The position numbers and the translations under genes were made by a program. Under the pieces are notes generated by a model that searched no databases, had not been told where the DNA came from, and saw only the letters and a list, made by a program, of their open reading frames with translations. DNA of 64,000 bases, taken from Stieleria maiorica. GTDB taxonomy: Bacteria; Planctomycetota; Planctomycetia; Pirellulales; Pirellulaceae. Positions 1 through 64,000 of this stretch are shown here, in pieces; position 1 is the first letter of the stretch, and every line of letters starts with the position of its first letter. The DNA is taken from contig NZ_CP036264.1 of the NCBI RefSeq assembly GCF_008035925.1, positions 6,977,641 to 7,041,640 on the forward strand. The letters run 5' to 3'.

Positions 1-1877
1 CCCATCGCGACCGCCATTCGGGTCACGTACAACGAGTTCAGGTTGGTCAGGATACGATAGACGTGCCAACGCAGCCGGTCCCGTTGCAGTGCCGTCAGAT
101 CGTCATCGGGCAAGTCTTCCCACCAGGTGTCACTGTCCCAAAAACCCAGCTCACCCAAGGACGCTTGCAACAGCACCGCGGCTTCGGTCGATCGCGACAG
201 GTGGACCAGATCTTCGCCGTCGCGTTGGAGCGCATGGAATCGTCCCAACCGTTCCATCCGATCGCGGCGGACGATCAACGACTGGCGCTCGTCGGCCAAC
301 GCGTCCTGGTTCTCCATCCGATCGATGGCGACACTGAACAGGGCCGCGGCATCGGCATAGCGGCTTTCCGCCAGCGCCGCGTCGCCGCGTTGGATCGCGG
401 CGCCCGACGCGGCGACGGCTTCCAGCCGCCGCGTCTGTTCTTGAAATTTGATCTTGCGTTCTCGTTCGGCATCGATCCGCGCCGCTTCCATCGCCCGTCG
501 GTTCATTTCCTGTCGCACCAACAAACCGGAAACGGTTCCGACGAACGTCAGCAACAATCCGACCGCCAGCGCCGCGGTGAGCGCACGGTGATTGCGTGCC
601 CAACGCAAGGTGCGTTCGATCGGCGGATCGACGAACACGCTGACCGGTTGATCGGCCAGATACTTTTGCACGTCTTCGGCAAGCGCGCCCGCGGTGGCGT
701 AGCGTTGGGGCATCGGCGTGGCCATCGCCTTCAGGATGATCGCTTGCAGGGCCTTGGGGATCTGGGAGCGAATCTTCAGCGGCGGATCGAACCGGCCTTC
801 AATGATGCGGTCGAACGTCGACTGCAGGTCGGCTTCACCGGAGTGGGGGGCTTGTCCGGTCAGGATGAAATACAGTGTCGCGCCCAGGCAATACACGTCG
901 GCAGCCGTCCCGATCTGGTCGATCTTTCCGGCCGCCTGTTCGGGACTCATGTAGCGGGGCGTGCCGAGCGTGGTGCCCTGGCGGGTTTCATCGACGGAGG
1001 AATCATGTTGGTGATCTAGCGAGAGCGTGGCTTCGAGCTGTTGGTCGATCTCCTTTTCGGTTCCCGGCGAATCGCTCGGACGCGCCGAAGGGTCCAGCCA
1101 TTTGGCCAACCCCCAGTCGACGACCAACGTTTGCCCATAGGACCCCAGCATGATGTTGGCCGGTTTCAAATCGCGATGAACGACCTGCTTGCTGTGCGCG
1201 TAGTCGATCGTTTGGCAGACGTCGACAAAGTGGTCGAGCAGTTTCCGCAAGGAGTCGGTGTCGTACCAATGCGGCGATCGATCGTGCGACGACGGCGTCG
1301 GGGACGGGAGGCGTCGATTGAGTTTTTCTTCGACGACCTGTTGAAGCGTGCGTCCGCGGATGAACTGCATGGCGTAGAACGGGCGGCGGTCGTCCTGTTG
1401 CCCCAACGCATAGATCGGGACGACGCCCGGGTGTTCCAAGAATCCCGTGATCTCCGCTTCGCGACGAAACCGCGCCGCCGCGTTGAAATTGCCGGCCCAC
1501 TCACCGCGCATTTGTTTGAGCGCCACCTCGCGACCGAGTTGCCGGTCCCAAGCCACCCAGACTTCGCCCAGTCCGCCGACGGCGTGTTTGCTGCGCAGCT
1601 CGAATCGACCGCTGGAATCGTCCACGCGGCGACGGTCGGAACCGCTGCCTGCACCTGCCCCGGAGCTGTCGGGGGCGGACGCCTTATCATGCGGGGCGAA
1701 CAGGCCCGAGGCCAGGAAGCTGGCGTCGTCGACCGATTCCAAAGCCGCCAACAAAGAATCAACTCGCTTCCGTAACGAATGGTCGTCTCCGCACGCCGCC
1801 GCCAAGTAGACCTGCCGCTCGACCGGGTCCTCCAGGCTGAGCGCGTGCGTCGCGATTTCGTCGACTGTCAGGGCCAC
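1..1877 (-). CDS. Serine/threonine protein kinase with transmembrane segment (partial, 3' end outside window)
   Basis: Hanks-type kinase that would phosphorylate Ser/Thr of partner proteins at the membrane. The minus frame is open from a GTG at 1877 to the left edge, about 625 residues. Visible: a glycine loop (GGLGEVWVAWD, about 101-111), the ATP lysine in VALKQ (121), HRDLKPAN (H234), VVDWGLAK (D254; DWG replaces DFG, a common form in planctomycete kinases), GTPRYMSPEQ, then a membrane span near 427-449 followed by a charged helical region and a probable TPR-like sensor part. The N-terminal 90 residues resemble the short helical lead common in this kinase group. The GTG overlaps the end of the upstream enoyl-CoA hydratase gene by 10 bases, which suggests translational coupling and decides the start. 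The signal sensed is not visible. Confidence 0.88.
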   Translation of the reverse strand, partial: MALTVDEIATHALSLEDPVERQVYLAAACGDDHSLRKRVDSLLAALESVDDASFLASGLFAPHDKASAPDSSGAGAGSGSDRRRVDDSSGRFELRSKHAVGGLGEVWVAWDRQLGREVALKQMRGEWAGNFNAAARFRREAEITGFLEHPGVVPIYALGQQDDRRPFYAMQFIRGRTLQQVVEEKLNRRLPSPTPSSHDRSPHWYDTDSLRKLLDHFVDVCQTIDYAHSKQVVHRDLKPANIMLGSYGQTLVVDWGLAKWLDPSARPSDSPGTEKEIDQQLEATLSLDHQHDSSVDETRQGTTLGTPRYMSPEQAAGKIDQIGTAADVYCLGATLYFILTGQAPHSGEADLQSTFDRIIEGRFDPPLKIRSQIPKALQAIILKAMATPMPQRYATAGALAEDVQKYLADQPVSVFVDPPIERTLRWARNHRALTAALAVGLLLTFVGTVSGLLVRQEMNRRAMEAARIDAERERKIKFQEQTRRLEAVAASGAAIQRGDAALAESRYADAAALFSVAIDRMENQDALADERQSLIVRRDRMERLGRFHALQRDGEDLVHLSRSTEAAVLLQASLGELGFWDSDTWWEDLPDDDLTALQRDRLRWHVYRILTNLNSLYVTRMAVAM

Positions 1878-2653
1878 TGGGGAATCCGTTTTTCCACGAA
1901 CGCTCGGATCCCTTCGGCCGCCGATTCGGTGTTGCACAGCGTCGCGCCGGTCGCGGCGCCGTTGGTCAGGTTCGTCAGCAGCGCCTCGCCGATCCCTTCG
2001 TTCAGCATCCGCTTGGTCGCTTGCAGCGATTCTCGCGGCGCGGCGCCGCAGCGTTTGGCCCAGTCGCTGGCGGTGACCCAGATCTGGTCGGGCGAGACGA
2101 CTTCGCAGCACATGCCCAATCGATACGCTTCGGCGGCCTCGATCGGCGATCCGGTCAACAGCATCCTCGCGGCGATTGCCGCACCGAACCGAAACGACAG
2201 CAGCGGTGCGGTCAACCCGCCGATCAAACCGCGTTCGGCCGCGTTGGCGGTCAAGAACGCACGATCGGACATCACGATCATGTCTGCGGCGAGTGCGACG
2301 GCCAGCCCGGCGCCGATCGCTTGCCCGTCGACCGCAGCGACCACGGGTTTGGGAAACCGCAAAATCGTCTCGCATAACTCCGTCAGTTCACGCCAGGATT
2401 CGAACCACCGCACCTGGGCGTCGATCGGTTCCAGTTCGGCGACTTTCGCGAAGGCCTTCAGATCGACGCCGCTGCAAAAATGGTCGCCTTTGCCGGTGAT
2501 CAACACGGCCGACACGCGTCGCTCCTGGTGCACGTCGGAGAGCGCCTGGGCCAGATCGGTGATCAGCGCCGAATCGAGCGCGTTACAGACCTGGGGGCGA
2601 TTGAGCGCCAACGTCGCGATCTGGTCGACGATCGTCAATTCAACGTGCTGCAT
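1868..2653 (-). CDS. Enoyl-CoA hydratase/isomerase family protein
   Basis: Crotonase-fold protein of 261 residues, the usual size. It would act on a CoA thioester, typically hydrating or isomerising an enoyl-CoA in the cytoplasm. Visible family features are NRPQVCNALD near the N-terminus, the oxyanion-hole strand HFCSGVDLKAF, and the GAGLAVALAADMI/AERGLIGG region. A glutamate is present in AERGLIGG, near the second catalytic glutamate of classical hydratases, but the first (in GGGCELA of the mammalian enzyme) is not, so the exact reaction is open. It starts 2 bases after the xylB stop and ends inside the start of the kinase gene, so the three are probably cotranscribed. Confidence 0.88.
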   Translation of the reverse strand: MQHVELTIVDQIATLALNRPQVCNALDSALITDLAQALSDVHQERRVSAVLITGKGDHFCSGVDLKAFAKVAELEPIDAQVRWFESWRELTELCETILRFPKPVVAAVDGQAIGAGLAVALAADMIVMSDRAFLTANAAERGLIGGLTAPLLSFRFGAAIAARMLLTGSPIEAAEAYRLGMCCEVVSPDQIWVTASDWAKRCGAAPRESLQATKRMLNEGIGEALLTNLTNGAATGATLCNTESAAEGIRAFVEKRIPQWP

Positions 2654-2655
2654 GG

Positions 2656-4179
2656 TTACTGTTGCAATCCGGCCAAGGTCTGCATCGAATCCTTCAGGTC
2701 AGTGTAGAGTCTGCGGTAGACGGGGAACAGGTCGTTGTAGGCCGCGACGGACTTTCGATCGGCCGGTGTTTGCTCGGCCACTTCGATCGTCGCTTTGCAG
2801 GCGGATTGAACATTCTTGTAGGCCCCGTCACCGACGGCGGCCAGCAGGGCGACGCCGTAGGCCGGTCCTTGTTCCACTTTCAACGTCGTGATTTTTTTGC
2901 CGAACACGTCGGCCTGCATTTGACGCCAGAACGGGTTCTTGCTGCCGCCACCGGACGCGCGGATCTCTCTGACCGGGACCTCCAACGATTGGATGATCTC
3001 CAAGCTGTCACGCAGGGCAAACGTGATGCCCTCCATCACGCTGCGGGTCATCGAACCGCGTGTGTGCGTCAGGTTCAACCCGACGAAGGCGCCACGGGCA
3101 TGTGGGTCGGCGTGAGGCGTTCGTTCACCGTTCAGATACGGTAGGAACACCAGCCCATTGCTTCCTGCCGGGCATTGCCGGGCTTCGGCCGTTGCGGCTT
3201 GATAAACCTCTTTCCCGCCCATGCCGGCGAGCCCCTGCAAGACCGATTCGACCCACCATTGCAACGAACCACCGCTGGTCAGGTTGACGCCCATCATGTG
3301 CCAGGCGCCGTTGACGGCATGACAAAACGTGTGCAGTCGTCCGGCGGCGTCGTATTGGGGCTGGTCGCTGTGGACGAACATCACGCCGCTGGTGCCGATC
3401 GATGTGCTGAGCACTCCTTTTTTGACCACACCGTTGCCGACCGCCCCGGCGGCACAATCGCCCGCACCGCCGACGACTTTGCAATCGGTGGTCAGTCCCA
3501 GTGTTTTGGCGGCGGCCTTGGTCAGCGTCCCGGTGACTTCATCGCTTTCCACCACGCGGGGCAACAGGTCCGAATCGAGTCCGAGTTTCGACAGCAGGGC
3601 GGAGGACCATTTTCGTTTGACGACGTCCAGAAACAACGTGCCGCTGGCATCGCTGACTTCGGTCACGTAGTCGCCGATCAAGCGTCGGCGGATGTCGTCC
3701 TTGGGCAACAAGACCTTTGCCAAGGCGTCAAAGTGTCGTTTTTCGTTGTTCCGCAGCCACAGCACCTTGGGCGCTTGAAATCCCGTCAGCGCGGGGTTGG
3801 CGACCATTTTGATCAGCCGTTTGCGTCCTCCGGCGGCCGACGTGATCTCGTCGCACTCGGCCGCCGTCCGCTGGTCATTCCACAGCAGGGCGGGGCGAAT
3901 GACGTTGTCGTCGCGGTCCAGAAAAACGCTGCCGTGCATCTGGCCGCTCAATCCGATCGCTTTGACGTCGGCCGGTTTGCAGCCGGATTTTCGCATCACC
4001 GCACGCACCGTCTTGACCGTCGCCTTCCACCAGTCCTCGGGGTCCTGCTGTGTCCAACCCGGTTTGGGTTGCTCCATCGGATAGGTCGCATCGGCTTCGG
4101 CGATGACCTTGCCGCTGGCGTCAATTAATAGCGTTTTTGTGCCGCTGGTCCCGATGTCGATGCCCAAGTAGTGACTCAT
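2656..4179 (-). CDS. xylB: Xylulokinase
   Basis: FGGY-family sugar kinase of 507 residues that would phosphorylate D-xylulose to xylulose 5-phosphate, feeding the pentose phosphate pathway. The N-terminal phosphate-binding loop LGIDIGTSGTKTLLID, the conserved LSGQMHGSVFLD and the ATP-side motifs GGAGDCAAGAVGNG and ASGGGSKNPFWRQM are all present and the length is full. The ATG at 4179 has a GAAGG Shine-Dalgarno about 8 bases upstream. It is first in a unit with an enoyl-CoA hydratase and a protein kinase and is divergent from a solute-binding-like lipoprotein, which could be a sugar-related partner (inference). A close relative such as another FGGY pentulose kinase cannot be fully excluded. 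Confidence 0.92.
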   Translation of the reverse strand: MSHYLGIDIGTSGTKTLLIDASGKVIAEADATYPMEQPKPGWTQQDPEDWWKATVKTVRAVMRKSGCKPADVKAIGLSGQMHGSVFLDRDDNVIRPALLWNDQRTAAECDEITSAAGGRKRLIKMVANPALTGFQAPKVLWLRNNEKRHFDALAKVLLPKDDIRRRLIGDYVTEVSDASGTLFLDVVKRKWSSALLSKLGLDSDLLPRVVESDEVTGTLTKAAAKTLGLTTDCKVVGGAGDCAAGAVGNGVVKKGVLSTSIGTSGVMFVHSDQPQYDAAGRLHTFCHAVNGAWHMMGVNLTSGGSLQWWVESVLQGLAGMGGKEVYQAATAEARQCPAGSNGLVFLPYLNGERTPHADPHARGAFVGLNLTHTRGSMTRSVMEGITFALRDSLEIIQSLEVPVREIRASGGGSKNPFWRQMQADVFGKKITTLKVEQGPAYGVALLAAVGDGAYKNVQSACKATIEVAEQTPADRKSVAAYNDLFPVYRRLYTDLKDSMQTLAGLQQ

Positions 4180-4359
4180 GATGCGCCTTCTTCGAAATGA
4201 AACTTTCCTGCCGAACCCGATCGCCGGGCGATGCGTATGTTATCGCGCCGCCGCCAGACTGTAATTTCCATCGTCTGTCGGCGGGAATGGTTTTGCCAAA
4301 AAGGCTCGCACGTACGCCCGAATTTCCGAGAAACGCCGCGGCCGACGCGGCACGCTACC

Positions 4360-5766
4360 ATGTCTGGTGACTTTCGTTCCCGTCCACTGGATCGCCGAAC
4401 GGCCGTTTCGATCCTCGCCGCGTCGCTGATCGCCGGTTGCGGCGACTCTGGATCCGATGATGCAGACTCTGCCGTCGATGCGGCCCCGGCCGCTCGCACC
4501 GACGTGCCGCTGCGGATCTTACTGGTCGGGAATGCGTCTGTCGCCGAAGCGATCCGATTGGCCTGGTCGATGACGCATGAGCACCCGCTGGAGATCGAGG
4601 TGTTCGATCCCGCCGACCCTGCGGTGGCTGGAGCTGCTCTCGCCGGGGACGACATCACCGCCGGGGAAAGCCCCGCGGTGCGTTTCACACGGCAAATGTT
4701 GCTCTCGGATGTCGCGATCACGCCGCAGAGCTATCTGGGCGAAATCAACGCCAAGGACGCAGCGGTTCGATTCGGTTCCGAATTGCTGAAGGAGTACCAA
4801 GCCGAATACGGCAAACCGCTGCCGGCCGTGATCAACTCGTTGGGCGATTACGGCGGATCCACCTGGGGCGTTGCGGTCGGCGCCAAAGTGCTCGCGCGGT
4901 TGGCCATCGACTCTCAATCGCAATGTGAGACCTGGAGCGAGTACCACGACTGGGTCCGAGGGCTTGAGGGCAAGGCGGCCGAGCCGTTGGCGCCCGGTTG
5001 GGCCGCCAGCTCGTTTCTGAATCGATGCGCGTCCACCTTCACGCGTCGCTGGCTGTTCAACCGCACGACGATGAAGCCCGAGATCGACAGCGAGGACTAC
5101 GTCGCGGTGCTGGAGCAATTGGCCGCGACGGCGGGCCTGTACGCATCGTCGGCAATGACGCCGGGCCAGATCTGGCAGGCCATCGCAGGCGGGGAACTGG
5201 TCGGCGGGATCGGCTACGAGGTCCCGGCGAGCGCAAGCGAGACCGCGGCCGATGAAGCTTCGGCCGACCAGCCGCCGGAAGAACGCGAAGAATTTGACAT
5301 CAGCGTTTTTGATTGCCCGCGGCAAACCGAAACCGATCAGCTGTGGCTGGGGCCGCAGACGCCGCTGGCTTGCTTGAGCAGCGGTTGTCGTCAAACCAAC
5401 GCGTCCAAGCAATTCATCGGATGGCTCTCCGGCGGCCAGCGGATTTCAACGGTCCGCCAACAATCCGAACTGTTCTCGCAAACCCGAATCAGCCCGGAGA
5501 ACGAGTCGATGCAGTCGGGAAGTGCCTATGCGCGTTGGCTGGTCGAGCGACTGCAAACGCTGCAAGTGGCACCGGGGTTAGTCCTGCCCGGGGCCGATCG
5601 CTACTACGAGGTGCTCGACCGTCAGGTCCGACGCTGTTTGGCCGCAGAGCAATCTGCCGCCGAGGCGCTCTCCGACGCCGCCTCACAATGGGACGCGATC
5701 ACCGATTCAATCGGCCGCGACCAGCAATCGGTCGCTTGGAAACGGACGCTCGGGTTCGGCGGGTAG
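4360..5766 (+). CDS. Lipoprotein resembling an ABC extracellular solute-binding protein
   Basis: 468 residues if started at the ATG at 4360; the frame is open further upstream but only this start puts a lipoprotein signal at the N-terminus (hydrophobic AVSILAASLIAGC with the lipidated Cys at 27). The mature part has ILLVGNASVAEAIRLAW early and, near the C-terminus, the pattern of family-1 solute-binding proteins: SKQFIGWLSGGQ, RQQSELFSQTRI, and a last helix ending in AITDSIGRDQQ. No permease or ATPase lies beside it, so transport is unproven. It is divergent from xylB across a 180-bp gap. Could be a periplasmic sensor-like protein instead. Confidence 0.6.
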   Translation: MSGDFRSRPLDRRTAVSILAASLIAGCGDSGSDDADSAVDAAPAARTDVPLRILLVGNASVAEAIRLAWSMTHEHPLEIEVFDPADPAVAGAALAGDDITAGESPAVRFTRQMLLSDVAITPQSYLGEINAKDAAVRFGSELLKEYQAEYGKPLPAVINSLGDYGGSTWGVAVGAKVLARLAIDSQSQCETWSEYHDWVRGLEGKAAEPLAPGWAASSFLNRCASTFTRRWLFNRTTMKPEIDSEDYVAVLEQLAATAGLYASSAMTPGQIWQAIAGGELVGGIGYEVPASASETAADEASADQPPEEREEFDISVFDCPRQTETDQLWLGPQTPLACLSSGCRQTNASKQFIGWLSGGQRISTVRQQSELFSQTRISPENESMQSGSAYARWLVERLQTLQVAPGLVLPGADRYYEVLDRQVRRCLAAEQSAAEALSDAASQWDAITDSIGRDQQSVAWKRTLGFGG

Positions 5767-5787
5767 GTTTCAAGTTTCAGGTTTCAG
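5767..5787. repeat. Short GTTTCA(A/G) heptamer repeat
   Basis: Three heptamers (GTTTCAA, GTTTCAG, GTTTCAG) directly after the stop of the lipoprotein gene, followed by a partial fourth (GTTCCAA). Confidence 0.8.
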
Positions 5788-5844
5788 GTTCCAAAGACCG
5801 GCCAACATCTTCTTCCCGATATCCCCGCCTCCACACGCATTTTT

Positions 5845-5893
5845 CTCCCAACTCCCAACTCCCAACTCCCAACTCCCAACTCCCAACTCCCAA
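5845..5893. repeat. Heptamer tandem repeat CTCCCAA x7 (TTGGGAG on minus)
   Basis: Seven perfect head-to-tail copies of CTCCCAA in 49 bp. On the minus strand this reads TTGGGAG, giving seven GGG runs separated by 4-base spacers, so it could fold into a G-quadruplex. It begins at the base after the minus-strand methyltransferase stop codon and sits between two convergent genes. Similar heptanucleotide repeats are known in cyanobacteria. Confidence 0.95.
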
Positions 5894-6709
5894 TCACGCG
5901 GTGATAATGGTCGGGCGGGTGGTGGATTGCGTGCCGATCCTTCTTGCCTTGATGCGGACATAGGGTGGGATGTACGTCGCTCGATCGGCGAAACTGTCGG
6001 CTGACGCATTCGGTTTGGCGTGCAGCGGCTCGATCAGGTCTTCGATCACAAAACCCGACCGGCACAGTCCGCCGATCAGGTCTTCCCAGCGGTGCAAGAA
6101 TTCGATCGCGCCGTGTTCACGCAATCGTTTGGCACTCGCCGACATCACGTCCGGCGGCGGAATCGGTGTGTCGCGGTAATACGTGTGTCGGATCGGGAAA
6201 CCATCGGTCGAACGCTGATAGCCCGCCTGCAAACTGATCGGTTGTTTGTGTTGGCTGATGTACAATCCCCCGGGGCGTGTGACCCGAGCGACTTCGGCAA
6301 ACACCGGTGCGACCGAAGGGACATAGCACGTGCTGACCGGATGGATCACGATGTCGAACTCCGCGTCGGCCAATCCCGACAGGTCCTCCATCGTCGTTTG
6401 CAGCACTCGCATCCGATAGCCACGCTCGGCCGCCACCCTGCGATCGAGTTCCAGCATCGCGCCGCTGAGATCGACCACGGTCACTGCCGCGCCGGCGGCG
6501 GCGTACAGCGAGCTCTGTCGCCCCCCGCCGGCGGCCAGGCACAGCACGCGTTTTCCGGCGATCGATCCGCCCAGCCAGCCGGCTTGGTCGACGACCGACA
6601 ACGGACGCGACAATTCTTCTTCGCTGGCCGGGCGACACAGCGGATCGCCGCTGTCGGCCATGCGGTCGTAAACGCGGCGGTTGGTATCCAGGGTTGCGTC
6701 GTGATTCAC
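5894..6709 (-). CDS. SAM-dependent methyltransferase (class I)
   Basis: 271-residue class I methyltransferase. Motif I is VLCLAAGGGRQSSLYAAAGAAVTVVDLS with the acidic residue that binds the SAM ribose at VVDLS; later motifs are AEFDIVIHPVSTCYV and RVTRPGGLYIS. It would transfer a methyl group to an unknown acceptor, probably a small molecule. The start is GTG at 6709 with no strong Shine-Dalgarno. The next gene upstream on the same strand ends 23 bases away, so the two may be cotranscribed. The C-terminus ends exactly at the heptamer repeat. Confidence 0.82.
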   Translation of the reverse strand: MNHDATLDTNRRVYDRMADSGDPLCRPASEEELSRPLSVVDQAGWLGGSIAGKRVLCLAAGGGRQSSLYAAAGAAVTVVDLSGAMLELDRRVAAERGYRMRVLQTTMEDLSGLADAEFDIVIHPVSTCYVPSVAPVFAEVARVTRPGGLYISQHKQPISLQAGYQRSTDGFPIRHTYYRDTPIPPPDVMSASAKRLREHGAIEFLHRWEDLIGGLCRSGFVIEDLIEPLHAKPNASADSFADRATYIPPYVRIKARRIGTQSTTRPTIITA

Positions 6710-6732
6710 ACAACACTCTCGGTTGGCGGGCG

Positions 6733-7431
6733 TTAGCGAGGTTTGGCGCGGGTCAGGTGCTCGAGCGACTTGAACAGCGAATCGACTTGGTGGTCGGTCG
6801 GGTCGGGGGCGATGGCGGTGTAATAGCCGGGGGTGATCCCGAGTGCGGCGCGCATCGCGGCGGCGTGTTCGGGCGGCGCGTCGATCATTTCGTTGACCAT
6901 TTCGAAATCGCGATCCCAGAGGACGCGATCGGCCAACAGTTCAACCAACCAGCGCCACCGATCGACTTCCACGGATTGCACGTCGATGTCGAAGACCGAC
7001 TCCTCATACTCGTCTTGTGCAGACGATTCTTGCTGCACAACGTCGTCTTCTTCGTTTTCGCGATAGGCATCCAGGGCCGCTTGCCGCCAGCGGAAACGGA
7101 ATTCTTCTGGCGAAACGGGTTGCAACTCGATCTCGAGTTCGATTTGTTGAGCAACATTTTCGTAGACCGCTGCGACGGCTGCTTCGTTCACCCCGCTCAA
7201 CTCCAGCGTTTGCTCGGTTTCCTGCAACAGATTGGTCGCCAACAAATCCAGCACGGCCAGTTGCTGTTGCCAGGTCAATTCGTCGAACAATGTGACGCCG
7301 TACGTCCAGGGGTCTTCCTCGGTCTCACGGCAACTGGCCAATTCCTGCACCATGATCGCGAGCGAATCACGCACCAACTCCGCCTCCTCACCAACCAGGT
7401 ACCGGTCGCCAGATGGAGTGTGCCAGGTCAT
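6733..7431 (-). CDS. Conserved-looking protein of unknown function
   Basis: 232 residues, acidic, no signal peptide or membrane span. Not recognised. The sequence is rich in Glu and Trp with helical segments (for example AAVAAVYENVAQQIELEIELQ), and ends in a basic AKPR tail. The second half has a very acidic stretch around 125-145 (ENEEDDVV, EYEES). It starts with ATG at 7431 and is followed closely by a methyltransferase gene on the same strand. Coding character is supported by an uninterrupted frame with codon use like its neighbours. A possible role with the methyltransferase is inference only. Confidence 0.7.
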   Translation of the reverse strand: MTWHTPSGDRYLVGEEAELVRDSLAIMVQELASCRETEEDPWTYGVTLFDELTWQQQLAVLDLLATNLLQETEQTLELSGVNEAAVAAVYENVAQQIELEIELQPVSPEEFRFRWRQAALDAYRENEEDDVVQQESSAQDEYEESVFDIDVQSVEVDRWRWLVELLADRVLWDRDFEMVNEMIDAPPEHAAAMRAALGITPGYYTAIAPDPTDHQVDSLFKSLEHLTRAKPR

Positions 7432-7482
7432 CGTGAGGTTCCGAATCGTTCCAACCGTGCGAGAGAGAAGAGCGCCGTATCA

Positions 7483-7508
7483 CCTGCCCGACGGAACCGC
7501 CGGACAGG
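7483..7508. other. Hairpin in the divergent gap upstream of the phosphofructokinase gene
   Basis: Two 12-base arms (CCTGCCCGACGG and CCGCCGGACAGG) match at 10 of 12 positions around a 2-base loop. The rest of the 469-bp gap 7432-7900 shows no convincing gene; a frame on the minus strand (7480-7902) has no family features. Confidence 0.5.
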
Positions 7509-7900
7509 CCGTGGGATCGACGCTGGGGAGATCTTGATTGATCGGGCGGCCGACTGCAAGCTTTTCGCGCCAGCGGGTGGTGAAGAAGAAAAATCCGCCG
7601 GCACGCCGCTGTTTTAGATTGCTTGTTCTCCACACTTTTAAGCTGCAATCGCAGCGATTTCGACATCCAAAGCCGATCTCGGCGTCGCAAGCGCGGTAAT
7701 CTGGGTGACTTTTCCGTCCCTCAGCCCCCAGATTGTCGTGCCCAAAGCCACCGAAACGTGTAAACGGCTTGGCGGTCATCGTGGCATCTCTAAAATCGTC
7801 CCCTGACGACTTGCGTTCCCATGCACCAAACCGACGGCCTGAATTGACAGTCCGACGCGATAAACCAACCTCCATCTTCCCCAGTCGAGATTTGAGCACC

Positions 7901-9181
7901 ATGCCCGACCATCACACCCTGGACATCAAACGCGTTGCGATTCTGTTTGCCGGAGGCCCCGCACCGGCTGCCAACGCGGTGATCTCGACGGCTGCGTTCT
8001 CGTTTCTCGAAGAGGGGTCGCAAGTGTTTGGGATCAAACACGGCTACAGTCGCCTGGCCGACTACACCGCCGCCGGCCCGCTGCAAGAAGGCACCGACTA
8101 CCTGCGATTCACCCACGAAACGCTGACGCATGCCCGCAGCAGCCGTGGGATCATGATCGGAACGGCGCGGACAAACCCCGGAAAACATGTCAGCAGCCCG
8201 GAACACTTGAAAGACCCCGAGCTGGTCGCCCCGCTGCGTCGGGTGTACGAAGGCCTGTGCTCGTTGGAAATCGACGCGTTGATTTCGATCGGCGGCGACG
8301 ACACCCTGAAGACCGCCAACAAGCTGAAGATGTTCCAGGACAACCTGCCCGCTGACGCGCGTCGGTTCCCGGTGATCCACTTGCCCAAGACGATCGATAA
8401 CGACTACAGCGGCATCGACTTCACCTTCGGCTTCTTCACCGCCGTGGAAACGCTGGCCGAAGAGATCCGCAACCTGAACTACGACGCCGCGGCCGGCAAG
8501 GCCTACTTCCTGTGCGAAGCGATGGGACGCAGCGCCGGATGGTTGGCCTATGGCGCCGCGATCGCCGGCGAAGGCAGCATGGTGATGAGCGTCGAAGACA
8601 TCGCCGACGACTTGGCGGCCGAAGAAGTGGACCCGGAAACCGGCAAGCCGCGGAAGATCATGGTGCTGGACAAGGTGATCGACAAGATGGTCGACATGAT
8701 GGTCGCCCGCGAACGCGAAGGCCGTGAGTACGGCACGATCGTCGTCGCCGAAGGTTTGGCCGAGTTCTTGCCGGCCGAATACTTGAAAGGGGTTTCGCGA
8801 GACGACCACGGCCACATCAATATCTCCGCCATCAATTTGGCCGCACTGCTGAGCGGTTTGCTGGCGGACGCTTACACCGCGCGAACCGGCAACCAACGCA
8901 AAGTCAACGGACTGCAGCTCGGCTACGAGTCGCGATGCGCACCGCCGCACGCCTACGACGTGATGTTGGGGTCACAGCTGGGCGTCGGTGCCTACCGCGC
9001 CCTGGTCGAAGAAAAGCTCAACGGCGTGATGGTTTCGGTGTCCGGCCAACTGGACCTACATTACGTGCCCTTTGAGAAACTGGTCGATCCACAAACGCTG
9101 GTCACCAAGGTCCGGTTTATCGAACGTGGCAGCGACTTTCATCGCTTGGCTCGTTTCCTTGAAACCTGCACCGACAGCTGA
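7901..9181 (+). CDS. pfp: 6-phosphofructokinase, probably pyrophosphate-dependent
   Basis: 426-residue phosphofructokinase-family enzyme for fructose 6-phosphate to fructose 1,6-bisphosphate. The ATG at 7901 is chosen because the family N-terminus (VAILFAGGPAPAANAVI) follows at once; the frame extends upstream without homology. The phosphodonor-site residues are GGDDT (about 131) and PKTIDND (about 162). In well-studied enzymes ATP users have GGDGS and PGTIDND, and the Asp and Lys seen here mark PPi users. MGRSAGWLAYGAAIA supports the substrate site. PPi use would make the glycolytic step reversible. No glycolytic neighbours; the gene converges on the eboE-like gene with a 35-bp gap. Confidence 0.9.
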   Translation: MPDHHTLDIKRVAILFAGGPAPAANAVISTAAFSFLEEGSQVFGIKHGYSRLADYTAAGPLQEGTDYLRFTHETLTHARSSRGIMIGTARTNPGKHVSSPEHLKDPELVAPLRRVYEGLCSLEIDALISIGGDDTLKTANKLKMFQDNLPADARRFPVIHLPKTIDNDYSGIDFTFGFFTAVETLAEEIRNLNYDAAAGKAYFLCEAMGRSAGWLAYGAAIAGEGSMVMSVEDIADDLAAEEVDPETGKPRKIMVLDKVIDKMVDMMVAREREGREYGTIVVAEGLAEFLPAEYLKGVSRDDHGHINISAINLAALLSGLLADAYTARTGNQRKVNGLQLGYESRCAPPHAYDVMLGSQLGVGAYRALVEEKLNGVMVSVSGQLDLHYVPFEKLVDPQTLVTKVRFIERGSDFHRLARFLETCTDS

Positions 9182-9202
9182 GGTCCGATCCGGGAACGCC
9201 AT

Positions 9203-9223
9203 GACAGGCCGCAAGCCTATCCC
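9203..9223. repeat. Short palindromic repeat GACAGGC..GCCTATCCC
   Basis: Occupies the convergent gap and runs into the last codons of the eboE-like gene, whose TAG stop lies in the element (GGATAGGCTT on minus). Near copies: 57167-57189 after the HtrA gene and a decayed one at the ribD stop (20518-20537). Confidence 0.65.
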
Positions 9224-10488
9224 GCGAGTTGATCGGCCAGCCATTGCAGTTCGCTGGCGATGTCTTCGGCCAAACCGCGGCTCCGCATCGCTGCCGGCAA
9301 CACGGTCCAGGCATACGTTTCGACTTCCAGGTGCCCGGTGAACGCCGCACCGATCTCATCATCGTCGAGCGCCTTTAAACACTCCACGACCGCGTCGCGG
9401 CTGGTCGTCAAATGGCCGAACCGCTGCAAGAAGATCGGCACGTGGAAATGGATCACCCAACGACGGATCGCTTCCAAATCGGCCGGCGAGGTCTGGCCAA
9501 GCAACGGGGGCAAGTCCTCGGCCAATTGAAATCCGCCGCCCCGCGCGACCTGGCCGGTTTGATGCAAGTAGCGGTCTTCGGCGAATTGGCCGAGCTGCTC
9601 GAGTGTCGCAGGAACATCATCGGCGGGAATTGATTCCCAATCCGCCACGATCGCGCTGCTGACCTGGACCTTGCCGATTGTGATCCCGGCATCGCGATAC
9701 GCCGTCACGACCGAGCGTTGCGGTTCGTTCATCACGGCGCTGTGGCAGATGTCATGGCAGACGGTGATGTAGCGTCGGTGGATCGCTTCGGGCAGTTCCG
9801 CGTCGAAGAAACCGACCAAATCGTCGACGGTGTCGATCATGCAACCGGGCTCTGGTTCGATCGCCACCACGATTCGTTTGCCGGTCGATTCGAACAGCTG
9901 ATCCAGGAACCCTGACAATTTACGCAAGTGCGCCCCCGCGGCGGCGACGTCATCCCGGCCGGGCGGTTCGGATGAAAACGGGTTGCCGGGCCAACCGATC
10001 GGCAGCGTGCTGATGGATCCGACCGCTTGGTCGTCGGGAAGTAATTTCGTCAGGATGGTCGCCAACCGCTGCGTGTACTCCAGCCGTTCTGGCTGGCCCC
10101 ACGTCGGCAAGTACACGCGTTGCTTGACATGATCGCCGTGGAAGTTGGCAAACGGAAACCCGTTGATCGTGAACGCATTCAACCGATGCTCACTCAAGAA
10201 TTCCGCAAACGCATCGAGTTGGCCGCCGACCAGTTCGCGAGACGCTTGATCGGGAATCCACAATCCGACACCGAGCGAGTTCCAATCGTGTGTCTGGGAA
10301 AGTTGCTTGCCGACCGCGACGGCATACTCCAGCAGATTGCCGCGGATCGAATTCAAATCGACACCGGCATGGACATTCGTGCAATAGCCGATCTGGCGAG
10401 ACCGAGCGTCGTGTGGGTCTGAATCGTAGATGTTCAATGTGCTAACATGACGGAGGAATGAACGGTCGTGCGATAAATGGTGGTGCAA
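9217..10488 (-). CDS. eboE: EboE-like TIM-barrel protein (xylose isomerase-like)
   Basis: 423 residues, related to the EboE proteins of the eustigmatophyte/bacterial ebo cluster, which is linked to export of metabolites to the periplasm. Family hallmarks: IGYCTNVHAG at the start of the domain, LGVGLWIPDQA, FTINGFPFANFHGDHVK, VYLPTWGQPERLEYT, and GSISTLPIGWPG. The fold is a sugar-phosphate isomerase/epimerase-type barrel. No ATG precedes the domain: the possible starts are TTG at 10488 (AGGA about 8 bases upstream, within a tandem repeat) or TTG at 10437. No eboA, B, C, D or F gene is nearby, so here it stands alone. Chemistry unknown. Confidence 0.75.
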   Translation of the reverse strand: MHHHLSHDRSFLRHVSTLNIYDSDPHDARSRQIGYCTNVHAGVDLNSIRGNLLEYAVAVGKQLSQTHDWNSLGVGLWIPDQASRELVGGQLDAFAEFLSEHRLNAFTINGFPFANFHGDHVKQRVYLPTWGQPERLEYTQRLATILTKLLPDDQAVGSISTLPIGWPGNPFSSEPPGRDDVAAAGAHLRKLSGFLDQLFESTGKRIVVAIEPEPGCMIDTVDDLVGFFDAELPEAIHRRYITVCHDICHSAVMNEPQRSVVTAYRDAGITIGKVQVSSAIVADWESIPADDVPATLEQLGQFAEDRYLHQTGQVARGGGFQLAEDLPPLLGQTSPADLEAIRRWVIHFHVPIFLQRFGHLTTSRDAVVECLKALDDDEIGAAFTGHLEVETYAWTVLPAAMRSRGLAEDIASELQWLADQLAG

Positions 10489-10533
10489 CCAGTGGTCCTG
10501 CAGCCAGTGGTCCTGCAGTCAGTGGTCCTGCCG
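10489..10533. repeat. 15-bp tandem repeat (CCAGTGGTCCTGCAG) x3
   Basis: Three near-perfect 15-bp copies between the divergent eboE-like and deaminase genes. The unit reads through in the plus frame as VVLQP/VVLQS, which extends the deaminase reading frame upstream artificially. The possible Shine-Dalgarno of the eboE-like gene lies in the first copy. Confidence 0.9.
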
Positions 10534-10587
10534 GTGGCCGCGACCTGCACGACGGTCTTCACCAAGATAACGGCAACATGCCACGGA

Positions 10588-11067
10588 ATGAACGGTGCAA
10601 CCCCCGAGTCTTTGATGCTCAGTCAAACGGATCAATTTCATCTGCGCAGGGCCTATGACGAAGCCGTGACCGGATTTGACGAAGGGGGGTGCCCGATCGG
10701 ATCGCTGCTGGCCCGAGGCGACGTGGTGCTGGCCAGCGGACGGAACCGACGCGTCCAACAAGGCGACCCGATCGCCCACGGCGAGATGGATGCCTTGCGG
10801 CGGGCCGGACGCCAAACGACCTATCGCGACACCACACTGTACACCTCGCTCAGCCCCTGCATGATGTGCAGCGGAACGATCGTCCAGTTCGGCATCCCGC
10901 GGGTCGTGATCGGCGAGAACCAGAATTTCGGCGGCAACGAGGACTTTTTGCGCAAGCGTGGCGTCGAGGTCGTGATTGCCAATGACCCCGGTTGCATCGC
11001 GCTGATGGAACGATTTATTCGCGAAAAACCCGAACTATGGGCGGAGGACATCGCACAAGAGCTGTAG
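10588..11067 (+). CDS. Cytosine deaminase-like nucleoside/base deaminase
   Basis: Zinc-dependent deaminase of the yeast cytosine deaminase type (about 159 residues; yeast Fcy1 is 158). Zinc and catalytic motif: HGEMDAL (His ligand and catalytic Glu) and PCMMC (two Cys ligands). The C-terminal half, FGIPRVVIGENQNFGGNEDFL and the end REKPELWAEDI, parallels Fcy1 closely, which supports pyrimidine or related base deamination. The frame is open to 10477, but that extension is made of the 15-bp repeat, so an ATG at 10588 or 10615 is more likely. Divergent from the eboE-like gene. Confidence 0.85.
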   Translation: MNGATPESLMLSQTDQFHLRRAYDEAVTGFDEGGCPIGSLLARGDVVLASGRNRRVQQGDPIAHGEMDALRRAGRQTTYRDTTLYTSLSPCMMCSGTIVQFGIPRVVIGENQNFGGNEDFLRKRGVEVVIANDPGCIALMERFIREKPELWAEDIAQEL

Positions 11068-11223
11068 CGCCGACACGCAGCGACCGTCCGAACTAAGATT
11101 GACGCGTCGTCACCTCTCCGCCACCCGCACCCTTGGCTCGCACCGTTCGGATTTCCCCGATGAAGTGTTCACCGAAGGGATTGGCTTCAATTGACACCTG
11201 CGCCCTCACCTAACCCTCGCCAC

Positions 11224-13698
11224 ATGCGTCCTCCCACCCTGTCGCTCATTGAACCTCGCCCAGCAGCGTCACGTAATCAAGCGTCGATATTCATCGCACT
11301 GCTGGCGATCGTACTGGTCGTCGCGACCGATCATGTCGGCGTCAATCATGCCGGGGCGCAGTCACCGGAGTCGGCCAACCGCAAACATTCCGATCCGTAT
11401 GATCCGTTCGCCCAGCTGGACCCTTGGTGGCCGACGCCGGGCGCGACGCGGATCGCATCGGGGGCGCCGGGGCCCGCCTATTGGCAGCAACGCGCTGACT
11501 ATGAAATCGACGTCACGCTCGACGACGATCAACAGCAACTCAAGGGCGTGGTCAAGATTCGTTATCACAATCAATCGCCACACACACTTCCCTACCTCTG
11601 GATTCAACTGGACCAGAATCGGTTCCGACAGGGATCCGATGCCTTGGAAACCGTCACGGCACCGTCACTGTCGCCGAAGATTTCGTTCGGCGCGATGAAG
11701 TCCATCCTGGCCAGCCGACGATTCGACGGCGGGTACCGGATCCGATCGGTGACCGATGCGGCCGGCGATCCGCTGCCTCACACGGACATCGGCACGATGA
11801 TGCGGATCGATCTGCCGACCGCGCTGGCGCCTGGTGAAAAGACCGATGTCGCCATCGATTACTCGTACAACATCGTCGACGCGAAGGTCATCCGCGCTCG
11901 GGGCGGCAAGGAATTCTTTGAAGACGACAAGAACTACATCTATGAGATCGCGCAGTGGTTTCCCCGCGTCGCGGCGTACACCGATTTCGGCGCCTGGCAA
12001 CACAAGTCGTTCCTGGGACGCGGTGAGTTCACGTTGGAACTGGGGAATTACCGAGTCCGCATCACCGCCCCCGCAGAAATGGTGGTCGCGTCGACCGGAA
12101 CGCTCGAGAACCCGGACGAAGTTCTGACCGATCGCTGGAAACAACGGCTGACGGAAGCCGAGTCGGCCGAGAAGCCGGTGTTCATCATCACGCCGGAAGA
12201 AGCCGAAACGAATGAAAGCGTGCGAACGCAAAGGACAAAGACCTGGGAATTCGACGCCAACAACGTCCGCGACTTTGCCTTTGCCGCCAGCCGCAAATTT
12301 ATCTGGGATGCGTTGGGCGTCCGAGTCGGATCACAAACGGTGATGGCGATGTCGTATTACCCGAACGAAGCCGAGCCGCTGTGGAGCAAGTATTCCACCG
12401 AATCGATCGCGCACACGTTGGAGGTTTACGGCCGCTATTCGTTCGAGTACCCCTACCCGGTCGCGATCAGCGTCAACGGGCCGGTCTATGGAATGGAATA
12501 TCCGATGATCTGTTTCAACGGCCCGCGGCCCGAAGACGACGGGACGTACAGCAAAGAAACAAAATATGGTTTGATCTCCGTCGTCATTCACGAGGTCGGG
12601 CACAACTTTTTTCCGATGATCGTCAACAGCGACGAACGACAATGGACGTGGATGGATGAAGGGCTGAACACGTTCCTGCAATACCTGGCCGAGCAAGAGT
12701 GGGAAGAGGACTACCCGTCACGCCGCGGGGATCCGGAAAAGATCACCGGATACATGCGGGGCAACAACCAGCGGCCGATCATGACCGGCAGCGAAGAGAT
12801 CCTTCAATTCGGCAACAATGCGTATGGCAAACCCGCAACCGCACTGAACATCCTGCGCGAGACGATCCTCGGACGCGAATCCTTCGACTTTGCCTTTCGA
12901 GAGTACTCTCGACGCTGGAAGTTTAAACGCCCCACGCCCAGTGATTTCTTCCGCACGATGGAAGACGCCTCCGGGGTCGATCTGGATTGGTTTTGGCGGG
13001 GTTGGTTTTACGGAACCGACCACGTCGACATCGCCATCGACGGAATCCAGTTGTACAAGATCGATGCAGGGGATCCCGATGAACAAGCCGAACGCACGCG
13101 GCAGGAGCGGGACCGCGAAGAAGCGACCATCACCGAGGACCGCAACCAGGACTTGCGACGAAGGATCGATTGGCAACCGGGACTGAAGGATTTCTACAAC
13201 AGCCCCCAGTACGACGAACTAAAAGTCGAAGAAGAAGATCGAAAGTCGTTTCAAAAGTTTCTCGATGGTCTGAGCAGCGAGGAACGCGCGATCCTCCGCA
13301 GAACCACCAATTTTTACATCGTCGATTTTCGCAACGTGGGCGGATTGGTGATGCCGATCCTGTTGCGTGTGCATTACGCGGACAACACCAGCGAAATGAT
13401 GACGTTCCCGGCACAGATCTGGCGTCGCAACAGCAAACGCATCAGCAAGTTGATCGTTACCGACAAAGAAATCGTCCGATTGGAACTGGATCCCAAACGG
13501 CAGACCGCCGACGTCGACGAAGGCAATAACCATTGGCCGGAAAAGATGGTGCCCAGCCGCTTTAAACTGTTCAAGGACGAAAAGAAAAAGAACCCGATGC
13601 AAAAAGCAGCGGCCGACCAGCAGGACGCGACGGATCAAGCGTCGCCCGAAGAAAAGACGGATCAACAAACCGAACAGGGGCCGGAAAAAGGGAAATGA
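11224..13698 (+). CDS. M1 family metallopeptidase (exported)
   Basis: Zinc aminopeptidase-like protein, 824 residues from ATG 11224 (a TTG at 11191 is less likely). The N-terminal hydrophobic segment IFIALLAIVLVVATDHV indicates export or membrane anchoring. The M1 fold is shown by an N-terminal beta domain with DYEIDVTLDDD and IDYSYNI, the exopeptidase-loop equivalent VYGMEYPMICF, the zinc motif HEVGHNFFP (His about 456 and 460) and WMDEGLNTF with the third ligand Glu. The C-terminal 200 residues are highly charged with a Lys/Gln/Asp-rich tail. The DUF6702 gene overlaps its stop by 4 bases, a pairing also seen in Bacteroidetes. Confidence 0.9.
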   Translation: MRPPTLSLIEPRPAASRNQASIFIALLAIVLVVATDHVGVNHAGAQSPESANRKHSDPYDPFAQLDPWWPTPGATRIASGAPGPAYWQQRADYEIDVTLDDDQQQLKGVVKIRYHNQSPHTLPYLWIQLDQNRFRQGSDALETVTAPSLSPKISFGAMKSILASRRFDGGYRIRSVTDAAGDPLPHTDIGTMMRIDLPTALAPGEKTDVAIDYSYNIVDAKVIRARGGKEFFEDDKNYIYEIAQWFPRVAAYTDFGAWQHKSFLGRGEFTLELGNYRVRITAPAEMVVASTGTLENPDEVLTDRWKQRLTEAESAEKPVFIITPEEAETNESVRTQRTKTWEFDANNVRDFAFAASRKFIWDALGVRVGSQTVMAMSYYPNEAEPLWSKYSTESIAHTLEVYGRYSFEYPYPVAISVNGPVYGMEYPMICFNGPRPEDDGTYSKETKYGLISVVIHEVGHNFFPMIVNSDERQWTWMDEGLNTFLQYLAEQEWEEDYPSRRGDPEKITGYMRGNNQRPIMTGSEEILQFGNNAYGKPATALNILRETILGRESFDFAFREYSRRWKFKRPTPSDFFRTMEDASGVDLDWFWRGWFYGTDHVDIAIDGIQLYKIDAGDPDEQAERTRQERDREEATITEDRNQDLRRRIDWQPGLKDFYNSPQYDELKVEEEDRKSFQKFLDGLSSEERAILRRTTNFYIVDFRNVGGLVMPILLRVHYADNTSEMMTFPAQIWRRNSKRISKLIVTDKEIVRLELDPKRQTADVDEGNNHWPEKMVPSRFKLFKDEKKKNPMQKAAADQQDATDQASPEEKTDQQTEQGPEKGK

Positions 13699-14204
13699 TT
13701 CAAACGCTGTGGATCGCCGCCGCACTCCTGATGCACCCGGTTCACGAGACGGTTTGTGAAATCGAGTGGAATGCGGAAACCAAACGCGTCGAGGTCGCGC
13801 TGCGAATCGATGTGCTGGATGAACAATGGATGGCCCGGTCGATCGGGGCCGACAGCGACGACCAGTGGCGGGGCAATTACTTGCGCTCGCGGGTGTTCTT
13901 TGATCCCATCTCCGACAACAGCGTCTCGGACAACGGCGACATGCCCGATCCGAGCGGTCGTCCGATCAAGTGGCTGGGGCGAAAACCCGACGGCGGTCAC
14001 GCCTGGTGGTTCTTCGAAGTCGTTTGCGAAGACGGCGTGCCGCCGACGTCGATCCTGTCGCGGTTGCTGTTTGACCGCGACCGCAATTACCGGCACCACA
14101 TCGTCGTGCTCGGCAGGCCGGCGGGCGATGACGGCAAACGCGTTTCGATCGTGCTGACCGAACAGAAGCCGAGCGCGCGGCTGGAGTTGGTGGTCGCGGA
14201 GTAG
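13695..14204 (+). CDS. DUF6702 family protein
   Basis: 169 residues. It starts with a short hydrophobic leader (LWIAAALLMHPVHETV) and the HPVHETVCEIEWN segment typical of DUF6702, a small secreted or periplasmic family of unknown function. Later features are VALRIDVLD and LTEQKPSARLEL at the end. Its ATG overlaps the M1 peptidase stop (ATGA), so the two are translated together. The family is often beside M1 peptidases, which suggests a role as partner or processing factor (inference). Confidence 0.78.
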   Translation: MIQTLWIAAALLMHPVHETVCEIEWNAETKRVEVALRIDVLDEQWMARSIGADSDDQWRGNYLRSRVFFDPISDNSVSDNGDMPDPSGRPIKWLGRKPDGGHAWWFFEVVCEDGVPPTSILSRLLFDRDRNYRHHIVVLGRPAGDDGKRVSIVLTEQKPSARLELVVAE

Positions 14205-14228
14205 GTGGGGTTCGCGTGAGCCGAATCC

Positions 14229-14388
14229 GTAGCGGAAGCCGCCAACGGCTTGTCGATTTAATCAGCCGTTTGGCGCGAGCCTACGGGCGCCAGGGTGTTT
14301 TCTTGGTATTGGAGGCCCGTACGCTCGCGCGAAACGGCTGATCCCACGTGTGATCGGAATAGATCAACGGGCCGATGGCGAGTTCCGC
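14229..14388. repeat. Nested palindromic element, copy 1 (AGCCGTTTCGCGCGAG core, minus orientation)
   Basis: Fills much of the 309-bp gap before cinA. Outer inverted ends (GTAGCGGAA at 14229; GGCGAGTTCCGC at the right) enclose a long imperfect palindrome whose arms contain CAGCCGTTTGGCGCGAG and CTCGCGCGAAACGGCTG around a spacer with TTTTCTTGGT. Related cores are at about 51318-51405 and 57245-57328. The stretch 14389-14513 holds nothing recognised. Confidence 0.85.
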
Positions 14389-14513
14389 GAACTCAATCCC
14401 GCGCGCCCCGCCGCGAATTGCCCCACATACGTCTTGAATGAATAATCCTCTAGAATGCCGCCTACCTTTAACGTAGCCGACCATCGACGTAAACACCTTC
14501 CACGCTCTTCCCC

Positions 14514-15788
14514 ATGCAACCCAAAACGCTGACCGCCGAAGTCGTCTCGATCGGCGATGAAATGACCAGCGGCGCTCGCTTGGACACCAACGCACAATGG
14601 CTCAGCCGACGCTTGGGTGAACTGGGGATCGAAGTCACCTTCCACAGCACGGTCGGCGACACGCTGCAGCACAACATCGACGTCTTTCGCATTGCCGCAG
14701 GCCGGGCAGACGTGGTCGTTTGCACGGGCGGGCTGGGGCCGACCCGGGATGATTTGACACGCCAAGCGTTGGCCGCGGTTGTCGATCAACCACTGGAACT
14801 GCGTCAATCGGCGCTGGACCACATCCAAGGTTTGTTCGCCCGGCGAAATCGCGAGATGCCACCGCGCAACGAAATCCAAGCGATGTTCCCTGTCGGCAGT
14901 TTGCAGATCCTTAATCCCCAGGGCACCGCGCCCGGCGTCGACGTGACGGTCCGCCGCGGCGACCATTCCACCAGTCGGATCTTTGCCTTGCCCGGTGTGC
15001 CGGCGGAAATGAAACGCATGTTCGACGAGACCGTCGCGCCGCGGATTCTGGAAATCAGCGGCGGCTCGCGCACGCACATCGAACACGAAGTCATGAAGTT
15101 CTTCGGCGTCGGCGAAAGCGACATGGAGCAACGGTTGGGCGAGATGATTGATCGCGATCATGTGCCGCGGGTCGGCATCACCGTCAGCGCCGCGACGATC
15201 TCGCTGCGAATCAGCGCGATCGGACAATCACCCCAGGAATGTCGACAGCAGATCGAATCGACGCGCGCGGAGATCCTGGAGCGTGTCGGCGACCTGCACT
15301 TCGGCGACGGCGAGGAGTTCGAGCAATACCATGCGGTGGAGAAGTTGCTGGCCGAGCGAGGGGAAAGCTTGGTCAGTTTGGAGCTTGGACGGTCGGCGGT
15401 GTTGGCCGACTGGTTCGCATCGCTGGGCCAGTCGTCGGCCTATCGCGGCGGATTCTGCTTTGCCAACCTGGACGAACTGGCGGCAGTCCTGGAGGTGGAT
15501 TACGCGGCGGCGATGGAGACACTCCGACGACGTGCGGGGGCGCAGTGGCTGGTCGCGGTCGACGCGTACCCGCCGTTGGAGAGCAACGCCGATTCTCCGC
15601 TGCCGGCCGCGGAGGTCACGTTGATTGTGATCGATCCGACCGGCGAGGTGTTTTCGACGACCAGTCGGTTGGGCGGCCATCCGTCGATCATCTACCAGCG
15701 GATCGGCAAAGCGGCCCTGGCGTGGCTTCGACACACGCTTGCCGAAAGTCCTGCCCCACGGCCAGCGAGTCCCACGGCCGAGTCATGA
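14514..15788 (+). CDS. cinA: CinA-like protein with degenerate C-terminal domain
   Basis: 424 residues, the normal length for CinA. The N-terminal MoCF-like/COG1058 domain is intact: AEVVSIGDEMTSG, DTNAQWLSRRL, CTGGLGPTRDDLT and ALPGVPAEMKRMFDE, consistent with NMN- or ADP-ribose-directed pyrophosphatase activity. The C-terminal part should be an NMN deamidase with TAESCTGG; here the equivalent place reads SLVSLELGRSAVLADW, so the catalytic Ser/Thr signature is gone and amidase activity is unlikely. The next gene overlaps its stop (ATGA). Confidence 0.85.
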   Translation: MQPKTLTAEVVSIGDEMTSGARLDTNAQWLSRRLGELGIEVTFHSTVGDTLQHNIDVFRIAAGRADVVVCTGGLGPTRDDLTRQALAAVVDQPLELRQSALDHIQGLFARRNREMPPRNEIQAMFPVGSLQILNPQGTAPGVDVTVRRGDHSTSRIFALPGVPAEMKRMFDETVAPRILEISGGSRTHIEHEVMKFFGVGESDMEQRLGEMIDRDHVPRVGITVSAATISLRISAIGQSPQECRQQIESTRAEILERVGDLHFGDGEEFEQYHAVEKLLAERGESLVSLELGRSAVLADWFASLGQSSAYRGGFCFANLDELAAVLEVDYAAAMETLRRRAGAQWLVAVDAYPPLESNADSPLPAAEVTLIVIDPTGEVFSTTSRLGGHPSIIYQRIGKAALAWLRHTLAESPAPRPASPTAES

Positions 15789-16558
15789 ACGTCCTGTATG
15801 AAGACAATCATTTGCTGGTCGTCGACAAACCGGCCGGGATGCCGACGATGGGGGCCGAAGCGGGGATCCAAACCGTCCACGGCTGGGCGACGGACTACTT
15901 GAAACGACGCTATCAAAAACCGGGCAATGTGTTCGTCGGTGTGGTCAGCCGACTGGACAAATTGACCACCGGCGTGCTGGTATTGGCCCGCACCAGCAAG
16001 GCGGCGTCGCGGCTGACGATCCAGTTCGGCGGTCCCGGCAAAAGTAAGAAAGTGTCTACCCGGGCCCAAAAAATGTACCTCGCGATGGTCGCCGGGGATC
16101 TGGAAAACGATTCCGGACTGCCCCCCTCGGGCACGTTGACCGATGCGGTGTTCAAAGACGACGCGGCGCATCGCATGCGGGTCGACCGACGCGGCAGAGC
16201 CGACGCCCAACAAGCGCGGCTGAATTACTGTGTGATTGACCGATCGCAATCACGGACGCTGGTGGCGGTCCGTTTGTTGACCGGACGCAAGCATCAAATC
16301 CGCTTGCAATTCGCCGATCGCGGGCATCCGGTTTTAGGCGACACCAAGTATGGCTCGCGCATCGATTTCCCCTGCGGGGTTGCCCTGCACAGCTGGCAAC
16401 TTTTAATAGAGCATCCGACCCGGTCGGAGATGCAATTGTTTCGCGCACCGGTCCCAAACGCCTGGCGGAACCCTCCGTTTTCGGTCCCCGGTGAATCGTC
16501 GATCCGGTCGACGCTGGTCGCGACGGCTGATTGGTACAACGGTGAGGGAAACGAGTGA
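15785..16558 (+). CDS. RluA-family pseudouridine synthase
   Basis: 257 residues from ATG 15785, which overlaps the cinA stop. It would isomerise uridine to pseudouridine in rRNA or tRNA. The opening VLYEDNHLLVVDKPAGMPT, the catalytic motif GVVSRLDKLTTGVLVLA (Asp 58) and GRKHQIRLQFADRGHPVLGDTKYG are standard for the RluA catalytic domain. No S4 domain precedes it. A Lys/Ser-rich insert (GGPGKSKKVSTRAQK) follows the motif region. The exact target uridine cannot be told. Confidence 0.92.
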   Translation: MNVLYEDNHLLVVDKPAGMPTMGAEAGIQTVHGWATDYLKRRYQKPGNVFVGVVSRLDKLTTGVLVLARTSKAASRLTIQFGGPGKSKKVSTRAQKMYLAMVAGDLENDSGLPPSGTLTDAVFKDDAAHRMRVDRRGRADAQQARLNYCVIDRSQSRTLVAVRLLTGRKHQIRLQFADRGHPVLGDTKYGSRIDFPCGVALHSWQLLIEHPTRSEMQLFRAPVPNAWRNPPFSVPGESSIRSTLVATADWYNGEGNE

Positions 16559-17067
16559 CAAAACGATCGTCCAACCCTGCTGATCGGCAGCCGTTTTTTC
16601 CCCGTCGCATCATCTCGGGCGGGCAAACGGGGGTCGATCGTGCCGGGTTGGAACTGGCGATCGCCCACCGAATCCAACACGGCGGGTGGTGCCCCAAGGG
16701 ACGCTTGTCCGAAGACGGCTCGATCCCCAGCCGTTACGACCTGGTCGAAATGGACACGGCCGAGTACCCGCCGCGGACCGAGCAAAACGTGATCGACAGC
16801 GACGCAACATTGATCCTGTACGAACAGCGTCTCAAGGGCGGCACGCTGTTGACGCGTCGCTATGCGGCGCGGTGGAACAAGCCCTGCCTGTCGGTGGCGA
16901 TGGAGGTGACCTCGCCCGGCGAGGTGCGACAGTGGTTGGATCAGGTGCAGCCGGAAACGTTGAACATCGCCGGACCGAGGGAGAGCAGCGTTCCGGGAAT
17001 CGGCGAGCGCGCCCTGGCGTTCTTACTGGAGGCATTCGTCGACCGTTCCACGGAGGTGTCGCGGTAG
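16555..17067 (+). CDS. Putative molybdenum carrier-like protein
   Basis: 170 residues. Starts at a GTG that overlaps the preceding stop (GTGA). The pattern RRIISGGQTGVDRAGLELAI, GWCPKGRLSEDGSIP, NVIDSDATLILYEQRLKGGTLLT and NIAGPRESSVPGIGERA matches the family annotated as putative molybdenum carrier, a Rossmann-like group related to the LOG/TIR-like nucleotide-binding superfamily. Its real function in bacteria is not settled. Coupled with cinA and the pseudouridine synthase, it may have a nucleotide-related role (inference). Confidence 0.8.
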   Translation: MTKRSSNPADRQPFFPRRIISGGQTGVDRAGLELAIAHRIQHGGWCPKGRLSEDGSIPSRYDLVEMDTAEYPPRTEQNVIDSDATLILYEQRLKGGTLLTRRYAARWNKPCLSVAMEVTSPGEVRQWLDQVQPETLNIAGPRESSVPGIGERALAFLLEAFVDRSTEVSR

Positions 17068-17189
17068 ATCGGCGTGGGGGACCTGTGAAAAACCGCTCCC
17101 GCGTTGCCCAGCGGGGCTTTGGCCAGACGGACCGATCGTGGTAACATCCTCCGCTTCGCCCCCCGTACCCCTCGATCCCGGCCGGTTTT

Positions 17190-19361
17190 ATGTCTGTCGA
17201 TCTGTACGCCGTGTGCCCCTGCGGCAATGGCAAAAAAATCAAGTTCTGCAAGTGCAAGGACTCCGTCGGCCAGATGGACCAAGTGCTCAAGATGATCGAG
17301 GGCGGCCAAATCGTCCCCGGAATGGATCGGCTGAAGTCGATTTTGGAAGAGCATCCCGATGCGGCCTGGGCGCTGGCGATCCGCGGTCGATTGCTGCTGG
17401 ATCTGCGTGAATACGAATCGCTCAGCGAAAATGCCGAACGCTTCATCCGCCTCCAACCCTCCAATCCGCTCGCGCTGACCCAGCGGGCGGCGGCCCAGGT
17501 GTTCCGCCAGGACGTCCAGGGCGCGACCGATTCGCTGTTGGAAGCCCTCAACGAAAGCGGACAAGAAATCGACGCGTTCCTGATGGACGTGGCCCTGATC
17601 GTCGCGATGGGGTTGGCCCAAAGCGGCGTGATCCTGTCGGCACGCGTTTATTCACTGCTGGCGATCAGTTCACAGGGCTACGACAACGACCAGGCGAACG
17701 CGTTTCTGTCGGAACTGGACACCTCGCCCGGCGTCAACCATCTGCTCAAGAGCGTTCCCAAGTTGATCGAACGCGCCCCCGATGCGGAATGGGGCGAACG
17801 CTATGACGAAGCCGTCGGATTGCTGCGCAGCAACCGAGTGCTGCTGGCCCAGGACAAATTCGAATCGCTTCGTCGCACCGCCCCACAGCAACCGGCCGTC
17901 CTGTCGGGATTATTCCACTGTGCCGTCTGGCGTGGGGATCTGGAACGCCAAAGTGAAACCGCCACCCAACTGTCGCAAATCGAGTCGCTGGATTCGTTGA
18001 CGCGGCAGCGCTACCGCGCGATCAGCTGCCTGCTGTCCCCGATCGGGACCCTGTCGGTCAACGCCCAGTCGGTCCATGTCGAATTTGACGACGTCGAACA
18101 AGCCGAGATGGCGTTGATCGCGAGCGACCGTACCGAGCAATTGACGGCCCAGCGGCTTTCGCAAATCCAGGTGCCCGAAGGCGAAGTGCGACCGCGGAGT
18201 GCGTTTTTCGTTTCCGATCGCCCACTGCAATCCAACGACGAAGACGTGCCGGCGGCGGAGTGCCCGACGTCGATCGCACTTGCCGCCGTCTACGGGCGTC
18301 AGACCGATCGAAGCGCCCAGGTGATCGTTCATCAAGTGACCGAAGACCGTGTCGAGGCGGTCAAGGGGATCCTGCTGGCGGCGATCCCCGACGGCAAAGT
18401 GGTCATGGATGAACCCCATCCGATCCCGCTGTTCTTTGCACTCGATGACCGACCGATCCGTCAGGCTCAACCCAAATCGATGGCAGAATTTGCGCGATTC
18501 AATCGCGCGTTCGCCGCCAGCCACGACGGCAAACGGGCATGTGAGTTGCCACTGCCGATGCTCGGCGGCAAGTCGCTGGCCGAAGTCGCCGAGGACGACA
18601 CGCTGGCCTTTGAACGGGCAGTGGTCGTCCGCGTGCTCGAAGGCCGCGAACGCCTGGTCAGCCTGCCCGGGGCACTCGCGGACCTCTGCCGGATCTCCAA
18701 GGTCGATCCGCTGCCCGAATTGCAGCCGACCGACGAAACCTTCGGCGACTTGGAGGCGATCGATTTTTTCCGCGTCAATCCCGACCAACTTTCGGCCACA
18801 CCGCTGTATGTCTTGGCCAGCAACGCACGCGCCACCGGTGGCATGACCGCCTGCAACCGATTTGCGTCCAAGTTGGTCGAAAAGGTCACCGCCGGAGGCA
18901 ACGAAAACGAAGCCCGCATGGCGATGGAAGGCTACATCTTGCAAATGATGTCGACGCAGGAGCCGAGTGAATCGATCGCGATCGGCGACAAGGCGATCGA
19001 ATTCGCCAAAGCACATCAGCTGAACTTTGCGTCGATCTTGCTGGCCCGATTGGAACTCTGTTTGTCACTGTCCGACCAGGATGGATTCCGCCAAACGATC
19101 ATGGAGATCGAAAAGAATTACGGAAACGATCCGGCGGTCATGGCACGCGTGCAGCAACTGTTGATGCAATTGGGGATCATCCGCCCCGACGGATCGCTGC
19201 GTGAGGCCCCAGGCGGCCCGGCAGCCGCGGCGACCGAATTCACTCCCGCCGCTCCGCCGGAAGAGCGCTCCGGCGGAGTCTGGACGCCCGACTCACCCGA
19301 GACCCCCAATCCGTCCGCCGGCGGTGAAGGCAGCAAGTTGTGGGTCCCGGGGATGGACTGA
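17190..19361 (+). CDS. SEC-C-like and TPR repeat protein
   Basis: 723 residues. The N-terminus carries a metal-binding knuckle CPCGNGKKIKFCKC (residues about 9-22, CxC..CxC) like the SEC-C motif found at the end of SecA and in many fused proteins. Following are TPR-like helical repeats (AWALAIRGRLLLDLREYES, PLALTQRAAAQVFRQD) and a long middle part without known features; more helical repeats lie at 580-680. The C-terminal 50 residues are low complexity (Pro, Ala, Glu). No signal peptide. It ends 8 bases before the ribD start. Function unknown; protein-protein scaffold is the safest reading. Confidence 0.75.
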   Translation: MSVDLYAVCPCGNGKKIKFCKCKDSVGQMDQVLKMIEGGQIVPGMDRLKSILEEHPDAAWALAIRGRLLLDLREYESLSENAERFIRLQPSNPLALTQRAAAQVFRQDVQGATDSLLEALNESGQEIDAFLMDVALIVAMGLAQSGVILSARVYSLLAISSQGYDNDQANAFLSELDTSPGVNHLLKSVPKLIERAPDAEWGERYDEAVGLLRSNRVLLAQDKFESLRRTAPQQPAVLSGLFHCAVWRGDLERQSETATQLSQIESLDSLTRQRYRAISCLLSPIGTLSVNAQSVHVEFDDVEQAEMALIASDRTEQLTAQRLSQIQVPEGEVRPRSAFFVSDRPLQSNDEDVPAAECPTSIALAAVYGRQTDRSAQVIVHQVTEDRVEAVKGILLAAIPDGKVVMDEPHPIPLFFALDDRPIRQAQPKSMAEFARFNRAFAASHDGKRACELPLPMLGGKSLAEVAEDDTLAFERAVVVRVLEGRERLVSLPGALADLCRISKVDPLPELQPTDETFGDLEAIDFFRVNPDQLSATPLYVLASNARATGGMTACNRFASKLVEKVTAGGNENEARMAMEGYILQMMSTQEPSESIAIGDKAIEFAKAHQLNFASILLARLELCLSLSDQDGFRQTIMEIEKNYGNDPAVMARVQQLLMQLGIIRPDGSLREAPGGPAAAATEFTPAAPPEERSGGVWTPDSPETPNPSAGGEGSKLWVPGMD

Positions 19362-19369
19362 ACGGTCGC

Positions 19370-20521
19370 ATGATACCGGTCCACCGAGACGAGGACGAAC
19401 GCTGGATGCGTCTTGCCCTGGAACTAGCCATCGGAGGGCAGGGCCACGTCGAACCCAACCCGATGGTCGGCTGTGTCTTGGTCAAAGACGGCAGCTGCAT
19501 CGGCCGCGGTTATCACCAATCGTTCGGCGGGCCGCACGCCGAGGTCAACGCGCTGCGATCGCTCGGGACGCCCTCGGAAGCCGCCGGTGCGACGGCCTAC
19601 GTCACGCTCGAACCCTGCTGTCATCACGGCAAAACGCCCCCCTGCAGCGCAGCCTTGATTCAGGCCGGGGTGGCCCGTGTCGTCGTCGCGATGCGCGACC
19701 CTTTCCCAAAGGTCGACGGCGGCGGAATTCGTCAACTGCGTGATGCGGGGATCGACGTCACATCGGACGTCCTGAAGGACGATGCCAAGACACTGTTGGC
19801 ACCGTACCTGAAACGCGTGCAAACCGGGGTCCCGTGGGTGATCGCAAAATGGGCGATGACCGCGGACGGACGCATCGCCACGGTGGCCCGGCAAAGCCAA
19901 TGGATCTCGGGCCCCGAATCGAGACGCCATGTGCATCGTTTGCGCGGGCGTGTCGACGCGATCGTGGCCGGCATGGGCACCGTCCTGGCAGACGATCCGA
20001 TGCTCAACGCGCGAGCGACCGCTGCCGACGGAGCGGAATCGCTGGCACCGCGCGTCGCCAAACGCGTCGTGATCTGTCGCCGCCGTTTACCCTCGCGCCG
20101 GTCCAAATTGATCCGGACGGCCAACGAAATTCCGACGTGGCTGTTCGCGTCGCCGCGCGTGGATCCGGTCGAACTTGCGTCGCTTCAGCAGTGCGGCGCC
20201 GTGGTCTTTCCACTGGATGGTGACGACTCACAGGCGATGGTTCGCCAAATGCTTGCACTGCTGGGCGATCAGGACATGACCAATGTGATGATCGAAGGCG
20301 GGGCGGAGTTGTTGGGCGGATTTTGGGACCCGCGCACGGGCGAATGCCTGGTCGACGAATTTCACGTCTACATCGGCGCCAAACTGTTCGGTGGCGTCTC
20401 GGCGCCAGGCCCCATCGCCGGAGAGGGGCTGGGCCCCATCGAGCTTGCGACCAAGTTGACTCTCCATGGCGTGGACCGTTTTGCCGATGACGTGCGTCTG
20501 ATTTATCGGCGGGTGGAATAG
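19370..20521 (+). CDS. ribD: Bifunctional riboflavin biosynthesis protein RibD
   Basis: 383 residues. Diaminohydroxyphosphoribosylaminopyrimidine deaminase fused to 5-amino-6-(5-phosphoribosylamino)uracil reductase, steps two and three of riboflavin synthesis. N-terminal deaminase: PNPMVGCVLV, HAEVNAL (zinc His and catalytic Glu) and PCCHHGKTPPC (two Cys). C-terminal reductase: WVIAKWAMTADGRIAT, SRRHVHRLRGRVDAI, GMGTVLADDP and MIEGGAELLGGF. ATG 19370 directly precedes the domain. No other rib genes are nearby. The stop TAG is part of a short decayed repeat (AATAGGCTTCCAG). Confidence 0.95.
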   Translation: MIPVHRDEDERWMRLALELAIGGQGHVEPNPMVGCVLVKDGSCIGRGYHQSFGGPHAEVNALRSLGTPSEAAGATAYVTLEPCCHHGKTPPCSAALIQAGVARVVVAMRDPFPKVDGGGIRQLRDAGIDVTSDVLKDDAKTLLAPYLKRVQTGVPWVIAKWAMTADGRIATVARQSQWISGPESRRHVHRLRGRVDAIVAGMGTVLADDPMLNARATAADGAESLAPRVAKRVVICRRRLPSRRSKLIRTANEIPTWLFASPRVDPVELASLQQCGAVVFPLDGDDSQAMVRQMLALLGDQDMTNVMIEGGAELLGGFWDPRTGECLVDEFHVYIGAKLFGGVSAPGPIAGEGLGPIELATKLTLHGVDRFADDVRLIYRRVE

Positions 20522-20860
20522 GCTTCCAGCATTCCTTCGCCACTTCATCGTCGGTTCAGCGGTCGTGGACGACGCGAGGAGTCCCCGCAGTTCGCAAGAC
20601 GAATGGACACGTCGCCTCGCCCACTACCTGAAATCCAAGCTGCGACGGGGCACATCGCGATTCCTGGCTGTCGTCTAAAAACTCTCCGCGAAGTCCTGGA
20701 AGAGTCGTCGTACAGCTTCCCCAAGATTCCAACAACAGGTGTGAATCACGCCAATCGATAAAGATTGGATGAACTGGCCTTTCGAGCTCGCCGATATTCC
20801 ACTATCGGGCACTTTAGAGAGATCGAAAACGTTTCCTTTCGGTCTTCGATAGTGCAGATC
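20522..20860. other. Intergenic stretch, no gene recognised
   Basis: The 377-bp gap between ribD and the next gene has only short unrecognised frames. Its right end holds the palindrome and ribosome-binding site described separately. Confidence 0.5.
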
Positions 20861-20882
20861 TTCACGCGACGCGTCGCGTGAA
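20861..20882. promoter_or_regulatory. Perfect 22-bp palindrome, possible operator
   Basis: Half site TTCACGCGACG followed by its exact reverse complement, with no loop, ending 16 bases before the ATG at 20899 and next to AAAGGAT. The lack of a loop favours a dimeric DNA-binding site over an RNA hairpin. No regulator is assigned. Confidence 0.55.
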
Positions 20883-20898
20883 AAGGATCGGTGAAGCG

Positions 20899-21897
20899 AT
20901 GAGGTATCCTTACCTGATTGCATTGGCCATGTTGATGGCGATGCCGACCGTGTCGACTCCTGCAGACGAGCCGACCGCCGATCAACGTCTCAAGGCGGCA
21001 GGCTCACCGCCACCTTGCCCCAAGAAACGGGCCTCACGGCGTCAGGTCGCCGGTGTGTTTTCTGAATCCGGACTCGCCCGATTCCGTCTTCGATCGGGCC
21101 GTCTTGATGTCGACCCGATGCGTTACCGCAAGGGCTCGCAAGAACACTCCGCGGCCGATTTCCACGAGTCGATCACGGTGTCATCGTCCTCCGGAGTGCC
21201 CTCGGTTTACTACCGTTATGCCGATGACTATCAACGCGTCCAAGTGGTCGCCGAGCACGGCAAAAGCTTGCGGATGGAATCGACGATCATCGCCACCGGT
21301 GAACAAGCCGTCTTGGATCAACGAGAAACCGGGGAGATCGAGTGGAACGTCCGTCGCGATCCGAACGGCGAAAGTGAACTGGATCATCGCGTCAGCGGCC
21401 CGACGTTGTTGCACATCGTGGGGCAGGACGAAGCCGGATTTCAGATCCATCTGGACATGTTGATTTCACGCATGTTGCTCGGTCGCAGTGTGATCGATCT
21501 GGCGCACCGAACCGAAGCATTCCTGCAGCAGAACGCGTCTCGGCTGATCATCGTTTCGGCGGACGAGGTGAATGCGTTGATCGACCAACTGCGGGCGGCA
21601 AAAAGTTCCCAGCGACGGGCGGCAACGACCGCGCTGGCCGGTTTCGGGACCAGTGCGATTCCCTATCTGACCACGGCACTGGGGCGGAGTGACTTGGACG
21701 TTGAACAGAGGGCGAGAATCCGGATGCTGATTTCACGCGGCCCGCGAATCGACGAAGACACCCCCTCGTCGCTGGCTTGTCTTCTGTCGACCGATCGCCA
21801 GCATTGGCAGATCATGGCCAAGAAGATGAACCGGGACCAATGGATCGCGGCCAACGACCATGTCCGCCGCTGCGGCCTGGACGCCTTGACGCGGTAA
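20899..21897 (+). CDS. Exported protein of unknown function with HEAT-like C-terminus
   Basis: 332 residues from ATG 20899; a GTG seven codons upstream falls inside a perfect palindrome and is less likely. A signal peptide is clear (YPYLIALAMLMAMPTVSTPADE). The middle is beta-rich (VYYRYADDYQRVQVVAEHG). Around 230-265 the pattern SSQRRAATTALAGFGTSAIPYLTTALG resembles one HEAT repeat. No catalytic motif was recognised. The palindrome just upstream suggests specific control. Probably a periplasmic planctomycete protein. Confidence 0.65.
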   Translation: MRYPYLIALAMLMAMPTVSTPADEPTADQRLKAAGSPPPCPKKRASRRQVAGVFSESGLARFRLRSGRLDVDPMRYRKGSQEHSAADFHESITVSSSSGVPSVYYRYADDYQRVQVVAEHGKSLRMESTIIATGEQAVLDQRETGEIEWNVRRDPNGESELDHRVSGPTLLHIVGQDEAGFQIHLDMLISRMLLGRSVIDLAHRTEAFLQQNASRLIIVSADEVNALIDQLRAAKSSQRRAATTALAGFGTSAIPYLTTALGRSDLDVEQRARIRMLISRGPRIDEDTPSSLACLLSTDRQHWQIMAKKMNRDQWIAANDHVRRCGLDALTR

Positions 21898-22071
21898 CGC
21901 CATTTCGGCGTCGCCGATGCCGCAGCGATCACGCAACGGGATCCAGTCTCCCCGTCATTTTGGGCCTTGGTGCCGACGCAGCCTTGGCGTTACAGTGATT
22001 GCGTTTCCCCCCCACGGCTTCGCCAATCGTGGTCAGCGACACTGCGACGAAGCGAGCGCGGCACTGCGACA

Positions 22072-22174
22072 CGTAGCTACGCTCGCCAGAGCGTGGTGAC
22101 ACTGCGCACGTAGCGACGCCCAACAGAGCGAGTGTGGCCGACCAGGGGAACCACCTTCTGGCGAAGGTAGCTAC
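22072..22174. repeat. GTAGCTAC-ended hairpin element, copy A
   Basis: Left arm ACGTAGCTACGCTCGCCAG and right arm CTGGCGAAGGTAGCTAC flank a spacer that itself holds a partial second copy (ACGTAGCGACGCCCAACAG). It lies in the 331-bp gap 21898-22228, which has no other recognised content. Copies B and C are at 45111-45178 and 27602-27668. Confidence 0.85.
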
Positions 22175-22228
22175 ATTTGTGCAGCGATCAAGAACGCGTC
22201 CCTTCAAGCAGTCCCCAAAGAAATCTCT

Positions 22229-23134
22229 ATGGCACCCTCTAAATCTCGACGCGGCTGGGTTCTGATGGTCCCGGCGCTCCTTGTCGGCTCGGTCGCGATC
22301 GCATCGGTGATCCGCAGCAAAAGCGATGTCCGCCAGGACCTGGCGCCGACGATCATGGAAGAACTGCCCCCGGATGCCGAGGAATCGTCTCCGCGGACCC
22401 GCCAATCGTCGATCGCGGAGGTGTTGCAGTTGGCCGACCAGGCGCTGGCGTCGATGGATGAATCGCTGCAGGATTACACGGCTCGATTCATCAAGCAGGA
22501 TCGCAGTGAATCCGGCGCGTTGAACGAACGCAGCGAAATGGATGTCAAAATCCAAACCCGTCACCGCAATGAAACCAACGACGCGCCGATACGGATCTAC
22601 TTGAAATTCCACGCGCCCGAAGCCACTGCGGGCCGCGAAGTGATCTGGGGCAAGGACCTGTACGAAGGCAAAATGGCCGTGCACGAAGTCACGGTGTTGC
22701 TGAACTGGAAAATCCTGTGGCTGGACCCCAACGGGATGCTCGCCATGGCCGGCCAACGCTATCCGATCTATGAAATCGGGATCACCGGCCTGGTCGAAAA
22801 ATTGATCGAGCGTGGCAAGAAAGATCTGGACAATCCCGACGTCACGGTGACCATCACCCGCGACTACGAATTCGACGGACGCAATTGCGAGTTGATTAAG
22901 GCCACTCGCAGCAAACCCGGCGGCGGCGAGGATGATTTCTCATTGGCCGAGATCGTGTACGATCCCGAGCGGTTGCTGATCACCAGCTACCGCAGCTTCG
23001 GTTGGCCCGATCCGGATTCCCCCGACGGCCAGCTCCCGTTGGTCGAGTCGTATGAGTACCGGGACCTTCAAACCAACGTCGGACTGACCGACACGGACTT
23101 TGACGTCACCAACGAAGCCTACACGTTCCCGTAG
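22229..23134 (+). CDS. DUF1571 family protein
   Basis: 301 residues with an N-terminal membrane anchor or uncleaved signal (WVLMVPALLVGSVAIASVI). The body matches DUF1571 proteins, which are frequent in planctomycetes: ALASMDESLQDYTARFIKQD, then a lipoprotein-carrier-like beta domain (DVKIQTRHRN, IYLKFHAP, GREVIWGKD, MLAMAGQRYPIYEIGITGLVE) and LLITSYRSFGWP. It probably works outside the cytoplasmic membrane; the function is unknown, though the fold resembles LolA/outer-membrane lipoprotein sorting proteins (inference). The stop TAG is formed by the GTAGC end of a repeat element. Confidence 0.82.
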   Translation: MAPSKSRRGWVLMVPALLVGSVAIASVIRSKSDVRQDLAPTIMEELPPDAEESSPRTRQSSIAEVLQLADQALASMDESLQDYTARFIKQDRSESGALNERSEMDVKIQTRHRNETNDAPIRIYLKFHAPEATAGREVIWGKDLYEGKMAVHEVTVLLNWKILWLDPNGMLAMAGQRYPIYEIGITGLVEKLIERGKKDLDNPDVTVTITRDYEFDGRNCELIKATRSKPGGGEDDFSLAEIVYDPERLLITSYRSFGWPDPDSPDGQLPLVESYEYRDLQTNVGLTDTDFDVTNEAYTFP

Positions 23135-23291
23135 CCGAAGCCGTTGACGGCCTGTCGAGTTATCCGCCTCTGCCAGCCCGACGCGTGAGCGAGGGGCAAC
23201 GTGGCGCCCCTCGCTCACGCGTCGGGCTATCATTATTGCGCTAGGTATGGCTTGTCGATTAAATCCACAGGCCGTTGACGAGTTCCGCTAC
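23131..23291. repeat. Nested palindromic element bridging two convergent genes
   Basis: Outer inverted ends start GTAGCCGAAG at 23131 and, on the minus strand, GTAGCGGAAC at 23291, both followed by an ACGGCCTGT-type sequence. Each end supplies a TAG stop, for the DUF1571 gene and the LRR gene. The centre is a perfect 23-bp inverted repeat (23175-23197 with 23206-23228, beginning AGCCCGACGCGTGAGC, 8-base loop), a likely two-way transcription barrier. Confidence 0.9.
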
Positions 23292-24649
23292 TCGAAGTCG
23301 ATGATCTGTAGCGACTCGTTCGCTTCTTCGAGTGCGTCCAGGGCGTCGTAACCGATGTTGGTGTTGGCCACGTTGATCTTTTGCAGGTTCGGCAATTCGG
23401 CCAACTTCGTGAAGCCTTCGTCGGTCATCTGCTGGACGCCGGCAAGGTTCAGATCCTTCAGCTTCTGGAACTTCAAGATCGTGTCGACGGCCGCGTCGCT
23501 CAGGTCGGTCGCTTTCAGATCCAGCGTTTCCAAGAGGACCAAACCGTCCAGCGATGCGAAGGCATCGTCGTTGAGTTTCGTTTCCCAAAAACCCAGGTAG
23601 GTCAACCCGGTCGCGGCGCCGAGCTGTTTGATGCCGTCGGGCGTGATCAACCGACACTCGCCGAGGTCCAGGTAGGTCAGCTTGGGATACTTTGCGATGA
23701 TCGCCAATCCCTCATCATCGATCGAAGTGTCGCGGAGTTCCAAGCGTCCCATTTCTTTCGCGTCGGCGATTTGTTTGATGCCCGCGCCGGTCACGTCGCA
23801 GCCGCGAATTCGCAGCCGCCGCAGCTTTTTCAAACCCGCCAGCGACGCCATCCCTTCGTCGTTGATCTTGGTGTAATCGAGTTGGATCTGTTCAAGCGTC
23901 GGGATCTTGGCAAACACGTGCAAGGTTTCGTTGGTCAGCGACGTGCAGTAGTTCGCGTTGAAGGATTTCAGCGGCAGCCCGGCGAGCTCTTTGACGCCGG
24001 TGTCGGTCACCTTTGATTTTTCCAACTGCACGTCCTGCAGCGACTTCAGCTTGGCCAACGCGTTCATGCCGGCGTCGCTGATGTTGGTGTTTCGCAGATC
24101 GATCATCCGCAGCTTTTGCAGCGGCGCGAGTTTCTGCAGGCCTTCGTCCGAGACGCCGACGCGACGAAGGTAAAGCACTTGCAGCCCGGGCAGTTTCGCA
24201 ACCACGTTCAGCGTTTCGTCGGTGATCGCCGAATCGGTGAAATCCAACCGCTCCAGCCGCTCCATTTCCGCCAGCACGTCCAAGCCTTCGTCGGTGATGC
24301 CGGGGCCGCTGAAGCGAGCCGTTTTGACGTGCGGCAACCCGGCCAGGTTGGCGAAGGTGTCGCTGACATCCGAATCGCTGGCTACCGAAACCGAAACCAC
24401 TTGGCCGTCACTGTTCTTCTCCATCAGGTAGCCGGCCGCCTCCAGCTTGGCGACGGCCTGTGGATCGTCTTTTTCCACCACGGGTTTTTCGACGCTCTGG
24501 GCAGCCGCCATGGTCTTTTCCGCCGGCGCCGCTTGGGCAGCTTCCGGTTCTTTGGGCGGCATCTTTTCGGGTCCACATCCGACGAGCATCAGGCTCATTG
24601 CAGCAAGGCCGAGCGAGCAAGTCAGTCGGAACGGAAGGCAGCGTTTCAT
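23288..24649 (-). CDS. Leucine-rich repeat lipoprotein
   Basis: 453 residues from ATG 24649; this start gives a lipoprotein signal (CSLGLAAMSLMLVGC, Cys 25), while the longer frame does not. A short Ala/Pro/Glu linker is followed from about residue 75 by some 13 leucine-rich repeats of about 24 residues of the type L..L..L.L..T.I.DEGL, for example GLQVLYLRRVGVSDEGLQKL and KLRMIDLRNTNISDAGMNAL. It is expected to sit in the periplasm attached by lipid and to bind a protein or surface partner. The stop codon is in the GTAGCGG end of the repeat element. Confidence 0.85.
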   Translation of the reverse strand: MKRCLPFRLTCSLGLAAMSLMLVGCGPEKMPPKEPEAAQAAPAEKTMAAAQSVEKPVVEKDDPQAVAKLEAAGYLMEKNSDGQVVSVSVASDSDVSDTFANLAGLPHVKTARFSGPGITDEGLDVLAEMERLERLDFTDSAITDETLNVVAKLPGLQVLYLRRVGVSDEGLQKLAPLQKLRMIDLRNTNISDAGMNALAKLKSLQDVQLEKSKVTDTGVKELAGLPLKSFNANYCTSLTNETLHVFAKIPTLEQIQLDYTKINDEGMASLAGLKKLRRLRIRGCDVTGAGIKQIADAKEMGRLELRDTSIDDEGLAIIAKYPKLTYLDLGECRLITPDGIKQLGAATGLTYLGFWETKLNDDAFASLDGLVLLETLDLKATDLSDAAVDTILKFQKLKDLNLAGVQQMTDEGFTKLAELPNLQKINVANTNIGYDALDALEEANESLQIIDFE

Positions 24650-24944
24650 TGCGATCAAGGGGATTTGTTGGGGGGCGAGGGGGAAAGTGATTCGTTCGTC
24701 TTGGAGCCTCCAATGTGACAAATCGGACGTCGCTTGACAACGAAGTTCGGTCGGGAAAGCTGCTGTCGGCCTTGGGAACGTTGTTTATTAGCGGGCTTCA
24801 GGTTATCCTTGCGAGGCTGTTACGTCTTCCTAATTGCGCATTCGGCAGCGCTGGCAGGCAAGGACGGAACCCCACCTCCCACCTTCAGCGCCGCTCGCTT
24901 TGACGCCTTGCAACCACGTCATTTCCAACTCAAGGAATTTTTGC

Positions 24945-26354
24945 ATGACCAAACGGACCAATCGCCGTCATTTCCTCGGTCGTACCGCCGCCGCCGGCGC
25001 GGTAGGAGTCGGCTACTGGACGGGAACCTCGCCTGTTCTGAAGGCTCAAGAATCAGCCCTGCAGGGGCTTAGTGCGGCGTGCATCGGTGTCGGCGGAAAA
25101 GGCGGCAGCGACACCAGCCACATCGCCGAAAACGGTGTCAACATCGCGGCCCTCTGCGACATCGACGGCGACACCGTCAACAAGAAGGCTCGCGAGTTTC
25201 CCGATGCCGAAAAGTTCAGCGACTTTCGTGAAATGCTGGACAAGGTCGGCGACAAAATCGACATCGTGACCGTCAGCACGCCCGACCACACCCACGCCGC
25301 CGCGGCCGTGCGTGCGATGCGGATGAAAAAGCACGTCTATTGCCAAAAACCGCTGACCTGGTCGATCAGCGAAGCCCGTTTGATGCGTGAAACCGCCGAG
25401 CAAATGGGGGTGGTGACGCAAATGGGCAACCAAGGCACCAGCGAAGACGGGCTGCGGACGGCCGTCGAAGTGATCCAAAGCGGCGCGATCGGCGATGTCA
25501 GCGAAGTGCACGTTTGGTCCAACCGACCGGTGTGGCCCCAAGGCCAAGGGCGTCCCGAGGGCGAAGACCCGGTCCCGGAAAACCTGAACTGGGACGCCTG
25601 GATCGGCCCGGCTCCGATGCGTCCCTTCAAAAAGGGCGTCTACCACTCGTTCAACTGGCGCGGCTGGGTCGATTTCGGAACCGGCGCCCTGGGCGACATG
25701 GCCTGTCACACCACCAACATGCCCGTGATGGCACTGAAATTGTGGGACCCCGTCGCCGTCACCGCGATCAAAAATCCCGGGATCTTCGAAGGTGAAACCT
25801 ATCCGGCCAGCAGCGCCCTGATGTTCGAATTTCCCGAACGCGAAGGTCTGCCGGCCTGCGATTTCTTTTGGTACGACGGCGGCGAATTGCCCCGCGAAGA
25901 CTTGATCAGCAAGCTTCCCAGACGATTCCAAGAACGCATCGCCAAGCAGCGCGAAGGCGGCAGCAAAACCAGCGGCGCGTTGGTCGTCGGCAGCAAAGGC
26001 ATGGTGTTCTCGGCAAACGACTACGGAGCCCAGTTTGATATCCTGCCCCAAGATGATTTCAAAGACTTCAAGTACCCCGACCCGTGGCTGCCGCGGATCC
26101 CGTTCAAGGCCGGTAACGACCAACGCCAGAAATGGGAATTCGTCAGCACCATCAAGGGTGAGTACGAGCCCGGCACGATGTCCAACTTCGGTTACGCCGG
26201 ACGTCTGACCGAAACGATCCTGGTCGGCAACCTAGCCCTGCGCGCCGGTGAAGGCAAACGGATCGAGTGGGATGCGAAGAACCTGAAGAGCACCAACGTG
26301 TCCGAGGTCAATCAGTTCGTCGCACGCGAATATCGCAGCGGCTGGGAACTGTAG
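24945..26354 (+). CDS. Gfo/Idh/MocA family oxidoreductase, Tat-exported
   Basis: 469 residues from ATG 24945 with AAGGA upstream. A twin-arginine signal (NRRHFLGRTAAAGAVGVGYW) directs export of the folded protein with its NAD(P) cofactor. The Rossmann motif is degenerate but present (SAACIGVGGKGGSDTSHI), followed by AALCDIDGD, STPDHTHAAAAV and YCQKPLTWSISEARLM, in which the lysine of the CxKP motif is the usual catalytic residue. The C-terminal domain includes WIGPAPMRPF and GWVDFGTGALGDMACHT. Probably acts on a sugar or polyol in the periplasm; the substrate is unknown. It is followed by a tandem repeat array. Confidence 0.9.
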   Translation: MTKRTNRRHFLGRTAAAGAVGVGYWTGTSPVLKAQESALQGLSAACIGVGGKGGSDTSHIAENGVNIAALCDIDGDTVNKKAREFPDAEKFSDFREMLDKVGDKIDIVTVSTPDHTHAAAAVRAMRMKKHVYCQKPLTWSISEARLMRETAEQMGVVTQMGNQGTSEDGLRTAVEVIQSGAIGDVSEVHVWSNRPVWPQGQGRPEGEDPVPENLNWDAWIGPAPMRPFKKGVYHSFNWRGWVDFGTGALGDMACHTTNMPVMALKLWDPVAVTAIKNPGIFEGETYPASSALMFEFPEREGLPACDFFWYDGGELPREDLISKLPRRFQERIAKQREGGSKTSGALVVGSKGMVFSANDYGAQFDILPQDDFKDFKYPDPWLPRIPFKAGNDQRQKWEFVSTIKGEYEPGTMSNFGYAGRLTETILVGNLALRAGEGKRIEWDAKNLKSTNVSEVNQFVAREYRSGWEL

Positions 26355-26370
26355 CCGCAGCTTTCGGGCC

Positions 26371-26986
26371 CTCGTTCCAAGGCTCCGCCTTGGAACGCGC
26401 TGCCGGTGTGGCTCCTGCCACACGCGGCTCGACAACGTGAGGCGGAGCCTCCGGGAAATTGCGTCCCCAGGCGGTAGCCTGGGCACGAGGGATAAACTGC
26501 CCCTCCCGCCCTCGTTCCAAGGCTCCGCCTTGGAACGCGCTGCCGGTGTGGCTCCTGCCACACGCGGCTCGGCAACGTGAGGCGGAGCCTCCGGGAAATT
26601 GCGTCCCCAGGCGGGAGCCTGGGAACGAGGGATAAACTGCCCATCCTGCCCTCGTTCCAAGGCTCCGCCTTGGAACGCGCTGCCGTTGTGGCTCCTGCCA
26701 CACGCGGCTCGGCAACGTGAGGCGGAGCCTCCGGGAAATTTCGTCCCCAGGCGGGAGCCTGGGAACGAGGGATAAACTGCCCCTCCCCCCCTCGTTCCAA
26801 GGCTCCGCCTTGGAACGCGCTGCCGTTGTGGCTCCTGCCACACGCGGCTCGACAACGTGAGGCGGAGCCTCCGGGAAATTGCGTCCCCAGGCGGGAGCCT
26901 GGGAACGAGGGATAAACTGCCGCATCCCGCCCTCGTTCCAAGGCTCCGCCTTGGAACGCGCTGCCGGTGTGGCTCCTGCCACACAC
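26371..26986. repeat. 140-bp tandem repeat array 1 (4 full + 1 partial copies)
   Basis: Copies start at 26371, 26511, 26651, 26791 and 26932 (period 140, last 141); the fifth is cut after the GTGTGG hairpin. Each unit contains hairpins AAGGCTCCGCCTT, GTGTGGCTCCTGCCACAC, GAGGCGGAGCCTC and CCCAGGCGGGAGCCTGGG, with inverted ends CCCTCGTTCC/GGAACGAGGG. It lies between two convergent genes. Because 140 is not a multiple of three, all three minus frames stay open; those frames are artefacts. Confidence 0.97.
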
Positions 26987-27046
26987 CGGAGGCACGGCCC
27001 GGGAACCAGGCAGGCGTGATCTTGGTGGAACCCACCAAGCGTCTCC

Positions 27047-27466
27047 CTAACGGAACCGCGAGTCTCGCACCGCGCGGGCCGCGGAAACGCCGTTGCGGGC
27101 GACAATCTCTTTCAGCGTCGGAACGTTGACGCGGCGTTTGGCGGCCTCAACCCGCATCGCGCGTTCGTAGGCCGGCAGCGGAAAATACGGACTCTTGCGA
27201 CGCGCATAGCGTTCCAACGCCAACACGACTCGCTTTTCAAGCTTGTTCTGATCGACCAGCTTGACGATCTCGCGGATGTACTGACGCTGGTCGTCGGTGG
27301 TCGCACGTAGACGGCTGATCAAATAATCATCCAGGGCCGCTCCTTGTGTCGGAACCACGACCGTCGAGTTCGTGATGCCGGTTTGAGCGGCGGCGCTGCC
27401 GGCAAGCCCGGCGGCGACCAGCGATAGCGTCATCGCGACAGCGGTCATTAATGCAGACAGTTTCAT
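27047..27466 (-). CDS. Small exported protein of unknown function
   Basis: 139 residues. ATG at 27466 is chosen because it begins a clean signal peptide (MKLSALMTAVAMTLSLVAAGLAGSAAAQ); the frame runs 16 codons further to a GTG. The mature part is basic and helical: DDYLISRLRATTDDQRQYIREIV, VVLALERYARRKSPYFPLPAYERAMR, ending in RAVRDSRFR. No family recognised. It converges on array 1. Confidence 0.68.
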   Translation of the reverse strand: MKLSALMTAVAMTLSLVAAGLAGSAAAQTGITNSTVVVPTQGAALDDYLISRLRATTDDQRQYIREIVKLVDQNKLEKRVVLALERYARRKSPYFPLPAYERAMRVEAAKRRVNVPTLKEIVARNGVSAARAVRDSRFR

Positions 27467-27601
27467 CAGAGCTGTGGTGGGTTCGGGGAGGCGTTCGGAG
27501 GATGCGGAATGCACCGTGGATTGACTGCTACCAAATCCGTGCCGGCCGATTCAAGGCGGACCGCGGGGCGAGAGGCAGAACCGTTGCGCAACACCGGTGT
27601 G

Positions 27602-27668
27602 GACGTCGCGACGCTCGCCCGAGCCTGGAAAACGCCGGAGAACCAGCTTCCGGCGAAGGTCGCGATAC
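27602..27668. repeat. GTAGCTAC-type hairpin element, copy C (diverged)
   Basis: Same layout as copies A and B but with GTCGCGAC replacing GTAGCTAC on the left and GTCGCGAT on the right, so the arms changed together. The rest of the divergent gap 27467-28001 (535 bp) shows no recognised gene. Confidence 0.7.
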
Positions 27669-28001
27669 TTGACCGGCGATGGATGGCCCCGCATCGGCAA
27701 CCTGCCGATTGCTAGCAACACCTGGGTAATTTGCGGGTTTTGTTCGTTTGCGATTTTGAATCCCTGGTACCGGTCGCACGGATTGTGTGTACCGAGCTGA
27801 TCGCAACGTCGATGGAAAACGTGTGCCAGAGAATCCCGCGGTGGGCGGCGACGTGGAGGGGCAGGGTCGAAGGATTGACCGTTGCGTCTCACCAGCCGCC
27901 TGCGACTCTGGCCGGACATATCAGAGGGCGTCGTCAGATCTCGAACCACGTTCGCGATATTGGCGCAGCCACACAAGCAAGATGCCCAAAAGGACTCGGC
28001 G

Positions 28002-28385
28002 ATGAACCGTTGGTTATGGATTGGATCGTTGGCCGGATTGCTCGTTGTCAGCACCGGATGTTTACATAATCACACCCGCAGTAATTGCTCGACGGGCGCC
28101 TGCTCCAGCGGCAAGGGCTTGCTGGGCAAGATGGGGGGGGGGAGCTGCAATGCGTGCGGCAGCGGTTGCCGAACGGGGTGTGTCCCCGGCAACATCGGCT
28201 GGCAACAGGGAGGGCTGAATTACAGCTCGCATCTGGGTCCGGGGACGATGGGCTGTCGCGCCAACACGACGACCAGCCAGAATTTCACTCCGGGACCGCC
28301 GACCGGCCAAGTGGCCTACCCGTACTACACGGTGCGTGGTCCGCGTGACTTCTTGCTGAACGATCCGCCGACGATCGGACGATAG
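28002..28385 (+). CDS. Small Cys/Gly-rich lipoprotein
   Basis: 127 residues from ATG 28002. The lipoprotein signal is WLWIGSLAGLLVVSTGC (Cys 20). The mature part has nine further cysteines among Gly and Asn (SNCSTGACSSGKG, CNACGSGCRTGC), then Pro/Tyr segments (GPPTGQVAYPYYTVRGPRDFL). Similar short Cys/Gly-rich lipoproteins are common in planctomycetes and may bind metal or cross-link at the cell surface (inference). The TAG stop lies in the first unit of a 20-bp repeat. Confidence 0.75.
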   Translation: MNRWLWIGSLAGLLVVSTGCLHNHTRSNCSTGACSSGKGLLGKMGGGSCNACGSGCRTGCVPGNIGWQQGGLNYSSHLGPGTMGCRANTTTSQNFTPGPPTGQVAYPYYTVRGPRDFLLNDPPTIGR

Positions 28386-28440
28386 TCAGTGGACGCGGAC
28401 GGTAGTCAGTGGACGCGGACGGTAGTCAGTGGACGCGGAC
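28381..28440. repeat. 20-bp tandem repeat x3
   Basis: Three copies of a unit starting GGTAGTCAGTGGACGCGGAC at 28381, 28401 and 28421, with a degraded fourth after 28441. It overlaps the stop codon of the small lipoprotein gene. The remaining gap to 28653 holds no recognised gene. Confidence 0.92.
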
Positions 28441-28653
28441 GATCGTCCAGGGACGCGTCGCCGGCCGGAACGTATAATGATGCCACACAGACGGAGTTCT
28501 CCCAGGGGGGCTCCATCGGTTGGCAGGCGGACGGTCGGACGATGGATGCGGCGTCGATAGCGTGTTTCGCAGCGCTTTTCGCAGCGGAAATCCTCCCCGC
28601 TCGAAAGTCGACGAGAGTTACGCTACCGTAATCGCCGCGACCGTCCAGCGAGG

Positions 28654-29706
28654 ATGGCGAACCAGGTGTCGCCCTGGACGCTCTTTCTTTTTTTGCGTGG
28701 CCCCTATGTTTCCAAGCACACGCGTGAGGTTGTTGTGGCATCCGACGTCCGATTGAAAGAACAGCTGCCGCGTTTGACCGAGCGCATCGTGGCGACCTAC
28801 ACGCCCGACGATGCGATCAATCACCTCGGCCACTGCCCGCTTCCCAGTTACGAAGCGGTCATCGAAATCTTGTTGAACATCAAGGACATCTTGTACCCCG
28901 GCTATCGCCGCAAGGTGGGGTTGCACGCCGGCAACATCTCCTACCACGTCGGCAGCACGATCGATACCTTGCACGATCAGCTGACGACGCAAATCGCTCG
29001 CGCGCTGCGGCACGAAGACCGGGTCCGCAACAAGCACAACGACTGCGAAAGCGAGACCGATTTCGAGGCCAAGGGCCAGGCGATGGCGATCGAGCTGTTG
29101 GAGCGTATCCCGGATCTGCGGAAAACGTTGGCCACCGATGTCCAGGCGGCGTTCGACGGCGACCCGGCCTGCCAAACGACCGATGAAGTCGTTTTTTGCT
29201 ACCCCGGAATCGAAGCGATCACCGTCTATCGCATCGCCCACGAACTGGTCCGTTTGGACGTCCCGTTCATCCCACGAATGATGACCGAGTGGGCCCACAA
29301 ACAAACCGGCATCGACATTCACCCCGGTGCGACGATCGGCGCGTACTTCTTCATCGATCACGGGACCGGTGTGGTCGTGGGCGAGACCTGCGAGATCGGC
29401 GACCACGTCAAGTTGTACCAGGGGGTCACGCTGGGGGCTCTGAGTTTCAAGACGGATGACAGTGGAACACTGATCCGCGGCCAAAAGCGGCACCCGACGA
29501 TCGAGGATGGGGTGGTCGTTTACGCCAACGCGACCATCCTGGGCGGCCGAACCGTGGTGGGACGCGATTCGGTGATCGGATCGAGCGTCTGGATCACTCG
29601 CAGCGTCTCCCCGAAAACGACGGTGGTCTTGGAACAGCCCTCCTTGAAGGTCCGCGGCGCGGCCGCCGCCGACGCGGTCAACGAGCACGTCAATTACCAG
29701 ATCTAG
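28654..29706 (+). CDS. cysE: Serine O-acetyltransferase (EpsC/CysE type)
   Basis: 350 residues. Acetylates L-serine with acetyl-CoA to O-acetylserine for cysteine synthesis. The long helical N-terminal part (about 180 residues) and the left-handed beta-helix made of hexapeptide repeats ([60 protein letters not shown]) fit the EpsC branch. The catalytic His is expected in [20 protein letters not shown] is the conserved dimer-helix segment. Start at ATG 28654 with a weak site; a shorter start near codon 30 (GTG) is possible. No cysteine synthase gene in the window. Confidence 0.9.
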
Positions 29707-29707
29707 C

Positions 29708-29726
29708 GGCCGGAGTTGGTCCGGCC
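29708..29726. terminator. Hairpin after the serine acetyltransferase gene
   Basis: Perfect 7-bp stem GGCCGGA/TCCGGCC with loop GTTGG starting 2 bases after the stop codon. There is no T tract, so terminator function is inferred from position. A second inverted pair (CGCAAGCGA at 29742, TCGCTTGCG at 29769) follows. Confidence 0.55.
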
Positions 29727-29955
29727 AAGACAAGTCTGAATCGCAAGCGAGGGGCGAGGCGGATCCAATCGCTTGCGCTTCGGGCTCGTTCAGCACGACC
29801 TACGCCAGTCGGTGTTTTTTGCGCCAATGACGACAGCCCCCCCTGGCGGGCCGATCCGTGAAAAAGCCATGTTGACTTGGGCCGGGGTTGGCCGATCAGG
29901 TAAAATCCTCCCCGGACTGATTTCCACCGCCGCTTCGCCGATTCCCGCGAGATCG

Positions 29956-31107
29956 ATGACCGAATTGACACCATTTGATGCCATCACCCGCACGAGAATC
30001 GTTTTTGGGCAGGGCGTTTTCTCCCGGCTCGGTGAGCTGGCCGCAGGATTCCGCCCCCGATGCGTTCTGGTGGTCAGCGACGCAGGGATCGTCGATGCCG
30101 GCCACTTTCAACACGGCGTCGACAATTTACGTGCGGCCGGTTTGCACGTCGAATCGTTCCACGACTTCGCCGAAAACCCGACTTCGGCGATGGTCGATGC
30201 AGGGGTCGCCAAGGCCGCCCAGGTCAAACCGGACTTGCTGATCGGTCTCGGCGGCGGCAGCAGCATGGACTGTTGCAAGGGAATCAATTTCGTCTATTCC
30301 GGCGGCGGGACGATTCACGACTACCACGGGGTGGGCAAAGCGACTGCGGACATGTTGCCGATGATCGCCGTGCCGACGACCAGCGGCACCGGCAGCGAAG
30401 CCCAATCGTTTGCCTTGATCAGCGACGCCGAAACGCACGTCAAAATGGCTTGCGGTGATCCCAAGGCGGCGTGCAGGATCGCGCTGCTGGATCCCGAGCT
30501 GACGCTGACTCAGCCCCGCAGCGTGACGGCGCTGACGGGAATCGACGCGATCTCACACGCCATCGAAACCTACGTGACCAACCGACGCAATCCGATGTCG
30601 ATCACGTACTCGCGTCGTGCCTTCGGGCTGTTGGCCGAAGGTTTTTCGCGGGTGCTGCAATCGCCCGACGACATCGACGCCCGCAGCAAGATGCAACTCG
30701 GCGCCTGCTTTGCCGGCATGGCAATCGAAACCTCCATGCTCGGTGCCGCCCACGCCACCGCCAACCCGCTGACCGCGCGGCACGACATCACCCACGGCCA
30801 AGCGGTCGGATTGATGTTGCCCGCCGTCATTCGCCTGAACGGCCAGTACCACGGCGACTGGTACGCGGAACTGTTGCGCGACGTCGATCCGACGGTCAGC
30901 GCGTCCGAGGCGCCCGATCGGTTGGCCGAGATGGTCACCCGCTGGCTCAAGCAAGCCGATCTGGCGACCAGCTTGAACGCGCTCTCGATTCCCGCCAGTG
31001 GGATCGAAAGCTTTGTCGAAGAAGCGCTCAAACAATGGACCGGAACCTTCAACCCGGTCCCGCTGGACAAAACCAACGCCGAACTGCTGTATCGATCGGT
31101 GGCCTGA
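29956..31107 (+). CDS. Iron-containing alcohol dehydrogenase
   Basis: 383 residues from ATG 29956 (upstream extension has no family match). Group III NAD(P)-dependent dehydrogenase of the Fe-ADH fold, oxidising an alcohol or reducing an aldehyde. Motifs: GLGGGSSMDCCKGI for the nucleotide, VPTTSGTGSEAQSFALIS, GIDAISHAIETYVTNRRNP and AAHATANPLTARHDITHGQAVGLMLP, which hold the expected metal ligands (Asp and His of GIDAISH, His of HDITHG). The physiological substrate is unknown. It stands alone and converges with lolD. Confidence 0.9.
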   Translation: MTELTPFDAITRTRIVFGQGVFSRLGELAAGFRPRCVLVVSDAGIVDAGHFQHGVDNLRAAGLHVESFHDFAENPTSAMVDAGVAKAAQVKPDLLIGLGGGSSMDCCKGINFVYSGGGTIHDYHGVGKATADMLPMIAVPTTSGTGSEAQSFALISDAETHVKMACGDPKAACRIALLDPELTLTQPRSVTALTGIDAISHAIETYVTNRRNPMSITYSRRAFGLLAEGFSRVLQSPDDIDARSKMQLGACFAGMAIETSMLGAAHATANPLTARHDITHGQAVGLMLPAVIRLNGQYHGDWYAELLRDVDPTVSASEAPDRLAEMVTRWLKQADLATSLNALSIPASGIESFVEEALKQWTGTFNPVPLDKTNAELLYRSVA

Positions 31108-31109
31108 GG

Positions 31110-31186
31110 GTCGCCGTGTTCTCCGAACTCCGCGTGCGCGACAAAGTGAAGCTTGGCCCTGCGCCGACCTCGGAGAGGACGGCGAC
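31110..31186. terminator. Imperfect inverted repeat in a convergent gap
   Basis: Arms 31110-31126 (GTCGCCGTGTTCTCCGA) and 31170-31186 (TCGGAGAGGACGGCGAC) match at 15 of 17 positions. Sits between the alcohol dehydrogenase and lolD stops; may end transcription from both sides. Confidence 0.5.
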
Positions 31187-31223
31187 GGTCCAGCCCAATC
31201 GAAAACGAAGCTACGGGAGACGA

Positions 31224-31967
<744 letters not shown>

Positions 31968-32010
31968 CAAACGGTCTCAAGGCATGGGGAGGGGGAACAC
32001 ATCTGCAACC

Positions 32011-32086
32011 GTTGGTGTCTAGCCTTTAGGCGATTCCCGGTCGCTGCGACGCGGCGACCGTGGGCGGCGAAAGCCCGCACACCAAC
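32011..32086. repeat. GTTGGTGT-ended hairpin element, copy 1
   Basis: Begins GTTGGTGTCTAGCCTTTAG and ends ACACCAAC, with an inner stem GGTCGC/GCGACC. It lies between the two Lol-type genes of one unit. The second copy is inside the LptE-like gene at 38312. Confidence 0.8.
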
Positions 32087-32127
32087 TTGTCTGGATCAAA
32101 AAGGCTGTTGGACACCTTTCCTGTTCA

Positions 32128-33729
32128 TCATTCGAAACGCAACGCTTGGACGGGATGCATGCGTGCCGCCCGCATCGCCGGCAAAACACTGGCCAGCACC
32201 GCGATGGCGATCGCGCCACACATCACCCAAACCAGCGTGAAGGGGTGAACGATCGTCGGGATCTCGGTGAAGTAATAAACCGTCGGGTCAAACACTTCTT
32301 GGCCCGTGAACAATTCCAGCAGCCGCGCGATGTCGTTGATGTAGTGCACGAATAACAGCCCGCCGACCAAACCGGCACCGCTGCCGACAAAACCCAACAG
32401 CAATCCATAGGACATGAAGATGCTGCTGACACCGCGCCCCGATGCGCCCAGCGCTTTCAGGGTTCCGATGTCGCGCGTTTTTTCGACCACGATCATGAAG
32501 AACGTCGCCAGGATTCCGAACCCGGCCACGGCGATGATCAAAAACAGCAGGATGTTCAAAATGGTGGTTTCCAGTCGCACCGCCGACAGCAGCGGGCCTT
32601 GCAGATCGCGCCAGGTCTGGATGTTGTAGGCGTACAACTCGGGCGGAAAACGATGTCGCAGCGCGTCGCGGATGGCGTTCAGGTCGGTGCCTTCGGCCAG
32701 TTTTAATTGGATCGTGGTGACGCTGCGGACCCCGGTCTGGGGATCGATCATGCCGCGGAATTCTTGCAGCTGGTCCAGACGGACGAACGCGAACGTGCTG
32801 TCGTACTCGCTCATCCCCGATTCATACAGATCGACGACCGTGAATTTCTGGTTGATGACTTTCGTTTCGCCCGCCGCGTTGGGAAAGATCATCCGCACGT
32901 CGTCGCCCGGCTGGGCGTAGTAATGGTCGGTGACTTCGCCGGAATCGTCTCGGTGGCGAACGCTGCAGGTGGAGATCCCCAGGATGATGCCGGGAAACTG
33001 TTCGGTCATCGGGTCCACCGCGGCGACCAACTGGTCACTGCTGCCGGTGATCAATTCCTGCGAGAACGAAGGCCCGAAGGAAGGCCCTTCGGCCGCCGCG
33101 GCCGCCGCTTCGTCTTGTCCGCCGGGTTCCTGTTCGCTTGAATCGGGCTCGCCGCCGGCCTTGCGCCGCAGCTCGGCCATCATTTTCCGCTCTTGGGCGA
33201 CCAGCTTTTCGATCCGCCGTTCTTCGCTGACGCGATCGCGACGGTGTCGCCAACCGGCCGCGGCGAGCTGTTTGCGATCGGGGGCGTACCCGGATTCACG
33301 CAGCTGGAAACTGGCAGCTTTTTGGTTTTCCGGGTGCAGCAGGTATTTGCCGAAGTCGCTGACGCTGTCGTAGGTCGTCGGGTCCAAACCGATCAAATTG
33401 ACGTGACGTCCGATCTGTTGGCCGCGGAAATCGATCCCCAGCATCGCCGGCACACTGACGCTGACCGAGGATCCGACCAGGGCCGGACCACAGATTCGCT
33501 CGATTTCGCGCAGGTGGGCGTCCGGATCGGGCATGCCGCCGGTGGCGTGACATTCGATCATCACGTCCGACGCCAGACCATGCAGCCGCTCGTGCATCTC
33601 GGTCGAAAAACCGCTCATGACGCTGTTGACGACGATCAGCGTCGCCACCCCGAGCGTGACGGAGATGATCGACGCCAGCGCGATGTAGCGTGTTTTGAGA
33701 TAACGAAAGCAGAGTAACCAGCGATACAT
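32128..33729 (-). CDS. lolE: Lipoprotein-releasing ABC transporter permease (LolC/LolE type)
   Basis: 533 residues, longer than the usual 400 because of an insert. One N-terminal membrane helix (YIALASIISVTLGVATLIVVNSVMSGF), a large periplasmic domain, and three C-terminal helices (ILNILLFLIIAVAGFGILATFF, LLLGFVGSGAGLVGGLLFV, LVWVMCGAIAIAVLASVLPA) give the LolC/E topology; EKTRDIGTLKALGASGRGV and the end AARMHPVQALRFE are family motifs. The insert at about 150-230 is charged and low complexity (RRDRVSEERRIEKLVAQERK, then Gly/Glu/Ala). Only one permease is present here, so it may work as a homodimer (LolF-like; inference). Confidence 0.88.
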   Translation of the reverse strand: MYRWLLCFRYLKTRYIALASIISVTLGVATLIVVNSVMSGFSTEMHERLHGLASDVMIECHATGGMPDPDAHLREIERICGPALVGSSVSVSVPAMLGIDFRGQQIGRHVNLIGLDPTTYDSVSDFGKYLLHPENQKAASFQLRESGYAPDRKQLAAAGWRHRRDRVSEERRIEKLVAQERKMMAELRRKAGGEPDSSEQEPGGQDEAAAAAAEGPSFGPSFSQELITGSSDQLVAAVDPMTEQFPGIILGISTCSVRHRDDSGEVTDHYYAQPGDDVRMIFPNAAGETKVINQKFTVVDLYESGMSEYDSTFAFVRLDQLQEFRGMIDPQTGVRSVTTIQLKLAEGTDLNAIRDALRHRFPPELYAYNIQTWRDLQGPLLSAVRLETTILNILLFLIIAVAGFGILATFFMIVVEKTRDIGTLKALGASGRGVSSIFMSYGLLLGFVGSGAGLVGGLLFVHYINDIARLLELFTGQEVFDPTVYYFTEIPTIVHPFTLVWVMCGAIAIAVLASVLPAMRAARMHPVQALRFE

Positions 33730-33867
33730 TTAGCCCGTCCTTTGGCTCGTGTCGGTGTTGTGGCATCCGTTCCACCGTATTGGGCCGCAGTCTAGGGAAC
33801 TGCCGCCGACGACGTAAAGATGAAGTCAGGCTGGACAACGCCACTTCGCAGAAGAAACGTTGTCCAT

Positions 33868-34503
33868 TTAAAACCCGAACCCGCCGGTGGTCAGCCAGAA
33901 CGTCACGATCATGCAGAGCCACACCAGGTCCAGAAAGTGCCAATAGTGGGCGGCGAAATCGACCGGCCAATGGCGTTCGTGGTCGTACAACCCGATCGCC
34001 GAACGGGCCGCAACGATGCCCAACGCGATGATGCCGCCCAACACGTGCAGGGCGTGCAAAATGGCCAGCACCACGACCATGCCGGCCACCCCGCGCCCCG
34101 GGCCTTCAAAGGTCGCCGGACCGAGCAGGATTTCCGTCATCGCCAGGCACTGGACCACGGTGAACACGACCGCCGCGGCGGTGCTGGTCCCCAGCAACCA
34201 GCCCGTCGTGCGGAATCGATCGCGGCGAACCGCTCGGGTCGCCGCGTGGACCAGAAAACTGATCACGATCAAACACACCGTGCTGACCAAAAAGGTCTTG
34301 GGAAGTGGGACCTGTTTCAGCGGGTCGTCACTGCGTGACATCGCATACAGGGCATACAGCAACAGCGTGGCGACGAAGAACACCAGCAGTGAAAGCAGAA
34401 ACAGCCAGCCCCCCTGCTTGACCCGGCGGTCCACCGGCAACACGGGAGGCAAAACTTTACCTCGGTCGTCCAGCGGATCGGTCACGCTTGTTCCTGCTGC
34501 CAT
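33868..34503 (-). CDS. Cytochrome c oxidase subunit III family protein
   Basis: 211 residues with five apparent membrane helices: GWLFLLSLLVFFVATLLLYAL, FLVSTVCLIVISFLVHAA, WLLGTSTAAAVVFTVVQCL, GMVVVLAILHALHVLGGIIALGIVA and YWHFLDLVWLCMIVTFWL. The helix-4 ILHALHVLGG and helix-5 HYWHFLDLVWL motifs are those of heme-copper oxidase subunit III. The subunit supports proton uptake and stability of subunit I. No subunit I or II gene is in the window, so it is separated from the rest of an oxidase locus or belongs to a distant one. Divergent from the GNAT gene. Confidence 0.85.
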   Translation of the reverse strand: MAAGTSVTDPLDDRGKVLPPVLPVDRRVKQGGWLFLLSLLVFFVATLLLYALYAMSRSDDPLKQVPLPKTFLVSTVCLIVISFLVHAATRAVRRDRFRTTGWLLGTSTAAAVVFTVVQCLAMTEILLGPATFEGPGRGVAGMVVVLAILHALHVLGGIIALGIVAARSAIGLYDHERHWPVDFAAHYWHFLDLVWLCMIVTFWLTTGGFGF

Positions 34504-34809
34504 CGGTTTCGAATTCGGTGCCTGTGTGCGTTACGGTGAACCCTGTTTTCATCAGCGCGACGCCCCGGCGGAGCGCCCGCGAATCTCTGGCGGGGTTGTA
34601 CACTGCCGGTCTGGGGATGAAAGTTGTGTTGAAAGCCGGTAACGTTTTTTCGGTTCAGGCGGTATGCTTGGCAATCATAGTCCAGCGGACAGCGTTCCGC
34701 TGCCCTGGCCAACGACCGTGCGGCAGTGTGCTTTCCCACCTCACCTTTCCAACCGCATTTTGCCTCCTCAGACAATCTTCCCACGAGTCATTCACGAGGC
34801 AGCCCCCCC
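34504..34809. other. Divergent intergenic region with a short hairpin
   Basis: 306 bp between cox subunit III and the GNAT gene; promoters for both should be here but no clear boxes were seen. A perfect 7-bp stem CAGCGGA/TCCGCTG is at 34683-34702. Confidence 0.4.
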
Positions 34810-35763
34810 ATGAGCGAAGTACGCGATTTTTGTAATGCAGACTTACCCGGGCTGGCCAGGGTGTGGAGCGAGCATTGGACGGCGGCCCAATCGCCGCCAC
34901 CGATCAGTGCGACCATCATCGAGCGTGCAATCTTGTCGCGAGCGTTTTTTTCGCCCCGGGATTTGTTGGTCGCGACCATCGACGGGCATGTCGAAGCCTG
35001 GTGTCATTTCAGCCGACCGGGCGATCACGGCGATGAGTGGTCGGGGATGCCGGCCGGCGATGTCGCGATCCTGTCGGCGATCTGCTTCACCCACGCCGGC
35101 CTGAAATGCTGTGACGACCTGCTCGCCGCGGCCGAAAAACGCATCCGAGCCGAACAATGCCACTCGATCTTGGCCGGTCCGATGCGAGACCAACAATGCG
35201 GCTACGTCGGTTTGGCTCCCATCGGTCACGGCATCGGCGTCCCGGACGTCGACGTCCGCGCCGCGTCGCTGTTGAGCCGGCATGGGTATTCACCCGAGAG
35301 GAGTTTTCAGCGGATGGTGGTCACGACGGCCCCCTACCGCCCGCCGGTCAACCGCGAAATGATGCAGTTTCGCCGCACGACGCGGGCCGAGCGATCCGCC
35401 GTCGTTCCGCAACAAGGACGCTATGCCTCGGCGATGGCCCACCTGGACATCGAACACCACCAACTGATCAACCACCGCAACGGCGATCGACTGGCCAACG
35501 TGCGATTGTGGTTGAGCGACCCGGAGGCACAGGTGATGAGCTGTTCGGAGGCCATTTTGGATCTGTCGGTCACCGAAACGCCCGGCGAATTGACCTCCGC
35601 GGAAACCTTTTTGATCGCCGCGATCATCCAATCGATGGCCACGCGATGTGTCTTTCGCGTCGAAACCGCGATCGATGGTGAACATTCGCAGCTCAAAGAA
35701 CAACTCACGTCACTTCATTTTGAGAACACGCAACGCGGCCAGCGTTGGACGAAGGAGCTTTAG
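34810..35763 (+). CDS. GNAT-like acetyltransferase
   Basis: 317 residues from ATG 34810. The N-terminal part looks like an acetyl-CoA-dependent GNAT domain: VRDFCNADLPGLARVWSEHW opens it, then LVATIDGHVEAWCHF, and VAILSAICFTHAGLKCCDDLLAAAEKRIRAEQC, where an acetyl-CoA loop should be. The second half (ANVRLWLSDPEAQVMSCSEAILDLS onwards) may be a second, decayed domain. The substrate is unknown. It begins a plus-strand run: the next gene starts 2 bases after its stop, then recO. Similarity is weak at the cofactor loop, so the call is moderate. Confidence 0.62.
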   Translation: MSEVRDFCNADLPGLARVWSEHWTAAQSPPPISATIIERAILSRAFFSPRDLLVATIDGHVEAWCHFSRPGDHGDEWSGMPAGDVAILSAICFTHAGLKCCDDLLAAAEKRIRAEQCHSILAGPMRDQQCGYVGLAPIGHGIGVPDVDVRAASLLSRHGYSPERSFQRMVVTTAPYRPPVNREMMQFRRTTRAERSAVVPQQGRYASAMAHLDIEHHQLINHRNGDRLANVRLWLSDPEAQVMSCSEAILDLSVTETPGELTSAETFLIAAIIQSMATRCVFRVETAIDGEHSQLKEQLTSLHFENTQRGQRWTKEL

Positions 35764-35765
35764 GC

Positions 35766-36101
35766 ATGTCACGCAAAGAAAAGATCCTGGCGATGCTGCA
35801 AGACGATCCTTCGGACACGTTCTTGCGTTACAGCTTGGCCATGGAATTGCGGAGCGAAGGAGATCACGACAGCAGCCTGGGAAAACTGGGCGAACTGATG
35901 CGTGACACTCCCCCTTACGTTCCGGCCTTCTTCATGGCCGCCCAACAGCTGGTCGATTTGGGCCGCATCGACGAGGCCCGGACGCGCTTGCGCGATGGCA
36001 TCGACCAGGCTCGTCATCAGGGCGATGGACATGCCGCGGCGGAAATGAGCGAATTGCTGGCAACGCTCGGCGACTTGGGCGAAGACGACGACGAACTGTA
36101 A
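35766..36101 (+). CDS. Small TPR-like protein
   Basis: 111 residues, all helical. The segment TFLRYSLAMELRSEGDHDSSLGKLGELMRDTPPYVPAFFMAAQQLVDLGRIDEARTRL-type pattern gives two TPR motifs (conserved positions: Y/L at 4 and 8, A at 20, P near 32), followed by an acidic tail ending DDDEL. Likely a cytoplasmic adaptor. It starts 2 bases after the GNAT stop and its TAA is immediately followed by the recO ATG, so it is cotranslated with both. Confidence 0.75.
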   Translation: MSRKEKILAMLQDDPSDTFLRYSLAMELRSEGDHDSSLGKLGELMRDTPPYVPAFFMAAQQLVDLGRIDEARTRLRDGIDQARHQGDGHAAAEMSELLATLGDLGEDDDEL

Positions 36102-36860
36102 ATGGCCGCCGAGCAGACCACGGCGGTCGTTCTGCGGACGATCCCGTTCAGCGAAACCAGCTTGGTCGTCACGCTGTTGACACGCGACTTCGGCCAAGTC
36201 GCGGCGTTGGCCAAGGGGGCTCGCCGTCCCAAGAGTTCCTTCGAAGGTTCGCTTGACCTGCTGGCCGTCTGTCGTGTAGTGCTGATTCGGAAATCCTCCG
36301 ATGCGCTCGATCTGTTGACCGAGGCCAAGCTCCAGCGTCGTTTTCGCGGGGCGGAAAAGTCGTTGGATCGCGTTTATGCCGGATACTACATCGCCGAAAT
36401 GCTTCGACTGTTGACGGACAATCACGATCCCCATCCCGGGCTGTACGACCTGACGCTCGACGCGCTCGGGCAGATCGACGGCAAGGGAAATTCCGCCTTG
36501 GCACTGCTCGGCTTTGACACCTCGGCCCTGCGTTTGCTCGGTCATGCTCCGGCGACGCGCCGATGCGTTGATTGCGGCGGTCGCGTCGGGGATAGCCCGC
36601 GGATCGCGTTCGCACCGATCGCCGGCGGCGTCGTGTGTCGCGACTGTCGACCGCGCCAGCACAGCCTGTTGACGGTCAGCGGTGAAACCATCGATCACTT
36701 GGAACGATTGCTGGCCCCCCACACGCGACTGCCGATCGAGCTTCCCTCGTCGGTTTATCGGGAGATGCGAGGCCTGATCAACCGATACATCCAAGCAATC
36801 CTCGGCTCAATTCCGAAAATGCAACCTTACCTGCCCGCCCGGATGGAACCGGTGGAATGA
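36102..36860 (+). CDS. recO: DNA repair protein RecO
   Basis: 252 residues. RecO helps RecF/RecR load RecA at single-stranded gaps. The OB-fold N-terminus is clear: TTAVVLRTIPFSETSLVVTLLTRDFGQVAALAKGARRPKSS, then FEGSLDLLAVCRVVLI and the helical core RVYAGYYIAEMLRLLTDNHDPHPGLYDL. A zinc-ribbon of four Cys is kept (CVDCGG and VCRDC). The length is normal. Start immediately follows the preceding stop; the next gene overlaps its own stop by 4 bases (ATGA). Confidence 0.92.
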   Translation: MAAEQTTAVVLRTIPFSETSLVVTLLTRDFGQVAALAKGARRPKSSFEGSLDLLAVCRVVLIRKSSDALDLLTEAKLQRRFRGAEKSLDRVYAGYYIAEMLRLLTDNHDPHPGLYDLTLDALGQIDGKGNSALALLGFDTSALRLLGHAPATRRCVDCGGRVGDSPRIAFAPIAGGVVCRDCRPRQHSLLTVSGETIDHLERLLAPHTRLPIELPSSVYREMRGLINRYIQAILGSIPKMQPYLPARMEPVE

Positions 36861-38251
36861 AAAAGAATCATCAACAATTGGACCGCCCCGAACGTTTCGT
36901 CCGAGGCGTTTTGCGACCGTTCTTTGGGACATGCTTGTTGGCGGCCGTGGCCGGGTGCCAGAGTTTCGGCGGCGGGTCGACGACGCGCAGCTGGTTTCCC
37001 AAGCTGCCGTTTCGATCCGTGGCGACCAGCGAATCGGACACGCAACCACCGCCGCCGGTCCAATCGGAGGATCCGCCCCGCGTGGCGTCGGACTCCGTCA
37101 CCAACGCCGGCGGAAGCCTGGTCAGCGGTCTGCCCAGCACCAATCGATTGGTCGGCTATGTGACGGGTAAAAAACACGAAGACATCCCCAAAGCGAAGCA
37201 GCTGTACCGGCGCGGGGACGAACTTTTCAAACAGGCCGCCAGGGCTCCCAAAGCGACCCGCACCGGGATGTTCGCCGAGGCCGCCGAGTTGTTCGAACGG
37301 GCCTGCAAAGAGGCACCCGGTTCGGGATTGAACCAAGACGCGTTGTTCATGCAAGGTGAGTCGTTGTTCTTTGCCAATGATTTGAACGGCGCACGCGACG
37401 CCTTTGAAAAACTGCAAAAGGACTTCCCACGCAACCGACACGGCGACCGCGCCGCCGCACGACTGTTTTCGATCAGCAAGTATTGGATCGATGTCTCCAA
37501 GGCCGGCGACGATGCCTGGTACTCGCTCAATTTCTTTGACACCACACGTCCGCTACGCGATGCCGACGGCCATGCGATCCGGGTGTTGGACCAGATTCGA
37601 TACGACGATCCGACCGGCAAGCTGGCCGATGACGCGACCATGGCGGCCGCCGCCGAACACATTCGCAATGAACAGTACGAGAAAGCAGACGAGTTCTTGA
37701 CCGACCTTCGTGAAACGTTCACCGACAGCGACCACCTGTTCCTGGCACACTTGCTGGGGATTCGGTGCAAGCTGGAAATCTATGGCGGACCGGAGTACAG
37801 CGAACTGGTCTTGGACGAAGCCGACGAACTGGTCAAACAAACACGTCGCCGCTTCCCGAACGAATTGCGCGAAGAGAAATACAACCAGCTGCTCGCCCGG
37901 GCGGCCGCGGAAATCGCCTACCACAAAGCCGAGAAACTTGCGTTCCGAGCCAAGTATCGAGAACGCAAAAAAGAGTACGGCGCCGCGGCACAGCTGTATC
38001 GCAAGATCCTGCGTGACCACCCCACCACGCCGCAGGCCGATCGGGCTCGCGATGTCTTGGCACAGATCGACGATCTGCCGGCCACGCCGACACAGAATTT
38101 CGCCATTCGCGCCATCGCCAAAGCGTTTCCATCGTCCAAACGCTCCACGCCGCTGGTGACCGTCGACTCCGTGGAATCGACCGAGGAGACCTCCGAGGAA
38201 TCTCCGACGGACACCCCCAGCGAAACGACCGGCAAGAAGCTGCTCCGCTAA
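36857..38251 (+). CDS. BamD-like TPR lipoprotein
   Basis: 464 residues. Lipoprotein signal GTCLLAAVAGC (Cys 34), a Pro/Ser-rich linker to about 115, then TPR-like pairs used by BamD/YbgF proteins: YRRGDELFKQAA, FAEAAELFERACKEAPGSGLNQDALFMQGESLFFANDL, NGARDAFEKLQKDFPRNRHGDRA, and late ARDVLAQIDDLPA. BamD belongs to the outer-membrane protein assembly machine, and location beside an LptE-like gene fits an outer-membrane biogenesis cluster. It is much longer than Escherichia coli BamD (245), with a Ser/Glu/Thr-rich tail. Its ATG overlaps the recO stop. Confidence 0.72.
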   Translation: MKKNHQQLDRPERFVRGVLRPFFGTCLLAAVAGCQSFGGGSTTRSWFPKLPFRSVATSESDTQPPPPVQSEDPPRVASDSVTNAGGSLVSGLPSTNRLVGYVTGKKHEDIPKAKQLYRRGDELFKQAARAPKATRTGMFAEAAELFERACKEAPGSGLNQDALFMQGESLFFANDLNGARDAFEKLQKDFPRNRHGDRAAARLFSISKYWIDVSKAGDDAWYSLNFFDTTRPLRDADGHAIRVLDQIRYDDPTGKLADDATMAAAAEHIRNEQYEKADEFLTDLRETFTDSDHLFLAHLLGIRCKLEIYGGPEYSELVLDEADELVKQTRRRFPNELREEKYNQLLARAAAEIAYHKAEKLAFRAKYRERKKEYGAAAQLYRKILRDHPTTPQADRARDVLAQIDDLPATPTQNFAIRAIAKAFPSSKRSTPLVTVDSVESTEETSEESPTDTPSETTGKKLLR

Positions 38252-38265
38252 CAGGCCACCACGCG

Positions 38266-38949
38266 ATGGACGCTCAGTCGCCCCCCCAAACCGTGCACGC
38301 AATCAAGCGCCGTTGGTGTCTAGGCTTTAGCCGATTCTCCCGCAGCCGATTGCTCGGCTGCGGAGGGCGCCTAAAGGCTGAACACCAACGACTCGCCTGT
38401 CGAACACGCCTAAAGGCTGGACACCAACAGCTCCCAATCGTGCTCGGCACGCTGTTCGCAGTGCTCCTACTCAACGGCTGCGCCGCCTACCAATTCGGTT
38501 CGGCGGCACTTTACCCCAGCGGCATTCGCACCGTGCATATCCCCGTGGTCCGCAACGACACGTTCCGCCACGACCTGGGACCACAGTTGACCGACGCCCT
38601 GGTCAAAGAAGTCGAGCGGCGGACACCCTACAAAGTGGTCAGCAATCCGCACGCGGATTCCGTTTTGCGGTGTACCATCTCGGGGCAATCAAAAGTTGTA
38701 TTGACCGAGACCAGCAGCGACGACCCGCGTGCGCTCGACAGCGCGATCACGGTCGGAGCGACCTGGACCTCGCGCGACGGACGACGGTTGATGCAAAATA
38801 GTTTGGCAAGCGTTGACCAAGACAGCATCGGGTTCAGCCAAAGTGTTCGGTTTGTCCCCGAGGCCGGCCAGTCGATCGACACGGCCAACCAGGAAGCCAT
38901 CGACCGCCTGGCCCGACGGATCGTCTCGCAAATGGAATCCCGCTGGTAA
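38266..38949 (+). CDS. lptE: LptE-like lipoprotein with repeat element inserted in the signal peptide
   Basis: 227 residues. LptE plugs LptD in the outer membrane to place lipopolysaccharide. The mature protein starts at Cys 72 (LFAVLLLNGCAAYQFG); the family pattern follows: LYPSGIRTVHIPVVRNDTFRHDLGPQLTDALVKEVERRTPYKVV and an ending with QEAIDRLARRIVSQME. Residues 16-55 are coded by a 117-bp hairpin repeat (38312-38428). Without it the N-terminus would read MDAQSPPQTVHAIKR joined to QLPIVLGTLF, a normal lipoprotein signal. A GTG near codon 59 could bypass the insert but would give no charged n-region. Confidence 0.78.
   Translation: MDAQSPPQTVHAIKRRWCLGFSRFSRSRLLGCGGRLKAEHQRLACRTRLKAGHQQLPIVLGTLFAVLLLNGCAAYQFGSAALYPSGIRTVHIPVVRNDTFRHDLGPQLTDALVKEVERRTPYKVVSNPHADSVLRCTISGQSKVVLTETSSDDPRALDSAITVGATWTSRDGRRLMQNSLASVDQDSIGFSQSVRFVPEAGQSIDTANQEAIDRLARRIVSQMESRW
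38312..38428. repeat. GTTGGTGT-ended hairpin element, copy 2, inside a gene
   Basis: 117 bp. Outer stem GTTGGTGTCTAGGCTTTAG with CTAAAGGCTGAACACCAAC; inner stem CCGCAGCCGA/TCGGCTGCGG; then a second copy of the right arm (CGCCTAAAGGCTGGACACC). Multiple of three, in frame with the LptE-like gene. Confidence 0.92.
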
Positions 38950-38970
38950 CATCACGGGGAGTATCGAAGC

Positions 38971-39834
38971 GTGCCTGAGAACGAAGCCCGGCCTGATAAG
39001 CGGTGGGACATCGGCAAACGCGTGCTGACGTTTGAAACCCGCCCGCTGGTGATGGGCATCTTGAACGTCACGCCGGACAGTTTTTCCGACGGCGGACGGC
39101 ACAATGATCCGAGTGCCGCAATCGAACTGGCGCTAGCGATGCAAGCCGACGGCGCCGACATCATTGACATCGGTGGCGAGAGCACGCGGCCTTACAGTGA
39201 CCCGGTCGCCGCGGTCGAAGAAATTGATCGCGTTTTGCCGGTCATTCAAGGCTTGGCCGGGCGGCTGTCGATTCCGATCAGCATCGACACCAGCAAAGCC
39301 GTCGTGGCAAGAGCGGCGATCGAGGCCGGCGCGGAGATCATCAATGATGTGACCGGACTGGAAGGCGATCCGGCGATGCCGCAGCTTGCCGTCGACGCAG
39401 AGGTCGGTGTCTGTGTGATGCACATGAAGGGCACTCCTCAAACGATGCAAGATGACCCGACGTACGACAACGTGGTCGAGGAAATCGTCGACTACCTGCA
39501 GCAACGTCTGGCGTTCTGCCTGGATGCCGGTTTGTCGAAAGAACGCATTTGCCTGGACCCGGGCATCGGATTCGGCAAAACACACGAGCACAACTTGCAG
39601 TTGCTGCGGAACACCTCCAGGTTCTGTGACTTGGATGCCCCGATCTTGATCGGTCACTCACGAAAAGGCTTCATCGGCAAGCTGCTCGGCGACAAGACCG
39701 CCGATCGAACCGCCGCGACGATCGGCGTGTCGCTGGCCGTCGCCGCCGCCGGGGCACACGTCATCCGCGTCCATGACGTCCGCCCGACCGTCGATGCGCT
39801 GAAACTGTTTCGGGCCTGCGGCGGGATCCGCTGA
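38971..39834 (+). CDS. folP: Dihydropteroate synthase
   Basis: 287 residues, full length. Joins p-aminobenzoate to hydroxymethyl-dihydropterin pyrophosphate in folate synthesis; target of sulfonamides. Motifs: PLVMGILNVTPDSFSDGG, DIIDIGGESTRP, ISIDTSKAVVA, EIINDVTGL, CLDPGIGFGKTHEHN, LIGHSRKGFIG and the final IRVHDVRPTVDALKL. The start is GTG with GGGGAG 9 bases upstream. It follows the LptE-like gene by 21 bp and ends at a tandem repeat array; the last bases with the stop (GCTGATCC) reappear at the first junction of that array. Confidence 0.95.
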   Translation: MPENEARPDKRWDIGKRVLTFETRPLVMGILNVTPDSFSDGGRHNDPSAAIELALAMQADGADIIDIGGESTRPYSDPVAAVEEIDRVLPVIQGLAGRLSIPISIDTSKAVVARAAIEAGAEIINDVTGLEGDPAMPQLAVDAEVGVCVMHMKGTPQTMQDDPTYDNVVEEIVDYLQQRLAFCLDAGLSKERICLDPGIGFGKTHEHNLQLLRNTSRFCDLDAPILIGHSRKGFIGKLLGDKTADRTAATIGVSLAVAAAGAHVIRVHDVRPTVDALKLFRACGGIR

Positions 39835-39837
39835 TCC

Positions 39838-40528
39838 TCTCGCACACCTCGTTCCCAGGCTCCCGCCTGGGGACGTAATTTCCCGGAGGCTCCGCCTCGC
39901 GTTGCCGTGCCTCGTGTGGCAGGAGCCACACCGGCAGTGCATTCCAAGGCAGAGCCTTGGAACGAGGGTGCTGATCCCCTCGCACACCTCGTTCCGAGGC
40001 TCCCGCCTGGGGACGTAATTTCCTGGAGGCTCCGCCTTGCGTTGCCGTGCCTCGTGTGGCAGGAGCCACACCGGCAGTGCATTCCAAGGCAGAGCCTTGG
40101 AATGAGGGTGGGGAATCCCTCGCACACCTCGTTCCCAGGCTCCCGCCTGGGGACGTAATTTCCTGGAGGCTCCGCCTCGCGTTGCCGTGCCTCGTGTGGC
40201 AGGAGCCACACCGGCAGTGCATTCCAAGGCAGAGCCTTGGAACGAGGGTGGGGAAACCCTCGCACACCTCGTTCCCAGGCTCGCGCCTGGGAACGCAATT
40301 TTCTGGAGGCTCCGCCTCGCGTTGCCGTGCCTTGTGTGGCAGGAGCCACACCGACAGTGCGTTCCAAGGCGGAGCCTTGGAACGAGGGTGGGGAAACCCT
40401 CGCACACCTCGTTCCGAGGCTCCCGCCTGGGGACGTAATTTCCTGGAGGCTCCGCCTCGCGTTGCCGTGCCTCGTGTGGCGGGAGCCACACTGTCAGTGC
40501 GTTCCAAGGCAGAGCCTTGGAACGAGGG
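39838..40528. repeat. 140-bp tandem repeat array 2 (5 copies, opposite orientation to array 1)
   Basis: Repeated CTCGTTCC landmarks at 39848, 39988, 40128, 40268 and 40408: exact period 140. The unit is the reverse complement of array 1's. Fills the 704-bp gap between convergent folP and gyrA. Hairpins GTGTGGCAGGAGCCACAC, GAGGCTCCGCCTC and TTCCAAGGCAGAGCCTTGGAA recur in each copy. Confidence 0.97.
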
Positions 40529-40538
40529 AACTCGCCGA

Positions 40539-43370
40539 TCAGACGCCGCCATCCCCGTCGGCTTCCGCGTCCGAACTCGAGGTGTCGTCGGCGGGCTGAC
40601 TCGGTTCGCCGGCATCGGCCACGACCGCGGCGGATTCCGGTGGCGGTGCACCGGTGTCGATTTCACCGACACCCTCTTCCGCCTCTTCCTCGGGCGGAAT
40701 GCGGACGGCGGCAACCAGTGTGTCGCCGCCTTCGACGTTCATGATCCGCACGCCTTGCGTGTTGCGGCCGATCACGCTGATGTCCCGTGCGGCGATCCGC
40801 TGGATCTTGCCTTTGCCGGTCATCAGAAAGACTTCGTCGTTGTCGTCCACGCGTGCGATCGCGATGACCTTGCCGTTGCGGCTGCTGGTCTTGATGTCAC
40901 GAAGTCCCTTTCCGCCGCGCCGTTGCGTCCGGTAGCGGGCCGATGACGATCCGTTTCCGTTTTCACCCTCGGCATCGTCACCGCCTTCATCGGCGATCGC
41001 GTTGGGGCCGAACGGGGTGCGTTTGCCATAGCCGTTCTCGCAAACGGTCAACAGCGTCGCCTCGGGCTCGGCAACGACCATTCCGACCACAGTGTCATCA
41101 CCGACCAGCGAGATGCCTTTGACGCCGGAGGTGTTGCGTCCCATCGGCCGGGCATCGGATTCCTTGAACCGGATCGCCATGCCCGACGCGGTGACCAGGA
41201 TCACTTCGTCACCCGGGCCGATCACGTTGGCCGACACCAATTCGTCGCCCTCGCGCAACTTGATCGCGATGATCCCGCCTCGTTTGGGGCGACTGTATTG
41301 TTCCAACGGTGTCTTCTTGACCAGACCGCTGCGGGTGGCCATCACGACGTAAGCGCCTTCTTGATTGAAATCGCGGATGGCCAGGCACGAGGCGATCTTT
41401 TCGCCCTCTTCCAACGCCAGCAGGTTGACGATCGCGCGGCCCCTGGCATCGCGGGGCAACTGGGGCAGGTCATAGACCTTTTGCCACAGAACCTTTCCGG
41501 ACGTCGTCAGAAACAGCAGGTAGGCGTGCGTGCTGGCGACGAACAAATGCTCGATCGGGTCTGCGCCGTCGGTCTTGGCGCCCTTGAGCCCCTTGCCGCC
41601 GCGCCGCTGGGTGTTGTAAACGCTCGACGGCGTGCGTTTGATGTACCCTTCGTGGGTGATCGACACGACCATCGTTTCTTCGGTGATCAGATCTTCCAGA
41701 TCGATGTTGCCGAGTTCTTCGTGACTGATTTGGGTGCGACGTGGCGAACCGAATCGCCGCTTCATCTCCTCCAAGTCTTCCTTGATGATGCCATAGACCC
41801 GCGCCTGGCTGCCAAGGATGTCCAGATAGTCGGCGATCTCTTCGAGCAACTGCTTGTGCTCGTCGGTCAGCTTTTCCTGTTCCAAGTTGACCAGTTGTCC
41901 CAACCGCATCTTTAAGATTTCGTCGGTTTGGACGCTGGTCAGGGTGTAGGTATCCGATTCGCCGCGTTCGAGTTGGAACTGGCGGAAGCCTTCGTCGCCC
42001 AGGGCCCGCTGCATCATCGATGCCGGGCACTCGATGCCCATCAAACGTTGCTTGGCCTCCGGCTGCGTGCGGCTGGTGCGGATCGTTTGAATGATTTCGT
42101 CGATGTTGGCCAACGCCAGCAACAAGCCTTCGACGGTGTGTTTGCGGCGTCGCGCTTTGGCCAACAGGAACTGGGTCCGCCGCCGGATCACGGTGATGCG
42201 GTGCCGGATGAATTCCTGCAGCATCTCCTTGAGCGTCAACTCGCGCGGCTTGCCGTCGACGAGCGCCAAGAAGATCAACGAGATCGTGTCTTGCAGCGGC
42301 GAGAACTGGTACAGCTGGTTCAGGATGACGTCGGGATCTTCGTTGCGTTTCAGCTCGATCACCAAACGCACCGGTTCCTTCAAGTCCGACTCGTCGCGGA
42401 TTCCGGAGATCCCTTTGATGCGGTCGTTGTTGACCAGCCCGGCGATCCGTTCGACCACGCGGTCACGGTATTGCTGGTAGGGAATTTCCGACACGATGAT
42501 CCGGTGCCGGTTGCCCTTCATTTCTTCGATGCGACATTTGGCGCGAACGACGATCGTGCTGCGTCCGGTTTTGTAACCGCGACGGATGCCGGCGCGGCCG
42601 CAGATGATCCCGCCGGTGGGGAAGTCCGGGCCGGGGACGATTTCGCACAGCTCGTCGATCGTCGTGTCGGGTTCGTCGATCAGCTTGATGACCGCGTCAC
42701 AGATCTCGGTCGGGTTGTGCGGCGGGATGCTGGTGGCCATCCCGACGGCGATCCCGCCGGAGCCGTTGATCAGCAAGTTGGGGAACTTGCTGGGCAACAC
42801 CGTCGGTTCGGTGCGCGCCTCGTCATAGGTCGGGATGAAGTCGACGGTGTCCAGTTTCAGGTCATCAAGCATCGCCGCGGCGACCGCCGACAGACGCGCT
42901 TCGGTGTACCGCATCGCCGCCGGGGGCAGACCGGCGATCGATCCGAAGTTCCCCTGTTTGTCGATCAACAGCGAACGCATGTTCCATTCCTGGGCCATGC
43001 GAACCAGCGTCGGATAAATCACCGACTCGCCGTGGGGGTGGTAGTTGCCCGACGTGTCACCGGAGATCTTGGCGCATTTGACCCGCTTGCTGCCTGGGCC
43101 GAGGTTCAGGTCGTTCATCGCGACCAAGATCCGCCGCTGGCTGGGTTTCAGCCCGTCACGCACATCCGGCAGGGCGCGGCTGACGATCACGCTCATCGCG
43201 TACGTCAGGTAACTTTCGCGCAGCTCGTCCTCGATCGGCAGATCGATCATCCGCAGGGCGCCCTCGCCCCCTTTGCCCGAACCGCTGCCGGCACCCTCAC
43301 CTTGAGGGCCCGGTGGGTCGCCGGAGCCGTTCTCTTCGTCTTGGCCGTTCTCGTCGTTTTCGTCTGCCAC
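40539..43370 (-). CDS. gyrA: DNA gyrase subunit A
   Basis: 943 residues, GTG start with AGGA upstream. Breakage-rejoining subunit of gyrase, which supercoils DNA with GyrB. The winged-helix domain has the catalytic Tyr 155 in [10 protein letters not shown] and the quinolone-site segment [10 protein letters not shown] (Ser kept; Pro at the place of Asp 87 of Escherichia coli). The C-terminal pinwheel has the GyrA box QRRGGKG in [12 protein letters not shown] and a second identical box in [12 protein letters not shown], where most bacteria have a variant. Acidic low-complexity tails are added at both ends (first 38 and last 55 residues). gyrB is not in the window. Confidence 0.97.
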
Positions 43371-43511
43371 GTGGAGTCCTAGCGGAGAGGTAGAAAACCG
43401 CGAAAATCACCGTAAATTACGGGTTCGCGCAAGTCGCGAAGTCTACCATTTGCACGCCGTGCTCACAACGGTGGCAAGCCCGCCCCGGCCGGGGAACCCT
43501 TCGTCGAGTGT

Positions 43512-44402
43512 CTAGTCGGGAAAGACCCGTTTCGGGCACCATCTCGATCGCTTCTGGACCAAAATCGCTTTCAGGTGGCCGGCGGGCGTGATGGCGGCAA
43601 CATGCGCTGGGTCCGAAACCACCGCGCCGGTCGTTTCGGGTTGTCGATCGTCGAGACACAACCCGTTGGATAGACGCTGGCAGTCATCGGGGCTGACGGT
43701 CAGCCGAGGCAGATGCGATACGCCCTTGGCCGCAGGCAGCAACAATGACGTCAGCTCCTGGTCGCGGAGCTGCGGCACCGAAGCTGCATCCGAAATCGAA
43801 AACTCGCCGACCCGCGTTCGGACCAGCGACGTCATCACCGCGACCGTGCCGACCGCTTTGGCCACGTCCATACCCAGCGTGCGAATGTAGGTGCCGGTGC
43901 CGCAGGTGATCATCAACTGCAGATCGGGGTAGTCGTAGGCAAGGATTTCGATCGCGTCGACTTGGACTGTCCGCGTCGGCATCGCCACGTCCATTCCCTC
44001 GCGCGCCATCTTGTAGGCTCGTTTGCCGTTGACCTTGATCGCGGAATAGGCCGGCGGGATCTGCTCGATCGTCCCGGTCAGGGCGTCACACGCCGACGAG
44101 AGTGCGCCGGGAGTGGGGATCGGGTGATCGGGGTAGACGGTCGGTTCGTGTTCCAGATCGCCGGTCGGACTTTCCGCTCCCAAGCGAAACGTTGCGCGAT
44201 AGGTCTTGGACGTTTCATGGACGAAGGGGACCAGTTTGGCGGCCGGTCCCACGCCGATCACGAGCACGCCGCTGGCCAACGGGTCGAGCGTCCCGCAGTG
44301 GCCCACCTTGACCTTGCGGCCTCGCAATCGCCCCTGGACGACGTTGACCAGGTCACGCGACGAAAAACCGACCGGCTTGTTGCAGTTGAGGAACCCGAAC
44401 AT
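43512..44402 (-). CDS. truB: tRNA pseudouridine synthase B
   Basis: 296 residues from ATG 44402; the frame is open 30 codons further but the family starts at FGFLNCNKPVGFSSRDLV. Makes pseudouridine 55 in the T-loop of tRNAs. The catalytic Asp 40 is in VGHCGTLDPLASGVL, and TYRATFRLGAESPTGDLE, QIPPAYSAIKVNGKRAYKMAR and GTGTYIRTLGMDVA are conserved. The C-terminal part resembles a small PUA-like end (LVQKRSRWCPKRVF). In many bacteria truB is near rbfA and infB; here it lies 141 bp upstream of gyrA on the same strand, with its upstream neighbour divergent. Confidence 0.95.
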   Translation of the reverse strand: MFGFLNCNKPVGFSSRDLVNVVQGRLRGRKVKVGHCGTLDPLASGVLVIGVGPAAKLVPFVHETSKTYRATFRLGAESPTGDLEHEPTVYPDHPIPTPGALSSACDALTGTIEQIPPAYSAIKVNGKRAYKMAREGMDVAMPTRTVQVDAIEILAYDYPDLQLMITCGTGTYIRTLGMDVAKAVGTVAVMTSLVRTRVGEFSISDAASVPQLRDQELTSLLLPAAKGVSHLPRLTVSPDDCQRLSNGLCLDDRQPETTGAVVSDPAHVAAITPAGHLKAILVQKRSRWCPKRVFPD

Positions 44403-44504
44403 GTTTCCTTGGGTGACGGGTGGAATGTCCAAAAACAGACCGCTGGCGTAACATATCCGCCCGAACCACCATGACAAGACGCTGCCAATCAAGGGTGACG
44501 ACCG

Positions 44505-45044
44505 ATGAGCCGAGCCGACGATCCGAAGGAACCGATGCTTTTAAAGGGGGCCAGATTCAACGTGCATCAGATGACGCTGATCGGTGATGACGGTCGGCTT
44601 TATCAGCGCGAGGTGATCCGGCACCCCGGCGCGGTGGTCCTGCTGCCGATCCTGAACGACGGCCGCGTGGTGTTGATCGAGAACACGCGGCCGACGGTCG
44701 GCGAGACGTTATTGGAATTGCCAGCGGGCACACGCGAAGCGGACGAAGAGGCGCTGGTGACCGCGGGCAGAGAGTTGATCGAAGAAACAGGCTATCGGGC
44801 GGGAAAGTTGGAGCTGGTTCATCAGTTCTACTCCGCCCCGGGAATTTGCGACGAGCTGATGCACCTCTACCAGGCGACCGAGTTGGTCGCCGGCGATCCA
44901 GAACGCGAGGCGACCGAGTCGATTGTGAATCGGATCGCCACGCGGGACGAGATACGAACCTGGATCGCCGATGGCACCATCCGCGACGCCAAGACGTTGG
45001 TGGGCTTGTACGCGTGGTTGTCCGGCGGGACCACGAAGGGTTGA
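44505..45044 (+). CDS. Nudix hydrolase (ADP-ribose pyrophosphatase type)
   Basis: 179 residues. Cleaves a nucleoside diphosphate linked to another moiety, likely ADP-ribose. The Nudix box is complete at about 75-97: G-x5-E-x7-REL-x-EE-x-G-Y. The preceding strand VLIENTRPTVGETLLELPAG and the later HQFYSAPGICDELMHLY are typical of ADP-ribose pyrophosphatases (the RP..G..LELPAG segment). Starts with ATG 44505, 102 bp from the divergent truB start. Followed by a hairpin and a repeat element. Confidence 0.9.
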   Translation: MSRADDPKEPMLLKGARFNVHQMTLIGDDGRLYQREVIRHPGAVVLLPILNDGRVVLIENTRPTVGETLLELPAGTREADEEALVTAGRELIEETGYRAGKLELVHQFYSAPGICDELMHLYQATELVAGDPEREATESIVNRIATRDEIRTWIADGTIRDAKTLVGLYAWLSGGTTKG

Positions 45045-45092
45045 TTGAAACGTCATGTCCGAACGGCCATTTCGCGAGCAGCCGATATTCTT

Positions 45093-45109
45093 GCTTGGCA
45101 ACGCCAAGC
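45093..45109. terminator. Hairpin after the Nudix gene
   Basis: Perfect 7-bp stem GCTTGGC/GCCAAGC with loop AAC, 48 bases after the stop. No T tract. Confidence 0.5.
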
Positions 45110-45110
45110 G

Positions 45111-45178
45111 AACGTAGCTACGCTCGCCAGAGCGTGGAACAGTCCGAGGGTCCACCTTCTGGCGAAGGTAGCTACGTT
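45111..45178. repeat. GTAGCTAC-ended hairpin element, copy B
   Basis: Two 27-base arms, beginning AACGTAGCTACGCTCGCC and ending GGCGAAGGTAGCTACGTT, with a 14-base spacer. Lies between convergent genes, immediately before the DUF3500 stop. Confidence 0.92.
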
Positions 45179-45189
45179 TCAACGGCGGG

Positions 45190-46212
45190 TCAGCCGTTCG
45201 GCAGGTCGAAGTCGCCCGAAAGGTCACGCCAGACGCAGTGGATGTGGTTGGCGGGGTTGCCGGCGGCGTCGGCTTGGGTGTTGACGAATTCGATCAGAAA
45301 ACGTTTGCCTTGGACGCGATAGTAGTGCCCGATGCCGGGCTTGGTCGCACCGGCCCAGGCGAAGTGGACGTCGTCCCAGCCGTCTTCGTCGATCAGCGCC
45401 CGCCGCTGTTCGGCGACCGGCTCGGCGACCGCGTCGATGTAGGTGTTGACCAATTTGGTCAGCAAAGACTTCGACGCGTCGCTCAATTCGTGATAGGTGA
45501 TGCCTTCGGGGGCTCCGGCATCGGCTTGTGCTTCGCCGGCAAAGCGGATTTCCGCCGGTGCGTCTTGATCGATGATCGCGACGTCTTTCTGGCCGTTGTC
45601 GAGCGAATCGACCAGGTCAAATGCCAACTGCTCTTCGTCCCGCAACACGCGAGTTCCTTTGCCGAGATCGCCGGAAACTTCGTTCATGACGGTGGCCGGG
45701 TTGGCGGCAAAGAATTGCGGCGTGCTGTCGACCAACGCTCCGTCGCTGAAACTGAAGTTCATCGACAAGTGGTGCCCTTCAAAGCTGAGCCCCCATTTTC
45801 CCTCGTCGCCCGGCGTGCCAAAGATTGTCACAAAGTACTTGTGCGGATCGCGTTCCCAGTTGCGACCCTCGCCTTCCAATTCTCTAAGGACTCCCTCGAG
45901 CAACATGATTTTACTGGCCTTGCCGTAGCCGGCTTCGCTGAGGGCACTGCGCAGCAACCGCAACGCGGCGACGCGTTGTGCGGAGTTCATGTTGCGAAGC
46001 ATCAGTCCCTTGCGTGTCTTTTTGGGGATGAAGTGCCAGTCGACACGCTCGGCGCTGTCATAAGCCATCGTGGCGGTGGATTTCTGGTCGTCGTCCAATT
46101 GGTCCAGAAAGTTGTTGGCGAACACGGCAACTCGGGTGCCCGGATCGTCGGCAACCTTCAATCCGACGACGACCAGACACAACACAACCAAGGCAACGGA
46201 GAAAACTCGCAT
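45190..46212 (-). CDS. DUF3500 domain protein, exported
   Basis: 340 residues from ATG 46212, which starts a signal peptide or anchor (MRVFSVALVVLCLVVVGLKVA). The body is typical of DUF3500: NNFLDQLDDDQKSTATMAYDSAERVDWHFIPK, RKGLMLRNMNSAQRVAALRLLRSALSEAGY, YFVTIFGTPGDEGKWGLSFEGHHLSMNFS and the end with GHYYRVQGKRFLIEFVNTQ..HIHCVWRDL. His-rich conserved positions (GHHLS, HIH) suggest metal binding, but the function is unknown. Monocistronic; divergent from the AraC gene. Confidence 0.85.
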   Translation of the reverse strand: MRVFSVALVVLCLVVVGLKVADDPGTRVAVFANNFLDQLDDDQKSTATMAYDSAERVDWHFIPKKTRKGLMLRNMNSAQRVAALRLLRSALSEAGYGKASKIMLLEGVLRELEGEGRNWERDPHKYFVTIFGTPGDEGKWGLSFEGHHLSMNFSFSDGALVDSTPQFFAANPATVMNEVSGDLGKGTRVLRDEEQLAFDLVDSLDNGQKDVAIIDQDAPAEIRFAGEAQADAGAPEGITYHELSDASKSLLTKLVNTYIDAVAEPVAEQRRALIDEDGWDDVHFAWAGATKPGIGHYYRVQGKRFLIEFVNTQADAAGNPANHIHCVWRDLSGDFDLPNG

Positions 46213-46396
46213 GGACGATACGCTCGAAAGAGAGGTGGGGGGCGGAGGGGAGGTGGACGATTCTACTACGAAGCGACCGCGAAACCCAGCAGGGTTTGCC
46301 CGCAGCGACTCTGCGGGAGGGTTTGGTTGCAAACGGGGGGCCGATGGTCGACGATAAGGGCTCCCCGACGAGCGACGTCCCCGACGAGCAACGACC

Positions 46397-47170
46397 ATGA
46401 GTGCACCCCCGTCCGGCAACCCCTATCAGCTTCAGGAACAGTTCTTCGAAGCGATGGGCGGTCCCCAGCAATTCCAACAGCTTTTCACGCACCTTCCCGA
46501 CGTCTACTTCTTCGTCAAAGACGCCGAAAGTCGAATGATGGCCGTCAGCGACTCGATCCTAAACCGTCTGGGATTGTCCAGCGAAGCGGAGATCATCGGG
46601 ACCAAGGACCATGACCATTTTCCCGCACAGCTGGCCGATGAGTTTGTCCGGGACGACCGAGCGGTGATCGAAACGGGGCGGCCGTTGATCAATCGTGTCG
46701 AGATCTGGTACACCGAACATCGTTTGCTGGACTGGTTCGTGACGACCAAATTGCCGGTTCGAAACAACCGCGGTGAGGTGATCGGGGTGATGGGGACGGT
46801 GCGGGATTACAACGGCGCGCGAGCCGAGATCCAGGCCTACTCGCAAATCGACGACATCCTGAATCACATCCACCAAAACCTGGACCGAAAGATCGGTGTC
46901 AACGAGTTGGCGGAGATCGCGGGGGTCTCGTCACGCCAATTGCATCGCCGCTTTGTCGAATTGTTCGGGTTAAACGTGCAAGAGTTCCTGGCCAAGACGC
47001 GGATCAAAGCGGCCAGTGATGCGCTGATCAATACCGACCTCAGCGTCGGAGACATCTCGGTCAAGTTCGGCTTCTGCGACCAGAGCGCGTTCACACAGCA
47101 ATTCAAAAAACACCTCGGGGAAACCCCGCTAAAATTTCGCAAACGTCAACGCGTGCTGCCGCGTCTGTGA
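46397..47170 (+). CDS. PAS-domain AraC family transcriptional regulator
   Basis: 257 residues. N-terminal PAS sensor (about 25-145): FTHLPDVYFFVKDAESRMMAVSDSILNRLGLSSEAEIIGTKDHDHFP and a closing strand PVRNNRGEVIGVMGTVRDYN. The C-terminal AraC/XylS double helix-turn-helix (about 160-257) has IGVNELAEIAGVSSRQLHRRFVELFG and VGDISVKFGFCDQSAFTQQFKKHLGETPLKFRKR, a full signature. The domain order is unusual for AraC proteins, which more often sense sugars through a cupin. It is 45 bp upstream of a sulfatase on the same strand, so it may control that gene in response to a small ligand or redox cue (inference). Confidence 0.9.
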   Translation: MSAPPSGNPYQLQEQFFEAMGGPQQFQQLFTHLPDVYFFVKDAESRMMAVSDSILNRLGLSSEAEIIGTKDHDHFPAQLADEFVRDDRAVIETGRPLINRVEIWYTEHRLLDWFVTTKLPVRNNRGEVIGVMGTVRDYNGARAEIQAYSQIDDILNHIHQNLDRKIGVNELAEIAGVSSRQLHRRFVELFGLNVQEFLAKTRIKAASDALINTDLSVGDISVKFGFCDQSAFTQQFKKHLGETPLKFRKRQRVLPRL

Positions 47171-47215
47171 CCTCGTCTCTTTGAAACCACGTTCCCCTGA
47201 CGGATTTCTCTCCTG

Positions 47216-48862
47216 ATGAATCATTCCCGACAGTCGCTTAAAGTGCGCACGCTCGTCGGTTTGGTCGTTTGCGTTTGTGGATGGGCGTCGCTCCAGCCGC
47301 GATCGTCACACGCCCAGACCCAACGTCCGAACATCCTAATCGCGATCTCGGATGATCAGTCCTACCCGCACGCTTCGGCCTACGGCGACCGGGCCATTCG
47401 GACGCCCAGCTTCGATCGCGTGGCCCGCTCCGGCGTCCTGTTTCGAAACGCCTTCACTCCCGCGCCGGGTTGCAGCCCGATGCGGGCCGCGTTTTTGACC
47501 GGACGTGAAATCTGGCAGATCCGCGAAGCCGGGACCCACGCCAGTTTCTTCCCCACCGACTTGCCGGTGTTCACCGAACAACTCGCCGAAAGCGGGTATC
47601 ACGTGGGGATGACCGGGAAAGGCTGGGCACCGGGTCGGGCCGTCGGATGGCCCCACAATCCCGCCGGGAAAGCCTACAGCAAGCGAAAGCTGAAGTCGCC
47701 CAAGGGCATTTCCTCGAACGACTATGCCGCCAACTTTGACGACTTTCTGCAGGCCCGAAGCGACGACCAGCCGTTTTGTTTTTGGTTCGGCGCGAGCGAA
47801 CCTCACCGCGTGTTTGGAAAGGGATTGGGACAGCAAAACGGCATCGACGTCGACGCGATCTCCGTGCCCAGCTTTCTGCCGGACACGCCGGAGATTCGCA
47901 GCGACATCGCCGACTACATGTACGAAATTCAGTGGTTCGATTCACATTTAGGGCGGATGCTTGATCGGCTGCAGCGCGACGGTCAGCTGGAAAACACGTT
48001 GGTGATCGTCACCAGTGACAACGGCATGTCGTTTCCGCGTGCCAAAGCCAACGTGTACGAATACGGGATCCATATGCCGCTGGCGATTTCCTGGCCCGAG
48101 CGAATTCCGGGCGGGCAAGACAACGATGATTTGGTCAGTCTGATCGATGTGACCCGAACCATCTTTGCCGCCGCCGGTGTCGTGCCAAAGCAATCCGACC
48201 AGATGCCCGGGATCAATTTGCTGCCGCGCTACGCCAGCCAAGCGGACAAGGTCACGACGCCACGCACGGCGGTGTATAGCGGGCGCGAACGACACTCGTC
48301 GTCTCGTTTCAACACCTTGGGGTACCCCTGTCGTTGCATCCGAACGGACACCCACCTGTACATTCGCAACTTTGCGCCCGAGCGATTTCCGGCCGGCGCG
48401 CCGCGAAAATACAGCCACGCCAAATACGACCAACAGGGGCAGCTGGTCGATGCCCAGTTGGGACCGGTCGACGGCGGCTATCACGATATCGATGCCTGCC
48501 CGACGTTGGATTGGATGATCGCCCACAAGGATCAGCCGGGCATCGCGCGGCTGTTGGATTTGTCGGTCGCCTTGCGTCCGGCCGAAGAGCTCTATGACAT
48601 CGCAAGCGATCCCGACTGCATGAACAATCTGGCTGCCGATCCAGCGTTCGGATCGCTGCGTGACCGTTTGTCGTCAATGCTGGAAGACTACCTGCGACAG
48701 ACCGGTGACGTCCGCGTCACCGATCCGGAGCAAGCCGACGTCTGGGAGACGTATCCGCGAATCAGTGGACTGCGGTGGTTCCCCCAGCCCGATTGGGCCC
48801 GCGAGCATCCTGAACGTGTTCCGGAGCAGGCGTGGCTGGACGAGCGACGCCCCCAACCTTAA
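47216..48862 (+). CDS. Sulfatase (heparan N-sulfatase-like), exported
   Basis: 548 residues. Type I formylglycine sulfatase, removing sulfate from sulfated glycans outside the cytoplasm. A signal peptide ends near SSHAQ. Motifs: NILIAISDDQSYPHAS (metal Asp pair), GCSPMRAAFLTGR with Cys 86 of CxPxR to be oxidised to formylglycine, GMTGKGWAPG and TSDNGMSFPRAKANVYE. CSPMR and the CPTLDWMIA region fit the sulfamidase-like branch. Several planctomycetes have dozens of such genes. Lies downstream of a PAS-AraC regulator; its TAA shares a TTAA with the RND gene stop. Confidence 0.92.
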   Translation: MNHSRQSLKVRTLVGLVVCVCGWASLQPRSSHAQTQRPNILIAISDDQSYPHASAYGDRAIRTPSFDRVARSGVLFRNAFTPAPGCSPMRAAFLTGREIWQIREAGTHASFFPTDLPVFTEQLAESGYHVGMTGKGWAPGRAVGWPHNPAGKAYSKRKLKSPKGISSNDYAANFDDFLQARSDDQPFCFWFGASEPHRVFGKGLGQQNGIDVDAISVPSFLPDTPEIRSDIADYMYEIQWFDSHLGRMLDRLQRDGQLENTLVIVTSDNGMSFPRAKANVYEYGIHMPLAISWPERIPGGQDNDDLVSLIDVTRTIFAAAGVVPKQSDQMPGINLLPRYASQADKVTTPRTAVYSGRERHSSSRFNTLGYPCRCIRTDTHLYIRNFAPERFPAGAPRKYSHAKYDQQGQLVDAQLGPVDGGYHDIDACPTLDWMIAHKDQPGIARLLDLSVALRPAEELYDIASDPDCMNNLAADPAFGSLRDRLSSMLEDYLRQTGDVRVTDPEQADVWETYPRISGLRWFPQPDWAREHPERVPEQAWLDERRPQP

Positions 48863-51174
48863 CGATCCAAGAATCGAACCAGCGCCGGCAGGACGCTCAG
48901 GTTGATCAGCGTTCCGATCACCAGCGTCCAGGCGACCAGCGTTCCGAAGGTTGCCGTCGGGATGAACTCGCTGGTCGACAGCACACTGAATCCGGCGACC
49001 AGTGCGAAGGTCGCCAGCATCACGGGGGCACCGATATTGCCGGCCGCGGAAACACAGGCCTGACCCGGCGTGCGGCCGATCGACCTGCGGCGGCGATAGA
49101 CCGTCAGCAGGTGCACCGAACCGTCGATCGACAATCCCACGGACACCGCGGCGATCATCGCCGCGCCCATGTTGATGCGGCCGCCGCCGAGCGAAACGGC
49201 GGCCAAGACCAAGAACGCCGGCAACAAATTCGGCACCAGAGCCGCCGTCGCCAGACGCACGCTCCGTGTCGCAATGCCCATCAACATCCAGATCAACAGG
49301 GCTGAAGCGAGAAAGCAGCGCCACTGGTCCGACACCAACTGGTCGACCAGACGCGTCATGATCACGTAGTATCCGGTCACGGTGACGCCTTCGTCGGCCG
49401 CAGTGTCGGATTTTTCTTGACGTGATTCGGATTCCCAACGTTGCGAATGTTCGGTTGCAATCCGTTGGACGTCGCCGATGAGTTTGCGTTTCGTGTCGGC
49501 CGGCAATCCTTCGGCGCTGCGCAGCATGATCCGAAGCTTTCGCCGCTGTGGCGGCGGGCCGACCGGGTCGGAAATCAACGCGCCGATGAACGAAGGCAAC
49601 CGAGTCCGCATCGCGGCGATCCGCACCGGCGCCGGCATCCACTTTCCGGCCGTCGAACGCCCAAGCACTTCGGTGGCGTCGGCGATGCTGATCGCTTTGT
49701 TGAGTCCCTGGTCGCCGCCAAGCTCGGTCAGCAGGTCACGCTCGAGCGTCTGAACCTTTGCCAGGAATGGATTGGAAAGCGTCTCGGGTACGTCCAGCAC
49801 CAGGTCCCAAACGCCGGCTCCACCCAGATTCTCTTCGACGTTGCCATAGTCTTTGACAATCGTGCTGTCGGGGCGAAAGTTCTTCAAAAAGCTGGTCTCG
49901 GTTTCTCCCCGCGTGACGACCCCGATGGCCACAAGGATCAGCACGGCGGCACCCGTAACCGTCCCTTTGCGATGTCCTGCGAACCAGGCGGCCACGCGAA
50001 AACAAAGTCGACGCAGCGTTCGCGTCAACAGGTGACGTGTCGGGATGATTCGCCGGATCCAACCCAGTTCCGGTAGCAGCAGACAGGTCGGGGTGAACAG
50101 CAAGATGGCGACGAACACGTTCATCGCCGCCAACGCGACCATCAATCCGAACTGGCGGACCGGCAGGATTTCCGAGAACCAGAGCGCCAGGAAGCCGGCC
50201 GCATCGGTCGCACAGGTCCAAAAGATCGGCGCGGCCATCCGCTGCATCACTTCTTCGGTCGATTCCATCGCAGAAAACCCGCGTCCGCGGCGACTGTGGT
50301 AACGCACGCCCAAATGCAGCACCGCGGTGACCGCAACCACCGTGACGATGGCCGTCAGGATCGATGCGATCAATGAAAGCGAGATGCCGGCGGTGTACAT
50401 CGTCGCTTTGGTGATGACCACCGACCATCCGATCACCAACGCCAACAGCAACACCAATCGCAAGTCCAAAAGCGCAAACGTCAGCACGAGCGACAGCAGT
50501 GCGACGGTGACGACTGCCAAACGCGCTCCGTCACGCCGCACGAGCGCGAATGCTTCATCGACAAGCACCGGCTCGCCAACCAGCGAAACGCCGTCGACCA
50601 TGGGTTGATCGGACCACCAGGACGTGATCTCACGCAGCCCGGCAACGGTCGTGGCGGTTTGCGCATCATCGATCATCACCACGACCGCCGCGTGCGAATA
50701 GTCCGCCGAATGGGTGTAGCCGGAAAAGATGTCGCTTAGACCTTTGCCGACCGGATCATCCGGCCGCATCAACTTCGGCGTTTCGTCGGCCGGGGCATCG
50801 GCACCCAGGCCGAACGGCAACAATTTGGCCTTGTTCATTCCCTCGGCGGCTTCATTGAGCACCCAGGGCGAAAGCGTGGCCGTGACTCCATCGAGGGCGC
50901 GGATCTTTTCGGTCAAGCGGCGACTACGCTCGATTCCGCCCGGCGTCGGCAAGGCTTCGTCGCGGTACATCAGGACCAGCACGTCGTCTTCGCCGAACCA
51001 GCGTTTCAGACTTTCGTATTGCTGGAGCGTGACGTCTTCATCTCCGAACAACGACGACACGCTTTGTTCGGTCGTCAGGCGGGTGGAGACCGGATACGCG
51101 GCGGCCAGCGTGAAGATCCCGACGGCCATCAAGGCCAATCGCCAGCGAATCGCGTATTGAATCAGGAACTGCAT
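48859..51174 (-). CDS. RND/MMPL superfamily exporter
   Basis: 771 residues. Proton-driven membrane exporter with two repeats, each with one helix, a periplasmic loop and five helices. N-terminal helix IRWRLALMAVGIFTLAAAYPV; the first five-helix block runs from VVTVALLSLVLTFALLDLRL to VALAAMNVFVAILLFTP, the second begins RKGTVTGAAVLILVAIGVV and ends with ALVAGFSVLSTSEFIPTATFGTLVAWTLVIGTLINLSVLPAL. The SSD-like motifs GISLSLIASILTAIVTVVAVTAVLH and INMGAAMIAAVSVGLSIDGSVHLL contain the charged residue in a helix expected for proton relay. Probably exports a lipid, hopanoid or other hydrophobic molecule; the substrate is unknown. Stop overlaps the sulfatase stop. Confidence 0.88.
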   Translation of the reverse strand: MQFLIQYAIRWRLALMAVGIFTLAAAYPVSTRLTTEQSVSSLFGDEDVTLQQYESLKRWFGEDDVLVLMYRDEALPTPGGIERSRRLTEKIRALDGVTATLSPWVLNEAAEGMNKAKLLPFGLGADAPADETPKLMRPDDPVGKGLSDIFSGYTHSADYSHAAVVVMIDDAQTATTVAGLREITSWWSDQPMVDGVSLVGEPVLVDEAFALVRRDGARLAVVTVALLSLVLTFALLDLRLVLLLALVIGWSVVITKATMYTAGISLSLIASILTAIVTVVAVTAVLHLGVRYHSRRGRGFSAMESTEEVMQRMAAPIFWTCATDAAGFLALWFSEILPVRQFGLMVALAAMNVFVAILLFTPTCLLLPELGWIRRIIPTRHLLTRTLRRLCFRVAAWFAGHRKGTVTGAAVLILVAIGVVTRGETETSFLKNFRPDSTIVKDYGNVEENLGGAGVWDLVLDVPETLSNPFLAKVQTLERDLLTELGGDQGLNKAISIADATEVLGRSTAGKWMPAPVRIAAMRTRLPSFIGALISDPVGPPPQRRKLRIMLRSAEGLPADTKRKLIGDVQRIATEHSQRWESESRQEKSDTAADEGVTVTGYYVIMTRLVDQLVSDQWRCFLASALLIWMLMGIATRSVRLATAALVPNLLPAFLVLAAVSLGGGRINMGAAMIAAVSVGLSIDGSVHLLTVYRRRRSIGRTPGQACVSAAGNIGAPVMLATFALVAGFSVLSTSEFIPTATFGTLVAWTLVIGTLINLSVLPALVRFLDR

Positions 51175-51296
51175 CGCGACAGGCTACGTGCCTGCCCCGC
51201 GACTCGTCAAGCATGCGTGGGGATCCACGGCGAGGTGGCCGCGCCGGCGATTCCTCTTTCTTTCCCACAGACGCCCCTGTCCCGCTCGTCGACCGG

Positions 51297-51446
51297 CCTG
51301 TTGGTTGAATCCGATCACACACGTGATCAGCCGTTTCGCGCGAGCGTACGGGCCTGCGACACCAAGAAAACGTACCGGCGCCCGTAGGCTCGCGCCATCC
51401 GGCTGATTCAATCAACCAGCCGCTTACGGGGCTGTCGATTGAATCG
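51297..51446. repeat. Nested palindromic element, copy 2 (AGCCGTTTCGCGCGAG core)
   Basis: Core arms ATCAGCCGTTTCGCGCGAG (about 51318) and CTCGCGCCATCCGGCTGAT (about 51405), spacer with CCAAGAAAAC as in copy 1. It shares a GGCTGTCGATT-type outer sequence with the hairpin that follows. The gap 51175-51554 has no gene. Confidence 0.85.
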
Positions 51447-51460
51447 CAACCGAAACAAGA

Positions 51461-51539
51461 GTGAGCCGATGGCGCTAGCCACGGGCCTCGAAGGGCGATG
51501 CTGGCACCGCTAGGCCCGCGGCTAGCGCCGTCGGCTCAC
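51461..51539. repeat. Long inverted repeat GTGAGCCGATGGCGCTAGCC
   Basis: Arms 51461-51488 and 51512-51539 match at about 26 of 28 positions around a 23-base loop. Flanked by inverted GGCTGTCGATT sequences (51431 and, reversed, 51543). A third type of inner hairpin with the shared outer end. Confidence 0.88.
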
Positions 51540-51554
51540 TAAATCGACAGCCCG

Positions 51555-52745
51555 TTACACTTCCCGCTGGCAGTCCTTAGACGGCGCGACCTTTGACCGC
51601 ACCATCGCAGTCGCTCGATCCCAGTCGTTCGCACCGGCAAACTGCGCTCGCGACACCAGGCAGCATGCGGTGTCGTTCGGGTGGGGGTACAGTCCGATCG
51701 TATCGTCGGTGATTTCATAGTGATCGAAGAACTGCCACGCCGCTCGGGTCTGACCGAGCGACGTCATCGCGAAGTAGCCTTCGTCATCCAGCCAACCCTT
51801 GGAACACCAGGCGATCAGCCTGCCGTTTTCGGACGCCTCACGCCGCGTCCGTCGAACGCGGTAAACGATTCCGGTCAATAGGAATCCGATCCACACAAAC
51901 GCGAGTCCGAGGTACAGGGTGCGAAAGCCGGCCAGGATCAAGATGCTGACCAATAAGCTGATCAGCAACACGGCCAGCGAGAACCAAGTCCGCCGCACGG
52001 TCTGCTTGGTCGCCTTTAACAACCGGGTGCCCTGGGCGTCGTCCTCATAAAACGGTCCTTCAAACCGCACCGCATCTCCCACCGTCGAAAACAGGCAGTC
52101 CCCTTCCGGCGACGCCTGCTTTCGCGGGTCGATCATCTGCGGCGGCGCCGGTGGAAAGGCTCGTTGCAAGTCCGCTGCGACGCTGCGTGCCAAAGCCGGG
52201 TCGGTGAACGCATCGATGGGAAGCGTTTGCCAGAACGTCAACTCTTTGGCAAAGCTGAGCACCCACAGGTCGTGCGTGGCGGCACAGGCGACGAGCTTGG
52301 AAAGCGGCTGGTAAGCTTTGCTCTGCTCGGTTTCGATCCAAAGACCGTCGCCGTCGATCCAGCCTCGGATCGGGCCCGTGGCAAGCTGGAACCCCGGGAT
52401 CCGGGTTCCGATCAACCAGCGTTGATGCCGACAAAACACCAGAATGCCGGCGACCAATACGAGCGTCGAGAGGGTCACACGAGCGACACTGTCGAAATCC
52501 ACGTCGCCCAGTGCCAGCGTCAGGATGCCGGTTGCCAAGGCGTAAGCGCCGGCCAGTGCCAACATGCCGCGTGTCGCAGTGCGGTAATCGGTCCGGATTC
52601 CGGCTCGGGTGACCGCATCGCGATGATGCTGCCGCGTCAGTTCGCCTTGGAATTCCAAGCGGCGCGGAACGAAGTGACTCGGCGGCGGCGAAGCCCCGCC
52701 GGCAAAGGAATCCGACGGCGGCGCTTGGTAGGGATTGGGGGTCAA
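51555..52745 (-). CDS. Membrane protein with duplicated YcxB-like domain
   Basis: 396 residues; start TTG at 52745 overlapping the upstream stop (TTGA). The opening NPYQAPPSDSF is a frequent planctomycete N-terminal tag. Two homologous halves follow, each with a short lead (FQGELTRQHH; FEGPFYEDDA), a pair of helices (MLALAGAYALATGILTLAL and VTLSTLVLVAGILVF; SLAVLLISLLVSILILAGF and LGLAFVWIGFLLTGIVY), then a soluble YcxB-like part (GWIDGDGLWIETEQSKAYQPLSKLV; GWLDDEGYFAMTSLGQTRAAWQFFD). The duplication fused two copies into one chain. Function unknown. Paired with the SseB-like gene. Confidence 0.75.
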   Translation of the reverse strand: MTPNPYQAPPSDSFAGGASPPPSHFVPRRLEFQGELTRQHHRDAVTRAGIRTDYRTATRGMLALAGAYALATGILTLALGDVDFDSVARVTLSTLVLVAGILVFCRHQRWLIGTRIPGFQLATGPIRGWIDGDGLWIETEQSKAYQPLSKLVACAATHDLWVLSFAKELTFWQTLPIDAFTDPALARSVAADLQRAFPPAPPQMIDPRKQASPEGDCLFSTVGDAVRFEGPFYEDDAQGTRLLKATKQTVRRTWFSLAVLLISLLVSILILAGFRTLYLGLAFVWIGFLLTGIVYRVRRTRREASENGRLIAWCSKGWLDDEGYFAMTSLGQTRAAWQFFDHYEITDDTIGLYPHPNDTACCLVSRAQFAGANDWDRATAMVRSKVAPSKDCQREV

Positions 52746-53143
52746 ACCTCGGACTTTTGCACCAGTTCCAGCAATTCGTGATCGATCACCAGCGACTGTT
52801 CACTTTCGGGGTTCAGGAACAATCCGTGTTCGGGCGGCATGTACTGCAAGAGCGCGTCACCGTCGAGCACATAGCCTTCGATTTCGTCCCCCTCTTCGTA
52901 GTACTCTTCCATCGAGTGCACGAAGTCGCCGGCGGTTTGTTCGCTGGTGAATGCGACGACCAAGTGCATCCCATCCAGGTCGGTGCTGAAGACGTTGGCA
53001 CCTTCGTCGTCGTCGTCTTCATCATCCGACATGGTCAGCAGCACGAACTCTGCCGCTTCAAACAATTGGCGAACCAGAACGGCGTCGCGCTGTTCGATGG
53101 CGGTCGCCAATTGTGATTCGAGAGATTCGGTCGAGTCGGACAT
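52742..53143 (-). CDS. SseB-like protein
   Basis: 133 residues. The pattern LFEAAEFVLLTMSDDED, NVFSTDLDGMHLVVAFTSEQTAGDF, GYVLDGDALLQYMPPEHGLFLNPESEQSLVIDHELLELV matches the N-terminal domain of SseB-family proteins (also found in enhanced-serine-sensitivity proteins), with the GLFLNPESE signature. Biochemical role unknown in most bacteria. No Shine-Dalgarno visible at ATG 53143. The next gene's TTG overlaps its stop. Confidence 0.78.
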   Translation of the reverse strand: MSDSTESLESQLATAIEQRDAVLVRQLFEAAEFVLLTMSDDEDDDDEGANVFSTDLDGMHLVVAFTSEQTAGDFVHSMEEYYEEGDEIEGYVLDGDALLQYMPPEHGLFLNPESEQSLVIDHELLELVQKSEV

Positions 53144-53263
53144 CGGAGGGCTCGCAGGTGTTTTGGGGCAAAGTGGCCGGTGGGATCAATATGGTTAGTT
53201 ATCGCAGCCGGGCCCCAAAAAGCAAACCCGTGACGCTTTGATGGTTTCAATGCCCGTTTGCCC

Positions 53264-53325
53264 CACGTTCCCAGGCTCTGCCTGGGAACACACGAAATTA
53301 GAGGCTCCACCTCCCGAATCATTCT
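53264..53325. repeat. Solo decayed relative of the 140-bp unit
   Basis: GTTCCCAGGCTCTGCCTGGGAAC hairpin (central part CCCAGGCTCTGCCTGGG) followed by a GAGGCTCCACCTC hairpin, the order seen in the array units, but single and truncated. Next to a CGAATCATTCTGCC piece like the repeats at 60824. Confidence 0.7.
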
Positions 53326-53352
53326 GCCATCCCTCTCCTGGCTCCTTTGGAT

Positions 53353-54393
53353 TCAATCCCCCATAAACATTTCTCCCAACCCGCCCAGCAGCGAGCCTTC
53401 GCCCTTGCGGGTGTTTCCGCCGCTGGGAATCGCCGCGGCCAGCCGTCCGGCGAACCGCGAAAACGGCAGGGATTGCAACCAGACCGGGCCGGGGCCCCGG
53501 ACGGTCGCCAGGAACAGGCCTTCGCCGCCGAAAAAGGCATTTTTCAGTCCGCCGACGAACTGGATGTCGTAGTGCACCGAGGGCCCCATCGCCATCAGGC
53601 AGCCGGTGTCCAACCGCAGCGTCTCACCGGGATCCAATTCGCGGTACATCATCGTTCCGCCGGCGTGGATGACGGCGATGCCGTCGCCTTTGAGCCGTTG
53701 CATGATAAAGCCTTCGCCGCCGAACAAGCCGGCACCGATTTTCTTTTGAAAGGCGATGTCCACCGTGATCCCGCGAGCGCCGCACAAAAAGGCGTCTTTT
53801 TGACAGATGATTTCTCCGCCCAATTGATCCAGGTGCAAGGGGATCATGCGTCCCGGATGGGGTGCGCCGAAAGCCACTTTGGCCTGTCCGCGGCCCTGGT
53901 TGGTGAACGTCGTCATGAACAGCGCTTCACCGGTCAGCGCCCGTTTTCCCGCCGAAAGGACTTTACCGAACAGACTGCTATCCTGCTTGGAAGGGTCGCC
54001 GAAAACGGTCGCCATTTCGACCCCGTCGGTCATGTACATCAGCGCCCCGGCTTCGGCGATCGTCTGCTCCCCCGGGTCGAGCGTGATCTCGACGTACTGG
54101 GTTTCGTGACCGAAGACTTCGTAATCGATTTCGTCACTGCTGCGGTTGACGCCGTCGCCGGACTGACCGCCGCGCATCGTCACCGGCGCCGTGCTCATTT
54201 CGACCTCGCCGGCGGAAAACCGGTCGTCGCCGTCGGCGGTCGAATCCACCGCGAAATCACCGCCGGCCGTTCCCACCGGATCTCCACCGGGGACACGGAA
54301 TGTCTGTCGACAGGCCTTGCAATTGACCTGTTTTCCAGCCATTGAATCGTCCGCCTGGTAGTCTTTTCCGCACATCGGGCAATTGAATCTCAC
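53353..54393 (-). CDS. AIM24 family protein with N-terminal zinc ribbon
   Basis: 346 residues, GTG start with GGAG upstream. Residues 1-35 form a zinc-ribbon (CPMCGK..CKACRQTFRV, MJ0042 type). After an acidic linker the AIM24/TIGR00266 domain follows: YVEITLDPGEQTIAEAGALMYMTDGVEMATVFG, LFMTTFTNQGRGQAKVAFGAPHPGRMIPL, CQKDAFLCGARGITVDIAFQKKIGAGLFGGEGFIMQRLKGDGIAVIHAGG and a Gly-rich end. Bacterial members are soluble beta-rich trimers of unknown role; yeast Aim24 is mitochondrial. The ribbon-AIM24 order is an uncommon fusion in general but seen in planctomycetes as far as I recall. Confidence 0.85.
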   Translation of the reverse strand: MRFNCPMCGKDYQADDSMAGKQVNCKACRQTFRVPGGDPVGTAGGDFAVDSTADGDDRFSAGEVEMSTAPVTMRGGQSGDGVNRSSDEIDYEVFGHETQYVEITLDPGEQTIAEAGALMYMTDGVEMATVFGDPSKQDSSLFGKVLSAGKRALTGEALFMTTFTNQGRGQAKVAFGAPHPGRMIPLHLDQLGGEIICQKDAFLCGARGITVDIAFQKKIGAGLFGGEGFIMQRLKGDGIAVIHAGGTMMYRELDPGETLRLDTGCLMAMGPSVHYDIQFVGGLKNAFFGGEGLFLATVRGPGPVWLQSLPFSRFAGRLAAAIPSGGNTRKGEGSLLGGLGEMFMGD

Positions 54394-54630
54394 CGCTTTC
54401 TTCTCCTTTCATTCGTCTACGCGACGGTCATTTTTCTCTGGTCCAACGACTGCCCCACGGGGCCCCTTTCCAGTTACCATAGGGCGCTGGAACTTTACCA
54501 TAGGGCTTGGCGAGCGATCTCCAATGTGCCCTCATTTGAACATCCTCTCAGCGATCGTCGGCGGTCTTTACCCTCGCGACCGCGAAATCAAATCCCCCGA
54601 TTCCCACTCACCCCATCATCAGGCAGTCCG

Positions 54631-56025
54631 ATGACCCAGCGATCCAAATTGAATTCCGGCCAGCAGCGACGCCAGTTCCTCAAGACCGCCGCGGCCGCCA
54701 CCGCCGCCGCTTCGGTCCCGTATTTTTATTCGGCGCCGAAAACTCTGGCCGATGAAACCAAGAGCAAGAACGATCGTGTCGCGATGGGCGTGATCGGCGC
54801 CGGCGGCATGGCCGGCGGCAACATGAACAGCGCCAAAGACTGGGTGGACGTCGTCGCCATCAGTGACGTGGACCTCGGTCGCCTCCAGTCATTCAACCAG
54901 CGACACAGCGGCGGCAAGGCCGTTGAATCGGTCGACTATCGCGAACTGCTCGACCGCAAAGACATCGATGCGGTCCACATCGCGACCCCCGATCACTGGC
55001 ACACCAAGCCGCTGATCGAAGCCATGCTGGCCGGAAAAGATGTTTACTGTGAAAAACCGCTCACGTTGACGATCGACGAAGGCAAATTGATTCGCAAGGT
55101 CCAAAAGGAAACCGGACGCATCGTCCAAGTCGGCACGCAGCAGCGCAGCACGTTCCATCTGTTTGTCAAAGCGATGGCGATCGTCAACGAAGGACGACTG
55201 GGGAAAATCCACGAAGTCCAAGCGGCCATCGGTGGTGCTCCGACCAGCCCGCCGATTCCCGTCGCCGATGTGCCCGAAGGCTTGGACTGGGATCGCTGGC
55301 TGGGCCCGGCGCCCCTGGTCGACTACCGCAACCTGCCGAGCGAAAAAAATCGCGGCCGCGGCAACACGAACTGCCACTACGAATTCCGCTGGTGGTACGA
55401 GTACAGCGGCGGAAAACTGACCGACTGGGGCGCGCACCACGTCGATATCTGCAACTGGGCGCTCAAGTTGAACGGTCAAACGGCAGGCCCGTTGTCGATC
55501 GGCGGCACCGCCGAACATCCGGTGGAATTCAAAGACGGCGTCCCGCAACAGAACGATCGCTACAACACCGCGACCTCGTTCCTGTTCAACGTGATGTATC
55601 CCGGTGGCACCAAGATGATCATCCGCAACGACACCGACAACGGCGTCTTGATCAGCGGCGACAAGGGCAAGATCTTCGTCAACCGAGGCCGACTGGTCGG
55701 CAAGCCCGTCGAAGAATTGAAAGACAACCCGCTGCCCGAAGACGCGATCGCCAAGGTCTACAAGAACCTGCCGATGGAACGCAACGAGCGTGCGGCCCAC
55801 TGGGCAAACTTCCTGCACTGTGCCAAGGAACGCGCCGAGCCGATCAGTGACGTGCACACCCACATGGAAATGCTGAACGTGTGCCACTTGGCCGGCATCA
55901 GCGCTCGTCTGGGCGGCCGTGAGCTGAAGTGGGACGACCACAGCGAACAGATCGTCGGCGACTCGCAAGCCAACAGCATGCTCGCCCGGCCGTACCGCAG
56001 CGGCTACGAAATCGACATGGGTTGA
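54631..56025 (+). CDS. Gfo/Idh/MocA family oxidoreductase, Tat-exported
   Basis: 464 residues from ATG 54631. Tat signal RRQFLKTAAAATAAASVPYF; Rossmann motif VAMGVIGAGGMAGGN; VAISDVDLGRL; ATPDHWHTKPLIEAM; YCEKPLTLTIDEGKL with the catalytic Lys; C-terminal domain with WLGPAPLVDY, YEFRWWYEYSGGKLTDWGAHHVDI and GVLISGDKGKIFVNRG. Only about one third identical by eye to the paralogue at 24945, so a different substrate is likely. The HtrA gene begins 5 bases after its stop. Confidence 0.92.
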   Translation: MTQRSKLNSGQQRRQFLKTAAAATAAASVPYFYSAPKTLADETKSKNDRVAMGVIGAGGMAGGNMNSAKDWVDVVAISDVDLGRLQSFNQRHSGGKAVESVDYRELLDRKDIDAVHIATPDHWHTKPLIEAMLAGKDVYCEKPLTLTIDEGKLIRKVQKETGRIVQVGTQQRSTFHLFVKAMAIVNEGRLGKIHEVQAAIGGAPTSPPIPVADVPEGLDWDRWLGPAPLVDYRNLPSEKNRGRGNTNCHYEFRWWYEYSGGKLTDWGAHHVDICNWALKLNGQTAGPLSIGGTAEHPVEFKDGVPQQNDRYNTATSFLFNVMYPGGTKMIIRNDTDNGVLISGDKGKIFVNRGRLVGKPVEELKDNPLPEDAIAKVYKNLPMERNERAAHWANFLHCAKERAEPISDVHTHMEMLNVCHLAGISARLGGRELKWDDHSEQIVGDSQANSMLARPYRSGYEIDMG

Positions 56026-56030
56026 TACCG

Positions 56031-57161
56031 ATGCAGTCCGAAGACGCGATCGATCTGCGACGCCAACTCCGCCTGACCTGGCTGTTGTTGACGGTCGTGG
56101 CCGTCGTCTTTGTCTGGCCGACCCTTCGCGTCTGGCTGGGGGTCGGCATGGCCGCCAGCGGCACGCCCCGCACGGTCACCCCGCGAGGTGAACTGGCCGA
56201 ATTCGAACAGTCGACCGTCGAACTGTTCCGCACGGTCAGTCCATCGGTGGTCTACCTGACGACCCGATCGCGAATCGCCAGCCCGTTTTCGCGGCGGGCG
56301 ATCGAAGTCGACGCGGGGTCGGGCAGCGGTTTCATGTGGGACGAATTCGGCCACATCGTGACCAACTTCCATGTCCTGCAAGAAGCGTCTTCGGCCAAGG
56401 TCGTGCTGTGGGACCAATCGTCTTACGAAGCGACGCTGATCGGCGGATCGGCCGACCACGATTTGGCCGTGCTCAAGATCAACGCGGCGGCGGCAAAGCT
56501 GCTTCCCGTCGCGATCGGCACCAGCGGTGACCTGTTGGTCGGGCAGGCGGTGTTCGCCATCGGCAATCCCTTCGGGCTCAATCAAACCCTGACCACCGGT
56601 GTGGTTTCTGCCAAAAGCCGCTCGATCGACAGCCCCACCGGCCGTTCGATCGAAGACGTGATCCAGATCGACGCCGCGATCAACCCCGGCAACTCCGGCG
56701 GCCCGTTGTTGGATAGCGCCGGGCGGCTGATCGGCGTCAACACCGCCATCTACAGCCCCTCGGGCACGTCGGCCGGTGTCGGGTTTTCCATCCCCGTCGA
56801 CACGGTCAACCGAGTCGTCCCGCAAATCATCGCCAACGGCCGCTACGCGCCGCCGCAGTTGGGCGTCCGTGTGATCGCCGAACTCAGTGATGCGGTCACA
56901 CAGCGACTGGGCGTCGAGGGTGTGTTGATCTTTCACGTCGTCCCCGGCGGTCCGGCCGATCGCGCCGGACTGCGGGAAACCGTGATCGGCCAGTCCAGCT
57001 TGGTCCGACCCGGCGACATCATCCAAAAGATCGGCGAAAAAACGGTGCGCGACATGAACGACATGCTGGAAGCGTTGGAACGCCACTCTGTCGGCCAGAC
57101 CGTCACCGTTGAATACCTGCGAGAGGGTCAGACCGAATCGGTCGACGTCGTGTTGCAGTAA
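56031..57161 (+). CDS. HtrA/DegP-type serine protease with one PDZ domain
   Basis: 376 residues from ATG 56031. An N-terminal helix (LTWLLLTVVAVVFVWPTL, about 15-33) anchors it to the membrane with the protease in the periplasm. Catalytic triad: His 114 (TNFHVL), Asp 144 (DHDLAVL), Ser 222 (GNSGGPL). A single PDZ domain at about 270-370 (QLGVRVIAELSD..LIFHVVPGGPADRAGL, RPGDIIQKIGEKTV). DegS-like layout of anchor, protease and one PDZ, so it may sense misfolded proteins; other DegS partners are not nearby. Five bases from the upstream oxidoreductase stop. Confidence 0.92.
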   Translation: MQSEDAIDLRRQLRLTWLLLTVVAVVFVWPTLRVWLGVGMAASGTPRTVTPRGELAEFEQSTVELFRTVSPSVVYLTTRSRIASPFSRRAIEVDAGSGSGFMWDEFGHIVTNFHVLQEASSAKVVLWDQSSYEATLIGGSADHDLAVLKINAAAAKLLPVAIGTSGDLLVGQAVFAIGNPFGLNQTLTTGVVSAKSRSIDSPTGRSIEDVIQIDAAINPGNSGGPLLDSAGRLIGVNTAIYSPSGTSAGVGFSIPVDTVNRVVPQIIANGRYAPPQLGVRVIAELSDAVTQRLGVEGVLIFHVVPGGPADRAGLRETVIGQSSLVRPGDIIQKIGEKTVRDMNDMLEALERHSVGQTVTVEYLREGQTESVDVVLQ

Positions 57162-57166
57162 CCGTG

Positions 57167-57350
57167 GGATAGGCTTCCAGCCTGTCAATTCACGTGAGCG
57201 TTCCAGATGCGATGGCTAGTTGAATTGATCTGGTCACACGAGGGATCAGCCGTTTCGCGCGAGCGTACGGACACCCGGCATACAGAATTGCTGACCGTCG
57301 CCCGTAGGCTCGCGCCATACGGCTAATTCAGTCAACAATCCGTCGACGAT
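57167..57350. repeat. Repeat cluster before metY
   Basis: A GATAGGCTTCCAGCCTGTCA piece at 57171 is followed from about 57218 by nested palindromic element copy 3: arms ATCAGCCGTTTCGCGCGAG (about 57245) and CTCGCGCCATACGGCTAAT (about 57310). This fills most of the 302-bp gap 57162-57463. Confidence 0.85.
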
Positions 57351-57463
57351 GTTCGCTGCGCTCGTCTTCGGCCGGCGACCGATCGCACCGTGGTCAGCCC
57401 CATCGGATTGCCCTACACTGTTCGCCCCTCTCGACAGAATACCGTCCCCAGGAAAGTGAATTG

Positions 57464-58768
57464 ATGAGCGAGAACTACCGCCCCGGAACCCTGGCGTTGC
57501 ACGCCGGCCAAGAGCCCGACCCGACCACCAACGCTCGCGCGGTGCCGATCTATGCAACCACCAGCTACACCTTCAACGACACCGACCATGCCGCGGCACT
57601 GTTCGGGCTGTCCGAATTCGGGAACATCTACAGCCGGTTGATGAACCCCACCGTCGACGTGCTGGAAAAACGTCTGGCGGCACTCGATGGCGGTGTGACC
57701 GGGTTGTGTTTTGCCTCCGGGCAAGCGGCGATCACGGCCGCAATTTTGACGATCGCCCACAGCGGACAAAACATCGTCAGCAGCACCTCGCTCTACGGCG
57801 GCACCTGGACCCTGTTCACGCAGACACTCAAGAACTTGGGCATCGAAGTCCGCTTCTTCGATCCCGACCATCCCGAACAGATCCATGGTTTGGTCGACGA
57901 GAACACGCGTTTGGTCTACATGGAATCGATCGGCAACCCCAAGAACGACGTGCCGGATTTCAAAGCCATCGCCGATGCCGCGCACAGTGCCCCCCACGGC
58001 GCGATCCCGTTGTTGTGCGACAACACGGTGATGACACCGATGTTGCTCAAGCCGATCGAGCATGGGGTCGACATCGTGATCTACAGCACCACCAAGTTCC
58101 TGGGCGGTCACGGCACGCACATCGGTGGTGCGATCGTCGATAGCGGTAATTTTAAATGGGCCGATCAGCCCGAAAAATGGCCGGAGTTCTGCGGACCGTC
58201 GCCGTCCTACCACGGCGCGGTCTTCGAAGAACACCTGCGTCCGATGGGTAACATCGCCTACCTGATTCATGCTCGAACCCACTGGTTGCGCGACACCGGG
58301 GCGGCGATGAGTCCGTTTGCGGCGTTCCTGTTTCTGCAGGGCTTGGAAACGCTGCATCTGCGGATGCCCCGGCACTGCGAAAACGCACTCAAGGTGGCCG
58401 AGTTCCTGGAATCCAGCGACGCGGTCGAATGGGTGAATTACCCGGGACTGAAATCGCACAAGGATTACCAGCGCGGACAGGAATACCTGCCCCACGGCCA
58501 AGGCGCGATCATGGGCTTCGGCATCAAGGGCGGAATGGAAGCCGGGAAAAAGTTCATCAACGCGTGCAAGCTGTGCTCGCATCTGGCGAACATCGGCGAC
58601 GCCAAGACGTTGGTGATTCACCCGGCCAGCACGACGCACCAGCAATTGACACCTGAAGAACAGGCTAAAGCGGGTGTCGTTCCCGAATACATCCGGATTT
58701 CGGTCGGCATCGAAGACGTCAATGACATCATCGATGACCTGAAACAGGCGCTCGCCGCGGCAACGTGA
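57464..58768 (+). CDS. metY: O-acetylhomoserine sulfhydrylase (MetY)
   Basis: 434 residues from ATG 57464. PLP enzyme that makes homocysteine from O-acetylhomoserine and sulfide (direct sulfhydrylation in methionine synthesis). The Cys/Met-metabolism fold is clear: [62 protein letters not shown], the PLP Lys 211 in [17 protein letters not shown], and [20 protein letters not shown] and [19 protein letters not shown] at the end. The metX-metW gene starts at a GTG overlapping its stop, so the two successive enzymes are cotranslated. Confidence 0.95.
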
Positions 58769-60537
58769 GCCAAAGCGAGTCCACGACCGATCTGTTCGCC
58801 AGCACCGATGACGACCGTGTCGCCGGACCGCTCAAGCACGTCCGTTCGGTGACCTTCGACGGCGACGTGACGCTGGAGCTCGGTGGACGGCTGAGTAACG
58901 TCTGCTGCGCGTTCGAAACCTGGGGCACGCTCAACGCCGACGCCTCCAACGCCGTGTTGATTTGCCATGCCGTCTCGGGCGACTCGCACGCGGCACGACA
59001 TGACCCCCAGGACGATCCGGGCTGGTGGGACGATCTGATCGGACCGGGCAAACCGGTCGACACCGATCGGTTCTTTGTCGTTTGTCCCAACGTCTTGGGC
59101 GGGTGTCGCGGCACGACCGGCCCCAGCGACATCGATCCGCAAACCGGTCGTCCGTTCGGTGCCAGTTTTCCGCGGATCACTGTCGGCGACATGGTCACCG
59201 TCCAACGGATGTTGGCCGACCACCTGGGCATCACCCGCTGGCACGCCATCATCGGCGGCTCGCTGGGCGGCCACCAGGCGATGACCTGGGTCGCAAAGCA
59301 CCCCGATTCGACCGACCTGTGCGTCGTCATCGCCTCCAGCGCCCGGTTGACCAGCCAAGCGTTGGGGTTCGACATCATCGGCCGCAACGCCATCCAAACC
59401 GATCCGCATTTTTACGGCGGTCAATACTACGACCAGCCCAAGCGGCCCACCACGGGACTGGCGATCGCGCGGATGCTCGGCCACGTCACCTACCTGTCGA
59501 CCGAAGCGATGGAACAAAAGTTCGGATCGGATCGACACGACCCACGCGAGATCGCGACGATCTTTGAACAACGATTCAGCATCGGTTCGTACCTCGCGCA
59601 CCAGGGCCAAAAATTCACCACGCGGTTTGACGCCAACAGCTATGTCACGCTGACGATGGCCATGGATCTGTACGACCTGGGTGCCAATCGGTTGCAGTTG
59701 ATGGAAACGTTCAACGATGCCGACTGCCAGTTTTTGGTCGTCAGCTTTAGCAGCGACTGGCTGTTCACCAGTGACCAATCACGCGACATCGTCAACGCGC
59801 TCACCGCGCTTGACAAGCCCGTGACCTACGCAGAAATCACCACGCCGCGCGGCCACGATTCGTTCTTGATCGCCGACGACATCGCCCAGTACGCTCCGCT
59901 GGTCCAGGCCCGACTCGGCGACATCGACTCGGCACCGGCATCGGTTTCCGACGTCGAAGAACTGATTCTGGCCGAAATCCCCGCCGGCGCGTCGGTGCTG
60001 GACCTGGGTTGTGGTGACGGCCACCTGTTGGCCGCGCTTCGCGAGCGGGGTCACCAGAAACTGGTCGGCGTCGAAGTCGCGCAGGACAGCATCGTCAAAA
60101 CCGGACATCGGGGCATGCATGTCATCGACTATGACTTGAACAACGGTCTGCCCGCCTTTATCGACAACCAATTCGACGTGGTTGTCCTGAGTGCGACCCT
60201 GCAAGCGGTCGCCAGTGTCGAGATGCTGTTCCAGGAAATGATTCGCGTCGGTCGGCGGATCATCATCAGTTTTCCCAACTTCGCCTATCGCAAGTTGCGC
60301 GAGGACTACGTCATCCGAGGGCGGTCGCCCAAAGCCCCCGGCGAGTTCGGCTTTGAGTGGTACAACACGCCCAACCGAAGGTTCCCCAGCATCGCCGACG
60401 TGCATGATCTTTGCGATCAGATGTCCCTGCGTTTGGAGAAAGAGATCTACGTCGACGCGTCGCAGGGCAAGCGAATCGACGCCGACGACGATCCGAACCT
60501 GAACGCCGACACCGCGATCCTGGTGATCGCGGGATGA
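58765..60537 (+). CDS. metX: Homoserine O-acetyltransferase fused to MetW
   Basis: 590 residues, GTG start overlapping the metY stop. Residues 1-385: alpha/beta-hydrolase MetX, transferring acetyl from acetyl-CoA to L-homoserine; nucleophile Ser 166 in [10 protein letters not shown], Asp 331 (FSSDWLF), His 364 (RGHDSFL), plus [15 protein letters not shown] and YLAHQGQKF typical of MetX. Residues 395-590: MetW, a class I methyltransferase-like domain starting [19 protein letters not shown], with [38 protein letters not shown] and [11 protein letters not shown]. MetX and MetW are adjacent genes in proteobacteria and MetW is needed for MetX activity there; here they form one chain. Confidence 0.93.
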
Positions 60538-60544
60538 TCCCGCC

Positions 60545-60580
60545 GTAGCGGAATTCGCCAACGGCTTGTTGATTTTTCCG
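60545..60580. repeat. Solo end of the GTAGCGGAA element
   Basis: GTAGCGGAATTCGCCAACGG followed by CTTGTTGATTTTTC, matching the outer end of the nested palindromic elements, 8 bases after the metX-metW stop. No partner end is visible. Confidence 0.6.
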
Positions 60581-60794
60581 AATCCAGGCGCCTGTGCCAG
60601 GTCACTCGACATTCCCTTCGAGGTGGCAAATGGAGAGGTAGGAAAATTTTGAAGGTAAGAAGATTGGCGAGACCGAATGGACACGGATCGGTCCTGCCCA
60701 GCCCACGCTCGGCCCGCCGTCGATCGGTCTCTCAGGCATCGCCCACTGACACCAGACTTCCATCATCTCACAAATCGGGGCACGGCACCCGGCA

Positions 60795-60864
60795 ATCGTT
60801 TTGCCCCCCATCGTTTTGCCCCCATCATTCTGCCCCGAATCATTCTGCCCCGAATCATTCTGCC
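60795..60864. repeat. 15-bp tandem repeat (ATCATTCTGCCCCGA and variant)
   Basis: Two copies of ATCGTTTTGCCCCC(C) then two of ATCATTCTGCCCCGA and a partial fifth. Between two convergent genes. The rest of the 375-bp gap 60538-60912 holds no gene. Confidence 0.9.
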
Positions 60865-60912
60865 ATTTCTTCCCCGCCCCGCTGAGCATCTTGGGGAATG
60901 AAACGCCAGCTA

Positions 60913-62850
60913 TCACCCCCGAAACGAGGTGATCGGCGCGTCAAACGGATCGGTGTCGATATCCAGATCCGATTGGACCAACCCCGGCGGCAAGTCCTTC
61001 AAAAAATACGGCTGGGTGTTCGAGCCGCCGGATTGATAAAACCGGTTGTGGTGTGGGACGTAAGCACCATGGGAACGCAGCGAACCGGTCAAAAACAACT
61101 CGTTCTGGGCACGGGTCATCGCGACGTACAACACCCGCCGTTCTTCTTCCTCTTTGTCGTCGTCCCCGATGCTGCGGGCGTGGGGATAATTCCCCGGTTG
61201 GACGCCGATCAAGTAACACACCGGCGCCTCGGTCCCCTTGGCGCTGTGCACCGTGATCAGTGTCACCAGATCATCGATGTCTTCGTTGCTGGCTTCCGAT
61301 TCGGTGATCGGATCGAGTGTGTACGTTTCCAGAAATTCGCCGACCGACGGATGCTTGGCCGCCAAGCGACGCAACAGTACGAAATCCTTGCTGCGTCGGT
61401 CCCAGTCGTCGTATTTTTTTTCCAGCAGCGGCGTCATCTTGTCGGTCGCGGCCCCGATCACATCACTGGGGCGCTGCCAACACTTCAGGCACTCGTCGAT
61501 CGATTCGGCCAGACGTGGATTGGTTTTGTAGCGGTCGGCCAAAAGTTTGGCGATCGTTTTGATGTCCGGCAATGTCAGCAGTTTGCCGATCGTGTTGGCC
61601 GCCGTCTTTTCACCGATCCGCGGCCACAGCGTCAGGTAACGCATCCAGGCCAGTTGGTCGGCCGGATTGTCGATCACACGCAGCAAGCTGAGCAGATCTT
61701 TGACGTGCGCCGATTGCAATAATTGCGTCCCGCCGATGAATCGATAGGGGATGTCGTTTTCGATCAAGGCAGCTTCGGTACTGCGGGCGGCCCACGCACT
61801 TCGCGTCAGGATCATGTGCTCGCGCCAGGGGTCGCCCTCCTCGTGTCGCTGCATCAAATCCGACGCCACCCAGTCGGCCTCCTCAAAGTCGCTGTCCACT
61901 TCGACCAGAACCGGTTTGACGCCGGCCCCGCGAGCGGCGCGGAGGTGTTTGTCATAGCCCAATGACGACTGGTCGAGCAGCCAATTGGACAGATCCAAGA
62001 TCTCTTGGGTGCTGCGGTAATTCTGTTCCAGCTTCAGCACCTGTGCCCCAGGCACACGCTCGGTGAAGGAATGCACATTGCGAAAATCGGCACCGCGGAA
62101 TGCGTAAATGCTCTGGGCGTCATCGCCGACGCAAAACAACTTCGCCGGGTCGCGCATGCCATCCAGAATCAACCACTGCAACGGGTTCGTGTCCTGCATC
62201 TCATCGACCAGGATGTGGTCATAGCGCGACTGCATCTTTTCCCGCACGATCCGACTGCGGTGTAACTGTTTGGCAAACAGATGCAAGATGTCGTCGTAAT
62301 CGAAGTAGCGGCACTCCTGCTTGCGCTTGGTGTAATCCTGCAGGACGGCGCTGATCCGCTTGATCGCGTCCTCATCGTAATCGGTGAATTCGGTCAGGTA
62401 TTCCGCCGTCGGACGATTGGTGTTTCGCGCGTAGGAATAATAATTCGCCAACTCGGCCGACTTGGGGAACCCGGCGTCCTTGCCCACGACGTTCGCCCGG
62501 GCCAATTTCATCAGCTGCAATTGGTCGTCGCGGTCGATGATCGTCAGCGAACCGCATTCGAACAGATCCGGCCAACGACGCAGGTATTGCAAACAGAAGT
62601 TATGAAAGGTTCCGGTGGGCACGGTCTTGGCCGAAGAACCGATCTGCTGGGTCAACCGATGCCGCATCTCACGGGCGGCGCGGCGGGTGAAGGTCAACAG
62701 CAAAATCCGCCGCGGGTCGACGCCGGTCTGCGTCAGATGGACGACGCGCGCGACGATCGTGCTCGTCTTGCCGGTCCCCGCGCCGGCCAGCACCAGCACG
62801 TCATCCCCATCGAATTCGGCGGCACGTGTTTGCTCGGTATTTAATTCCAT
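60913..62850 (-). CDS. UvrD/PcrA-type ATP-dependent DNA helicase
   Basis: 645 residues from ATG 62850; the frame extends 22 codons upstream without family similarity. Superfamily 1A 3'-5' helicase acting in repair or replication restart. Motifs: LNTEQTRAAEF (Q motif), VLAGAGTGKTSTIVARV (Walker A), LLLTFTRRAAREMRHRL, HILVDEMQDTNPLQ (Walker B, with DEMQD in place of DEFQD), FCVGDDAQSIYAFRGAD, LEQNYRSTQEIL, TLITVHSAKGTEAPVCYLIGVQPG and RRVLYVAMTRAQNELFLTG. Shorter than UvrD (720) with a short C-terminus lacking the Tudor-like tail. Follows the sulfatase gene by 62 bp on the same strand. Confidence 0.93.
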   Translation of the reverse strand: MELNTEQTRAAEFDGDDVLVLAGAGTGKTSTIVARVVHLTQTGVDPRRILLLTFTRRAAREMRHRLTQQIGSSAKTVPTGTFHNFCLQYLRRWPDLFECGSLTIIDRDDQLQLMKLARANVVGKDAGFPKSAELANYYSYARNTNRPTAEYLTEFTDYDEDAIKRISAVLQDYTKRKQECRYFDYDDILHLFAKQLHRSRIVREKMQSRYDHILVDEMQDTNPLQWLILDGMRDPAKLFCVGDDAQSIYAFRGADFRNVHSFTERVPGAQVLKLEQNYRSTQEILDLSNWLLDQSSLGYDKHLRAARGAGVKPVLVEVDSDFEEADWVASDLMQRHEEGDPWREHMILTRSAWAARSTEAALIENDIPYRFIGGTQLLQSAHVKDLLSLLRVIDNPADQLAWMRYLTLWPRIGEKTAANTIGKLLTLPDIKTIAKLLADRYKTNPRLAESIDECLKCWQRPSDVIGAATDKMTPLLEKKYDDWDRRSKDFVLLRRLAAKHPSVGEFLETYTLDPITESEASNEDIDDLVTLITVHSAKGTEAPVCYLIGVQPGNYPHARSIGDDDKEEEERRVLYVAMTRAQNELFLTGSLRSHGAYVPHHNRFYQSGGSNTQPYFLKDLPPGLVQSDLDIDTDPFDAPITSFRG

Positions 62851-62912
62851 CACATCCCTTCCCACGCGAATTCGATTGCCAAATCTCAGGCTATCGGCTC
62901 CCCTCGATTTTT

Positions 62913-64000
62913 TCAAGCGTCGCGTTTTTTCAGGCGTCGGGCGATCTCCCGTGCCTCGTCGTCGGCGTCAAAGTCGGGGTTCGGCTCGGTCGGCACCGGG
63001 GCACCGGTCGATTCTCGCCAGGTCTTCAGCAATCCGTGTAATCGCTCGCGTTGCTGCGGCTGCGACTCGGCCAGATTCGTCGACTCCCCCGGATCGGCCT
63101 GCAAGTCGTACAGTTCCAATCCGCCGTCTTCGAAATACTCGTGCAGTTTCCATGTCCCATTGCGGATGATGCTGCAGGGCCGCGATCGATACAGCAGGTC
63201 ACGCTGCCCGTCGAGACGCTGGTAGCTCTGCAAATATGCCGGAAAGTGCCAGAACAACGAACGGCTCTCAAACACGCCATCGGGCTCGCCGGCCAACAGG
63301 GGACAAAGGCTGACGCCGTCGATCGGTTGATCGGGCAGCTTCGCCCCGGTCATCTCGCAAAAGGTCGGGAACAGGTCCAGGTTGATCACCGGTGCGTCGC
63401 AGGTCGTGCCGGCTTTCGTCACCCCGGGCCAGACGATGAACATCGGTTCGCGTATGCCGCCTTCGTAGTAGGTCCCCTTGTAACCCTTCAGCGGTTTCAT
63501 CGATGTTGCCGGCCCGTAGCCACCGTTGTCGCTGGTGAACACGATGATCGTGTTCTCGGTCTGTCCCAGTGAATCGATCGAGTCGATGATCCGTCCGACG
63601 CCCCGGTCGACGCTTTCGATCATCGCCGCCATGACCGGATGGTCGTGCAGCTGGCCGGGCTGTTTCTGCTGGTACTTCTTCACCAACTCCGGCTCGCCTT
63701 GGATCGGCGTGTGCACGGCGAAGTGGGTCAAATACAGAAACCACGGCCGGTCGGAATCCTGGCCGATGAACTCGATCGCTTCATCGGTCAAGCGATTGGT
63801 CAGGTACTCGTCCTTGGGGGCGTCGGCCAATTCGGGGATGTTGCCGTGAGGGGGATAGTAGCCCCGTGGCGGGCTTCCGCTGTGGGTGCCGGCGAAATTA
63901 AAATCGAACCCGTATGGAATCGGATCGTCGCTGAGATGCCACTTCCCGATCGTGCCGGTCCGGTAACCGGCCTCGCGGACACAGTGGGCCCAAGTGCGAA
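62913..64000 (-). CDS. Arylsulfatase-type sulfatase (partial, 5' end outside window)
   Basis: At least 361 residues of the C-terminal part; the frame continues to the right edge (begins ...RTWAHCVREAGYRTGTIGKWHL). Type I sulfatase features: TGTIGKWHLSDDP (the GKWH substrate Lys and His), FLYLTHFAVHTPIQGEPELVKKY, the metal motif IIVFTSDNGGYG, and GYKGTYYEGGIREPMFIVWPGVTKAG. The formylglycine Cys lies outside. The C-terminal subdomain ends WKLHEYFEDGGLELYDLQADPGESTNLAES with a basic tail. Likely exported and active on sulfated polysaccharides. A different branch from the sulfatase at 47216. Confidence 0.93.
   Translation of the reverse strand, partial: RTWAHCVREAGYRTGTIGKWHLSDDPIPYGFDFNFAGTHSGSPPRGYYPPHGNIPELADAPKDEYLTNRLTDEAIEFIGQDSDRPWFLYLTHFAVHTPIQGEPELVKKYQQKQPGQLHDHPVMAAMIESVDRGVGRIIDSIDSLGQTENTIIVFTSDNGGYGPATSMKPLKGYKGTYYEGGIREPMFIVWPGVTKAGTTCDAPVINLDLFPTFCEMTGAKLPDQPIDGVSLCPLLAGEPDGVFESRSLFWHFPAYLQSYQRLDGQRDLLYRSRPCSIIRNGTWKLHEYFEDGGLELYDLQADPGESTNLAESQPQQRERLHGLLKTWRESTGAPVPTEPNPDFDADDEAREIARRLKKRDA

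Follow-up and report, generated by a model that had tools for sequence, protein, structure and literature searches.

The open reading frame at 38266-38949 (plus strand, 227 codons) of the analysed 64,000-nucleotide stretch of the Stieleria maiorica genome, here called the window, raises the question of how a palindromic repeat came to lie within the signal peptide of an envelope gene and whether it is translated there. The C-terminal part of this ORF was identified as the LPS-assembly lipoprotein LptE (PF04390, 50.2 bits against a cut-off of 23), with no NCBIfam match, and the gene is single copy, one PF04390 match being found in each of the 14 genomes of the genus. Comparison with JC639, named in PMC12254169 as the type strain of Stieleria mannarensis, showed that LptE is 95% identical, with pN of 0.014 against pS of 0.307 in the mature part; judging from these substitutions lptE, regarded in the initial annotation as an essential-looking gene, is under strong purifying selection. 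The gene lies between a TPR-repeat gene (36857-38251, plus strand), whose stop is 14 nt before the lptE ATG, and a folP-like gene for a pterin-binding enzyme (38971-39834, plus strand). Two tandem-repeat arrays with a 140-nt period (39699-40538 and 26228-27061), about 90% alike, were also noted in inverted orientation about 13 kb apart; one of them sits between the folP-like and gyrA-like genes, and long mechanical ORFs cross both.

The leader of LptE begins with a native n-region (38266-38310, plus strand), MDAQSPPQTVHAIKR, homologous to MAAPTPPQPVPTAKR of JC639 and fast-evolving (pN 0.239 and pS 0.261 over the first 45 nt, pN/pS about 0.9), and it ends with the hydrophobic signal core and lipobox (38429-38481, plus strand; Cys codon 38479-38481). 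The repeat is located between the N-terminal KR segment and this core. It had been described as one hairpin element of 117 bp inside the lptE ORF; a hairpin element is indeed present, at 38311-38428, and it is made up of a complete unit and a half unit. The full palindromic unit, of a family designated A, occupies 38311-38390 on the plus strand (80 nt, CGTTGGTGT...ACACCAACG, read as RWCLGFSRFSRSRLLGCGGRLKAEHQR); after a spacer of 16 nt comes the right half of another unit (38407-38428, plus strand, read as RLKAGHQ). In silico deletion of 38312-38428 kept the frame and left the leader MDAQSPPQTVHAIKRQLPIVLGTLFAVLLLNGC, so that joining the flanks restores a normal-looking lipoprotein signal, as had been proposed. 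RNA folding of the element region gave -65.2 kcal/mol, compared to -42.1 (sd 3.4) for shuffled sequences (z -6.8), and none of 200 shuffles folded as well.

Genome-wide searches confirmed that the element belongs to a repeat family. The 19-nt arm pattern, with at most one mismatch, had 147 plus 141 matches (288) in the 9.89-Mb genome, and the backwards-read control had 0 plus 0. The family copy reported at 32011 is real (32011-32086), and the open frame through it has a non-coding score. Within 80 fetched regions, 48 two-arm elements were found, some of them forming tandem arrays; 41 of these measured 75-77 nt from arm to arm (9, 21, and 11, respectively), the length was divisible by three in 12 of the 48, and 2-42% were open in a given frame. 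An Rfam scan of window positions 36000-41000 at the gathering threshold gave no match. Across the genus, the arm pattern had 191-682 matches in the six core genomes whose leaders hold family A or a remnant of it, 49 in G010, and 0-22 in the seven genomes without leader repeats, while the reversed control gave 0-1 per genome and strand (one match in G001 and one in G004).

Family A copies also flank a transposase gene. The 210-aa Y1 protein encoded at L058:3087-3719 (minus strand) is bordered by two complete copies on one flank and, on the opposite flank, by three complete ones and a lone arm. It scored 75.6 bits with NCBIfam REP_Tyr_transpos, below the cut-off of 80, and 23.0 with Pfam Y1_Tnp (cut-off 23), and it matched the solved structure of TnpArep (PDB 4er8) with an E value of 0.0053. 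No family A copy was found within 1.5 kb of the other three Y1_Tnp matches of the genome; a single arm match with four mismatches was seen near one of them (L124), and for one of the three (L095) the distance to a copy is about 3 kb. The combination of a high-copy self-complementary repeat with copies flanking a RAYT-like Y1 gene is that of RAYT/TIRYT-associated palindromic repeats, and the arrangement of copies around this gene suggests that family A is probably mobilised by a Y1 transposase of that type. Among the 48 two-arm elements, GTAG was found near the left end of none and near the right end of two, and CGTC near the left end of none and the right end of one; lacking a GTAG tag, the element fits the TIR-associated class (PMC3733652) better than the GTAG REPs. 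No convincing target-site duplication was observed, 29 of the 48 elements lacking any flanking direct repeat of at least 2 nt and 12 having one of 4 nt, tandem copies included.

Analysis of lptE in the other genomes revealed that the site is occupied repeatedly. An empty site at the exact junction had been the expectation for relatives; the closest one, JC639, instead holds a copy of family B beside a remnant of the right end of family A, with 70 residues to the Cys. Repeat-bearing leaders were found in seven of the 14 genomes and measure 31-280 residues to the Cys, and the remaining seven, in which no repeat was recognised, measure 20-48. The window genome (G000), with family A plus the half unit, has 71 residues; G008 carries a partial A and palindrome C (53 residues), G009 carries A and C (58 residues), and G006 carries an A left-arm remnant, family D and C (64 residues). 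The leader of TBK1r (G004), composed of seven tandem in-frame 108-nt family A units and a degenerate C, reaches 280 residues, about ten times the usual length, with the working LptE part conserved; its units differ among themselves by pN of 0.034 and pS of 0.041. The 31 residues of G010 include a different short palindrome, present twice and read as KKGKGVFF. Family B has at least 42 matches in G000 and at least 43 in JC639 (G005), family D at least 48 in G006, and the 23-bp palindrome C, which supplies KKVSDTF in the leader, has 27 exact copies in G006, 24 in G008, three in G009, and none in G000 or G010. The leader repeats thus comprise four tested dispersed families and one palindrome of untallied copy number, that of G010, all of them in frame. 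In addition, the leader of a metagenome protein of 233 aa (P0002) reads RWCLGFSRSPVQVRRLKAAHQR, a second such unit, a partial arm and then LLILGGC, and it appears to be family A, read in the frame used by the window lptE. By-eye reading of fifteen further named lptE loci, a few of which have long leaders, recognised no repeat of families A to D.

The use of the upstream start was examined against the reading that the element belongs to the 5' UTR, in which case translation would begin at the in-frame GTG downstream of it (38440-38442, plus strand), the upstream open frame would be accidental and the hairpin would act on the mRNA or its translation. This GTG is where the gene caller starts (P0001, 169 aa), the stable RNA fold is in keeping with such a role, and accidental open frames are also seen at other family A copies that are located immediately 5' of genes; 64 of 82 family A clusters are open in some frame, and copies outside genes often lie in accidental long open frames. 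An untranslated position has also been argued, in PMC3733652, for most N-terminal REPs of P. putida, C. koseri, and S. maltophilia. A start at the GTG would, however, yield a signal without K or R before the hydrophobic core, and in all seven repeat-bearing genomes any start that keeps K or R there must read through a repeat (in G010, the doubled palindrome). Starting 20 residues before the Cys would bypass A or D in G006, G009, and G004, though C would still be translated. In the leader of JC639, whose LptE is 95% identical, an ATG and a GTG, respectively 70 and 61 residues before the lipobox Cys and both upstream of the repeat, are the sole ATG, GTG or TTG codons, none occurring from the repeat to the lipobox, and the gene-caller protein of that strain (138 aa) begins inside the mature domain and has no lipobox. 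The lack of any start beyond the repeat in JC639 makes an upstream start, at ATG 38266 or at the in-frame GTG 38293-38295 (plus strand, 62 residues before the Cys), the better reading for the window gene.

The reading frame gave further support. In each of the 14 genomes, the first ATG that follows or overlaps the stop of the upstream gene is in phase with the lipobox Cys, with no stop codon in between. For a single leader, being open and in phase by chance is not rare: shuffle-based openness multiplied by one third for phase gave 0.063 in G000, 0.069 in G005, 0.107 in G008, 0.036 in G009, 0.050 in G006, and 0.176 in G010, that is 4-18% per genome, and openness alone of the TBK1r leader gave 0.0005, all these values being calculated against shuffles and not on the tree, and being non-independent since the genomes are related. 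The 5' UTR reading has to accommodate frame and openness in every genome, including the 280-codon leader of TBK1r, as well as the repeats flanked by conserved coding segments in the FHA-like gene described below, and we consider it distinctly unlikely. Judging from the compared sequences, the leader shows no constraint beyond the maintenance of an open frame in phase; as its amino acids are unconstrained, frame and openness alone argue for translation.

The history of the insertions could be simpler than their present variety. One family A insertion, instead of several independent ones, might have preceded the radiation of the core clade and been edited and overwritten by other repeats afterwards; this alternative concerns history only and is compatible with translation from the upstream start. 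The six core genomes do form one clade in the concatenated tree (100/100, with sub-clades at 99/98 and 99/99); only the core-clade support was used from this tree, in which repeat sequence makes up the upstream piece of G004, while among the downstream pieces those of G001 and G002 are not FolP and that of G010 is short. The LptE-only tree was little resolved (two of 19 branches starred). The A right-arm remnant in JC639 and the A left-arm remnant in G006 would also suit one ancestral event, but the frame in which A is read differs by subclade (RWCLG versus VGVQ), the flanks differ too, and the palindrome of G010 is unrelated, so that we hold a single insertion to be possible though somewhat doubtful. 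The proposal that lptE is decaying and that the insertion is a step towards its loss would account for a long and fast-evolving leader, but it is hardly credible for a gene with one match in every genome, a PF04390 score above cut-off and the low pN of the mature part given above.

The repeats were also found in frame in other genes. Of 82 sampled family A clusters, drawn from 100 exact arm matches listed up to 7.7 Mb out of the 288, two are in frame in genes according to codon score and orthologue comparison, namely lptE and a gene labelled here FHA-like (at about 2,733,039), which has no Pfam match; at least one further copy therefore contradicts the earlier view of an otherwise intergenic family. 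A strict codon-score criterion retained lptE alone among 80 clusters (two clusters had no locus), and the FHA-like gene was added by a looser pass over the 82. The codon score is a rough one, for which 24 window ORFs served as training set and four window genes as calibration set, the two sets overlapping. Apart from two ambiguous cases (L095 and L166), the remaining long open frames through family A copies were taken to be either fortuitous or 5' leaders preceding a later ATG where their sequences were inspected, and were assessed by score alone otherwise.

In the FHA-like gene (L071:2426-4081, minus strand; L145, L170, L172, L173), a linker between conserved coding segments holds different in-frame repeats by species: family A in G000 and G005, palindrome C twice in G006 and G008, a degenerate C in G004, and C with another dispersed repeat (at least 40 matches) in G009, while none was recognised by eye in G010. 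In a solute-binding/ligand-channel gene (PF00497, SBP_bac_3; L159:436-1710, minus strand, L189), the signal peptide of G000 is followed by family B, and a composite of two other repeats (36 and five further matches in G005) is present at the corresponding place in JC639; the linkers of G004, G006, G008, G009, G007, and G012 are short, with no insert seen. An ATG directly follows the repeat in G000, where translation might start beyond the repeat, without the signal peptide, and the FHA-like gene is consequently the cleaner case of a repeat amid coding segments. In-frame insertion with the conserved gene intact, as in the palindromic elements of Rickettsia, was thus found in lptE, the FHA-like gene, and the SBP_bac_3 gene. 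All three of these gene-internal acceptors, compared across relatives, carry a different repeat in some relative; as they were chosen for holding a repeat, this is a regularity to test and not a rate.

Surveys of the other families gave one clear in-gene case of family B in G000 (L159) among 20 places checked of at least 42 matches. For palindrome C in G006, 24 of the 27 copies, in 20 regions, were surveyed. Judged on open frame and codon score, four genes together hold at least five of these copies (lptE, the FHA-like gene with two, an Ig/dockerin protein and one C-terminus), lptE and the FHA-like gene being those compared with orthologues. The G006 Ig-like/dockerin protein (L141:3-3023, minus strand) contains the 8-residue C palindrome KKVSDTFL in frame. 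Other occurrences were recorded. A possible second signal peptide (L166:1264-2952) has a leader with an A-arm-like remnant and family B, internal ATGs being present. At L095:2-3091 (minus strand), a family A copy within an open frame closely precedes the leader of a very large ORF resembling a surface protein. Within the window, a family B copy at 45104-45187 (genome 7022744-7022827) has one TGA in the compared frame, and another dispersed repeat occurs at 51294-51429, 57214-57342, and 14239-14374, the 136-nt arms at 14239 and 51294 being 83% complementary.

Taken together, these results suggest that dispersed repeats enter dispensable segments in frame, in this case the lptE n-region, are translated from the upstream start and are removed at maturation, a reading to which we assign a probability of about 0.78. 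A family A copy, probably moved by a RAYT/TIRYT-type Y1 transposase, would have landed in frame in the signal n-region, and selection on the single-copy LptE would have purged insertions that were out of frame or carried a stop. In-frame insertions would have survived because the n-region tolerates changes of sequence and length and because the whole leader is lost before the lipobox Cys. Ribosomes would most likely initiate at ATG 38266 (or GTG 38293), reading the insert as 39 residues, and lipoprotein signal peptidase would then cut off the leader with the insert in it. Removal of an n-region peptide by this peptidase follows from established lipoprotein biology, and it would explain why the insert is tolerated. 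The same tolerant site would have been reused in related species by the four tested dispersed families and the fifth short palindrome.

A bolder extension, which we regard as rather unlikely at present, is that the signal n-regions and inter-domain linkers of Stieleria are shared landing pads for many repeat families, that some repeats are now working parts and that mobile DNA may supply or tune an essential export signal. In six of the seven repeat-bearing lptE leaders (all except that of JC639), the repeat codes for the basic residues nearest the hydrophobic core, as in KKVSDTF. The lptE leaders in any case form a natural length series, from 20 to 280 residues, on one essential-looking lipoprotein, which makes the limits of signal n-regions and of lipoprotein processing directly testable. 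Repeat leaders also account for two shortened lptE database entries (169 and 138 aa), and the findings point to a route by which mobile repeats become protein sequence outside Rickettsia.

Proteins decorated with repeats are already known from the Rickettsia RPEs and the intragenic REPs; what is new here is the recurrent colonisation of one signal peptide by several families. In the open-licence literature, covered mainly by titles and the beginnings of abstracts, no publication was found to describe repeats inserted in frame in planctomycete genes or a signal peptide with several repeat families, which is weak evidence of absence. The RPEs, as described in PMC10969869, comprise several short palindromic families found in frame in unrelated genes, and they can be translated within the host protein. 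The Stieleria repeats share the first of these features, the comparison covering described features; they belong to a different phylum, one of their families flanks a Y1 transposase gene, and family A is mostly outside genes (two of 82 clusters clearly within them), whereas nearly half of the RPEs of R. conorii are located in ORFs according to the same text. In arrangement, family A resembles the TIRtrons/TIRYT elements, in which, according to PMC3733652, a RAYT-like transposase is flanked by repeats without a GTAG tag, some of them self-complementary, that form dimers and clusters genome-wide; family A similarly has no GTAG tag and flanks a RAYT-like Y1 gene. The same source describes REP-type repeats inside ORFs ("REP-decorated proteins"), with clusters coding for 43-82 residues, and it reports that the recB genes of two Xanthomonas species carry different REPs at roughly the same position, a precedent for reuse of a site. 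Many of the N-terminal cases are regarded there as untranslated, whereas the N-terminal case of lptE has comparative support for translation, and the site in Stieleria is a signal peptide used by four tested dispersed families.
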